Assembly: GCA_030272585.1 (NCBI GenBank) | Contig: BSYQ01000010.1 | Span: forward strand, 4,712,001-4,776,000 | Origin: Bryopsis sp. KO-2023 | Taxonomy: Eukaryota > Chlorophyta > Ulvophyceae > Bryopsidales > Bryopsidaceae | Length of the DNA stretch: 64,000 nucleotides | Direction of reading: 5' to 3' | Notes under the pieces: model-generated | What the model was told of the DNA's origin: nothing | What the model saw: the letters and a program-made list of their open reading frames with translations, nothing else | Databases searched by the model: none | Program-made: the position numbers and the translations under genes | Shown here: positions 1 to 64,000 of the stretch, in pieces | Position numbering within the stretch: position 1 is the first letter of the stretch | Layout: each line of letters begins with the position of its first letter

Positions 1-18
1 GACCCAGACGCGTGACAG

Positions 19-552
19 TCATCCTCTACACGGCGACCGCTCACCGGAAAGTACAGGCTCGCTCCCGCTATTCGACGATTTCTTGTGAAGGTCTCCGTCA
101 CGACAAAACTCCCCCTCGTTCACGGACGCGCCGTGGTTTCGACTAGGCGATGCTCCCTCCCCATGTCTCTCGAAGTCCGTGGCCCGACATTCTTCGCCCC
201 CTTCTTCCTTAAATACCGAGTGGGGGTGGAAGGGCGGCTCCCCAGCTGCCTTGACGCCATCGCATTGAGTAAGGAAGGCCACAGTGTCGTCGTACTCGGT
301 CAGTTTCTGAAGGTCTTCTGACGTCATTATTTCGTTATCCGCGCCCTGAACAGAGGCCCCAGCGCTCTCATCTCCAGACACCAGCGCCACCGACTGGCGT
401 TGGCCGTCCCCACCCCCTAGCCTCTGCTCTTCCAGCACCAAGTCAATCTCCTCCAAGCTATTCGTTTCTGGGTTGAAAACCGTCACTGGAATGGTTTGGC
501 GACCATCGCCACCCTCCAGCACGATATAAGGAACTCTCCCAGTTTTCGACAT
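19..552 (-). CDS. Possible first exon of a hypothetical gene
   Basis: An ATG at 552 opens a 177-codon frame on the minus strand that ends at a TGA at 19-21. The encoded protein is hydrophilic and acidic, with a beta-strand-like start (VPYIVLEGG) followed by Glu/Gly/Ser-rich low-complexity sequence, and it matches no family I recognise. The length is more than chance would usually give in this GC range. In this intron-rich genome the frame may be left earlier through a GT donor, for example near position 258, with the rest of the gene beyond the window edge. Nothing on the other strand competes convincingly. Coding status and exon end are both inference. Confidence 0.35.
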   Translation of the reverse strand: MSKTGRVPYIVLEGGDGRQTIPVTVFNPETNSLEEIDLVLEEQRLGGGDGQRQSVALVSGDESAGASVQGADNEIMTSEDLQKLTEYDDTVAFLTQCDGVKAAGEPPFHPHSVFKEEGGEECRATDFERHGEGASPSRNHGASVNEGEFCRDGDLHKKSSNSGSEPVLSGERSPCRG

Positions 553-2515
553 CTCACTTTTTTGCCTCCTTCCACCGAAACCTCTCTTCCACCTCAGCTA
601 CCGAACGCTCTCGGAAAAGAGAAACAGTGGCGATGGCTGCTTCGCTCAGATACGGCCTCCCTACTGCTATGAGAACGTCCGAATGGAAACTGCTCTGTCA
701 GACCTGTTCACAACACAGGAAACGGGCCTCAGTTCAGCCGAGAGCTCTGCCTGTCGCCAGGACACGGTGACAGGTTTACTCACGCATTACGCTGGCTCCA
801 TGAACGCAACGACCATGCGCTGCGAGACGAGCTGTGTTGCCACAGCGGGAGAAGTCTAGAGAGGTGACAATCACAGTCACTGTACTCCCACGACAGTTAT
901 AGAAACCACCACTACTGAAATAAAATTGAGAAGGCCATTTCGCGCAGCAGCAATGCTCGCAACCGGACCAGCTCGCCAGAAACAGGCAAAAGGAAAGCGA
1001 GTGTGAAGTGTCGTTCACACCGCCCGGCAGCTGACTCTTATTCTTCACCGGACAGAACCTGCCAGCGAGCAGAAGATAAAAACAGTGCAGCCCAAAATAG
1101 CTACCTATCGATCTGGAGACGCAACAGAATCTCGGGCCCAACGTGACCTCGCAGCAATCCGCTGTAAAAAAAAAACAACACACAAGAATGTCTTCCGTGG
1201 TCTGGAACTCTTACGTCTCCATAGTAGCGGCACACCCCCGCTGCCCGAGCGATCTCATACAACGACTAAAACAGATGAGGAGATTGACTTCCAATAAAGA
1301 ATGCGAAATCAGATAGGTTGACGCATGCACATCAGCCGCCAGATCTCCACCACAGGTTGGAGGAGATCGACCCAACGCCACAGCGAGTGTTGCAGACACC
1401 ACCTTTTTACTTCTCCCTTCCAATCTTCAGGTAAGTGTCTATCGACCCAAGGTCCCCATTAGTGGCCGACGAAATCCTTGCAGCACGGAGGCTAAAAAAT
1501 CGGCGGGCAGGAAATCAAACACGAGCGACACGTGGCGCGAGTGCGGCCCAAGGTTGAAAGAACGAGTGGAAATACTGCACGGCGTCGACGATTGTGCATA
1601 GATCTGTTGAGATCGTAGGGTCCCCAAAACCATGTGCTAACTATTACAGCACAATTGGGGACGACCGCTCCTGGATGCAGAGGTCGTGGAGGCGACCGCC
1701 CACGAACATCTAAACGAACCATTGTTTAAAATCGGCACGAAAACAAACAAACAAACAACATTTACACGAAAACACCAACCCCACAACCTCGGAATGCACC
1801 GATCATCAGAAATCCACCCAACGTTTTTCCCACTCTCTGAAGGGAGAAAAAAACACAGGGAGGGTGGGTAATAAGGCACTCCTGCCAACAGCGCTGCCTT
1901 ACCACTCCAATAGATGTGGATGCATGCATTAACTTTGTAAAACGACTTTATGATTGGGTTTTGAAGCAAAGTACGCTTTGCTCCCTTTCCCGAGTTCAGA
2001 ACGCTGTGAACATTGGCGTTGTTGGTGACATGGAAACGAGCATAACGAATCCAGAGCCTCTTTTTTCCCTTGCACTCCTCATTGTTAGTAAAAGTATCAA
2101 AAAAACAAAAGAACCCTACCCTGCTATTTATGTACATGCATCTGGTGTCAGGATGGCGTTCCCCATAGGGCTTGCGAAAAGAAAACGAGCTCCGTAGAGC
2201 AATAAATTCCACGTCTATCACCGCTGCACCACCGCGTCGCAATTGTCTATGCAGAGCTGCTGCAGAGTAGAGGGCGTGTGTAGCAGCGTCCTCAAAGCAA
2301 GGTTCGGGTTCACCCCTCATTTCGTGCCTTTTCTCTCAGACGGACCGCGTTGTGTTTCGCCAACCGATCATCGATGTGGGCCTATGTGTGACCACAAGGG
2401 GCCTCGTTATTGAACCACTCGCGTTTTCTTCCAACACGTTCAGGGTTTCGTTTGCTGATGGATTTGCAGACAAGATTCAGCCGTCGGCCGCCACGTGCGT
2501 CGCGGAAGAATCGTC
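553..2515. other. Intergenic stretch without a supported gene
   Basis: Reading frames here are short or AT-rich and lack family resemblance. A 227-codon minus frame at 1637-2320 has a composition (Phe, Cys, Asn, Lys scattered; no motif) typical of a chance frame. It presumably holds the promoter of the minus-strand gene at the left edge and the 5' region of the RecN gene. A short (AAAC)n run lies near 1740. Confidence 0.5.
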
Positions 2516-5500
2516 ATGATGTCCATGTTTGCCCGATCTGTTCACGCCTTCGTCAAAGAGCCCGTTTTTCGTCGTGAGTCAAGAGCACCAAGAAGCCTTC
2601 CTGTGATGTGACTGGGGAGGCCAATGTCTAGAAGTCACACCCCTTGTGTGTTCCCATAAGAAAAGATCACCATTGTGTTTCAAATGCATACCTCGGAGAA
2701 TTCGTTAAGCTGAGCACGTCAGATGCCTCACGATTGAAAAATCCAAAAGTGTGATGAAGAGAAGCCTTTGAACCAAACCTAAATCCACCAATGTGATCTC
2801 CTTTTTTTTTGGAACATCCCAATCTTTCCAGCGGTCAGAGAAAACTCAAAATCGTGTGAGTAATGACGATTTTGTTATTTTTCCCTTCACACAGGGTTCC
2901 CGTGCTATTCGACTAAATTTGCAGATGGATTTTCTGGAAATGTGGATGGGGCGACCCCAGGGGGGGGCGGCTGTCACGCATCGGAAGAAAATTATGTGGA
3001 TGAGACGTTTTTGGAGAGTGTGTGGATCCGGGATTTTGCTCTCGTCAAAGAGCAGCGTGTTGGGTTTACTCCAGGCCTCAATGTTATCACTGGGGAAAGC
3101 GGAGCTGGGAAATCTGTACTGGCAAGTTCTTGAACCATCCGTTGATCCTTGATTTTTTTCCCAGATATCGATCAACCGCAAAAAGGGTTGTGAATTTTTG
3201 TTGGCACCAGACAAATCATGCATTTTGTATGTTGGAAAAGCGCTCCTTTCTTTGTTCAGAAAAAAACAGTATTGATTTTTAAAGACAGAGAGAGAGAGGA
3301 AAATGAAAGCAATGGCTCTTTCAGGTTCAAGCTTTTGGTCAAGTTTTGGGGGGGTCGACGATGGACAACTGTATTCGATCGCCTTCCGAAATGGCTGTGA
3401 TCGAGGCCAATTTTCGCCTGTCTAAAGGCATGTCTGTCGCTGCCACCCAGAAGCTTCTCGATCTCGGCTTCCCTAGTCGCGCTCTGAAAGACAATAGAGA
3501 AAATATGGAAGGATTACTGATCAGGCGAGAGGTACTCCTGATGATTCAAATGCAACACTGATGCTGGATGATTCAATTGCTAAAGATGAAAGGGGCATTT
3601 AAATAGATATAAATAAATAAATGCTTTTTTTCTTGATGGAAAAGGCAGAGTATCGATGACTGATTTGACTCTCATGAACAAATAGACAGGCAACTTACGT
3701 TAGTATTTTTGTGCTCTCCATTTTTTTTTTCCGACATTGCACAGATAACTCAGACTCCAAACGGTTTGAGGAGCCGTTGCTTCGTGAATGGGGCTGCCAC
3801 TTCGCTGCGAGTTTTGCGAGATATTGGGGGTTTCCTGGTGGATGTGAACGGCCAAAATTCATCACAATTACTCAGGGAATCCAGCATGCAGCTCACCCTG
3901 CTGGACCGCATTGCAGGAACTGTGGACAGAGCATCCAGTTTTGAAAAAAAACTCCTGAAAATGAAGGCTCTTGAACAGCAGGTGTTTTGATATGGATAGT
4001 AGTGGTATTTTTTGCACATCTTTTTTCCGTGGATGTTTTCTCATAAGAACTGACTAATGATCTTGTCTTCGTATTTCCCGTCACTAGCGGTGTCAATATC
4101 GCTTCAGCGAAAAGAGCAAAACAAAACAAGTATTGATATGTTTGGGATGGCTTTTTTATCCTGCACTTCACCAACGATTCGGAGATTCTTGAAAAACTTG
4201 AAGAAAAATTTGTCTTTTTTTTGCAACGTTCCAGATGGATGATATTTTGGCTCTGGGTGATGAGGAAGAGAGGGACAGGCTGCAAGAGCTATGCGACAGA
4301 ATGGGTTGGTGGTTCTGTTTTTGTTTCCAACATTATTTTTTTAACAAATAGTTCATTTTTAATCTTCCTTTTGTGAAAATCGATGTGGAGCCCTCTGTGA
4401 TTATATCTTCTTTTGTTCACCTGATAGGAAGTGTGCAAGTCAAAGAGAATTTTTTAATCTTTATTTTTCTGTTCAAATCGTGTCTTCTTCTCATGAGTCT
4501 TGCTACGAAAAACAAAAGGGAGAAAATCGAAGAAAGATATAAGAGTTGTTTAACAATATTTTTGACGTTTTGTTTTGTTTCCTTTTTTTTATTTTTAAAG
4601 CCACAATGAAGTTAATGGAAGGGGAGGAGGTGGATTTGAGAAAAAGCATCAGAAAAATGGAGTCTCGACGAAACCTCGTTGGACAGTGTGGACTTGTTGG
4701 AACATCGCTTGGAGGTGTGCAATTCAGCTCCGATAGGAAAGTAAAAGGCAACTGATCAACCAACTGGTTTGAAACAAATCTGTCAAAAAACAAGATGCCA
4801 TTTGGGGGCTTCCTGTGTTTAAGGGAACTGCCACCACCTCGAGAAGCTAAAAGGAACAGTTTTCGGAAGGGGGACTATTTCTTTGTACAGGTTAGAAAAC
4901 CTGCGTGTCGTTTTTAAATGGTTGGGTTTCTCGCCAGTGAATTTGCCAGCTTGAAGTCCAAACAGGAATCAGCTAAAACACTAGCTATTTTTCTGGGGTG
5001 TTTAAGGTGATGGGACAGGTGGGGGGATTGCCAGCGCCATTCAAGATGTCACATCGCAAGTGCGGTCAATTGCAGCAAAAGAGGAGCAAAATCACGGTAA
5101 TAGCATCCAACCTATGTGTGTGTGTTAGTAGTTTAAGTTTTATTTTTCTCAACTTGTCTATGTTTCAGGTTTTTACAACTAATTAAAATTTTACCTTTTC
5201 TGCGTGTTACAATAACGAATTGCTTGACTAGCAAAAATGGAAAATTAGCTCCAGGTCATTTTCTATTAATAACCTATTTTCCTTGGGAAGGTTTAAATTT
5301 TGAAGATGCTGAGCTCCAAAACAAAATGTCTGCAGGGTTTCTTTTCAAAAGGATTTTGTGCATCAAATTAAAATTAGTTTTTCTTGTTTTTTCTTATTTC
5401 AAGGGGGGGTGGGGTGCTCATTGGTAGATTCACTGATATTATGAAATGTCCCATCAATCATTCATCTCACTTTGTTACAATTGCAACCGCTCCTTGGAAA

Positions 5501-8350
5501 TTGTGTGCGTTTTTTTGGAAGAGGGTGCCATTTATCTATCTATCCATGTTTTTTTTTTTGTTTTTCTTCAGGGGATGGTGAAAGTGAGGATGAGCTGAAG
5601 GGGGATACAATGATGGAGGGCGCCCTGGATGCACTGGCGATTGCTGCTGATAAAATCTACGATGCGCAAGATTTGGTCAGCAATTGAATATGTACTCAGA
5701 ATCTAAGTGGAAGTCACCAGCTACCAACTTTTTTTTGTCCAGTGCAACTCATTGAGTTCTTGTGCTAATATTTGCTGTGTTTTTATTTCTTTCATTTTTT
5801 TTGCTCGTCAGTGATGCCCATGTATGTTCAAAATCACTGATCGCCATCTAGGTTTTCAATTTAAATTTTCCAGTTGCACACTGTATCTATTGGTTTTAAA
5901 TTTACCTTGGGGTGGGTTTGTGTAAAGGTGATGACTTATGCCGAGACGTTTCAATTCGATGAATTCGAATATGATGAAATGGGGGAGAGACTACGGAAGG
6001 TACATTCCCCCCTGACAAACAAAAGCAAAAAAGATTCATAGCAATAAATATAGGTTTCAGAAATTTTGATATATGTTTAAATGTGCATTATATCAGGGTC
6101 AGCTTACCCTTTTTCCAAACTGACCGCTGGTTCAAATTCAAGGAAGCCAATTTCTCAGCAACTGCGATCTAATTCTGTAACTTTCCGCCCTGGAGGGAAT
6201 TTGCTCTCTTTTTTTTTCGTTTGTATGGTTGTGCAGCAAACCTTTCATCCAGCGAACTATTTTTGACATGTGTAAACAATGGGCATAATTTTTTTCTGTA
6301 AAGAAGGGGTTCTTTTGCCACATAACAAATGAAAAACAGGGTCAACTAGTTTGTGGGGCCATTTCTTGACTAGATGCTATTTGATTTTTTGGAAGATTGA
6401 GGTGATCCTTCGAGACTTTGATTGTTCAACATCTGAGGAGATTCTGAAATTGGCCAAGGAAGCTGAAGAGAAGCTGGAACGATGGTATCAAATGGAAGGT
6501 GAGACATTGAAAATTGAGCATTGAACTACAGAGAATGATAAATTTGCAAAACATTTACATCCAGGTTGAAATCCTCAAAAAGGTGGTGTTCTACTGGTGA
6601 TAAAATCCAGTCTGTGTTTTGCAGATAAGCAAGGGGACTGGGCAGAAGAATTGGCTTGTGTGAAGGAAGACGTAACTCAGGATGGCTGTGAATTGAGCAA
6701 GATGCGAAGGGCAGCTGCCGGGAAGCTGCGGACTGCTGTGGAGTTTTGCTTGGAACAACTGGCAATGGGATCCAGTCGATTCGATGTTCGCATTTCCTGG
6801 GACAAGGCATATCCAGTAGGGCTAGGGCATCCTGTTGTTTTTTGGTGATGTTTGCGGTGGTGTGGGCGGCAATCTGAGCCTGGACACAAAACTGCCATTC
6901 GCGGTTGATTCTCAAGATTGTGGTTTTCAGGAAAAATCGGGATTGGTTATACCGGATGACTTGGCCTGGGAGGTTGGAGAGCGGGGTCAATGCTCGTATA
7001 GGCCTGGTCGGAAGGGGTTTGATAATGTTGAATTCTTGCTGGCAGCTGGTCCCCAGGAGCCCCTGCGGCCTTTGGGGGCGGTAGCATCGGGTGGTGAGAG
7101 CTCTCGATTGATGCTAGCTTTGAAATCTGCACCGGTTGCTATGGCCGAAGAAGGTAACAGCTGGGATTGGAGTCTGGTTGACAGTTGTTTTGGAAGGCAG
7201 TTGCTCAATCCGTTGCTTGTCTTGATGAGGATTTTTTTGTTTCTCGTTATGGAGATGAAAAGCAACCAGAGGGGGGGGTGAGTGACAGCGGAAGCAAGGA
7301 CGGTTTTGTCGAGATTGAGGGTAGGGATGGCGAACAAGTATTGCTCAGCTTGCACAGCTCTGAACGAGGCTTGTTCGATTCCAATGATCGGATCGGTAAT
7401 GCAGGCACAGAGTCATTCACAGCTGTTTTCCTCACTCGTTCCGAAATATTCATGTTTCTTTGCTCGAAATTCTTATCAGTGTTTCGCAGGAAGGCCTAGC
7501 AGATATGTCATGTGGTTTTGAATCTGGCTTGATCATTGAAGCTAGTTGAGGAGTCCATTCTTATTCACTCATTATTCTTGGGCTGTAGAATCGGTGACAA
7601 GCCGTGGGGCTCCAGTCATGGTTTTGGATGAGCTGGATTCTGGGGTCGGAGGCCGCCTCGGTCAGACAGTGGGAAAGATGCTGAAAGCCCTGTCAACCTC
7701 AAATGCAACGACCACCGGACAAGTAGTGTGTGTTTCCCACTTACCGCAGGTGGGCCGACCAAACATAGAAAACCAACTTTTCCCCATCTTGATTAACTTC
7801 GGCAAATTTTATTGGCAAAACTCGCTTTCCTCAATGTGGTTGCATAGGGTAGTTCATTTTTTTTGTAATTTTTTTTGCAGGTGGCTGCCTTTGCGGGCCA
7901 TCACATCAAAGTGCAAAAATCTGAAAGAAGCGATGGTCGCTTGGTGACGGAGTTTGTAATTTTAACAGAACCCACCGATCGTGCAGAAGAAGTTGCTGAT
8001 ATGCTTGGTAAGACTGAAAGCTCACAGCAAATAAGTGGTAACAACCCAACACTTAAACAATGATAAACCAAGTCTGACTGCCATCCACATTGTCCCTTTT
8101 TTCGACAAACTGATACTGTGCTCTGCAATGATCCCCATATATACATTCTATTACAAAGCAATTCCAGAATCTCTGCAGTCGCCTTGGCGGGTTATGTGAT
8201 GGAGTTTTTCTGTTGCTCTTTTTTTTTCTAGGGGTAGGACACATGGCAGCCGTGAAGCTGCTGTGTGATGCACAAGGTTGGCCTGTGGAAAAAATCGAAA
8301 GTGGAATGGATAAATTGGGCGACTCCATATCGATGCACAGCACTGGGTAG
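2516..8350 (+). CDS. recN: DNA repair ATPase RecN, nuclear-encoded, 16 exons
   Basis: RecN is the SMC-like ATPase of bacterial double-strand-break repair; plant and algal copies are thought to act in organelles. Exons: 2516-2573, 2832-2855, 2895-3121, 3325-3531, 3745-3981, 4235-4304, 4601-4714, 5007-5096, 5572-5675, 5928-5999, 6396-6498, 6625-6815, 6931-7153, 7589-7749, 7881-8007, 8232-8350. All junctions close in frame, giving about 708 residues against about 550 in bacteria. Walker A GESGAGKS lies near residue 94, followed by the RecN block VDVNGQNS, an acidic coiled-coil middle, the ABC signature ASGGESSRLML near 551, Walker B VMVLDELDSG near 587, and the family's VSHLPQVAAF. The extra N-terminus (MMSMFARSVHAFV...) looks like an organelle presequence. 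Intron 3 has a GC donor (CTG|GCAAGT). Exon 2 (24 nt) could be skipped without breaking the frame, and the 4601-5096 part is the least certain. Identification is strong. Confidence 0.9.
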
Positions 8351-9258
8351 ACACTGTCTCGTCGAAGCATTATTTGCTTTTTTTTTGCGGGGTGCATAAT
8401 TCATCTCTAATGAATGCTATTGTAGTATATGAATGGCTCTTACGGATATTGTTTCCGTGTTTTCTTTTTTTTGGTATTTTCTTTTGATCCAGGATTTGGT
8501 AGTGAGCTCTGCAGATAGGGGGGTTGGTTTGTCAACTGATAACATGCTGCTTAAGTTTCTGAAGGATGGGTTTCATCAGAACACCCTCAGTGTATTCATC
8601 GACATTTCCAGGTTAATCCATTGGATGACCGTCTCTCTCTCTCGCTTTGTGTATCGATGAAAAGTGCACCTGGGCATGGAGCAGAAATGCAGCACAACCC
8701 GATATATAACCTGATATATGGCTGGGTTCCAAATGCATGGGCTATTTCAGCAATACGAATGAACCACCATCAATTATTTCCTTCCGGTCGATTCGCTTTT
8801 TCGACATGGTTTCACATTCGCTCGAGATTGATGGCGGAGGGGACATTCTCCGTTTCATCCGTAAACAAAAAAAAAACATGTTTGTTTTCTTGTTTTTTTC
8901 CCCGTCCATCGAGCACCTGAAAACTCATCGTACCATGCAGCACTTCTCTCTATCTTAAGGAATCTATTTACCGTCATCATGCAATTTAAATGAACATGGC
9001 TCTTGATTGACAAACAAGGAATTGAGTGCCCCATCCACCCCCAAGTGTTGGGGAAGCCAAGGCAACAAACATCTCTACACACCTAATATATATATATGTC
9101 GACATAACCACTACCACATTCGTCTTTTTCAGTTGGTCAAATTCCACCTCCTCCCTTTTTTCATCTACATCTACCAAGCACCTCACTAACACTAGCACCA
9201 CATCTCTACCTGTTTCCCATTGAGCCAATTTCAAAGCAACTAAACTAGCCAACGGAAC
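8351..9258. other. Convergent 3' region between RecN and SSRP1
   Basis: Both neighbours end here, so this is 3' untranslated and intergenic sequence. A frame around 8494-8612 lies between AG and GT and could be read as an exon, but it does not join RecN in frame and resembles nothing. A short (TA)n run lies near 9090. Confidence 0.5.
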
Positions 9259-12200
9259 CTATTCCACCTCCATATCGTCTTGACCCCCTGATGCCTCCTT
9301 AGATTTTTTCTCCTTGTAGGCCACCATTTCCTCTTTGTATCTGATTTTGTCTTTTTTGGCCAATTCTTCATATTTCGACTTGTCCTCAGCAGGCATCTGT
9401 TTCCATTGCTCCCCGAGATGCTTTTGAATTTGGCCAAACGAAAAATCTGAATTGGCCTCCTTCACCTGCAAAAACCGCCAATTGTGAATTCAAAGAGATG
9501 TTTCACACGCTGTTCTGTTGAATCAAGCCACCCTCCCGGCGGAAGGGAAAAAATCGAAGATGAAGGAAATACTACTGGAGTGGGGAAATTTTCAAAGCAC
9601 GGTCACCTAAAGCCTAATTCCAATATCTATTCACAAAAAATGCTCGCCCCCATTTAAAGGAAACTGGGAATGCCCTTGATCATTCATGCAGATGGATATA
9701 ACTGTGGGGATATTCACACTTGCACAGGATGTATGTTGAAAACACCTTCCAAGGAATTTTTGTAGATGAAAAAAGACGAGCTTCACACCTTGGGTCGATT
9801 TTCCACAGAATAGTACAGAAACGCGGACATTGCATTTTTCGGGGCATCTTTTGGCTTCTTTTTCTTCGTCTTTTTCCCGGACGTCGGTGCACCCTCCTCT
9901 GCCGCCTTTTTCACCTTCTTGGGGGCCGGCGTGGATGGCTTTGAACCCTCAGGATTTGATCTTTTCGTTTTTTTCTCCGCCGACTTCTTGGATGAAACTT
10001 CTTTTTTCTTTGGTGGTGCAGAAGCAGCCTTTTCCCCCTCTTCATCGCTGATAAATATTAAAAAAACAACGTTCAGCACCCAGAAAAATCAATGAAGAAT
10101 GGGGTGTTTTCAACCCTCCCCCCCTCCCCTCTCTCTCTCACAACTGTACCCAACCCTCCCCAAAAAAAGAAAAAATATGACACAAAAACAATAATACTCT
10201 CAAGGTCAGCATGACCAATTTCCACAGTGGCTAAGGTGCATGAGAATTTCAATTTTGCGCCGTGAGCTTTCTTCCTTGAAAATACAACAATTCTTTTTTC
10301 ATGTACATATATCTATATTATTTACCTGCCACCATCCCCCTCGGCCTCTACTTCGCCTTCGCTGACCATTTCCGCCCCACTGGATGAGTCATTCCCACTG
10401 GAAGGCTCACCCCCATCGTCATCTTCAGCATCAACATCGTAGTCTGAGTCTGACTCGTCACTCTTGTCCATGTTGGCTGCAGCAATGCCAGGGTCCACCC
10501 CATCATCGATGTCCAATACAGCAACCTAGGCGTTCACAACCCATCAAACACGATCCTAGCAACAATGCAGAACAATGCTTCGACCCAACATCATGATGTC
10601 TTAGGGCGAAGCTGTTTTTTTTCACAGGTCCTCCCCATTTTGTTACAGATTTTCTTGCAGATCTCTTCGGGTTGACCATATTTGATCAAGTGGTGTCCAT
10701 GGAAACCCGCTGACTAAAACCTTACCACACCGAACTAGAGGATCAGGTCAGAGAAGGAATCTTACCTGGCCACCAGGTCCATTTTGCGCCGATCTCAAAT
10801 TATCCACTCGAATGTGTTTCGCGGTGATGAACTCAAAGAGTTTTGGCCATTCCGTTCGCTGAATGCCCCTGAACTGCTGCTCGATGGTGTTCTTTGTTCG
10901 AATCTGCAAGTCGAAAGTTTTTGCGCTTCCGCTGACCACCCCCATCCCCTGTCTCAGAAACTCAACGCAGTCGATGTCCTCGTGGTAAATCAAGATGGGG
11001 GGTTTCTGGATGAAGAAGAAAGCTCGCTCCAATGGATACAAGTAGCCTTCGTATGCCTTGTACGAACAGCGAATGCAATGATCCCCGGCGTGGCTTTTGA
11101 AGTTTGCTGCTTTCGTGACCTGTGTGTGTGAAATAGACAATGCATCAGCAGATGTAAAAAAATCCCCTTTTGTTAGAAATAGAACACTCACTGCAAAACT
11201 TTTTTTTATTCAATTTCGTTTTTGGTTGTCTTTTTTTGCGAGGGGGGGGGGGGGAAACTGCTTTTCTGGAGCGATATGCAGCAAATATCGCACCTTGGCT
11301 CCGGAAAGCCCCTTCAGACACTTGGCAAAAACCTCGTGAGCCAAGCCCTTCATTTCTGGAGCAAGATAACCCCCATTCTTCTCGTTCTTGGCTGCCAGCA
11401 ATTCTTCAGAGATGTCCATTGTTAAAGAAAAATCCTCCTCAGATGGAAACTGACACAGGATGTGACTGTACGAAGTTTGGCCCTTTCTGATCGGATGGTC
11501 TAATGAGATGACCACCAGCATTTGAGGGGGATTCGGCCGAGGCAAAATGAAGAGTCTTGAAATGGAGCTGAATGCCACACAACCAACAAAATTTCCCTCT
11601 CAATACTTGGCCATCAAAGAAAAAACTGAAACAAAGGTATACTTCACAGCAGTGTTACAAAATTCTTGATATGACTAATCAGATATTGCTGCCAGTGACA
11701 TGATTGTCGGATTCTTGGGCTATGAATGCTTTCTTTTTTGCCCCATAAATGATTCTGAAACCTCTTCCAGGTTGATTTTTTCTGAAATTGCTTTCCAAAT
11801 TTATTGCCAGCTGTAACCCCCCCCCAAAAAAAATAACACACCTGTACTTGATCTTGTACTCCTGTGTCTGACCCAGAAGTTTCAAAATGTTAAGGTGCAT
11901 TTGAACTTCGAATCTGCCTCTCGGCACCAGCAGCGCCACCTCATCGAAGCTAGCCACGGCATCCGCAGAGCTGCCCACATCGGCGTCCGTGTGTCGCAAA
12001 ATCATGTCCAAAAATCGCTTGGCTGGGACCTCTCCCCCTTCAGCCGCTTCCGACGCGAACTCCTCGTTCTCCTCAGGGATGTGAAACGAAATGCCCACCA
12101 GAGCGTCTTGCCGAACGTTGCCAGTGGTGTCGTCCGTTTGGAACTCGAGCATCACTTCGTCTTTCGATTGGTTGGCGGACGTCACCTCCGGAAGCGGGAC

Positions 12201-12878
12201 GTCGAATAAGGCGTCATCACCCACGTTGAAGGTCACTGTTTTGCCATCGATATCCAGCCCGCCCCAGTTTCTTCCCGTCAAAGACATTTTTCGTTCATCC
12301 AGAGCCTGCGACCGAAACCACTTTCCAGCAATTACGAAAGCTCAACCGAAGGCATCTCCCCTTCGCTTCTGGAAATCAATTCTTTTGTTTCTAGGAGAGA
12401 GGGGCTTTTCCTCAGCACTGCTCCTCGTCGAAAAATACTTTTACGCCTCTCTTTGGAAAAAAAAAAAATTAAAAGCGAATCCTCGAATGACGACCTTCAA
12501 ACCACGAGTATAAAAACCACTCCAATTCCAAATCTGATATTTGCAGCACTGGGCATCCCACACGTAGCAAACGTTTCTTCACGTTAAAGACCCCACCTGG
12601 CCCAAAGCAGACGTCGACGCTCGTATCGTGTCCAAATCCGCATCTCTGAAACCCAGAAAATTGATTCGCTCGCCGTTGTTCTGTCTCACACCCAACTGAC
12701 ATCCTTTGGTTATTCGCGTCCAGACGAAACCAGCCACGTCGTCCTTCTTGATCTCCAGCGACTTTTTCCCGCCGATCGAGTTCCGCCAGCTCACTCCTTT
12801 CTCCGAAAACCGCAGGTACCCCGACGACTCGAAGCTGGGACCCCCAATCCGAATGTTATGAAACTGACTGTCCGCCAT
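9259..12878 (-). CDS. SSRP1: FACT complex subunit SSRP1
   Basis: SSRP1 pairs with SPT16 in the FACT histone chaperone, which loosens nucleosomes during transcription and replication. Minus-strand exons: 12878-12597, 12305-11842, 11567-11294, 11119-10766, 10525-10326, 10047-9789, 9465-9259. All phases close, giving 679 residues. The N-terminal POB3-like/PH region (start MADSQFHNIRIGG), the middle PH tandem (VVISLDHPIRKGQTSY, GDHCIRCSYKAYEGYLYPLE), an acidic Ser/Asp/Glu stretch in exon 5, a Lys-rich linker and one HMG box (KNAMSAFLYYSVENRPK onward, split by the last intron) occur in the family order. The protein stops about 17 residues after the HMG box, as in plant SSRP1, without the long animal tail. 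The start at 12878 is chosen because residues upstream in the same frame do not resemble the family. Its start lies 281 bp from the divergent SCP2-domain gene. Confidence 0.94.
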
Positions 12879-13159
12879 CGCGTCCAAACCGGCGAGACAC
12901 GCGCCTCCAAAGTGCACCCGCGATCTGAAGGAAGCGTGGGGAATAACATTCTTGAGCTTCCTCCCCACCTGACTGATGCCCACACCAAACATTTGTCACC
13001 CTGTACGACGCTCGATTTTATAACCTAATCGTCCGAAACCAACGAGAAGTCGAGAAAGCGATGGAAAAAGAAGGAACTCGTCCATCGAAAAGGTCGAGCG
13101 ACGTTTGGCAAGAATCGACGACGCTTGGGACACGCTCATTTTCGAATTGAAAGGGAGGC

Positions 13160-14168
13160 ATGGCCGGGCCAGCTGCATCGATTTTTGAACAGTTGGGTGC
13201 TGAACTGAAAGTCAGAGGCAAGGAACTCGTCGCTGAAATCAAGGTGTATGTTCAACAGATATGTCAATCTTCCGCAAGAATGTATTCACAAATAATTTCA
13301 ACTTAATTTTTGCATGGCCAAAAATATAGGTTCAGAAAATAAAACCTGCTAGTTCATCAACCTCAGTGGCGGACATCAAAATGTTATGTGAAAGCTTTTG
13401 GGTGGTGGTGTATACAGACTGTATGTGGGGATGTAGGGGGTCATTTTATTTGACATAGAGGGTGACTGTTGGACATTGGACTTGAGAGAAGGTAATGGAA
13501 AGCTCACCAATGCGAAGCCAGAGTCGAAGGCAGATTTAGAGTTGAAATCCAAAGCAAGTGATTTCGTTCAGCTGGTGATGGGCAAGATCGGTCCGCAACA
13601 GGTGATGGAATAACTCGTGACTGTCAGTCAGTGAATCTTCAGAAAACTCCGGTTTTACATCCTTTTTCCTTTTACCCAAGTTGTCTGTCAGTAGTACTTT
13701 TCCAGAGCTTCCGTTCAAGCTTTGGTATTCTGTGTCATTTTGGAAGAGTTAGGCCGGGAAGCTGTGGCTGATTCGTATGTGACATACTCTTCCCATTTTG
13801 TTTCATCAATTTGGTGTCGGGTTGAGGAGTGTCGCTTGTGTAAATGCTGAGAATCACTAGTCTCAGTTTTGATCCTGAAAATCACGGTGCCACGATTTGT
13901 GTGGAATCGGGTGGATGGGGTTTGACCTTCCTCCTTCTTTTGGGAGGGGTGGGGGAGATCCAGCCACTGTGGATAAAACAACTTCTTTCTTTGTTTAGAG
14001 GAGCATGGCTCCACTGCATTCACAATTGTCGACACTACCAATCAGTGTCAGTGTTCATTCGATGTTCAGGCGTTCATCTTGGGCAAGCTTCGTATCAAGG
14101 GCAGCATGGCGATGGCCTTGAAGCTTCAGCCAATCCTTTCGGCTGCAAAGCCAAAGGCCAAGCTCTGA
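13160..14168 (+). CDS. SCP2 sterol-carrier-domain protein
   Basis: A stand-alone SCP2 domain binds sterols, fatty acids or acyl-CoAs in a hydrophobic tunnel, often in peroxisomes. Exons seen: 13160-13243, 13461-13601, 14070-14168. The match is clear in DCWTLDLREGNGKL, in SDFVQLVMGKIGPQQ and in the C-terminal AFILGKLRIKGSMAMALKL, which is the family's GKLKIxGNMxLAxKL signature. As joined the protein has 107 residues and is about 17 short between the first and second exons, where other SCP2 domains have a beta strand (x-F-x-F-x-I); a small in-frame exon in 13244-13460 is probably missing from my model. The C-terminus AKL* resembles a PTS1 peroxisomal signal (S/A-K-L). The gene is divergent from SSRP1, so the 281 bp between them probably carries both promoters. 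Confidence 0.85.
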
Positions 14169-14460
14169 CCAACTCCTCCATCAATTGGAGCTGACTATCT
14201 CCATCCGTGGTTTTGTATTGGAGTGCTTGTAAAACAGAAACAAATTCCCTTCATGCTTTTGCATCAAGGGCTTTTCACATCCTTCGACACCATTGGAGAA
14301 GGCTGATTAAAATCATCCACATGAAATGAGAGTTCTGGTGGTGTGCATTGTTTTTTACAACAGTAGAATCATTGTCAATCCCATGATTAGAATCGTTCAC
14401 CAGCTCGATGGCGGTGTTCCGCTTCGTACGTTGAGTTGGGAAAATCGCGTGCAAAAAACG

Positions 14461-15381
14461 TCATCTGCATTGGGGAGGGCGTTTGCAAGGAATGCTCCCG
14501 GAAAACAATTTCAGAGCTTCCTTCGCCAACACCAACGGTCGCGCCTCGCCAGGGCTGAACCCCAGCGTCGCGTGTTCCCTCAAGCTTTTCCCCATCACCG
14601 CTGCTTGCATGATGGACAAGTTTTCCGAGTCGGGGGAAATCACCACGACCGTCGCGCCGTAGTACTGGGCTTCCGTGACCGACAAGAGCTGGCGCGCGCG
14701 AATGTATACGTCCTCCGCGCTTTCGTTCGGGGTGCCAGTATCCGTTGGGGGAGGTCTTTGCAAGTAGTCCAAGGCGTCGACCTCGTGAATCTTAGCGAAG
14801 GCTTCGCTAGGCGGAAGGCCGTCAAAAATGCCCAGTCCCCTCATGTCCAAGAAACTATACTCCGGGACAATCTTTTCGCGACCAACTCCAAATAAGTATG
14901 CCAGAATCTCTGCGGTTTGGTACGAGTTTTGAGTCGTCGATGGCCAAAACCAGGACGCGCCAGCACCCACACCCAAGTCGCGCAGCACTGGGTATGCTTG
15001 TCGAGTGACTTGTCGCTTTCCCTCTTCGCTCAGCCCGTTCGACATCGACGTCTTGTTCACGGGGTTGCTGTCGACGTAGCCATCCCGCTCCGCCTCCGTT
15101 TCCCCAGCTCGCACGAGGAAATAAGTGTTGTTCAGCTCGTTCGTCGGTAGGAGGACCAATGAAGCCTCGGCGGGTTGTGCATTAAGGAGGAGATCCGCCG
15201 CCACGCACCCTGCTACCAGCCCTGCTGGAGCACTCCGCAAAACCTCCGACCTGGAGCAATGGGAGCGACAAACGGTTTCTTTGGACGACGGGTGGCGAGG
15301 AGTCTGGCGGGGGGACTGGAAGGAGTGCTGCAACGGTGTCGGGCGTTTGCTCACCAGGGCGGGGTGCCCACTAGCAGCCAT
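14461..15381 (-). CDS. Plastid histidine-phosphatase-like protein lacking the catalytic His
   Basis: A single-exon gene of 306 residues. The fold family (phosphoglycerate-mutase/acid-phosphatase) normally starts with an RHG motif whose His is phosphorylated. Here the equivalent is YFLVRAGETE (residues about 87-96), with Ala in place of His. To my knowledge land-plant chloroplast relatives carry the same RAGE(S) change, and the blocks FLDMRGLGIFDGLP, GTPNESAEDV, RQLLSVTEAQYYG and FSPGEARPL also match that plant/algal family. So this is likely a pseudo-enzyme or an enzyme using another nucleophile. The N-terminus is bipartite: a Ser/Arg/Pro-rich transit-like stretch, then a hydrophobic segment ending QPAEA|SLV, a lumen-type cleavage site without twin Arg. 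Thylakoid-lumen location is inferred from this. Start: the ATG at 15381. Confidence 0.8.
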   Translation of the reverse strand: MAASGHPALVSKRPTPLQHSFQSPRQTPRHPSSKETVCRSHCSRSEVLRSAPAGLVAGCVAADLLLNAQPAEASLVLLPTNELNNTYFLVRAGETEAERDGYVDSNPVNKTSMSNGLSEEGKRQVTRQAYPVLRDLGVGAGASWFWPSTTQNSYQTAEILAYLFGVGREKIVPEYSFLDMRGLGIFDGLPPSEAFAKIHEVDALDYLQRPPPTDTGTPNESAEDVYIRARQLLSVTEAQYYGATVVVISPDSENLSIMQAAVMGKSLREHATLGFSPGEARPLVLAKEALKLFSGSIPCKRPPQCR

Positions 15382-15892
15382 CGTAGCTCAGGCGTCGAAA
15401 ATCGAGCGGACCGAGTGGTGCGGGAAATCGAAACGAATTCCTCTCTTTGGTCATTCGTGTCAAGTAAAATCTTGAGTGCACAATTGTCCAAAAACAGCGT
15501 GCTCTCCAGTAATCCTCGGCCAACCCAACCGCGACTTTGGCAGCGGGGTTTCTGCGTTGGGAACTCGAATCAAAAATGCAGACACCGCACCCAGACCCAC
15601 TTTCCAAGGGATGCAAGCACTAGGCATATGATATATCCATCCAACACAGTCCATAAACAACACAGCTTTGCTAAGATCGGATGGGCCCCCCTTTGCTCAC
15701 ACAATCCAACGCCGCCTCTCGAGACCTCGACCGGATAAAATAGCACACGGACCCCTCTGAACACCGCGATCACCTCCACCTCTAGAGACCACGGCAGAGT
15801 CTGTTTGTGCTCGCCAGAGGCAGGGGAATAGGAGACCGAATACTTTCTGATCTTTCTCACGACTACTCGCCCTCGTAGTTCAGTCCACCAAT

Positions 15893-16352
15893 ATGCCAGG
15901 AGCTGTGGAAATGCGCCTCATCGTCCGAGTAAGTTAGCAACGTGACCTCGTGCCAAAGGATCCCGTATTCTACTCAGACGATGTTGGGTGTTTGATTCAA
16001 GCACTGAAAAAAGGAATGGTTTGGGTGCAGTATTTCGGCCAGATGGGAGCAGCATCTGCGCGCGCATTGCCGACAAACTTGGCGGCGCCAGCGTCGATTA
16101 CCACAATTGGCAATCAACTCAGGCGCACCGTAAGTACGAAAGCTGCGCTTCCTCCAGTTGACTCGCAAAGCAGCGGCACAACAAACAAAGCAACGAGGTG
16201 AGAAATGTGTTATTTGCATATGGTGTTACGCTGGGTGATTGACGATTCGCTCGTTCTTCTTATCATTAAAGGTGCTTGTTTATAATTCTGCAGGCAAGAG
16301 GAAGAATTCGTCACGCCTGCCGAGCTCAGAAAATTTGGTCAAGCTTGATTGA
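15893..16352 (+). CDS. Possible small spliced gene, product not recognised
   Basis: Four short blocks are bounded by good splice sites: 15893-15928 (MPGAVEMRLIVR, donor CGA|GTAAGT), 16031-16129 (donor ACC|GTAAGT), 16158-16197 (acceptor CTCCAG, donor GAG|GTGAGA) and 16294-16352. Read from the ATG, the frame stays open to a TGA at 16350-16352 and gives about 77 basic residues. The second block also has another open frame (ADKLGGASVDYHNWQSTQAH) that joins 16158 and 16294 in frame and ends at a TGA at 16346-16348, with a more protein-like C-terminus (EEEFVTPAELRKFGQA). That reading does not join the ATG exon with the donor seen. One of the two is probably right; transcript data would decide. The function is unknown. 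The ATG is 511 bp from the divergent histidine-phosphatase-like gene. Confidence 0.4.
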
Positions 16353-17047
16353 AATAGAGGGATGATGCAATCGTTTTCGCTTGTAAACATCTTGTGCTAG
16401 TTGTTCGTTGTAGTACTCAGAAGGGGTTGTAACTTTCAGAAAAGGAACGGAAAAGGACTGTTTTCAATTAGTTGCAACGAAGAAAATGCAGAATCAATCG
16501 TCTTGGTTCGTTGATGGTATCAGTTCTCACTCATGCTGGAGAATCCTTTTTGAAAATCTAAAGAGCATAATGCAGCAAGAGTCCTAATAAAAACCAATGA
16601 AAAGAAAAAGAGCCCTTCTCTGAGCTACAAAGTCAATAGATATGTAAAAGTACAATTTGGTAGAATCCTGTCCAATGCAAATTAAAGTTGCACAGGACAA
16701 AAAAAGCAAAGCAGCGCCATGGTTACCATCGCTGTCACAACAATTAACTGAAATAGAATCAAACCTCCTGATGAGCTGCAGAATACATTCATGTGGAATG
16801 TATGTGTTTAAAGATCAGACGTATGGATACTTGCTCGTTGTGAAAAGGTGGCGATCGATTGCTTATAAGGGTGGAGATTATAACCTTTCAGCACCAAGAA
16901 AATAGAAATACGACAAAAGAGGGGGTGCACAACAAATGCCCCAGAATCATCCCAGATCTTCGATAAAAGAGAAAGCTATCCCAAGGCCACACTATTTCCA
17001 AAGACTTTCTTTTTTACTTCCCCTTCCTATGCCCCGAAATAACCCCA
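16353..17047. other. Convergent intergenic region
   Basis: AT-rich sequence between the small plus-strand gene and the end of the WD-repeat gene. No frame with coding character and no RNA gene were seen. Confidence 0.5.
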
Positions 17048-19334
17048 CTAAAAGACTTCATGGTGTTTCCAGATAACAATTTCCTCAGTATCATATGCCA
17101 CCACAGCGACATCGTCAAAATCTTTCCCACAGAATGCAACACCGGTCATCATGTTGTGGGGCCAGCACGTTGAGAAAACTGGAGCAATCTGAAGCAAAAA
17201 ACACAGAAGGGAGAAAAACTCATTTCTTGAGGTTATATTGTTCATTGATCAGTGAGCATAATGCTCAGCCTAGGGTAAGGGTTTAAATATAAATAAACAG
17301 AGTTTCTGTGTTTGGGGATTTCTTTTGGTTTCTGTTCATTTTTTGGGAGTTTTTCAATTTTCCAGTGATTCTTTGTTCAAGCTGGATTGTGTTTTCTATC
17401 CCTGCGGACCCAGAGGGAAAAAGATAAATTGATGGATTGGTGCTTGGCTCACCTCTTCAAGGGAGTCGAAGGGAATGCTCCAAACACAGCAAGTGCAATC
17501 TTGCGAAACAGTGGCTACCAAGTCTTTGTGGGGGTGCATGTCCAGAGCCGTCAAAAACCTCCCATGTGAACAGATCTCAGCCAGTTTCTCCCCATTCACC
17601 TTGACAGCAATGGCAAATTGATGAAGAATGTCTTTCATTTTCATTTTTTTTTCATTTTTTTTTCTGGGGGGGGAGGCAAAAAGTAATACGATTGATCCAT
17701 CTCGTGTTATCAGAGAATTCTGAACATCAATCCATGTTCTGACAAAAAAGCTTTTTTTGGAGTAAAACAGTTTCTCACCAGTGAATAGATTTCAATCATC
17801 CCATTTAGTCGTCCAAGGACCAAATTGGACCCCCTCCCACCTGTTCACACAACTTCTCATTTTTTCCCAGACAGAATCAGCATGGAAAATTTCCTTGAAA
17901 TTGCTATCAAGGCAAATAAAAAATATTGTCCCTCGATGGAAACTAAAAGTGCTTACATTTTGAACAAAGTTGAAATGCAAGGACCCACCCATTGAAACAC
18001 AGGGAGTGTTGCTGGAGATTGTGTGTTTGATGTCAAATCGCCCACAAGGGTTGCATTCCCAAACTATGATTTTCCCGGACTCCTCCCCACTGAACAAATA
18101 ATCGGCCCCAGTGTGCTGCCTGTCACATCGGCACTGAAAAGACTGTGAGCAATTTTTTCTCATGGGTCCATCATGCAGGAAATACATATTTACCTTTTGC
18201 ATTCAAAGCCAATCCTGGCTTCAAGTCAGTTTGCGTCACTTGGTTGAATCGGGCTAATTTTTTGTTAAGTGATTTTTTTTCATATTACTAACGTAAACAG
18301 TACAATAAATAATCCATTTCATTCAATCTCAAATGTCGACCTGTCACCGGGGACTTTTTAAGCAAACTTTTCAGGAGAATTCTTTCAAGTGAAAAGACAT
18401 TCACTGTTCATGTTTTACCAGCGAAAAAAATCCCAGTGACAAGGTTGAGAACCTGCTGTCTTTGAAGGTCGACCCCAGACTCGATATCGCCGTCTCATGT
18501 CCCTCCAATTCCAGAAAATGCTCAAAAGTGGGGCCAGTCTCAATATTGAAAACATGTATCAACCCACAGCTTGTTCCCACACAGAGCAGCAGCAAGTCAT
18601 CCCCCCCTCTGGTAATGCACATTCCCCGAGCGAATTTGTCATAGATTGCATCTGGTGGAGGTGAATTCTTGCTGGGAAGTATCCAATGATAAATCAACCG
18701 ATTTCCAGATTCGTTCCAGACCTATGCATCAACATGATATCCCAAGTCAAAGAAAACGGAACATGCAACTTGGTCAAATTGAATTCCCTGGAACTCTTCA
18801 GAGCGAATCATGGATATTTCGATGTCTTACTTGGAGGCCCATGCCACTAGCAATCCCGAGAATCACTTCACCATTGATGTTGAAATAAGCAACCGAGTGC
18901 ACTTCCTCTGATGCGCTTGAGCTAACCTGCAACAAAGGGATGAATATCCAGCATCAGTGTGTCGTTTTGTCCCTGCTAATTTTAACAAGATCCTGGAATC
19001 TGCATCGGGAATAAGAAACCTACCTTGGAAACTGTGGGTGTTTCTTTGTTGTTGATTGTAGCAGTCTCCACACATGCCACCTGAATCAGCATTCATGATT
19101 GCATTCTGTGAGAGGTCACATTTATCCTCCGTCATTCTGCCCCGAGCAAAATTCCTGATTACGCCTCCAACCGCTTCGCTGGGTTTCACAAGAGGATTCC
19201 AAAGAGACGCAGCATAACTTTATCATCAAACAAACCACATCCAAACACCTATATTTCCTGTAGCCCCCCACACGCGCGTATGGATGGTTAAGACTTAGAA
19301 CAGGGAGGGTTTCGCTTTTCTCTTGTAGTTTCAT
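17048..19334 (-). CDS. WD-repeat protein similar to WDR54
   Basis: The well-supported exons on the minus strand are 18926-18831, 18721-18453, 18119-17957, a short one ending at 17779 (GRLNGMIEIYSL), 17599-17453 and 17188-17048. The order and spacing of the blocks follow animal WDR54: FARGMCITRGGDDLLLL..GTSCGLIHVFNIE, LELEGHETAISS, DYLFSGEESGKIIVWE, LAEICSHGRFLTALDMHPHKDL..VSQDCTCCVW, and the C-terminal MTGVAFCGKDFDD..VVAYDTEEIVIW. These are WD40 blades with His, Asp and Trp at the usual places, so the protein is a beta-propeller scaffold whose partner is unknown here. The 5' part (19334-18927) contains an ATG and a frame resembling the WDR54 start (YAASLWNPLV), but my junction phases there do not close. 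The join between 17957 and the GRLNG exon is also unresolved. Confidence 0.75.
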
Positions 19335-20282
19335 AGGGATCGCGCGTTTTTTTTGACCCGATCGATATCAGAAATCATAGTCTAGCATCCTCAAGAAATA
19401 TGAGCATCCCGCCCAAAGACGTCACAATCGAATGCACCTCTTTATGACGTCCATATGCTAGAAACTCCCCGCTGGAGGCCAAGTTATTGAACAATAGCGA
19501 GGGTGAAGCATCCAGGGGTCCCTGCGAATGGCGACCCGATCAATTTCATGCAACTGAAAACCGTCGACAGACAGAGATAGCCTGCACATGTGTCGCGCTC
19601 ACGATTTCATATGCATCCTTGGAGTAGGGCATGATTGGGTCGGAAGCGTCGGAGAGATAGGAATGACAGCACGCTAAATAGATGGGTTGGCGTGTACATT
19701 AAAGACGTCGAGCTCTCTCTGTGGTGGAACGTCAATCAGATGGTCTTGGTCGCTTTTCAACAAGGTGCAATCTGAGGGTTGTCGACCAATTCGACTCCCA
19801 CAGTGTTGCATGCAGAGGAGTAGCTCATATAATGGGGGGCCTTTTGGTCGATGTGGCAGAAATGGGGCGCATCAACACCAGTCTTTGCAAGGGAGGCTGA
19901 AACGAACTGTGCCGAGAGCAATTCTTTGTTTCGGGGATTATAGAATACGCATAGAATCTTCGCGACATTTGCACAAGAGGGAAAGAAGGACAGTCGCTTG
20001 CAGTGTCGGCTCGACTTGAAATCGCAAGCAGTTGGCGAGAACGAAACACACAAAACACTTCGCACAAATGCAAGATCAGCACGAAAAGTTCCAGAAACGC
20101 CCACCCAAGACAAATCCAATTTCGAATCCTCTCGGTACGGCATGTGACGTGGTACCCAAGTTGTTTTCTGGCGTGTGACGATGTATTCACAGTTCTTCCA
20201 GCCACCGACTTCGCGTTCGCGTTGGGTTAAACGTTCCTGCCTAAGAAACCCCTAGTCTGAAAAAAGAAAGGGCATCGTCACC
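19335..20282. other. Divergent promoter region
   Basis: About 950 bp between the starts of the WD-repeat gene (-) and CCT3 (+). No frame with family resemblance is seen. It presumably contains both promoters; no confident TATA box or motif was picked out. Confidence 0.5.
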
Positions 20283-23200
20283 ATGATGCAGAAGATGCCT
20301 GTGACCGTGATCAAGGGCTCTGCCAAACGCGAGACGGGCCGGCGAGCTCAGACGACGAACGTCATGGCAGCCAAGGTGAGTGGATCTAAGTCCTGGATAG
20401 GTCTCGAAGCGCCTGAATCGCGCGATTCGGTCGGATCCAGACAATAGTGGATTCGACAGCGAAAACGTCTCCACCATCTGATGGGGACGACTCCAGTTCA
20501 CGTTTTCAGCCACCCATTTCATCAAATCAACGCTAGAGAACAACGGATGTCTACGCCGTATGGGTTTCCCAGGAGCTTTGGTTAATAGCCGAAAAGGTTG
20601 ATAGAGTCCCAGACAATTGACAATAAGAAAATGCCTTCCGACGTATGTACAGCTCGATCAAATAGTCGTCTTCCCTCCAAAACTCGTCAGACGAGCATAG
20701 AAAACTGAGGGAAGAAAGTCTCCCTGACTTCACTTTTCCAACAGTGGAGCAGTGCAATAGGCAAACAGATCAAATCACTCCTGCAGGATTTTGTTTTACT
20801 GTTAATTAATTAAGTTGAGATGTTGGTAGGCTGTGGCAGACATCATTCGAACAACATTGGGTCCACAAGCAATGCTGAAAATGCTTCTCGATGCTTCTGG
20901 AGGTGTGTGAACATTCAATCAAATGCAGTGATCAGATTGATTAAATGCTTCCAGACTCTCTTTATCTGCACAATCAATCGAGCAAAATGTTACTCTGCAT
21001 GTTTCTGTTCCTTGAAGCTGCCTGTCTCTTGCTTCCTGTGGTGTATATGTAAAAAAAAAATTCCACCCAGTAATTAATTGACCAGTGCTTCGTTAAAATT
21101 AAATTGCTGACGTTTTGGATATTGTAGGCATCGTGTTAACGAATGATGGACATGCCGTTTTGAGAGAAATTGATGTTGGTCATCCAGCAGCCAAGGTGAC
21201 AATTTCAATTCGAAAGCGAAACAAAGATCAGTTGTACTTTGGGGAAGCATGGCACCATGGGTGCCCATTGAAAACCTCACTGTCAATGCGGATGCACATG
21301 CCGTCACTGAAAAAAAAAAAAAGAGTGTTCTTATTTACAAGAACTATTGAGAAATGCACTCTGAGTGTGGTGATGGAGAAACATAATGGTTATTCTGGGG
21401 GGGGGGGACTCCAGATCAGGTGTTATGTTGTTGCAACTGTTCTTGCTTCTGGGATTTGACGTTGTTTTTTTTTTAAATAAAAACTGTGGCTGAAAATTGG
21501 ATGGGTGACTGATGTTGCAACAGCACATGATTGAATTGAGCAGAACCCAGGATGAGGAAGTCGGTGATGGAACAACATCCGTCATTGTATTGGGTGAGGC
21601 TTCTCTCCTCTTTCTCGAAAGGCAGAAATTTTTCGACTGTTGAATTATAATGTGCGCACGCACACGATATGGAGGGACTTTTTGGTAATCTTCTGTGTGT
21701 TTTTGTTTTTGTTGGTGCCGATTTCAGCTGGTGAATTGCTCCATTTGGCGGAGCCTTTCTTAGAGAGGAAGCTTCACCCCACTGTCGTCATCAGAGGTTA
21801 CACCAAAGCACTGGAGGATGCGCTGAAAATAGTGGAGGAAGTTGCATTTCCTATCGATTTGAAAGACACCCAGCAAGTTCTCAACGTCGTTCAAAGCTGC
21901 TTGCAAACAAAATTCACCAACCGATTTGGCAGTCTGATGGCGGTAAGAATTTGCTCATTGTGGAGTTTTTCACAAAAATCTTGGAGGTTTTTTTCCCCCC
22001 ATTACTTGTTGCCATGGATAGTTGAGAAAACGGCATCTGCAGAGTAGATATGTTTTGAATCTATTTTTATTTTTAACACCAGTGAGTGGATTTTTTACAA
22101 CCAGGAATTGGCTATTGAAGCCGTGAGGTCTGTAGAAGTCGACTTGGGTGGTGGCATGACCGAAATCGATGTGAAAAAATATGCCAAAATTGAAAAGATT
22201 TCCGGAGGGGCCATCGAGGATTCGAGAGTGTTACAAGGGGTTATGTTCAACAAGGATGTGGTTATGCCTGGCCGCATGAGAAGGAGAATACAAAACCCTC
22301 GAATTCTGTTGTTGGATTGCCCCCTCGAGTACAAGAAAATGGAAAATCAAGCTAATGTGGAGCTGATGAAAGAGGAGGATTGGTGAGGAGCGATTCTCAA
22401 CAGTCGATTGTCGAAATGCTGTAGAAAAGCCAACTGCTGAGTCCTGGCTCTTTTTTTTGGGGGGGCGGGGGAGGGAAATCCTGCAATGGTTTGATATGAA
22501 TGGGGGGTGAAATCCAAGAGTAAGGAATTCTTGATGGCCAATTTCTTTGTTTCAATTCCTTTGTAGGGGTGCTCTTTTGAAACAGGAAGAGATCTACATC
22601 GAGAAACTCTGCGCATTCATTGCCGAATTGAAACCTGATTTGGTGATCACTGAAAAGGGCCTCAGTGATTTGGCATCTCACTTTTTGACCAAGGCTGGAA
22701 TTGCTGGCATTCGACGTATCAGAAAAACTGACAACAACAGGTGCGAGTTTTTCGAACCTGCTCCATCGTCACCTGTCCCTTAATGAGTTACTTTCTCGCT
22801 GTACTTGATGCATTCATTGGTGTTTTTTCATTCTATTGGCAGTTATCTGAGTGGAGCGACATATTCTAACGGGAAATTGAGTGGATTTTCATGTCAGACA
22901 TCAAATGTCATCAGCATTCACTAACACATGAGCTGCAATGGAGCAGGACGTGTCTTTCTTATGGTTTGAGGGATAGTTTTCAGCTGAAATTAAATTTGGG
23001 TTCATGTTGATTGGCATGTAACAGGATTGCTAGGGCTTGTGGGGCTACTATTGTGCACAGACCTGAAGAGGCTCAGGAAAGCGACATTGGAACTCATGCC
23101 GGTCTTTTCGAGGTCAAGAAAATTGGGGATGAATTTTATGCTTTCGTTGTGGACTGCAAGGACCCCAAGGCTTGCACAATTTTGCTCAGGTAACAAATAA

Positions 23201-24758
23201 AATACAGAAAGGTTGAGAACAGTGGTTCCTCTTCAAAGCATCAAATTCAAATCAATGGTTGGAAGCAGAACTAATGTAATGTCATAAATTGTGTTTCTCT
23301 TCGACTTTCAGGCAACCTCCACCAGCTGCTCAAACCAGCACACTTTGTAATTTGTCTAAATCATTGCCTTGTCAAAAATAACCTGCTCCGGCTTTTTGGT
23401 GTGTGTGTGTGTGTGTGTAATGAACAGAGGACCGTCGAAAGACATCTTAAATGAGGTGGAAAGAAATCTGCACGATGCCATGGGGGTTGCTAGAAATATT
23501 GCAATGGACAAGAGGCTAGTACCTGGTGGTGGCACTGTCGAAATGGCTGTTTCAAGGTGTGCTATTCTTGCCCTTTTTGCGAACAGATGCCTGTCTTCCA
23601 TAAACTTAGTTGAATTAATGATGCTCCATGGGTGTCATTCGAACATGGAGACGGGGATCGTGGTTTTTAAAATTAGAGCGGTGGGCCCCGATACAAAAAA
23701 ATTTGTGCTAAAAGGCATTCATAGGAGGATTGTGAAATTCTGCAGCTGGCACAATGATGGGATGTACTCTAAATTTTTTGGCTGATGACTAAATTAGTGA
23801 TGTGACCCCTATGCGAAAATGTGAAATAGAATAAGGGACTTCGATAAGCACTGAATGTGTGCAGGTCAATAGCATGTCAGATGACAGAATAATTGATTGA
23901 TGTAAACGAAACCTTAGCAATCCTGTCTCCAGAATTGTGACTTATTTGTGGCTTGCAATGTAAAGGGGTCTGATGGAGAAGGCACAAAACATGAAGGACA
24001 TTGAGCAATGGCCGTACAAGGCTGTGGCCATCGCGCTGGAAGTTATTCCCAGGACTCTTGCACAGAATTGCGGTGCCAACGTCATCAGGACTTTGACCAA
24101 ATTGAGAGCCAAGCATGCTGAGGACCCGAAGTGCCAGTTTGGTGTGGATGGAGTCACCGGCGAAATTGTCGACATGAAGGAAAAGGGAATCTGGGAGCCT
24201 TATGAGGTCAAGGTATGTTTGTTCGACATCCTTTGGAATATCCTCGAGCCCTATTGTCTTTCCAAAGCGTATATTTCCACATTGCCAAACAGACAAGAAA
24301 TCACCGTTTCTTCTGAAAACCTTGGTTTGTCAGTTGCCGATTAGGATTCAACATCAACATTTTTCGGGTCGACTGTGTCTGTAGGTTCAAACCTTGAAGA
24401 CTGCGGTTGAGGCCGCTGCCATGTTGTTGAGAATAGATGATATTGTCAGTGGCCTTGGAAAGAAGGACAAGCAAGGAGGCGGTGGAGCCCCAGCACCTCA
24501 AGTGGACGATGGAGATAACGTGCGAAAACTGCGGTTTTGTAGCTCATTTATTTCACATCCAACATTTTTGAACCTGAATCACTGTAAATGCCACCTTATC
24601 TCAAGCTGTTCATGCACCAGCGAAGTTGCAGGGGTTTGCAAATGCAATGTTTCGCGAACATTGTTTTGTTTGCCTTCAGCTGAGGGGGCTTGTTCCCTTG
24701 ACAAATCTGATGCTTTTTTGTTGTTCAGGTGGATTCCGAGCAAATGCTTGCTGAGTGA
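20283..24758 (+). CDS. CCT3: T-complex chaperonin subunit gamma (CCT3)
   Basis: CCT3 is one of eight subunits of the cytosolic chaperonin TRiC/CCT, which folds actin, tubulin and WD-repeat proteins using ATP. Exons: 20283-20375, 20830-20902, 21128-21195, 21524-21593, 21728-21942, 22105-22382, 22567-22740, 23025-23189, 23428-23556, 23966-24212, 24385-24519, 24729-24758. All phases close, giving 558 residues (human 545). The start MMQKMPVTVIKGSAKRETGR matches the gamma family's own N-terminus. The ATP-site motifs are present: LGPQAMLKML, TNDGHAVLREI, VGDGTTSVIVLAGE (near 91), LVPGGGTVEMA and the C-terminal LLRIDDIVSG. KIGDEFYAFVVDCKDPKACT and RIRKTDNNRIARACGA are near-identical to CCT3 of other eukaryotes. 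The C-terminal tail is Gly/Ala/Pro-rich and ends VDSEQMLAE. The ATG at 20283 is directly followed by a second ATG. Confidence 0.96.
23399..23418. repeat. (GT)10 microsatellite in a CCT3 intron
   Basis: Ten GT units lie immediately before the acceptor of CCT3 exon 9, which begins at 23428, where a pyrimidine tract would be expected. Length variation could affect splicing of that exon. Confidence 0.9.
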
Positions 24759-27310
24759 GCAAGGGAGTCGGCATGAAAGTGGAATATGTGATATTAGATA
24801 GGGGCAGGATGACATTGGGGAAAGGATTTGCATGGGGATCTATATGTTTAAAAACAAAACAGCAGGAAAGACAATCAAGTTATGGAAAAGGACTCGATGC
24901 TGTGTATTATGTTCATTCGCCATGAAAATGGAAATCATATTTTTTGTCCAGACCATCTTGGTTTACATCACGATTGGTGTGCAATGAATGTGCGAATTTT
25001 TCTTTCTTTGCATCATGAGGAAACTGTTGATTTTGCTCTCGCCACCTCTGCAACAAAAAAGGTGGCTGTAATGCACACAACTACTGAAACATCAGGAAGG
25101 CTTGTTGAGAGAAAAAAGAGAGTGATCTCGCTGTGAATTCCCTGACTGGTGCTCAATAAAACTACAGCAGTCATTGTTATGCATGTATGTACAAGTATAC
25201 ATACTTCTATATTTATTCTAGAGTTACCTAATGGATGTTTCATGGGTGCACACCACCACCTTTTTTCCTGCTGGGCTTTTGATTCAGCATGTCAAAAGCA
25301 TACAAGCTTGGTGCACCGACGTGCGCTAATGTGCATCCTCGTTGCTTGGGTCACCAAGCAAAGCTTGGTCCACATCGCTGTTTGTGACACCCATCGGTAA
25401 TGTGTGACAACTCCGGCTCCACCGATCGAAACGAAAAGATGCACCAAGCAATGAAAGAATTCAAAAGCAACCCCAGCCACCAATAATATACGTATTCGAC
25501 CAGACCTCATACCGAGTTCCTCAGTAATCCTGCTGAACTGAAAAGAGTCAGAACAGTGTGAATGACCTCCTTCTGGACTCCAACTGTCCAGACACGGAAT
25601 CCACAACTTGGCTCCCCCTCTAACCCGCCAAGCCTCACTGTACGTACAGATGAGTATCTAGAGTATCCAGCAGTTTGCCTCCCAGACAACATAAAGAAGC
25701 CACAACCAAGTGATGATCTGACAGCTATTGGAGCTGGGAAAAATTGAGGGAAAAAATGGATGCCCACAGTCTCAACAGAGAAATGATTGAAAACTAAACT
25801 GCATAGAATTGGAAAATAGAAGTGATCGGCGAAAGTTGTTCTGTGAAAATGTAATTGATGTTTGTTTGTTTGTTTGTTCTGTGAAAAATTTGCAATTTGT
25901 TTTTACTGCACTCAAAACTCGGTTCACAGTGCTTTCAAATTTCTTGGTGCTGGAGTGGCATAGACTTGTAATAGTAAATGGCATACACCTGACATTCGAT
26001 CCAACTTTCAGGGTTATTCATCATTAAAGGATTGCATGAAATAAGTGGTGGTGCTCACAATGCTGCAGCCCATGAGCTACTCAAGGGTCTGAATATCAGC
26101 AGAGGCATAATATTCCAATAGTTGCAAATGATGCGAACAAATGAGCCTAACGGGTCATGACAACCATTGGCAGTTAGTTGTCGTGAGATGGATGGAATGC
26201 CAGCCAAACGAACCACAGAGTGCGTAGGCAGCCGTAAGTGGACTCCCCGTCTGTGGTTTTTAAAATTTATTCTCCAAGCATGAAAATTGAAAGACATCAT
26301 CCAAGATGAATGACCATTTGTTGCTGTTGTGTCCACTTAATCTTTGTTTCAGATTACTCATCCAACAAAAATAGAATCATAAGGCCTACTTGTGACATGG
26401 TGACATTGTGTGGGCATTGAATGTGAATTTCGTTTCTGTCATTCAATGGCATGGTGGTTCTAATTCTACCTTACCGTGCAAGGTTTGGTGGAGATCACAG
26501 AAATGGAGCAGCATGCAAAAAATAAATAACTAGCATCAAGACGATATCACGATCAGAAAACATATTTGAAGAATATTAGAGAATCAGTCCTCACAACAAA
26601 GACACAACGAATCACACATTGACATCATCAATCTTTACAGAGTCTCAATTTTCTTTTCAAGTCTATAAAAAAAAGACCAAATGTAAAAACACTGTCACCA
26701 CAATCGTTGATCTTCTCATAAGGTATCATCAGTACCCATCATTAAGATCTCATTTTGATCAACGCCACGTTCTTTTAAGAATAAATGCAATAATCAGAAA
26801 GAATCCCATGAGCCCCAAATTCAAGCTTCAACTCCAAACCGGAAATGATATAAAAAAAAGAGATAACGAAAAGATAAGATCCTTGGAGCTCTAAATGTTC
26901 AATCGTAGTCTACCCAAATTTGTTCATCCATTCATACTTCTTTTTCCTTTTTTGTTGTTTTTACGTGGCAAGATTGATGGGTACCTGTACCACACTACCC
27001 CCACCCTAACATAAAATATCTCCTCGAAGAAACCCCTACTAGCCCAAATCCATAAAATAAACCCAAGAATCAAACGCAACCCTGCTGCATCCAAGCAGCA
27101 AGGTGGTTAACATTAAGAATGAAAAAGATTCCAATTCTCCTCCCAAAGAACCATACCACATCGTTCCACAATGCATGTATGATCCCCTGTGGAGTTTCGC
27201 TTCCACTCCCCACCTGTGTGAAAATCCAACACAAATTCTCACCCCTCCCTTGTCAGACTTCGACGAGAGAGGGGAATAACCCCACAGATTTACTGTGGTG
27301 GAGGGTGAAT
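24759..27310. other. 2.5-kb intergenic region between convergent genes
   Basis: Sequence between the CCT3 stop and the starch synthase stop. Both strands carry only short frames without motifs. A (TTTG)n run lies near 25860. I see no RNA gene, terminal repeats or coding exon chain here. Confidence 0.5.
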
Positions 27311-30300
27311 TTAGTTGCTGGTGAGCTCCACAACTGGGGTCTTGACGGATTGCTTCTTGTCGGTGGACTCTTTCTTTCCACCATCCAGAAGCTCCTCGAT
27401 GGTAGCCTCCCATTTCTTGGCAGGCTTGGCCCAGGACAAATCTTGAGCGATGCAGTTCGAACGCATCTTCTCAAATGCAGGAGTTCCAAAGGTATTGGCA
27501 GCCCTGGAAGGGAGAGGGGAAAAAACACACACCAGACATCAGCCTCACATTTCACGAGTTTCAAGACAAATGAACACCTTATTCCAAGCACCCACACACC
27601 TGGTCACCGTCTCAGCAATGGCTTCGACATTAGCTGGGAGAATATCCTCGAGATCCATTTCGCAGATGTGGAATCCAGTCTCGCCTTCCTTGACGGTATC
27701 AACAAGTCCACCAACGTTGGAAACGATGGGGATGGTACCGTACTGCATGGCGTGGAGCTGGATCAATCCGCAAGGCTCAAATCGAGAAGGCACCAGCATG
27801 AAGTCGGCACCTGCGCATCATCATCCCAGTTCATTCCAATGCAGCCACAATCACCTCACAAAATTGAGTTTCGAAAAAATAAGATGGGACATACCCACTG
27901 GTTTACAACAGGAATTTTTTGATACAGAAATCCTTCAGTGCATACCTGCAGTGATGAGATGGGCAAGCCTTGGGGAGAACTTGATGATTCCCTTGAAGTT
28001 GTTGGTGCCGTCCATGGCCTTCAGGGCGGTCTCGAATTTCTTCTTACCGGTTCCAAGAATGACAACCTGCATTGAAATGCGGATACATCATGTCAGATTG
28101 CTCTCCCACCCATCAACTCAGCAGGCATGCTGATTCCATATAGAGACAGAGCAAGGGTTACCTGCACTTTGCCACTGGCAACGATCTTAGGGAGGGCCTT
28201 CATCATGATATCCACTCCCTTCTGCTCCTCAAGTCTACCGATGAAACCAACGATAGGGACAGTGGGGTCCACATCCAAACCAGCTTCAGCCTGCAGCAAA
28301 ATCTCACACTCAAAAAACTGCTTGTCGACCACTCATACTCTGCCCCACGAGTAATTCCAGCTGAAAAATGTGGAAAATATCATTGATCCTTCCCCCATGC
28401 TGTGAACAACAAATTTCATAAGGAGATTTTCACGAGAAACTGTGTGCATGGTTCTACCTGGAGGGTTTCCTTAGCGACAGCCTTTCCAACATCCATGGTC
28501 TCAGCATCATACTTGACGTCAAGGTACTTGTCCACGGTTGGGCTCCATTCGGTCACATCCATACCGTTGACAATTCCCTCAGCACCTCCATGCTTTCTAA
28601 AACACCATCCACAAACACACAGTATAAGCGAGCGAATGAAGCCTGGTACTCACCTAGATTAATTAATCTATATATATCCATACAAAAAAATGGCACCAAT
28701 CTTCCAGCTCTTAAGAAATCTCCTACCCGAAAAGAGTAATCGTTCGGAGCATATAATGGTCAAAAGAGCTTACCTGATGACACCATCAAGCTCGACACCC
28801 TTGTCCGCTCCAGACATGATTTCCTGAGCATAGTTAGGACTGACAGTCAGAATCTTGTCAGCAGCGGTAAGGGCGGCTCGCATCCAGTTGATCTTCATGG
28901 TTGGCTTCATAGCATCCCGCTTGGGAAGATTGGACTCATCCACTGGAAGGTCTTCATCAAACACCACAGGGTATCCATCCTGGAAGGCAAATCGCCCCCT
29001 GGAGATTTCTGGCAAGCTCAGATGATCGAAATCCTCTGGCCAGAATCGACCCTGTCAACAAGAACAGAGGTAAAACTCAGCAACTTCAACTCAAGCAGTG
29101 CTGGAGTGTGAAGCAAAGGAACAGGGGAACAGGGGTGTGCATGTGGATGTGTGAGTGGCCGAGGTGTCACCTGGAAAGCAATGTTGTGGAGGCAGAAGAT
29201 GCACTTGGCTGAGGTGAACTCGCCCTGCTTTTGGTAGTAATCCTGTTGAAATTGGAACAAATAGCCACATCAGTCAGTGGATTCAACCAGAAAAACGTTT
29301 AGTAATGTAGAGTCCTGTGAGTGTGTCGAATACAAAAAAAAAACTACCGTGGTTTTCTGTTCTAACAGAATGCAGGAACCAAATGTCCAGATCATGAACA
29401 GAAGTGGATTATCAACATAAAGGGGTTCAGGGAAAGTTATGGAGGGAACAGCTAGTGGGGGAGTGTTCGCACCTTCAAGAGGACAGGGATGAGACCGGAG
29501 TGCCAGTCGTTGGCGATGAAGGTGCAGTTCTCGCCAGGTCCGAATGGCAGCACTCGAGTTGCCTCGATGGCAGCCTCACAAAAGAGACGGAACCTCTTCT
29601 GGTTATCCCTGAAGTCAGCTCCACTCTTCTTGCCGTAAAGCTTGGATCCAGTCTTTCCCCAGACCTGCATGCAACATGATAATTAGTCTAATGGCACTGC
29701 ATGAGGTTGCATGAAGGAAAACCCCATTCGAGGGTTCATCAGAATGGTTGTGGAAAAAGCTGAATGATGGATTGGTTACTCAGGATCAAATTAAGAATAT
29801 TCAGTAAAGATGCTGTGAAGATTCTGTCCAGAAAACAGCAATCGAAATCTGATGCATAAAGCGCATCTGTCGGATGGAAATTCATTCTGTAAAGTGCACG
29901 GCAACTCGCCTTGGCCAAAAACCATGGGTGGTCCACGAAGACGCGGTCGACACCCTTCTTCTTGGCGTGGAAGAAACGCACTTGCTCGCCGCACACCTCC
30001 ACAGTGATCGAGGTGTCCCAACCGTCGGAGTACTGATCGTATCTAAGAGCGGAACCAAAACAACACGAACCAGATCACTTTCACGGAAAAGAAGTCGTGT
30101 CAACCGTCTCTGAAACACGAAAAAGGCGCAGTTGTAAGATTTCAAGTACGACTGCGCGCGCAATCTCGCCAGCAGAAACTCTGGCTTGGCGGCAAAAACA
30201 AAGATTCGTTTTTTTTTCTGCCAACGGGACGGGAAAAAATAGTACGAAGCGTACACGCACTCGCGCAAAACAGTTCAAACGTCAACCTTGGAGCGATCGT

Positions 30301-30648
30301 CATCACTTTGTGGCCCTTTTTCGCGAGCTCGATTGGCAGTCCCCCGATGACGTCACCGAGTCCTCCCGTTTTCGACCAGGGAGTGACCTCCGCAGACACG
30401 AACACGAGGTTCAAGCCCGAGGTTGAGGTCAAAGCGCCGCCAGTCACAGCTCCAGCACTGCTGCGGATCGCGCTGGTGAGTCTCGCGCGGAACGCCTGTT
30501 CAGCGGTGCGTGGTGCGGACGAAGCGCCGGGGACGCCTTCGTTGGATTTCATCCCTCTGAAGCTGGGGATCGATACGACGGGCTTCCCGAGCTTGGAGGC
30601 GGTGCCCTGAGGGCCCGCGCTCATCCGGTGGGAACGCATAGAGTGCAT
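27311..30648 (-). CDS. GBSS1: Granule-bound-type starch synthase (GT5)
   Basis: The enzyme transfers glucose from ADP-glucose to alpha-1,4-glucan in the plastid; the granule-bound type makes amylose. Minus-strand exons: 30648-30287, 30042-29910, 29664-29473, 29242-29171, 29051-28774, 28596-28458, 28290-28162, 28066-27946, 27810-27600, 27503-27311. All phases close, giving 609 residues. The GT5 catalytic domain starts at [20 protein letters not shown] (KTGGL at 93-97), followed by [16 protein letters not shown], the glycosyltransferase domain [14 protein letters not shown], and [20 protein letters not shown] with [13 protein letters not shown], where the second KTGGL-like loop reads VGGL. The C-terminal [22 protein letters not shown] is characteristic of GBSSI. 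About 75 N-terminal residues rich in Ser/Arg/Ala look like a transit peptide. The start is the first ATG in frame (30648). Intron 2 has a GC donor (AAG|GCGAGT). Divergent from the MKK gene. Confidence 0.94.
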
Positions 30649-31294
30649 ATCAGGGAAAGAAAGAGCGGTGTTCAAAGCGAAAGCGGAGATTGGGCGCTGG
30701 ACGTAGCGGAGGAGATTCCCAAGGTGTGTGTCGGGATTGGAACGTTTGTCGTTTTGGGGTGGCTTTAGCACCGTTTGAAAGTCCACGGCTTGACACTCTG
30801 GCGCCTTGTCGCTTGGATGTGGACAAATCTATCACGTGCCGCTACCGAATCTTTTCTTTATTTCAACCAACGAAGGGATTCCTTCGCGGAGGAGAAAAAG
30901 ACGAAACTTTTCCACAAAAGAGAGAAAATATTCTCCTTTTCGAATCTTGCCCTTTGCACTGGGACCTGGAATCAGTGGTTTCCACCTGTTTTTTGACACA
31001 CCATAGTGTGCATGCATGAGCAAAGCATGTCAATGTGGCGGTCACATTTCCTTCCTTGGATTGGAGGGTTGATCATAATTTACCAACGGCAACGGCGACG
31101 CTTGACGTCCTACGCACGAAACGGCGCAAAGATACAACCGTCTCGGAGCGTCATCACATCTCGCGACGTCTTTAGCGGACGTTTCGAGTTGCTGGCATTG
31201 GAATTGTGGGTTCGTCGAAGAGAAAGAAAGCAATACTTAGAAATCTGCATTGCATCGAGCCGAGGTGTCGAGAGCGTTTCGCGCAGTGACCAAG

Positions 31295-34200
31295 ATGCCT
31301 CCGAAACTTGGAGGTCTGAAAATACAAGTCGACTGTGGGGAACAACTGAACGTAAGTCTGTTTCATTTTTTTTTCCTGCAAAAATCAAATTTTGCGTGAG
31401 TGACGTCCATGAGTTCCAGATGTGGATCAAAATAACAACGATGTCTTTTATTTATTGACAATTTTCTTTTCTTTTTTTTTCATTGACACTTCAGGCATCG
31501 TTTGGTGTGGAGGACACAGGAACCATCAATGTTTTGACGAAATCGATGCAAAAAGTTTCAATCAATCATGAAGGCCTGAAAAAAGATGATCAACACTACA
31601 AGGTGGTTTCAGATTTCAGAAGAAAGAAACCCTTCCTGAAAAGATGAGGAAAACGGCAAATTCTACAGGACATGAGAATTTCGTGTGGAGCTGTGCGCAT
31701 GATTTGAAACGTATAATTTTTCATTATATAGTCAATATAAACTATTAATAACTGCTTTCAATAACTATATGCTTCGAAGATGAAAAATTTCCATCCAGCC
31801 CTACTACTCTGTGTTGCAGTTCGAATCCGTCCCGAGACGTTTTTTTAAACAAAGTGATTTGCATTATGTTTTCAGTTTAGCGAGGCAGATGTTAGAATAT
31901 TGAAGAGGCTAGGAGATGGTGCAAGCAGCGTGGTAAGACAGCCCTTGTCAGAACAAATTTCTACTGGACATTATCATGTATCGACCGTTTTCTCTTTTGT
32001 TTTTTTTTTTTCAACATGCATTCAGATGAAAAGTGGGCTTTGGGCCTTCAGTGATTGAAACAGTTTGTTGGTGGATTTTTCTTTTCTAGGTGCACAAGGG
32101 ATTCATTGCAAAGAAAAACGAATTCGTAGCGATCAAGCGCATGAACGTGTTTGATAGAGTAAGTGGATTTGCACACAAGAAATAACATGTCAAAAACTGC
32201 ACTCCAGCAATTTTGTTAATTTTCGAGAATAAAGTAATGATTTTTTTTCTCTCTTAAACACAACATGTTCATGGCGATTCTCGATAAATATGAAGCACTG
32301 ATTTCGGTGTTTTTTTTTTAAGCTGAAACGACCGAGAAAAAAAGGGCAAATTCAAAAAATAATACAGCATAATTAATACAGAATAAATTCTTCTTCAAAA
32401 TAAGAAGAATTGAAAAAAGATAATATTATTGTTAGGAAACTCGGCACCAACTGATGAACGATTTGAAAGCTCTGTGCGATGCACCGGCAACTCCAGAATT
32501 GGTCAAATTTCATGGAGCCTATCACGATTCAGATGCCGGCCAGGTATCTAATGAAAGGTTTTTCTGCTGTGCAAAATACAGAGCAACAAAAACAAAGTAA
32601 TCAAAAGGACTGGGCAACATCGCTGCACTCTCCTGTTTAAGAAAAAGGTTCCAACCATATGTTAAGCAAAATCACAAATCCCTGTGAATTTAGCTTTTTA
32701 GCATCCTTCTTGATGCTAAAAAAATCTAAATTCAAAATAGTGGTGTCCCTAAGTGATGTTAAATATTCATCAGTCTTTCATTCAAACTGGTCTGTTCAAC
32801 TGAGATGATTGACAGGTTTTTGAATTCGATTCTCTGATTAGCTCTCACAGCAACTAAAAGTGTAGGAAAATGTGAGAAAAAATGTGAGAAAGTGTGAGTG
32901 GTTCTGAGCTAAGTCTCTTGCTCGTCAGATTTCGATAGTGTTGGATTACATGGATGGCGGATCGCTTGGGGACATTTTGGAAAAGGTAAAAATATGCATT
33001 TATTAAAAATATGTCAATATATATTATTGATATTGGAGGATGTTGAATGAAAACAATGTTTTTCTGCATTGTGATGAGGAGCCCACCTGGCCAAATATAA
33101 TTCACAATAATAATTCGTAATTCAAAATAATACTAAGGATGTGCTGATGCACGCTAGTGTTGTTTTTTGAATTGTTAGTGATGGTTTCGGGACTTGAAAA
33201 GGTGACTAACTGATTACATAATTGAACATATGGATGTATGAGTCAGGTCGGTTGCATTCCTGAAAAGGAATTAAGTCACATAACTCGTCAAGTGTTGAAG
33301 GGCCTGGTACATCTGCACCGGGACAGACACATGGTGAGAAAAACAAACACAAAAATCGATGAAAATTCTTGGATTGTGAAGAAGCTTTCATATTTGTTGT
33401 TGATTTTTACTTGCGGAAATCTCCTGGTCGCTGTTTAGTGCAAAGCGGTTCTCAAGTGCAATTGGTGGAAAGATTTTGAGTTTTGGAAGGAAAAAAAAAA
33501 GTTGTTTGGATGTTTGCATCCTTTAGGGACGCTGCTCTTCTCTCCACTTTCCCTTCGATTTTTTTTCTCTCTTTTTTCTTTTGTTGTTGGTTTCTTTGAT
33601 ATATATATATGTTTGTGTTTTTCTATATTTTTTCTCCCATTCACATGTCACATGATTTTGAAATTAGATTTTTTAGCATCAAGAAGCATGTTAAATCAAC
33701 TAAAGTCACAGTGATGTGTGATTTTGCTTGTGCAATTTTTTTTTGATAGGTTCATCGGGATATCAAACCAGCAAACATTCTGTTGTCCTTAGATGGCAGC
33801 ACAAAAATTTCAGATTTTGGCATCAGCGCTTTCATAGACAACACTCTCGCTGTGGTAAGATCAGAGTCGAAAAAAAAAATTAAATTAAATTAATTTTCTA
33901 TGCTACAACATTTCTTTCCTTCACCTCGAACAGTCAATGCAGGAGATTTCCACAAAGCTGAAATCATTTCATGTGTCAAAACAAGCCCACCCCCGTCTGT
34001 CATGCAAGCAATATCATTGAAAAAAGAACACATTCACCAAGAAGATTGGAAATCTTTTCGAAAGACAAATCCTGTTTATATTGAGTTTTTTTGCGAACTC
34101 TTTCTGTGTTTTTTGTGATGGGTGCAAGCAAGATTTACTTTTTTTTCATGTTTTTTTCATAGTGCCGAACTTTTCTTGGAACAGTGACTTACATGTCGCC

Positions 34201-36761
34201 GGAGCGAATTCAAAACGAACATTACAGTTTCCCTGCAGATATCTGGTAAACACAACAGATTCAAGGACAAAAAAAGAGCAAAAACAAAAAGCAAACTCAT
34301 CGCAACAGCTGAAATTCCTGAAAGTGTGGATGTCTGAATATATTTCACAAAAGAAATTCCAATGCTGGTGATGCAATTTCCTTCATACTAATTTTCATTT
34401 TTCAATGGTGAATCTGAAAGGAAACTAAAGGTTACTCATTGGTGAAGTAGATTTTGCCGCACCCAAGTTATTAAAGAAAAACGTTAACACAAATCATGGA
34501 CTTCCCTCATCTTTCACTGAAAAAACTTTCCAGTGTATCAATACTTCACCAAAAAAAATACATATATCAAGACAATATCCAGCAAAAGATCCTTCCAATT
34601 TTTAACACTCCTATGTTTTCCATACCGAAAAAAATGTGAAAGAAAAGAAAAAGCCTCCCCCCTCCCTCCCAGGTTTCCAGCTTAGATAGATTACATTTTG
34701 AAAAGCAAAAGAAGTCACTTTGTTTTTTTGCGAAAGCGTAGGAGCCTGGGTTTGGCACTGATTGAATGTGCAACTGGAAGATATCCTTATGCAGCATCCG
34801 AAGGGCCACTTCAACTCATGATACAAGTATGGTAAAAAATAAAACAAAACACTGCGAATTTTTCCAAATATCTCGCAAAGGGAATTCATTGTCTTGGTCG
34901 ACTTGAACGGCAACATATATATTCAAATGAGCATTAATTTTTGTCACATCAGGTATTGGAGGAGCCTGTTCCCCTGCCTTCCGAAGATGCTTATTCTCCA
35001 GAATTGTGCGATTTTGTCGGTCGCTGCATGAAAAAAGATCCATTGGAGAGACCCACTGCCGAGGAGCTACTGAAACACCCTTTCATTCAAAAAGTAAATG
35101 TTTTTTCCACACAGAAAAAAAAAATTCTGCCCCCCCCAAAAAAGCATGGGCAGCTTCACCCCATCCTTGAAGTAGTACCTGAAAACGCTTTCTGGAAAGC
35201 GAATGAAAAACAACACGAACAGTGAATCTAATTGCCAGAAAGAAGGTTTTTAGATTTTCTGTTTCCTTCGTTGGAAAGTGTGTTTCAAAATATTGTCTGA
35301 ATTTCGTATTGCTGGATTCTAAAAGCAATCTTCATGCAACCATACCAAAGAATTCCACTCAGGCAGAATTGTGGGAGTCCAACTCACAAATAAGATAATA
35401 TGTCATGTATATTATCTATTCTATAATATTGTAGGTTTTGTTTTGTCAATCCATTTTTGAAAACATCGCCAGCCCTCATGCTTGTGTGTATTTGCTTTGT
35501 AGCACAGGCATGAACCTGTGGGGCTTCAAGGTTTTTTCAAAAGCGCGACAAATTCACAAGACAAGTAATCCAAATCACAATTCAAGTTATTTTCCAATGC
35601 TTGTTTATCCACTGTGTGTTCTGACTGCCAAAAATTTTCATTGTTTCAACAAAATGCCTCAGTGATCACCACAACTGTACCCCCCCCCCCCATAAAAACA
35701 CAAAAACATTGTGGCATTGTCCTGTTTGTTTTGTTCCCCTGATATTTTTTATTAGTATTTCCCATTTTGTGTATTTCTTTCAGGCTGGAGGATATTTCCA
35801 TTGTGTTTGCGACTAACTATTACACCATGTTGAATCGAGGAGAAAGAGGTTTGAAGGATTTGGCTGCTCTATATTCAGAACAGTCGGTAAGTACAAAAAT
35901 CATTGCTGTGTATTTATCAGGGGTTGTTTGTTTTGTTTTTTCCATGTTGAAAAAAATATAAACTATTATTGACAATTTTAAAATGATGAAAGGAGTCGTA
36001 CTGTGGTGGAAGTTGGAAACGAGGGTTTGTAGTATTGCCGAAAGCTGAAGCTATTTTTTCTTTCCCTTTTCTGTTTTTTTTCGGGGCAGGGGGCAAGGGG
36101 TGAGAATGAAAAGGTTTTTCTGCTAGAATTTATCCCTTTTTCTAATTTTCTCCAAGTAGAAACACTACTGACCTTTGGACATTGGATGCAACATTTCTTA
36201 GGTGCTGGTGTATGAAGGGGAATCAGCGAAAGGCCGGAAGTGCATTGTAGAGAAACTCAACCAGGCCTTGATGATGTCAAAAGCTTTCGGTGGAATTGAG
36301 CATGAATTTGAGAACGTTGATTGTCAACCCCTTGGAAATGTGAGTTGCACACCTAGTCTGACTTTTTTGCATACATGGATCATCCCTTTGATGCATTTCT
36401 TGCCATCTATGTATATTTGCAAAGAAAAGATGGGCTCGTTGCATATCTTTTTTGAGTTTTGAAATAATTTTCGACAGTTTTTCATTTTTCCTTGAACGTT
36501 TGTTGGATTGGACCTGGTGGTGTAATGAAGGTGGCGACATAAATGTTTGATTCAGTTGATCTGATTCGGTTTTCATTTTTTCGATTGTTTTAAAAGGTGA
36601 AGGGTTCTGCCCTAATTTCTGTGGAAGGCTGGTTGGTTCCACTGAAGGCGAGTGGCTCTCCGATTTCGGGCAAGGAAAAGTTTTACGAAATGTTTGTCCT
36701 GAATAAAAGCTCGAAAGGAGAGTATTTCGTGGCCAACCAGATGTTCAGGTTGCTAAAGTAA
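31295..36761 (+). CDS. MKK3: MAP kinase kinase with C-terminal NTF2 domain (MKK3 type)
   Basis: A dual-specificity kinase of the MAPK cascade. Exons: 31295-31351, 31495-31602, 31876-31932, 32090-32158, 32436-32543, 32929-32985, 33247-33333, 33750-33854, 34163-34245, 34742-34826, 34953-35093, 35435-35487, 35784-35886, 36202-36339, 36597-36761. All phases close, giving 471 residues (Arabidopsis MKK3 520). Seen: Gly loop LGDGASSV (67-74), catalytic Lys90 in VAIKRM, HRDIKPANILL, DFG (203-205), YMSPERI, and W-SLGLALIECATGRYP. The activation loop carries Thr213 and Thr219 with five residues between them (T-LAVCR-T), the plant S/T-x5-S/T spacing rather than the animal S-x3-S/T. After the kinase domain, residues about 335-471 (SIVFATNYYTMLNRGER to the C-terminus) form an NTF2-like domain, which among MAPKKs is known from plant MKK3 (group B). 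The 53-nt exon 35435-35487 has the weakest donor but is required by frame. Confidence 0.92.
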
Positions 36762-38524
36762 TAAGGCTGAAAGGAAGGGAAATCTCGAATTTGCCTTTTG
36801 TGAACCATGGGGATGGTCGAAATTTAGTCAGTGAAGTCCAATATTTGTCAGAAATTTGATCGTCAGTGCCAGGGATGCATATGATTTGGATATTTCGATT
36901 TGGTGGGAGTGTTGGTTGGCTGCTAGAGAGTGTGTAAAAATGGGAAAGTGGCATCGAATGTTTTTTTGAAATTCAGATTGTTCGCTGCCTCGAGTGAAAT
37001 CCGCATTCCCTCTCCAGACCTGTGACCTGTGTATTTTTGATACTATGGAAAATTGAAACAGACAATTAGATTTTTTACTCTAGTAATTGATGTGCCCATA
37101 ATCAGTAGTGGAGTAAAAGGACAAAGACAAAGCAAACACCCAGCAAATATCAGGATTATTCAATGTTTAGGATGAACGATAAAGACTGGCCTGGAATGGA
37201 AAGAAGGAGATCCATTAATTTCACAAAACAGCACAGAAACAGGCAAAAAGCACAATCCAAATCGAAACCATCGGGCTATTTCTTACAATGGCTGAGTGCA
37301 AAACGGAACCCGCATCCCATCACGTTGAGGATTTTCAAAATTGTACTTCAAAATATTCCAGGAAGTTCACCCCCCCTTGCGCAGCTTTTTTTTTCTTTTC
37401 CAAACTTCATTCGTATCAATCTTCATTCCTCTTTTTTTTATCATCGGGTTTTTTTCTTTTTCTTCTTTTTTTTTTCTTCTTCTTTTCTTTCCCCCCCCCT
37501 GAAAGGCATGCTTAGGATGCACGCGTCTTTTCTCCCGAAAAAAGAAAACCCACAAAAAAAATCAGAATAAAAACAATGTAAAAATGATGAGGCCCCCATG
37601 CATCCCAACGAATCAAAACTGATTTCAACATGTCTGTTTGTGTGATCAATTGCGCAAGCACTGGCAAAAAAAATACCTTCCCCCGTTCAGAAAATGTAAA
37701 TATGAATCGTCAGGTCTCGCCGGTGCTTTGCAATTTCGCATGTATGTTTTTGAAATGGAAAATCTCAGTTCCACCAAAGAGGAAGGTAGCCTGAGAAGCA
37801 AAACCCCCTAACAGAAGAGGATTTCAGGGAAAAACCCCCACCCAAATACACTAGAACAGCTGTGAATCCCAATCTTTGCATTGTGAGTATTTGCCCCCCA
37901 CCCCCTATCCCCCCTCATCTTGACTTCCCCTCAACATATATCTATATATATATTTTTTTCTCTAGGGAAAAATGGCATAAAAAAATTCCAGGAGTGTTCA
38001 AACAGAAAAGAAAAAGAAAGCTAACTTCAAAAGTTTGTCAAAAGCATTAAGATTTCTTCCACAAACTCAGCAGAATGAAACCCAAACAAGTCAAGACCAT
38101 CAGATCCCCAGAATTTTAATCATATCTTTTTGTCTGAGTTGAGGGATAGTCCAAATTCAGTCAAAAAACATGCCAAAACTATTAAATCCCCCACCTTATT
38201 CGTTTTTTTCATTTTTTTCCCCTCTTTTGGAGGCAACACATCAATAGAGTGTGCAAGCAAGGCTCCCTCCAACTACCTTTCACGATTCACCGAACCACCC
38301 CACAAAAAAAGCAAGATATATCTAAAACCACATACAGATATATGTGTAACTCAAAAGATATACCTGTTGCACTTTCTCCTTTTCCTCCCGAACCCCCGGC
38401 TCTGCCCCCACAAAATTTACTAAACGTGATTCAACATCCGTTCCGGTTCAAATTCTTTTTTTTTGCTCCCCCCCCCCCCCCCGCCTCCTTTCCCAACACC
38501 CCTGGCAACTTGCGATTTCCATTT
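36762..38524. other. Convergent 3' region with pyrimidine-rich tracts
   Basis: 3' flanks of the MKK3-type gene and NRT2. It contains long T/C tracts (37420-37500) and a C run at 38467-38482, and no frame with family resemblance. A 197-codon plus frame overlapping the NRT2 3' end is antisense to that gene and rejected. Confidence 0.5.
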
Positions 38525-40649
38525 TCATCTCAAAGTGAGCTGGATTTCGCTAGAAGCAGTGACATGAGTAACGTGGGTTCCCCTCTGGGCCTTGCATTCA
38601 TCAGTGAAGCGAACGGAAGGCTTGGCCTGCCCTGCTGCGATCTCCTCCCAAGTGTACTCGCTGTAGTAGTAGTCCTCCTCCGTTATTCCAGGTTTCGGCC
38701 CTCGAAACATGCTGCCCCACATGGGAAAGTAAATGAACATTACCAGCAGACCGACCGCGATGATCAAAAAACCCATCTGGTGGATTCCCTTGTGGATGTC
38801 TTGGCTGCAACAATCAACAAAAAAAAGAAAATAATCATTTGAACTGGCCGGAAATATGGGAACCTGACAAAGCAGCGAAGGAATTTCAGCCGAGTTGCGG
38901 CTTTCTGGCTTCCTTTTGTTGTGCACCCCCACCCACCTGTCATTCCTGAAGTAGATCGACATCGTGACGAGGGAGCCCACAGAGCCACCCACACTCACAA
39001 GTCCAGAAACCACCCCCAAGGCTCTCTTCGAAACAAAGGGGACGATGGCATAGGTGGCCCCCTCAGCCGCCTGCACAGCTATGCTGAAAATAATCATCAT
39101 CAAAACTGTGACGGCCAAACTATCGTGAACCAACCCCAGCACGATGCAGAGCAATCCTTCCAGCGTTTCCAGCATCCAAAGGGTCCAGAGCCTGCCCCGA
39201 AACCCGAAAGACTGGCTGCTTCGATCAGAGAGAACCCCACCCAGGCTACGTGCGAAGATGTTCACTAAGCCAAATGTGGCTCCCAGAGCTCCGGCGGTGT
39301 TCAAGGACAAATTAAAGTGGTCGAACATATACCTGAAAATGGCAGAAAATGAATTGGCGTACATCTACCCACCTACAGAGATTGATTATTGGTCATTGAG
39401 TTAAGCTGGAGGGTTTGGGGGAATCTCCAGAAAACACAAGCTGCTTAAACCGAGGAACTGTTGTGGCATTAACAGTTATGTTTGAGCGTAAGCCTACCCA
39501 ACGATGATATTCTCCATGGTCAATTCAACCCCAAAACAGCAGCCGTATGCAACGAACAGCAACCAAGTTCGATAGTTCTTCATTGCAACCACAACAGTCT
39601 TTGCACTCTGAGGCCTGTTCAGCTCGCCGACCCTGTGAGTTTCCAAGAAAAAGTACTTTCACACTCTCAACAGCCACAGATGTTCACAACTTGTAGGATT
39701 TGAGTCCTAAACAGCTCATAAATAATGCTGTCACTGTTCTTGAAAGGGGTGGATACAGAGTTCAGGTGGGCGGCTTCTTTCTTACACCAACTTCATCTTA
39801 CCCATCCACTGCGCAGATGAGTGGTTTGGGCTAGATGCTCAACATTTCTTGAAGTTCTAAATTTGTTTCTCTTGGAAACTGTTAAAGTGTGGCGGTGAGG
39901 GCGGGGGTGGGTGCATCTCATCCCAAAAAACAATGCATTCAAAACCTCATAATCAACAATAAACATTGCCTGCCTTTGGAGATCGCAGAAGTTTCCATCA
40001 GGAAGGTCTTGACCAGCGACCAGAACCAGGACTCCCACCACGATGTGCATGACACCAGGCAGTATGAACGCCAGCCGCCACGCAACGAAATCTGGTTGGA
40101 ATTGGCTGATCCCCGTGAATATGACCGGCATCAGAAATTGGGTCACCCCTCCGCCTAAATTTCCCCATCCCGATCCAGTCGCATTCGCCACCCCAACGAT
40201 GTTCACATTAAACATGACAGAGCTCCAGAATTGGCAAGCAACGAACGCCCCCAGAGAGAAACCCACCACCAAACGGCATGCAATGAACCCTGTGCGTCCT
40301 GTTGTCAGACCAGTGAGAAACACTGCTGGAGCCGTTCCCAGCATCACAGTTGCATGTCCCATCCTGGGGCCAAAATTATCACACAGCACACCCATTCCGA
40401 TTCGAGAAATGATCGTTCCCACTATAGCAGCGATTCCGGCCTGCCCCAAGTCTTGCCCGTTCAAATCGAGGTCCTCCCTAATTATGGGTATCAGCGCTGC
40501 TGGAGCGAACGTCGAAACGAAGGATGTGAAAAATGAAATCCAGGAGATGTGAAATGCAACCATGTGGGCTCCCTTGAATCTCCATGGTTGAAACACAGTG
40601 GCCTTATGTTCACTGTCGACAGGAAGGAGAAAAGGGCTCCCATCCAGCC
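38525..40649 (-). CDS. NRT2: High-affinity nitrate transporter NRT2 (5' end unresolved)
   Basis: NRT2 is a major-facilitator proton/nitrate symporter of the plasma membrane. Minus-strand exons found: 40649-39965, 39632-39498, 39332-38937, 38804-38525; these junctions close in frame and give 498 codons including the stop. The protein begins inside the family's conserved LPVDSEHKATVFQPWRF, so one short upstream exon with the ATG (ending with one leftover base) must lie 5' of 40649; I could not fix it. Typical features follow: AFHISWISFFTSFVSTFAPA, the MFS signature GMGVLCDNFGPRMG, the NRT2 signature GSGWGNLGGG, GQDLPDGN, KNYRTWLLFVAYGCCFGVEL and the C-terminal IYFPMWGSMFRGP..TEEDYYYSEY. About 11-12 hydrophobic helices can be counted. 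The end of the first listed exon uses a non-standard-looking donor (AAT|GTTTAT) chosen to keep the frame. The tail after EDYYYSEY is hydrophilic. Confidence 0.9.
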
Positions 40650-42322
40650 CTGCACAAAACAAAAGGATCGCTCACATCACATTCAAGGGTGAATTCAAGA
40701 TCTGATGTTCTTTCCATTCACAATGGACTGAGAATTTATCAAGTGCAGGAGGACCAATCCACTCCTTGGTTGACTAATCAAGATCTGTCGCTAGTGCACA
40801 ATTCGGGTGGCCTGTTCGGGACATGGCTCCCTAGGGTTTCCGTGATGAAATGCACTCGAAAACTCATTCCGGAGTGATGTCGGGTGGTTTCGCGGCTACA
40901 GCAGTGAAACTCCGACACCACCATCGAGACCACGGGGGAGGATACACAAACGTGCGGTCGATCCGATACGGATATATATCGACAACATGCGAACCATGTG
41001 GCCGCCACAACGAACCTTTGATCGTACCCAGCCTGGGTATCACGGTTCGGCCCATTCCGAAAAAGTCGACGAGACCAGGAAATCTCTCTGGTTTTGATGA
41101 ATTGCTGGCTGGCCCTTCCAACGGTGATGGGTCGTGTGTGAATTCAACCCTTCTGATGCCTTACCTCTTGGTACAACAAAAAATACAATTGGGACCCGTC
41201 CATTCTCAAAAAGGTCAGTCGTAGCGATGTCACTTCGATCCTGCACTCCCAGCCCGTTGCGGCTGCTGGATCAACTTCCACCCCGCGGTACGCGCACAGA
41301 ATCTGAGACTGCCAAACGTCGATCGCTCCTCCACATTGTCCATTGCACCCCAGGAAAGAAAGGTCGATGAGAATTTCAAGCAAACGAGTTGTCTTCAGCG
41401 TAACACGCTGGTTTCCTTGCGGTGTGAAGATTTAAGCATTGCATTTTGCTTGTGTTGCTGGAGAGACCTTTGGAGAGTTTTTGCCTGATTTTCGACGATT
41501 GGTGCATTCCTTTTCTCATTTGTTGGCAGTTATTCAAAGTCTTTCATTGCAACAGCTTTCTCTACATAGAGACAAGTCCGTATCGGCAAACAATGATTGT
41601 CATTCAAAAGGAAACAACGAGATCACCCCCTCTCACAAGAAATCGAATGAATAATTGCGGGCATATGTAATCATCCTCTGTTGCACAAGATAGACCAATG
41701 CAATGTTGTTGGTTCAAACAAACAAACATCATTTACAATTTATTTTTAATGTTGTTGGTTCACCTTGCAATTTCAAAAAGCGTAAAAAATCCGATGGCGA
41801 CCCCAAAATAAACATTTGAAAAAGCAGTGTTGTGGGCGGCGTCTTTTTCAGTGAAAAGTGCCATTCTTACAAAAGTCTCAACAGCCTAAATAGGCAAATA
41901 GCCCATAAAAGCTCCATACAAAATTTCATAGATCTTAAACATTATCTATCCCAGCCAGGTCTACAACAATAGCAACAACGAAACAACGTTAACGGAGGAA
42001 TAAATGAATGGGAAACCAAATCCGAAAAGTACCCTCTAATCGATGAAAACACCGGACAAAAAAAGAGATGATGGGGCCTATCCTCTACAACACCCCACTA
42101 ACAACAACAACAAGGACAAGAATGACCCTCCGTTGGCCACTGTGCTAAAACTGAAACGAAATTCCAGGTTCACAGTTTCAAGAGCCCTTCCAAAAAGAAC
42201 AAAATTCCACGAAGTCCTGCGAGACTGACTTTGGTGTCGTACACGTACTGGTGTGATTTTTTTTTTGTTGTTTTGTTCTGGTGGTATCCTGCCTGAAGCC
42301 TTCCTCCTTGGTTGCCCCAGCA
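40650..42322. other. Divergent region holding the NRT2 first exon and L15 promoter
   Basis: The first NRT2 exon should lie in the left part. Several ATGs occur on the minus strand (for example near 40823 and 40866) but none gives a convincing donor in the right phase. A frame at 41121 starts with TTG and was not accepted. The rest is AT-rich without coding signal. Confidence 0.45.
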
Positions 42323-44264
42323 ATGCCAGCCACCATGATGATTCGCGCACCGTGCGCCCACAGGGTGTGTGAAGTCTTTCTTCGCGTTTGCTTTACAACT
42401 CTTTCTTTTCGCCGCTGTATGGGAGTGGTGTTGCCGCCCAGAGGGTTTTGCCCATCTCATACTTTGCTCGTTAGCGTTGGCCACGTTCTCCTCCGTGTTA
42501 ATCGTTTCTTTGTGGAACGTCAGATACCCGCCTCACAATCGTTTTTGGGTGGTAACCGGTTGGTCGTTGCGCGCCGACCCGTCCGAGTTGCGAAGCTCTG
42601 CGTCTCCCCCGTGGTTGCTGCCGCAACCGCGGACGCCCCTGGCGTCTCCGAAGAGCGCTTCAGGCTAAACAACTTGTCGCCACAAGAGGGCTCCCGAAGG
42701 CCTCGCAAGAGGAAGGGAAGAGGTCATGCCGCTGGACAGGCGAGTATCATTAATCCCTTATTTCGTCTGGCAACCCTTTTTCCTGGTTTTTTCCAGGAAG
42801 GGTTAGTCAGTCTCTTTTCCCGACTGAAAACAATAAAAATTTTGATGATATTTTTTCGTGTGGATAGTTCATGAGATGATAAATGTACCACGACACTTGA
42901 AAACAAAACTTTATGTCTGTTTTTACAACTTCTGATTTGAGCTAGATTGAAAAGCAAAGCCGACAAAGAATGCCTCTTCATTATTGTTGACCCAAATCCC
43001 AGAAATGTGATCTAGGTGTCCAGGGGGAAAGATGTCGCAATTGGTTGTGTGGTGGTGTTATTAGGGAGCCAGTTGCGGTTTTGGAATGAGAGGTCAAAAG
43101 TCCCGATCTGGACCTGGAATTCGAACTGGGTTCGAAGGAGGGCAGACCCCTCTTTACAGGAGATTGCCAAAGCTCAAGGGAATTGCTGGGGGTAAGCAGT
43201 CACCTTATTCCCATGCTTGCACTCTGCCCCTCCTTCCCCCCCCAAAAAAGAAAAAAATTAGAATTAAAATCAAATTCGTGAAAAAAGTAGGGGAAAATAA
43301 AGAAATCCCAATGCTGACGGGTAAAATTCACCCGTGATTTTTTTGTTTGCAGGTATGGCAAAGGGAAGGGATAAATTTGTGGCCGTCAATCTATCTGATT
43401 TGAACGAGAAATTCAACGATGGTGACATCGTGAGTCTGGAAGCTCTCAAGGAGAGGCGAGTTTTGAAAACCCATGGAAAGGAACGAAAGCTCCCTCTCAA
43501 GGTGAGCGCATCACACCAATGAGGGGCAAGTTAATGGCAGAATTGAGAGGCAACAGAGCATATTCTGTATAATTTGACCATGCGTCCCAGTTTGCATATT
43601 TGTGGCCCCCAAAATTTCTTAAATTTTTTGGAGCCATTCGATTTGAACTGATACTAGTTTTCAAGAATGTACTCATGATAATTGCAAGTCAACATACCAA
43701 AAAAGGGCATATTTTTTTGTAGATTAATCACAGAATTCTAGCAACAACAAAAAAAATGTATTGATGCCTTGAACGGTGATAACTTATTGCAAGTGACCTT
43801 CACCACAATGGACATTTGTAGTTCTGGCATACCGAAAAGTTCCACTGTCGTTTTTTTTTTTCCTTCCCTAAACGGCTGAAAAAGGTTGCAATGTGCTGAA
43901 AGAAATATTGAATTTCTGGTAGATATATGTTGGGGGACGATAGATATTATCAGCATTTTTAGCTCTGTTTTGATGGGTCGATCTACAGATGGGGAATTAG
44001 ATTTTAATGGCAAGGCACTTATTTGTACAGGTCCTGGGAGACGGCGAGCTCGAGAAGAAAATCACCATCAAGGCTGCTCAGTTCTCAAAGAGTGCATTGG
44101 AAAAGATCGAAAGCGCCGGCTCCACTGTCGAGGTCATTCCCCTCAAGAAGAAATGGACCAGACAATGGTATGAAGAGCAGGTCCGCGCCGGCAAAATCAA
44201 ACCAAAGTCCAAGTTCTGGCGAACTCGATTTGCTTACGAAGAGGCCAAAGCAAAATCATCTTGA
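42323..44264 (+). CDS. PRPL15: Plastid 50S ribosomal protein L15 (uL15c)
   Basis: uL15 is a large-subunit assembly protein; this bacterial-type copy with a leader is expected to be imported into the plastid. Exons: 42323-42364, 42524-42739, 43065-43191, 43353-43501, 44031-44264. All phases close, giving 255 residues. Mature sequence begins near [20 protein letters not shown], then [39 protein letters not shown] (the uL15 signature region), [14 protein letters not shown] and a C-terminal Lys-rich extension. The first about 70 residues ([34 protein letters not shown]) are Arg/Ala/Val-rich and poor in acid, as in transit peptides. Intron 1 could be read through without a stop, which would add 53 residues; I prefer the spliced version because it gives a normal transit peptide. 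Intron 2 has a GC donor (CAG|GCGAGT). Confidence 0.92.
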
Positions 44265-45023
44265 AGAAAAAGTGTTGAGCCAGAGTGAATTTTTCTATTT
44301 TGGTAGAGAGGATCATCGCCAAGTGACAAGGTGCCATTTTGGTGATTTGCAGTTTTGATTTTGGGGATGGGTGGGAGGGCATTCTTTCAGAAATATTTCG
44401 TAATTTTGTGGTGGAGCGATGTGGATGTTGGAATTGGCTTCCGGGGAGCTCTCCGGACTCTTCCTGGTTCCTGTTAATGTGGCAGGCTCATGAACAGATA
44501 AAACCCACTGATAATCACAGCCATTTGTAGCAACAACCACGGTGAGGAAGTCGATCCGAGCCACAATACATAACTCCAAATGTTTCCACTTTGAAAGTTC
44601 CAGCAGTGATCCCAGTTAAACTATCCTTGCTGCATTGGTGGTGTGTTTAGCCAGGTTTTTTCAGTTCTCTACTCATCGCTGGTTGATTGGAAGTCCATTG
44701 CATGGAAAGTCAAATTTCTCTCATGACTCAGACTTTCCTGGCCAATCAAATTGAAAGAAACTACATAACACTGCAGTATTTGTGAAGTTCTTACAAAAGA
44801 AGGCCGAGATACTGTTCTTGGGATTCCAACAACAGAGAATTCTATCAACACGTGATGATTCAAAATCATCGGAAAGTTCTTTTGCCTCCAAAAACAAATA
44901 CACATCACATGGTGGTGCATGTCAATAAGCCAACTTCCGTGAAAGAATAAAGAATGCATTCATTACACAAATAAATTTTACACACACCAATTTCAAAGGA
45001 CCAGGCAAACCCCCCTGTCCCCG
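44265..45023. other. Convergent 3' region between L15 and CSB genes
   Basis: Short frames without family resemblance on both strands. The region holds the 3' ends of both genes. Confidence 0.5.
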
Positions 45024-48000
45024 CTATTTGAATTCATTCTTAATCACCCAGACCCCCCCCTTCTGTTTCCTGTGCAAAGTGGCAACCTGTTTGAGAATGG
45101 ACCGAAACAATGCCATATTTTCCGGCGAAACCTCCTTTTGGAAATGCGATATCACTTCTGATGAGGAAGCTTCCCCACCCCTTCTACACAGAAAGGTGAC
45201 GACTTGTCTCATCCATCGATCTGCCAGCACACTCTTTGAGGGTGAACCTGCTGGGGTGCTCCTGGAGGGACCCCCTGAATCTCGCCCAGCTGAAATAGCC
45301 CCGTTCTTTCTGGATCGCATCTGAGACAAGATGCTAGAGGATGTGGGAGCACCAGATCGCTTGAAAATTCCAGTTCCACTTTGGCCCCCGCCGCCTGCGA
45401 AGCCCAAAGAAAAGTACTCCATTTCTATATAAATTAGAAAAAGAGTATACAGGCATTCACATAAAATTGCAGTGATGTGCAATAGCCCTCCCTCAACCCA
45501 ATCTCCAATCTGCTTGTCTTACTGACAATACAACATGTGTTGGTGCATTCATTTTCTTGGTTGACCAGTAATCAACATTTGATTTTAACTCCACATTGAA
45601 ACTGAAGAGATCAATCAATCCCTGGAAGAGACCTGCTTTCTTTTTTTTGGAAAAAAAACAGATCACTGCCTACCTAGCTGAGTTCCACCGAATTTTGGAT
45701 TAAGGGCACCTCCAAAGCGGCACCCAGCACCCGGGGCCCCAGACTCCCCAGATCGACCCGTCCACGTGGGGACCTCCACTGAATTCATTTCGCACAGCTG
45801 CCTGGAGTCTCGCAATCTCTCCATGGCTTCCCTAGCGATTTTGCTGGCCTCGATGTTTACTGCGATCACTTCCGGGTCGTTGGCAGATTCAATCTTGGAG
45901 TGATCGATGGCTCCTTTCACACCCTTGTCGAAAAGAGCCCGCAAAATTCCAGCATCGCTGCCTTCACCGGACTCTGAGGATTTGTTGGGGGATTTGGCGT
46001 CAGTAGAACCTAGTTTTCACATGACAGAGGGAAATATCATATGCAGAGAAGCGTTGGCGAAAAAAACATAACGTTGTGAACACAGCAATATTGATCTGAT
46101 TTTCCAACAGATGGCACCAAGGTTGAAACCCTCAAGTACAGCTTACCCGTGAAAATGAGCAAAGTGACGATTCACACCACAATAATTGATTTCCCAAATG
46201 TCCCCCACCTGGGCTATTCGAGGCACCCTCTACACTCGAAGGGCCAGCTTGAGACAATTTTTTCTCAGTGCTGGTGGAATTACCCCCTTTTCCAGCACCA
46301 GGATCAGCCAAGGATTGGGCACTGTCAGGCAGAATTTCCCCATCCACCGATTGAAAGATCTTTGCAGTTTCGGTCTCCGGTTTTTCATCGCCCAACTGGA
46401 ATAGGTCCCTCATATCCTGACAGAAAAAACCCACCAACAACCTATGCATTCATATTGTACAAAAAGAAGCAAAAGCATAAGGTTATAGTTTCAGACCATC
46501 TTGCTGCGAAGCTATCCCCCCTCACTCACCTTGGACGTGAAAAACCGCTTCTGTTTCGGATCCCGCAACACTTTGTTCGTCAGAAACTGCTTATACACTT
46601 GCCGATGGTAGATTTTCTCCTCGATGGTGCCAGAAGTAATGAGTCTGTAAATAGTGACATCCCGGGTTTGGCCGATCCTCCAGGATCTTTCCCTCGCTTG
46701 AATGTCAGTCGAAGGGTTCCAGTCGGGGTCATACAGTAAGACGCGGTTTGCACCTGTTAAATTCACCCCTAGACCACCCACCTGCAATGTACGAACAGAG
46801 AAACTTATCGATCAAAGTTCTGCTTCCTGCCCCTCCAAGAAAAATATCTTGAAGCTTTCCTTGGGTGACGCATATTTGGGCCCTTTTAATGCTTTAGAAA
46901 GAATACAGCCGCCACTGGTGGAAATTTGCATATGCTGGAATTTCTTCTAAATACTATGGCATTTGCAAGTGGGGCAATTCACCAACAGCCTCATCGATTG
47001 TTTGGATGTCAGTTTTCTTTTCCTTGGAGGGGGGTGGGTGGGTGGGTTTCCCCTTACCTTGGTCGTCAATAAAAATAAGAATATGTCTGGGTTTTCGTTG
47101 AAATCGTCCATCATGGTGCCTCTTATTCCAATGCTGGTGGAGCCATCCATTCTGTGGTAAACATAGCCTTCCTTCTGAGCAAATTTTTCAAAAATATCCA
47201 GCATCTGTTGAGTTTGACTGAAGAGCAACACCTTGTGCCCCTGCTTAAACAAACACCAGATGCACCCATCCTCAAAATATAATCCCGGCTAGAAGAGGAA
47301 AAGAAAATAATGCAGCTTCAAGAAAAATCGAAAAATACCCTTTTTTTTCTTTTCCCCTTTCGAAAAAGGGAAAAAAAACGTTTCAACTGTGAAATACGTG
47401 GTCAAAATAGCATGCTCAACACAGATAGGCAGACAACAGGCTTCTTGGTAAACCCATCTTTTTATAAATCCACCTCTTCTTTCCAGTGTTTGAGCACTTT
47501 CGCCATGATGGCCATTTTTCCGCTTCTCTCCGGATCCCCGTAGTCTTCCGAGATTTCTGATTTTGCCAAGTCCAGCAAATCGGGGTGATTGCATATTTTC
47601 CTCATGACGTCGATTCCCGCCAGTGCATGCCTCTTTTTGTTGATTATTTCGATCACATCTTTGGAATGAATGTAAGCTCTGTACAGTTCCCTTTGCTCTT
47701 TCGTCAGTGAACAAAACAAAATCTGGAAAAAACAACACCGAAAAATAGGGAATGAAAATACATATTTGATTACCAATGGTATGTCGAACCTGTTATTCTG
47801 AAACATCTACCCTTAGACATGCAGAGTCCAATGAGCGTCTGTTGCGAGGTTTTTATATTACTAATAAGAGGTGAACTGGTCCTTTGAGGCTTAATAAAAC
47901 ACATCAGAACATACCCCCAAAAAAGCTATAGCAGAAAAAACAGAACCAAGTCCCACGGACATGTTGAGCAATCGAGTATATTTCCTGTTCGTAGCTACTT

Positions 48001-51000
48001 TTTTATTCGGACCAGGGATTTGGGTTTCTGATCCTTTTGGTGTTACAGGGAAGTGTTCAAATGCGGAGTCTCACTTGCTCTGTCTTTTCTGGCAACTGCA
48101 ATTTGACGTCTGCCTTCCTTCTGTGAAGTATGTATGGGGAAATGAGGTCCCTCAAAACCACTGCACATTTGTAGGCGGTGGAAACTTGCAGCTGGGACGC
48201 GTTCGTGTATCCACCTGTTAAAAAAAATAGAACCACATTAAAAAACAAACAAACAACAAACATATTCTGAAATGTGAAATGTGAAATGTGAAATGTGCGC
48301 ACCACACATGCATGAAGATTTTTATAAAACCCTCATGGTGCTTGATGTCAGACCTCACCGATTTGTATGGGCAACGAGAATTGTGTTTGGAAGACAGGCA
48401 GGGTGCCGAGTTTTCCAGGAAAAACGAAGTCAAAAAGGGACCAGAGCTCCATCAGTCGATTTTGGATTGGCGACCCTGTCATGATCAGCCTATGCACTGT
48501 TCGCACCTATAAAAACCACAGATGCCAAAATTTTACCACCAGGGGAAAAAGCAATCTTTACAGAAGGAAAACCAAAAAAGAATGTTTTGGAACGGCATCA
48601 ATTAAGGAAGAAATTTGACGAAGAAGAATCAAAGGGGACTTTTTCCATCTCAAACCCACCTGTTTGCATGCCAGAGTGATTTCTGCATCAGGATTTCGTA
48701 TTTTATGGCCCTCGTCCAGAACGACGTAGCCCCAATCCACAGATAGGAACTCTCTCTGGTAAATTCGCATGTGCTCATACGTGGTCAACAAAACCCCATT
48801 GGAACTGTTTGCAATTTTATCGATCAACTGCACTCTCGTCCGCTTCGGACCTGAGGGGGGGGGGGGGAAGTAAAAACCCTTTTAAAAACAAACTGCAAGC
48901 AATCGTTCGTAGGTGTTATTTTTGTACTGCTCTACATCCAGTTTTCACGGTTTTAGAAAAAAACCTCTGTGTTGCTTCATAAATATTGATGATTTCGGTA
49001 CCACATCAGATTGATCAACTTTGAAATTGTGGCTGTTTTGCTTTTATTTTTTGCTGAATCAAGTGGTGGGACCAGGCTGACCTGCTCCTCTCTTTGCACT
49101 CGCATGAAGAATGACTACTCTGAAGTAAGGGTACCACGTCCTCAATTCTTGCAGCCATTGCCTCAGCACCGTAGCTGGCACCATTATCAGAGTTGGTCGA
49201 AACAATCCACTTGCATGGAGCCCACCCAAAAACGAACACACCTGATCAACACGACGCACAGACTCTCTCCTTTCACGTGTTTTTTTTTTACAGGGACAAC
49301 AAATATAAGGCCAGAATACCAATCCAATCCAGCAATTGTGAAATGATGACTCATCCCTGTGAATCTGTAGGTGGTGATTTGGGACCCGGCCAAAAGAGGA
49401 GGCAGCACGGGAAAAAATACAAATGATCAACCTCTGAACGAAATTAAAAAAACAACGTTGACTTGGATGAGTACAGATACTCAGATATCCCTAGAGGCAC
49501 TGTTCACCTGCACAGTTTTGCCCAACCCCATTTCATCACCAATGATTCCACCAGCTTTCTGAGTGTGGAGTTCCCACATCCATTTAACGCCCGTTTTCTG
49601 ATAATCCAACAGTCGTGAGTAAATGTCGTTTGGAATTCGATATCCGCCATCGAACTCCACATAATCAACACCTAAAATCCACACAAACTCTCATTTGCAT
49701 CGCATGGCCCCTCAAGAATCAACAGGTTTGCAGCTGAACAAACCATAAAAGATCCACCTTTCACTTCCACTAGAGAAGTCGAATTTGGGAAGGTAGCGTG
49801 TAGGGCTTGCTAAACAGGTTTTTGACACCAACAAAATGAACCATTGAGTTGGTAATGTGGAAACTGGGATGTATATGGCCCCTATTTGTGCAACATAGCT
49901 CAATATTTTTATAGCTGCTGCTGGAGCACCTCGGCGGTCTTTGTAGGGGGGTTTAAGCTGAGCTATTCTTTCCTCGTACGTATCGTCCACACCATCATCC
50001 ATTCTGGATGTTACATTGGGTTTTGATTCAGCCTGTGGCTCCTCCATCTCTCCATCCTCCTCCATCGAATCTGAGTCGACTTCGTCGGTTGGCTCATATT
50101 CGCTGCAAACGACACCAAAATTGAATGAGAAAATTCCATTCTAGTGCATCATTTTGCTTACTCAAACACTGAGATAGCACTGCTCAAGTGTTTTTTTTTA
50201 AGAATGCCAAGCAACGCTGAATCCTGATTGCAATCACAGACGGTCAGGGAACCAGCCAATTTTCGGCATAAGTCAGCAAAGCTTGAACTAGTCCCCCCTG
50301 CCCCCCCCAAAAAAAAGAAAAAGAAAAACTGCAATCGGCTCACCTCTCACTTCCACCTGCAAGTTTTTTCTTAACAATAGCCTTTCCATTCTTTTTCAGC
50401 CTCAATGTGGTGGGTACCCTCTCTGAGATTTTTTGCCGTGTTCGCCGCTGGCCGGGCTTCTCTCGCCGTCGCTTTCGTTTCACACAGGACGCATTTCGAT
50501 GCCAGAACGTTGGGTCGATCTTTTGGATGGCAGCCTCCTGAAAAAACAGATACAAGAGAGAAAAAAAGGCTCAAAACGACATGGAAGTGGCATTCATAGA
50601 AATTTTGGTACAATATTTTTAGACAATATTTTTATTTACGCGGGGTAGGCTTGGGAGAAGGAAAATTCAGAAAAGCACCAAAAAAAGGTTATGGGTTTTT
50701 TCTCATGGTTTTTTTGTGGTGGCATGACAAAATTTGGTTGAGAAAAAATTGAAGCAAGAATGCAGGAAAACGTTTTGGGGAGATTCTTACCCTCTCTGGA
50801 AGCTCCTTCATATCCACCAATTTGGTTTGGGGTCGACTTTCTTTCCAATTTTTTAGACTCTCAGAATATTTCCTCCGAACGTCTTCAGCAGAAGGCCATT
50901 CCTTTTCTTCATCACTGTTTTTTTTTTTTTTTCGTTCACACAACGAAGCTTCCCAGTCAAAACATCCACAGTTTCATTCAAAACCAAATATTCACAAAAC

Positions 51001-52283
51001 CCCATGACATACGATAATGGCGAGGTTGTGAAAAAAATTGTTCTCAAATACAAACACAAATTTAACCAAGATCTGAATCAAGAATTTATTTTCGAGGTTT
51101 CACAAGGAGTCAGAACGCCTTCAAATGTAGACTGCTATTTATTCCTATGGATTCATATTTCACCATTTGGCGATTTGCCATAAGATTCACACCTAGAGTA
51201 GTCATCACCACTGTCGTCTTCCTCTGAACCCTCCTCGGAGCCACTCTCCTCTTCTTCACAATCGGCACTCTTGATTTTTCGCTCAAACCCATGGATGCTG
51301 GCGAAAGGAGTGAGGATGCCCTACATTTACAAAGAGAAAAAAAATTAAAACACACACACTAGTCAAACTATGGAGCAATTTTGAGGTCAGTCACAAAGCG
51401 TCATAAACAAAAAGCAATCCTCACCATGCGGATCAATTTATCCTTCTCCGTCTCCACCAACCCAGTGGCAGTCTTTTCCTGAGCAATGCAAAAAGAAAAT
51501 AAGCTCTACCGATCGAATGTCTAAGAAAGGAAAAGTGAAGGAAAAGCATGAATGGAAAATAACTTGTCAGACCAGTGCGAAGTCATCTCACTCACCACCG
51601 GCATCCCCGAAGCTCCTTCGCAAGCATTGCCATTTCGTTCAGCCTCCTACACAGTGTGAGCGGACTAATTCACTCACAGTCAGTGGAATTTACGACTGCA
51701 TGTGCTTAACACCTTCTCAATGAATTTTTGGCTGGCATAACCTTGCAATCCTAGCCCGATGTTGAAAATAGAGCAAAAAGTTTTTCACCTGGAGCTTTCT
51801 ACGACGCAACTCCAATGCCGTTAGCCTCTCTTTCAGTGTGGCCCCTTGGAGCTCCCTATTTTGACAACCAAGATATCGATTTGTCAGAGGAATCCTCACC
51901 ACCAATCTTCCGCTTGAGAGCTTCCTTTAGACCTTTCCTGTTTTTTTGGATCAAATTTTGACATTGTGATAGGAAGCAGTGCTTGATTTGGCCAGGGAAA
52001 GAACTCACCTGGAAGTGGAGGTGCCAGCGGAAATCTCTGAAGCCTGGCCACACCAACACTTTAGCATCAAATGAATCGACATACTCAAACTGGGATGCAC
52101 ATGCACATGCACATGCATGCATAGTCAATACTATTCTCGCATTCATTGCACCTGAAATCCAAGGCTTTCCACTCCATCTTGGTCAGAGATGGCAGCACAG
52201 ATCACTTGGATCTCTTTCTCCACCACTTCCAGGGCACTCTGCCCAGCCTCCTCCTCCTCCTCCTGCTCCTCACCTGAAGCCAT
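45024..52283 (-). CDS. ERCC6: CSB/ERCC6/Rad26 transcription-coupled repair ATPase
   Basis: A SNF2-family DNA translocase that acts on stalled RNA polymerase II. Minus-strand exons: 52283-52152, 52089-52009, 51937-51900, 51855-51789, 51478-51425, 51320-51193, 50914-50791, 50537-50344, 50102-49930, 49671-49508, 49241-49082, 48850-48660, 48506-48359, 48214-48075, 47722-47474, 47240-47058, 46781-46530, 46416-46209, 46009-45674, 45424-45024. All phases close, giving about 1140 residues. Helicase motifs: [10 protein letters not shown] (375-383), Ia [16 protein letters not shown] (484-487), [67 protein letters not shown] (770-780). CSB-specific blocks are [15 protein letters not shown] with an acidic tail before the helicase, [34 protein letters not shown] and [11 protein letters not shown]. 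The C-terminal 90 residues look like a winged-helix domain ([18 protein letters not shown]). The small N-terminal exons (2-5) are the least certain. Confidence 0.93.
48269..48296. repeat. Four GAAATGT heptamers in a CSB intron
   Basis: Four perfect tandem 7-bp units lie in the intron between CSB exons 13 and 14, close to (A)n/(AAAC)n-rich sequence. A simple repeat with no coding role. Confidence 0.85.
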
Positions 52284-52445
52284 TCCCAAGATACTCAGAC
52301 GTCCGTTGACTGCCGTCTAGACAGTTCTCACCACGTTTCGAAACAGTACGAGTGTTGGCGATGGGGAGCACACGTAGACTCTATGGCTTTGAAAAGGTGT
52401 TGAAGAACAGAGGCACGCAAACGGAAAAGAATCGGGGTATCCGTT

Positions 52446-52941
52446 CTAACCGTCGCTGGTGTCGACTTCGGCGTTCTCTTCCGTCAGTTTCTGCTGCGCC
52501 TGTACAAAGAAACGCAAACGTCAGCGCAAGCGAGATGGCTGGAAAGCCTGCGACTACGGCCTTTCACTGGGTCAAATGACGACTTTGTCGACAAAACCGT
52601 CATATGGTCTGCCGACTTTCCTGGAACCCAGTGAAACGACTAGAAGATGCCCTCGTTGGGGAGCGCTACACGTGCAATAAGTTCGACCTCATCTGTTACT
52701 CAAGGAACAGCAGCTGCGAGATGAATCCCAGCGACTGGAGTTGAAGGGAACATGTTCGGTAGCAAGAGGATGCCAGACAAGAAACTACAGCGGCGACTTC
52801 CGTGGCGCTGGATTCCAAAAGTTTGCTCACCTCTTCAATGATTTGCGCGTCCAAGTGCTCGGCCACTTGGGCAGTGACGCCGAGCTGCTCCAGGAGGTCG
52901 CGACCATCACGTCCAGCGTCACGGCTCCCTCCGTTATCCAT
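52446..52941 (-). CDS. Small spliced gene of unknown function
   Basis: First exon 52941-52831 (ATG start, 37 codons, MDNGGSRDAGRDGRDLLEQL..., donor GAG|GTGAGC) and last exon 52499-52446 (acceptor TGTACAG, 17 codons ending VDTSDG and TAG) are well bounded and both read in phase 0. The visible protein is helical and acidic with a heptad-like DLLEQLGVTAQVAEHLDAQI stretch, suggesting a small coiled-coil subunit of a complex. One or more internal exons between 52830 and 52500 could not be placed. The stop is 162 bp upstream of the CSB start on the same strand. Family not recognised. Confidence 0.5.
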
Positions 52942-54108
52942 TTCTGGCTGTTTTATGGACAACCGGTCAGCCCTCTTCTCCACGGACGCCGTCCAGATTG
53001 TGAAACTCGTCCCCAAAGAGCGACCACTTGACTGCGAAGGTGGAAAGAATCTGGAATGTTGAAACTGAAGGGTGGTGTACCAACGCGAAATCTGCTTGGA
53101 CGAGGTAATGAATGACTCAGCGTACTGGACGATCAGAGACCTTTTTTGGGGGGAGGGCCTGTTTCTGGTTCAAGGATTTCAGCACAGACGGAGAGATTTT
53201 TTCTTCCTCGTTGGGTTGAGAATTCTGGTTTGCCATTGGTAAAACCGTATTCCAAATATGTTGGAAGAAATGTGCATGTTCTGACACAAGCAAGCACACC
53301 TGCCCCAGATAGAAGCAACTGAAAAAGCGGTTGTCTTTGACACAAGCAATTCAGTCCTTTTTCTCCCTGTTGAAACTCAAAGCTTCTGAAACAATCTTAT
53401 GCAGGCACTCGGACAGAGTAATCCATCGAATTGAGATATTCTGCTTGGTGTGCAAAAGCCTCCATCCATTTGGCATGCTGGAGGGCAAAAAGAGATGCCA
53501 ATCATATCTACAACACATGTCCCAAACATCTGTTGTCCCGGGCCCAAGTTTCGCATTGCCAGTTCTTGTTACGGCCGTCGGGTCTTTGGTGTAACAGTTC
53601 TGGATGAATGAGGGCATGCATGCTAAAACAGAGATCTTGGTTCGTATCTTTTTTATAGTCGAGGAGGTGGTAGATCCCATATGGAAGGGTAAAGAGAGAA
53701 ACGACACGTGGATCTTGCCCCTGATCCACTCAATTAGTCAAAATTGTTGTGAGGTTGATGGCATCAGGTACATCAGTCCACAAGGGGGATCCACAAAGTT
53801 GTGTCAAATATCCTGTGTGCGAAAGAAAAGAAGAAAACTAAAGTAAAGTTTTCTCAACCCCTGTGTAAAAATTCAACCCCCTACCAAAAATACTCTCTGG
53901 TGAGGGAGAATTTCGATGGTGTTTCACGAGCAGCAAGAAAAATGTTTTCCTTTCTTTTGTGGATCCGTTTGAGTTGATCTCGAATTCTGGGATTCTGGAG
54001 GGTGATGCAACTTCGGCTCACGGCTTGTGACGTTCTGCCTTTCTCTGCTCCTCCACACTTGTCTGGGGCGACCTACCGTGCTACACGTTCGCAAGAAGGA
54101 GCAACACC
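52942..54108. other. Intergenic region upstream of ATP synthase beta
   Basis: Divergent spacer between the small minus-strand gene and ATP2. Frames of up to about 118 codons are present but show no motif or splice-chain support. It presumably contains both promoters. Confidence 0.45.
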
Positions 54109-58513
<4,405 letters not shown>

Positions 58514-59486
58514 CTCCACCCACTTTCGCAAGAGGAAAAAAAAAGAGGTTTAAACAAGAAGATTAGCAATTCTGTTTTCTCCAAACCACACAAAACGGAA
58601 ATATAAAGCCTGAGAAAAAGCGGGGTCCGGAGCACAAATGGAGGAAAATCGGTCGGTGGGGATTATGAGCATTTTCGGGAGGGGGGGGTTCAATGTTGAT
58701 GCTTGAACCCATCTTTTTTGGCTTTTCTTGTGATTGTGGATTTGGAGGAGCTTGCCCCCCAAAAAGAAAGAAAAAACAAGAGGGCTCTTCTGAATTTCTT
58801 GCAGAAAAAAAAAGGAAAGAGGTTGTGGTGATTGAATGCGGATTTGTCCTGATTTGGCGGGTTCAGTAAATGTTCGATGAAAAAGTAGCTGGGTAAAAGT
58901 TTTCCCCCACGTTTGATGCAAACGAGAAGAAAAGAAGCATGAACTGCACAATTCCTTTTTTTTGTCTTGATTGGTCAAACCACGACAGCAAAAACTGGAG
59001 AGAAGAAAAAACCTTGCTCAACCGAAGTTAACAATTTTGTTTCCTGATGTCTTGGAAATATGGACACGATGGAGGTTTGGAGAATATGTGATCTCTTGGA
59101 TGTAAGACATACAGACCATCAATTTGGCTTCAACAAACATCATTACCACACTGGCCTGAGGGTTTTGAGAAGCCTGACACTACACAGCAGCATCCATCAC
59201 ATAATTCCCCAAGGGATGGAATTGTCACTGTGTTCTTTGAAACAACTTTTCGACGGCTTTTTACTTTTCCTTGGAAAACTGTCAAAACAGCAACCAAGTG
59301 CTTATGGATAGAGGAGTATCCCCAGTCAAAGGATAGCCTCTGAAATTTACCCTCCCCAACAGAACCCCACAGTGGTCCTGTGATTTAAACTGGATAGAGC
59401 AGCACAGTTGTTGGATGTCGATCGGAATTTTCCCCAAGAACCCAATGCTCCATGGGTTAATTGCAGAGACGTTATGTCACCACCAG
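58514..59486. other. 3' flank of ATP2, no gene seen
   Basis: Purine-rich 3' region followed by AT-rich sequence. No exon chain is supported. Its right end is the left copy of an 11-bp direct repeat (59476-59486) that flanks the fold-back element. Confidence 0.5.
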
Positions 59487-59862
59487 TGTATTTTTTTTCC
59501 ATTTCACTGGCCCCAAAGTGGCCCTAAATTTGGCCGTTTCATCCAGTTGTGGCCCTTTTGTGGCCCCAATTTGTCCGAAAAAAATAGAATGTGGCCCCAA
59601 CTTCAAAAACAAAAATTACAAGGCTTGGTGTTTATAAGCATTTACTTAATGTTGTTGATTTTGATTTTTGTGGAAACTCGATTGATTTTTTGGATGTGGC
59701 CCAGGCCTTACAAACTTCGGGGGAATGTGGCCCTTTTGTGGCCCCAAATTCGTCTTCTATTAAAACGTTTTGGCCCTTTTGTGGCCCCAAAATTTGCCAT
59801 TCTGATTTTTTGGGGGGCCAAAATGGGCCAAAAGGGCCACAATGGGCCACAAAAATATACAT
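59487..59862. mobile_element. Fold-back/MITE-like element of TGGCCC-type repeats
   Basis: The 376-bp block begins TGTATTTTTTT and ends with the inverse of TGTATATTTTT. Inside, TGGCCCTTTTGTGGCCCC occurs three times on the plus strand (near 59550, 59728 and 59771), and related GGGCC-type words appear inverted near the right end (59810-59850), so the strand can fold back. No gene is encoded. Flanking sequence carries GTCACCACCAG on both sides (59476-59486 and 59866-59876), as a target-site duplication would. The right copy is separated from the inverted end by 3 bp. Non-autonomous DNA element is my inference; a tandem-repeat origin is the alternative. Confidence 0.5.
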
Positions 59863-59865
59863 TGG

Positions 59866-59876
59866 TCACCACCAGG
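59866..59876. repeat. Right copy of 11-bp flanking direct repeat
   Basis: GTCACCACCAG, identical to 59476-59486, placed on the other side of the fold-back block. Confidence 0.7.
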
Positions 59877-61141
59877 TTTCACCGAAAAGTAACAAAAGCA
59901 ATTCAGAATTGTAGTTGATATGGAAATAGGGGACAAACTTTTCCATCCATTCTCATGGCCAGGGTTGAGCGTTTTGTTCCGCAAGAGGTGATCCTAAAAT
60001 GCAAGTTCCCTTGGATTTGCTTTGCTCCCAAAGAATGCAAACTTTTATTTGTCAGTCTCTGCATCAAAGTGGGCGAGCACATTACGTGGATTGAATGGAT
60101 TATGCCAATTTGGATATCCGCACCGCTTTGTTTCAGGTTATCAACATCGATTTTGATATTTTTTCGTTTTATTTCTTTTAAAAAGAAACATGTGGAAAGA
60201 ACGGAAGCAAGTAAACAAACGCTGATGGTCGATTGGGTGGTAAACATGTGCACTTGGGTTGTTACTTCAAGTTGTTTTCTGGCACACTGGGGGTTGATGA
60301 CCTCTATCTGCGTTGTATTTTAATTATTTGTGCGTTGCCTTGGGGGTGTAGAGGGGGAAGGGATAAAAAGGAACGGCAAAAGGAACGGCTCTGCCTTTTG
60401 GTTCCTCAGTGATAGTTTATGACTCTTCGAGTCGCAGCCAATATCAGAGTCAGAGAGCTGGCTCAGTCACTGATTGAGGGTGGCTGTCGTGCGCGAATGG
60501 GAGGGGATTAATCCAATGTTGGGAGTGGCGCCAAACAATGTGAGGTGGTTTTCGTGGATGGCAAGAAATCAGAAGCGAAAAAACACATCCCCAGCACTGT
60601 TGGAATCAGAATAACAGGATCGACACTCCAGCCTTGCCGATTTCATATTCATGGTCACACCTCCACCCGTTTCCGATTTCATATTGACGGCCCCACCTCC
60701 ATCCATTGCATGGTTTTCCAGAAAGTGTGCTTGATTGACCACAGGCCTGGGAGACCACCCAACCACCGACTTCTATCAGCGCATCACGGCGACCACATGG
60801 TGTGCCATCATATTGTGTTTAATAGGTCCCCCCCCACACCCCATTGCTGAAAATTCTGTTATGGTTTAACGAGCGATACAAAAGCTTGCGATTTTAAGAG
60901 TGTTCCACACAGACTGATTACAGTCTGACTAATCGGAATAGATTGTTGTGAGGAAGTTAGACGATCGAGAGGAGGGAAGAGTTAGATCGATGTGAGGAAG
61001 TTAAGTTACTGGAATGGATGTGAAACGACGCTTGACAGAAACTGGGGAAGGTATTTATCGGGAAGGAAACCCGGAACAATCTAACAGTGTAAGAAAGACT
61101 CAAACGATCCACAGCTCGTTTCACGCAAGGATTGGGAAAAC
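59877..61141. other. Region upstream of the retroelement-like ORF, possible LTR/leader
   Basis: No coding exon is supported. A sequence beginning TGGCGCC at 60526 resembles a tRNA primer-binding site, and GTGAGGAAGTTA is repeated near 60950 and 60992. If the ORF at 61142 belongs to an LTR element, the 5' LTR would end just left of 60526. I cannot define its ends, so this remains a suggestion. Confidence 0.3.
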
Positions 61142-62359
61142 ATGGGTTTCACTGTACATGGTTTCGGAGCCGAAGACGTTTCTGGACGCTACGCTACCAG
61201 AACGAACAAAAGAGTAATTTTCTCACCTCTCTCGCTCGCTTGGCTCATCATTTTCTTTTCGACCACCTGCATACACACGGTGGACGGAGGTCTCTTCGCG
61301 ACAGCTCAAGACAAGGCGTTGGCAGCGTTGGAAAAAGAAAAAATGAAGCTCAGAGCAAAAGTAATGTCACTCTCGGAGCAGCTCAGAGATGAGCGCCGAC
61401 TACGAGAACACCCTTACCATTGGTATATCCGCGAACGCGGTGATCAACCACCCCCTGACGACCCTACACCTCCACCCAAACTGGAACACAAGTGGGAGAC
61501 CACCCGCGAAAAAGACCCACTCGTCAAAACGGCGGGGTGGTTCTCTTTTTTTCGACTATCTACAGGAAAAGGCAAACAACAAGAAATATGCGCAAAATGG
61601 GACACCTGTCTCACTCTTTTCACCAGCGCTTTCTTCCAGGCCATCAACTCCCTGTCTACCGCCGTGAAGACCTTTTTCCACGACCCCTTTGACGTTTTTG
61701 GCGCCATGCCCCACCGAACCCGCCAATGGTTCTCGTCACGCCTGGATACGATGTCGCAACTCTTTGGAGCATTCCTGGCGTTCCTCCTGGTAAACGTCCT
61801 GGCTTTCGTTTACCTCAAGCTCTCCAGTGTGATCAAAACAATCAAAGGGACTCTACTTACGATGGGGAAGCTGCCGGTCGTCACGCTCGCGACTACTACT
61901 GGCACATGGCTCCTGCGCACGACGTGGAAAAGTGTCGCTTCACCGACCCACACGATCGAACTGCAGGCGCAACTCAAAGGACTTCAGGAGACGGTGGCTG
62001 AGCTCAAGGCGGACAAGGAACAACAATGTGGCTACTGTGGGTGGAGGGGACACACGGAAAAAAACTGTAGGAAAAAGAAGCAGACGACAAAGATTACTAA
62101 CAATGTAACCAGCCATTCGAAGTGCGCAGCAGTTTCGACATCCCCATCCCTTCTACACACCTCCATCACCATTCAAAATTGTCACCTAAAATCCTGCCTG
62201 ATCGATACCGGATCTCAGGCGTGCCTCCTTCCCCTCTCCATCGCCAAACGGTACGGGATTCCGTATAGTACCACACTCGACACTCCCAAGCAACTGGAAG
62301 TGAAACGACTATCTTTTTTTCGAACGACTTTGCTGCAGAAAGACTCTTTTTACACTTAA
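61142..62359 (+). CDS. Retroelement-like Gag/protease fragment with hydrophobic segments
   Basis: An uninterrupted 405-codon frame. In order: a hydrophobic segment (about 26-46), a charged coiled coil (about 53-92), a Pro-rich stretch (103-113), a second strongly hydrophobic segment (about 207-225), a short coiled coil (270-293), a CCHC zinc knuckle C-x2-C-x4-H-x4-C (296-309, CGYCGWRGHTEKNC) followed by Lys-rich sequence, and the start of a retropepsin-like protease with the catalytic motif DTGS (355-358, in CLIDTGSQACLLPLS). The knuckle plus DTGS order is that of Gag-Pol in LTR retrotransposons. The protease is cut off about 50 residues after DTGS and no reverse transcriptase follows, so the element is truncated or decayed. 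Two membrane-type helices are not usual for retrotransposon Gag. No typical splice structure is seen. Confidence 0.65.
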   Translation: MGFTVHGFGAEDVSGRYATRTNKRVIFSPLSLAWLIIFFSTTCIHTVDGGLFATAQDKALAALEKEKMKLRAKVMSLSEQLRDERRLREHPYHWYIRERGDQPPPDDPTPPPKLEHKWETTREKDPLVKTAGWFSFFRLSTGKGKQQEICAKWDTCLTLFTSAFFQAINSLSTAVKTFFHDPFDVFGAMPHRTRQWFSSRLDTMSQLFGAFLAFLLVNVLAFVYLKLSSVIKTIKGTLLTMGKLPVVTLATTTGTWLLRTTWKSVASPTHTIELQAQLKGLQETVAELKADKEQQCGYCGWRGHTEKNCRKKKQTTKITNNVTSHSKCAAVSTSPSLLHTSITIQNCHLKSCLIDTGSQACLLPLSIAKRYGIPYSTTLDTPKQLEVKRLSFFRTTLLQKDSFYT

Positions 62360-63240
62360 ACCAAGACATACAAACAACCACAAAGCCCTTCTTATTTCCT
62401 TGCATCCTCTATTCCTGACTGTACTCTCCGCCTAGTCGACTAGGAACTTCGACAGCGTGTCGTCTCTTTTCAACCCTTCTTCGAGTCTCTAGAAGGTTAG
62501 TCGCGCCTTTGTTGCGCCTTCGTTAACTCTTGCTGCAGTGACGGCTGACGCCTCACACGAAGTTCCCACTCTCGATGCCAGCTTGTCGACATATCACGTG
62601 ATCTCTGCCGCCAATGCTGCATCCCTCTCACGTGCTGCATCTCCTGCAGCGCGACGCTGCTGCGATCTCCGCAGCACTCCCTATGTCAGTCATAGACTGT
62701 TGTGCTTGTCTGCCACGGTGTTGCTACACCTCTCTCATCGTTACGCACGGGGAAGTAATACTATTGTAGTAGTCCTATCACGACTTCTCTCTTGCAGCAG
62801 TCGTGCTTTCCCTTGCAGCGTCGATGACTCCTCTATGTCGGTCTGCTGCTGCACTTCGTTCCTCTTGTAGCAGTCGGTCCTAGACCTCATATATCATCTT
62901 CCTGATGTGACGGCGCCTGCAGCACTCGTTCACATCCCTTGCTGCATCTCCTGTGAATATCCATTCATGGAGTAGCAGCAGTAGTATTAGTCATAGCAGC
63001 AGCAGCAGCAGCATTCTGCTCTGCTGTCTTGCTATGAGTGTTGGACCCTTTTTAGGGTAGAACTGCCAGTAGTACTGGTCCAGTTCTGCATCGTTACATT
63101 CCTCCCCACCAGGTTCCTGACTGTCCCTAGTCAGTTTGTTGAACCTTTATCAACCTTTATCAATGTAGCTTTGACATTCTGTCAGGTGTTGCAAGCTGCA
63201 GGTTGCAGCTGAATTCCATGAACCTTTTTTTGCCAAAATA
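62360..63240. repeat. CTGCTG/CAGCAG-rich low-complexity tract
   Basis: Degenerate trinucleotide-type sequence rich in TGCTGCA and GCAGCA words, with a pure (AGC) run near 62996-63013. The perfect 14-bp palindrome CCTAGTCGACTAGG lies at 62431-62444. No coding frame is credible; the 110-codon plus frame at 62538 is Ser/Cys/Leu low complexity. It could be a decayed LTR or untranslated part of the neighbouring element. Confidence 0.5.
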
Positions 63241-63480
63241 TTCATTTTCTTACAATACCAAGGGAGAAACCTTCTCAACCTATGGTGCCATATCAAAATG
63301 TTCATGTTCTTATAATCCTCAGGGAGAAACATTCTCAACCTGTGATCCCACACCAAAAAATGTTCATGTTCTTGTAATCCTCAGGGAGAAACATTCTCAA
63401 CCTGTGATCCCACACCAAAAAATGTTCATGTTCTTGTAATCCTCAGGGAGAAACATTCTCAACCTGTGATCACATATTCC
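63241..63480. repeat. Four-copy tandem repeat, unit about 62 bp
   Basis: Units at 63241-63300, 63301-63362, 63363-63424 and 63425-63480. Each begins TTCATGTTCTT (first copy TTCATTTTCTT) and carries CAGGGAGAAACATTCTCAAC. Copies 2 and 3 are nearly identical, while copy 1 is diverged and copy 4 is cut short. The GAGAA...TTCTC core is an inverted repeat. The last unit contains the stop codon of the minus-strand zinc-finger frame. Confidence 0.9.
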
Positions 63481-63998
63481 AACACTTGCCAAGGTCCATT
63501 GTCAGAATTTTTAGCCCCCTGCACTCCAACTCCCAAAATTTCTTCTTTCCTTTGAACCGTGGTTTTTACGATCACATTCCCCAAAAGTCTGTTAGGTCGG
63601 ATGCCTCCTAGTGAATGGGCTGTCGTCGTGAGATCACAAAGTGTGCAATGCCCAAAACCCTTGATGCCGGGCCATCCCATTGACTCGGAGACATCCACCT
63701 GTACCGATACTCTGCGACTGCGCCCACCCCCGCTGCTGGACACGCGAACTCGATCGGCTACCCAAGCTTTTCGCCAGCAGTCGGGGTGGGCGCAGAGGCG
63801 GTGATCACCACATCCCATCATGGTAATGGGTGTGCATTTGCTTCTGAAGCAAATGCTGCATGTTTTAGGCTCGTGTGGCAGCACATCGCGCAATCCTTGC
63901 AGCAACGCGATTGCTTGCGGTTGGACCCCTCCCTGGACTGGTGCTGGTACTGGTACATTTTCTTCTTCTCCTTGTGTCTCCGTGGTCGGGTCGTCCAT
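63459..63998 (-). CDS. RING-like zinc-finger protein, hypothetical
   Basis: An ATG at 63998 opens a 179-codon frame. After an acidic, Pro/Gln-rich N-terminus come C47-x2-C50, C55, C63-x2-H66-x2-C69-x-H71-x2-C74 and, 44 residues on, C118-x2-C121 (TCSICFRSKC, GCGDH, CAHPDCW, HCTLCDL). The spacing resembles a RING or related cross-brace zinc finger with a long insert, so a ubiquitin-ligase or nucleic-acid-binding role is possible but not shown. The frame ends inside the last unit of the tandem repeat, which suggests either a real 3' end overlapped by repeat expansion or a coding exon read through its donor. Closeness to the retroelement fragment makes origin in a mobile element possible. Confidence 0.5.
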   Translation of the reverse strand: MDDPTTETQGEEENVPVPAPVQGGVQPQAIALLQGLRDVLPHEPKTCSICFRSKCTPITMMGCGDHRLCAHPDCWRKAWVADRVRVSSSGGGRSRRVSVQVDVSESMGWPGIKGFGHCTLCDLTTTAHSLGGIRPNRLLGNVIVKTTVQRKEEILGVGVQGAKNSDNGPWQVLEYVITG

Positions 63999-64000
63999 AT

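Follow-up and report, generated by a model that had tools for sequence, protein, structure and literature searches.

The window, by which we mean the whole 64,000-nt stretch of Bryopsis sp. KO-2023 DNA analysed (contig BSYQ01000010.1, positions 4,712,001 to 4,776,000), carries near its right end an open frame of 405 codons at 61142-62359 on the plus strand, as the initial annotation had described. The unit to which this frame belongs starts upstream of it, at 60901, and consists of the following parts.

60901..61158 (+): 5' LTR of 258 bp, TGTTCCACAC...CACTGTACA, with 100% identity along its whole length to an LTR of copy L042
61142..62300 (+): surviving frame of Gag and the protease start, 386 whole codons
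61159..61171 (+): primer binding site TGGTTTCGGAGCC; it is the complement of the last 13 nt at the 3' end (with CCA) of the host's initiator tRNA-Met and also codes for HGFGA of Gag
61217..61273 (+): hydrophobic leader, residues 26-44, found by hydropathy and read as a signal peptide or signal anchor
61292..61417 (+): residues 51-92, helical and perhaps a coiled coil, by an alignment-free model and periodicity; dN/dS 0.04-0.12 in three comparisons
61589..61609 (+): CX5C pair, residues 150-156, with C150 and C156 invariant in 11/11 sequences
61760..61816 (+): predicted transmembrane helix, residues 207-225, Kyte-Doolittle mean 2.46
62027..62068 (+): CCHC zinc knuckle, residues 296-309; the profile matches HIV-1 nucleocapsid (E 0.0012)
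62147..62300 (+): aspartic protease start with DTGS, interrupted by the nested element
62301..64000 (no strand assigned): start of the nested element, read as an LTR retrotransposon, with its left LTR from 62301; it extends beyond the window end

The hydrophobic leader, the second hydrophobic segment, the CCHC knuckle (CX2CX4HX4C, residues 296-309) and DTGS (LIDTGS, residues 353-358), which had been noticed from the letters, are each present by hydropathy and translation. The coiled coil noticed along with them is a more divided case: the alignment-free model does give a helix at residues 29-89 (mean pLDDT 54.7), but the periodicity is uneven between copies. Searched by itself, the window copy gives little. 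Pfam yields weak protease matches only (E 0.046 and 0.12), the window protein finds the knuckle and chance matches only among PDB entries (best E 0.074), PHROGs gives no match below E 0.059, and no relatives were found in the viral contigs scanned.

Where does the element end? The match of the window copy to L032, L033 and L042 stops at 62300. The 600 bp from 62301 have a second copy of 100% identity, in the same orientation, at C10:4783322 (9021 bp on), and 26 more occurrences of lower identity or coverage elsewhere. Between the two 600-bp repeats, on the minus strand, is a canonical Ty3-type pol, and the pol of the Gag element resumes 9.8 kb on, at C10:4784127-4785326, in an open frame of 447 codons; this segment is 100% identical to the piece of L042 used as query. 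Because of the LTR-like repeat at 62301 and the pol continuation beyond it, we conclude that a second young LTR element is inserted in the protease region of the window copy, at 62300/62301. The same two observations rule out a 3' truncation of the copy. Thus the protease, called truncated in the initial annotation, does stop at 62300, but it is interrupted and not cut off. Nor is the frame intact up to its stop as was supposed: its last 19 codons and the stop (62301-62359) derive from the start of the nested element, so the intact end is accidental. L032 and L033 also break where new sequence opens with TG; L034 does not. The nested Ty3-type element continues in L031 to the end of that stretch, and besides its pol it has a minus-strand frame (L031 5462-6856), 3' of pol, with a weak RING-type match (E 0.0069, below cut-off).

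The genome (91.1 Mb, 28 contigs) was then searched with the frame, and it gave 62 matches at E up to 0.001. For seven of them the surrounding open frame is 1465 or 1469 codons long and encodes Gag-PR-RT-RNase H-integrase, so that full-length copies with all of these domains in one frame do exist; four of the seven were read, and each lies between identical LTRs. In L039, Pfam identifies RVT_1 (1.8e-24), RNase H (8.9e-11) and the integrase models DDE_3 (3.6e-7) and rve_3 (1.6e-6), with rve (2.2e-4) below its cut-off. The order PR-RT-RNase H-integrase is full in L039, while in L046 the integrase is above cut-off and RNase H is unmatched at E 0.1.

Twenty stretches were fetched, of which 12 have both LTRs complete; no LTR pair was seen in the fetched stretches L031, L032, L033, L034, L040, L047 and L049, and L041 has a further pair that is cut by the stretch edge. 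As aligned, the LTRs measure 255-263 bp in the window's family; those of the other families are longer, at 312-499 bp. They run TG...CA, and 10 of the 12 pairs are 100% identical, the other two being L039 (99.62%, with its single mismatch past the LTR end) and L045 (94.83%). Target duplications, read by eye, flank 11 of the 12 copies, with 4 bp in 6/6 of family 1 (the window's) and 5-6 bp in 5/6 of the others, L048 being the copy without one. At the position expected for a polypurine tract, a G-rich stretch ending GGGCCCA or GGGCACA precedes the 3' LTR in 11/12, though it contains T and C; in the exception, L043, the LTR alignment does not begin at the LTR edge. On this sequence evidence, the frame in the window is the 5' part of a young, recently active LTR retrotransposon, here interrupted.

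One family has all domains in a single frame; in the other three, to which L044-L046, L047/L048 and L050 belong, pol is read in the -1 frame. The heptamer A AAA AAC, a putative slippery site, stands at the end of Gag(-PR), directly or one codon before the stop, in all five copies listed. In L039, L046, L048 and L050 no frame reaching 200 codons that could be an env was found in the stretch from pol to the 3' LTR, and the room there is about 180 bp in L039, about 60 in L048 and about 90 in L050.

The LTR ends ACA, and TGGTTTCGGAGC(C/T) follows directly behind in 11 of the 12 copies. In the remaining one, L036, five extra bases stand between LTR and primer site, and an ATG is missing at the usual Gag start. 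The host tRNA gene with the matching 3' end is tRNA-Met(CAT) according to ARAGORN, for which one site of the initiator-type pattern was fetched; this pattern finds the tRNA 3' end 23 times exactly and once with a mismatch. An elongator-type T-arm pattern was also tried for the primer tRNA, and no tRNA was found at any of its 4 sites. The host initiator tRNA is presumably of plant-like type. The primer motif pattern is found at 218 places genome-wide versus 3 for the reversed control, and other LTR families may therefore use the same primer site. Note that the Gag start codon lies inside the LTR, 17 bases before its end in the window copy (own A counted) and 1-29 bases before it in six copies (L035, L039, L042, L046, L048, L050). 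The primer site is therefore translated, which explains the HGFGA stretch common to the families of L039, L047/L048 and L050. Copies of the initiator tRNA-Met 3' end recur in C5:6912124-7047807, C9:5578865-5671152 and C10:5077376-5128482, near contig ends and in steps of about 11 kb or more, as if in tandem arrays.

There is a further question of what kind of protein this Gag is. Four families were read (L035-L039; L043-L046; L047/L048; L050). Outside the window copy's own family, the identity of Gag to the window copy is 22-31%, and the layout is common to all four, with CX4CC in the place of CX5C in three of them. Hydropathy was taken as 19-residue Kyte-Doolittle means and compared, protein by protein, with the maximum over 500 shuffles. 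In the window copy the leader has a mean of 1.88, the second segment 2.46 against a shuffle 99th percentile of 2.28, and a lesser peak at residues 157-175 has 1.18. Three of eight Gags, all of family 1 (window, L035, L039), have a transmembrane peak above the 99th percentile; in the other five it is below the 95th percentile, and the leader, which is N-terminal in 8/8, is below the 95th percentile in 8/8, and both of these results speak against the membrane reading. Since single peaks mostly fall within the shuffles, the case for a membrane rests on conserved position: what is above chance is that both hydrophobic segments recur at corresponding places in four families. For comparison, no 19-residue window in the pols of L039, L046, L048, L050 and the canonical element reaches 2.0, and the windows of 1.6 or more among them are two in L050 and one in L048. 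A test for 3.5-residue periodicity, which also scores non-helical stretches, gives a clear signal in the helix region of L046 and L048 and a weak one in that of L039; in the window copy and L050 this region does not reach the four best-scoring stretches.

One explanation is that this is an ordinary LTR retrotransposon with a diverged soluble capsid, whose hydrophobic stretches are buried capsid helices and whose leader is accidental. Capsid domains can escape sequence profiles, the single-sequence model (low confidence, without alignment) is all helical in the membrane part, and the shuffles just described point the same way. However, a 19-residue stretch that is charge-free or nearly so, with a mean of 1.99-2.46, is found in all eight Gags together with the N-terminal leader across four families, and no capsid is matched by Pfam or by structure profile. 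Among the Pfam matches of all 11 Gags at E up to 1 there is no capsid family, while two aspartyl-protease models match 11/11 within that limit (best E 3.5e-6). Against solved structures, the alignment profile finds DDI1 proteases (E 1.2e-4), its matches to capsid-bearing PDB chains (e.g. 6tap, 5o2u, 8vvw) fall at the knuckle region, and the membrane part has weak membrane-protein matches only (Orai, E 0.036). The profile search that the initial annotation had proposed for retropepsin, knuckle and Gag thus recovered the aspartyl protease and the nucleocapsid knuckle, and no capsid family. We regard a hidden soluble capsid as a possible but on the whole doubtful explanation.

Selection was compared part by part, in the order window-L035, window-L039 and L035-L039, with few silent sites per part. 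For Gag overall, dN/dS is 0.21, 0.24 and 0.18. It takes values of 0.12, 0.06 and 0.04 in the first coiled stretch, 0.15, 0.04 and 0.30 in the transmembrane part, 0.45, 0.64 and 0.31 in the second coiled stretch and 0.05, 0.23 and 0.68 in the knuckle. Residues 1-50, with 0.60, 0.42 and 0.67, are the laxest part of Gag in two of the three comparisons, on few silent changes, which is against the membrane reading. By these ratios the membrane-type Gag is under purifying selection. Might it then be a host gene domesticated from a retroelement, as had been suggested? The open frame and the purifying selection in Gag would agree with that, but selection between subfamilies is expected of an active element too. 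The window copy is one of many, with LTR and primer site, and target duplications occur in the family, so it is not a single locus free of element structure; near-identical copies have a complete pol, and the window copy itself is split by the nested element. Domestication is therefore extremely improbable here.

Two further tests also speak against the membrane reading. No N-glycosylation sequon is present between leader and transmembrane helix in the five Gags scanned, and the charges around the helix of the window copy are even, with 3 K/R on each side. The net charge before the leader core is positive in 5/5 Gags scanned, and this, in a photosynthetic host, would also suit a leader that targets Gag to plastid or mitochondrion, where the second hydrophobic stretch would be the anchor. 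Only 10 (L048) and 17 (L046) residues stand ahead of the core, however, more like secretory signals, and organelle targeting seems to us quite improbable.

To place the lineage, RT pieces of three families were compared with solved structures by phmmer. The best scores, 104, 102 and 91 bits, are to entries 7kse and 7o0g/7o0h (Peptidase A9/RT/RNase H, Pr125Pol), which we take to be foamy virus RT, followed by p80 RT entries, presumably gammaretroviral, with 82, 80 and 64 bits, and Ty3 with 61, 55 and 53. Shorter MMLV RT constructs reach 51-53 bits in L050, level with Ty3. Foamy-type and most gammaretrovirus-type RTs thus outscore Ty3 in 3/3 families, as match scores and not as a tree. In the adjoining canonical element (L031) Ty3 is best with 264 bits and the foamy entries have 71-75, an unequal comparison, as that stretch is without the N-terminal RT part. 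Among 104 of 1574 candidates scored, the RT of the window family is about 38-46% identical to other families of the same kind and about 25-35% to most other RTs. Match scores and within-genome identities, which are not a tree, speak for an element lineage outside the usual Ty3 group, and the earlier suspicion of an unusual lineage agrees with them. Also supported is the earlier reading of the frame as an LTR retroelement in which Gag, bearing membrane-type helices, precedes the protease.

What could such a Gag do? It is probable, in our judgement, that the elements form a recently active LTR retrotransposon lineage, one copy of which is interrupted, and that their Gag precursor is an integral membrane protein. 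The basis is the LTRs, the initiator-tRNA primer site, the target duplications, the order Gag-NC-PR-RT-RNase H-integrase, the conserved hydrophobic segments and the selection. The leader would send the nascent Gag chain to the ER, the N-terminal helical part would enter the lumen, and the conserved helix would anchor the chain in the membrane, while the second coiled stretch, NC, PR and Pol would remain cytosolic. NC may then collect the element RNA on the membrane, and the replicating particle may assemble on the membrane or bud into it, with a membrane-bound Gag layer in place of a soluble capsid shell. A bolder scenario, which we hold to be speculative and rather improbable, is that Gag and envelope are one protein: the lumenal helical domain, CX4CC/CX5C and the transmembrane helix would be an ectodomain coating a membrane-bound particle. 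An env-less algal element would then make enveloped particles from one membrane-spanning Gag, might travel from cell to cell, and would have an RT lineage closer to retroviruses than to Ty3.

A membrane-crossing Gag would be unusual for retrovirus-like jumping elements. The expectation for LTR retrotransposons is a soluble capsid shell; membranes are believed to have come to retroviruses through a separate env gene. If the membrane-bound Gag is true, a recently active family whose Gag spans the membrane and in which no capsid domain is detected would be another way to tie a retroelement to membranes, and the need for a capsid shell in reverse transcription would become testable in an alga. In the titles and opening lines of abstracts of open-licence literature, no description of a membrane-spanning Gag of an LTR element was found, which is weak evidence of absence.

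Comparison with known systems gives partial likenesses. With Ty3/gypsy (Metaviridae) the Bryopsis element shares LTRs, a tRNA primer site, CCHC and the order PR-RT-RNase H-integrase; it differs in a Gag with leader and transmembrane-type helix, in a capsid not found by sequence and in an RT that scores Ty3 below the foamy and gammaretrovirus entries in all three families. Foamy viruses (Spumaretrovirinae) provide the best-scoring solved RTs, but the Bryopsis element has little room for env after pol, and its protease is in the Gag frame behind the CCHC knuckle, which is not the foamy arrangement. In Ty1 (Pseudoviridae) the Gag start lies inside the LTR and the primer site inside the frame, as computed here for the Bryopsis element, but integrase precedes RT, unlike in Bryopsis. 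Yeast Ty1 Gag reaches the ER by SRP (PMC3945221), which is a precedent for the ER routing of an LTR-element Gag that we infer in Bryopsis. Ty1 Gag is without recognisable signal sequence or transmembrane domain (PMC3945221), whereas the Bryopsis Gag has both predicted. Drosophila MDG1-group LTR elements without env encode a transmembrane protein, sORF2, which is a separate short frame upstream of a gag with CA region (PMC11952523); the membrane part of the Bryopsis element is, by contrast, the N-terminal half of the Gag chain itself.

Some minor observations concern the host and other copies. The photosynthetic host has 107 matches to light-harvesting PF00504 genome-wide, counted exon by exon. 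Two near-identical copies of the window subfamily lack parts of Gag. The gap of 126 bp in L034 is divisible by three and leaves the frame open; that of 151 bp in L042 breaks it, with Gag matches in two frames. L040 contains two stretches of 2147 bp, 99.95% identical, on one strand and about 5.1 kb apart, perhaps tandem element copies. When Gags of two other families served as queries (E up to 0.01), 49 and 62 matches were obtained, further divergent members among them, e.g. C8:3604879, C6:6649152, C1:10446019 and C9:5062011.
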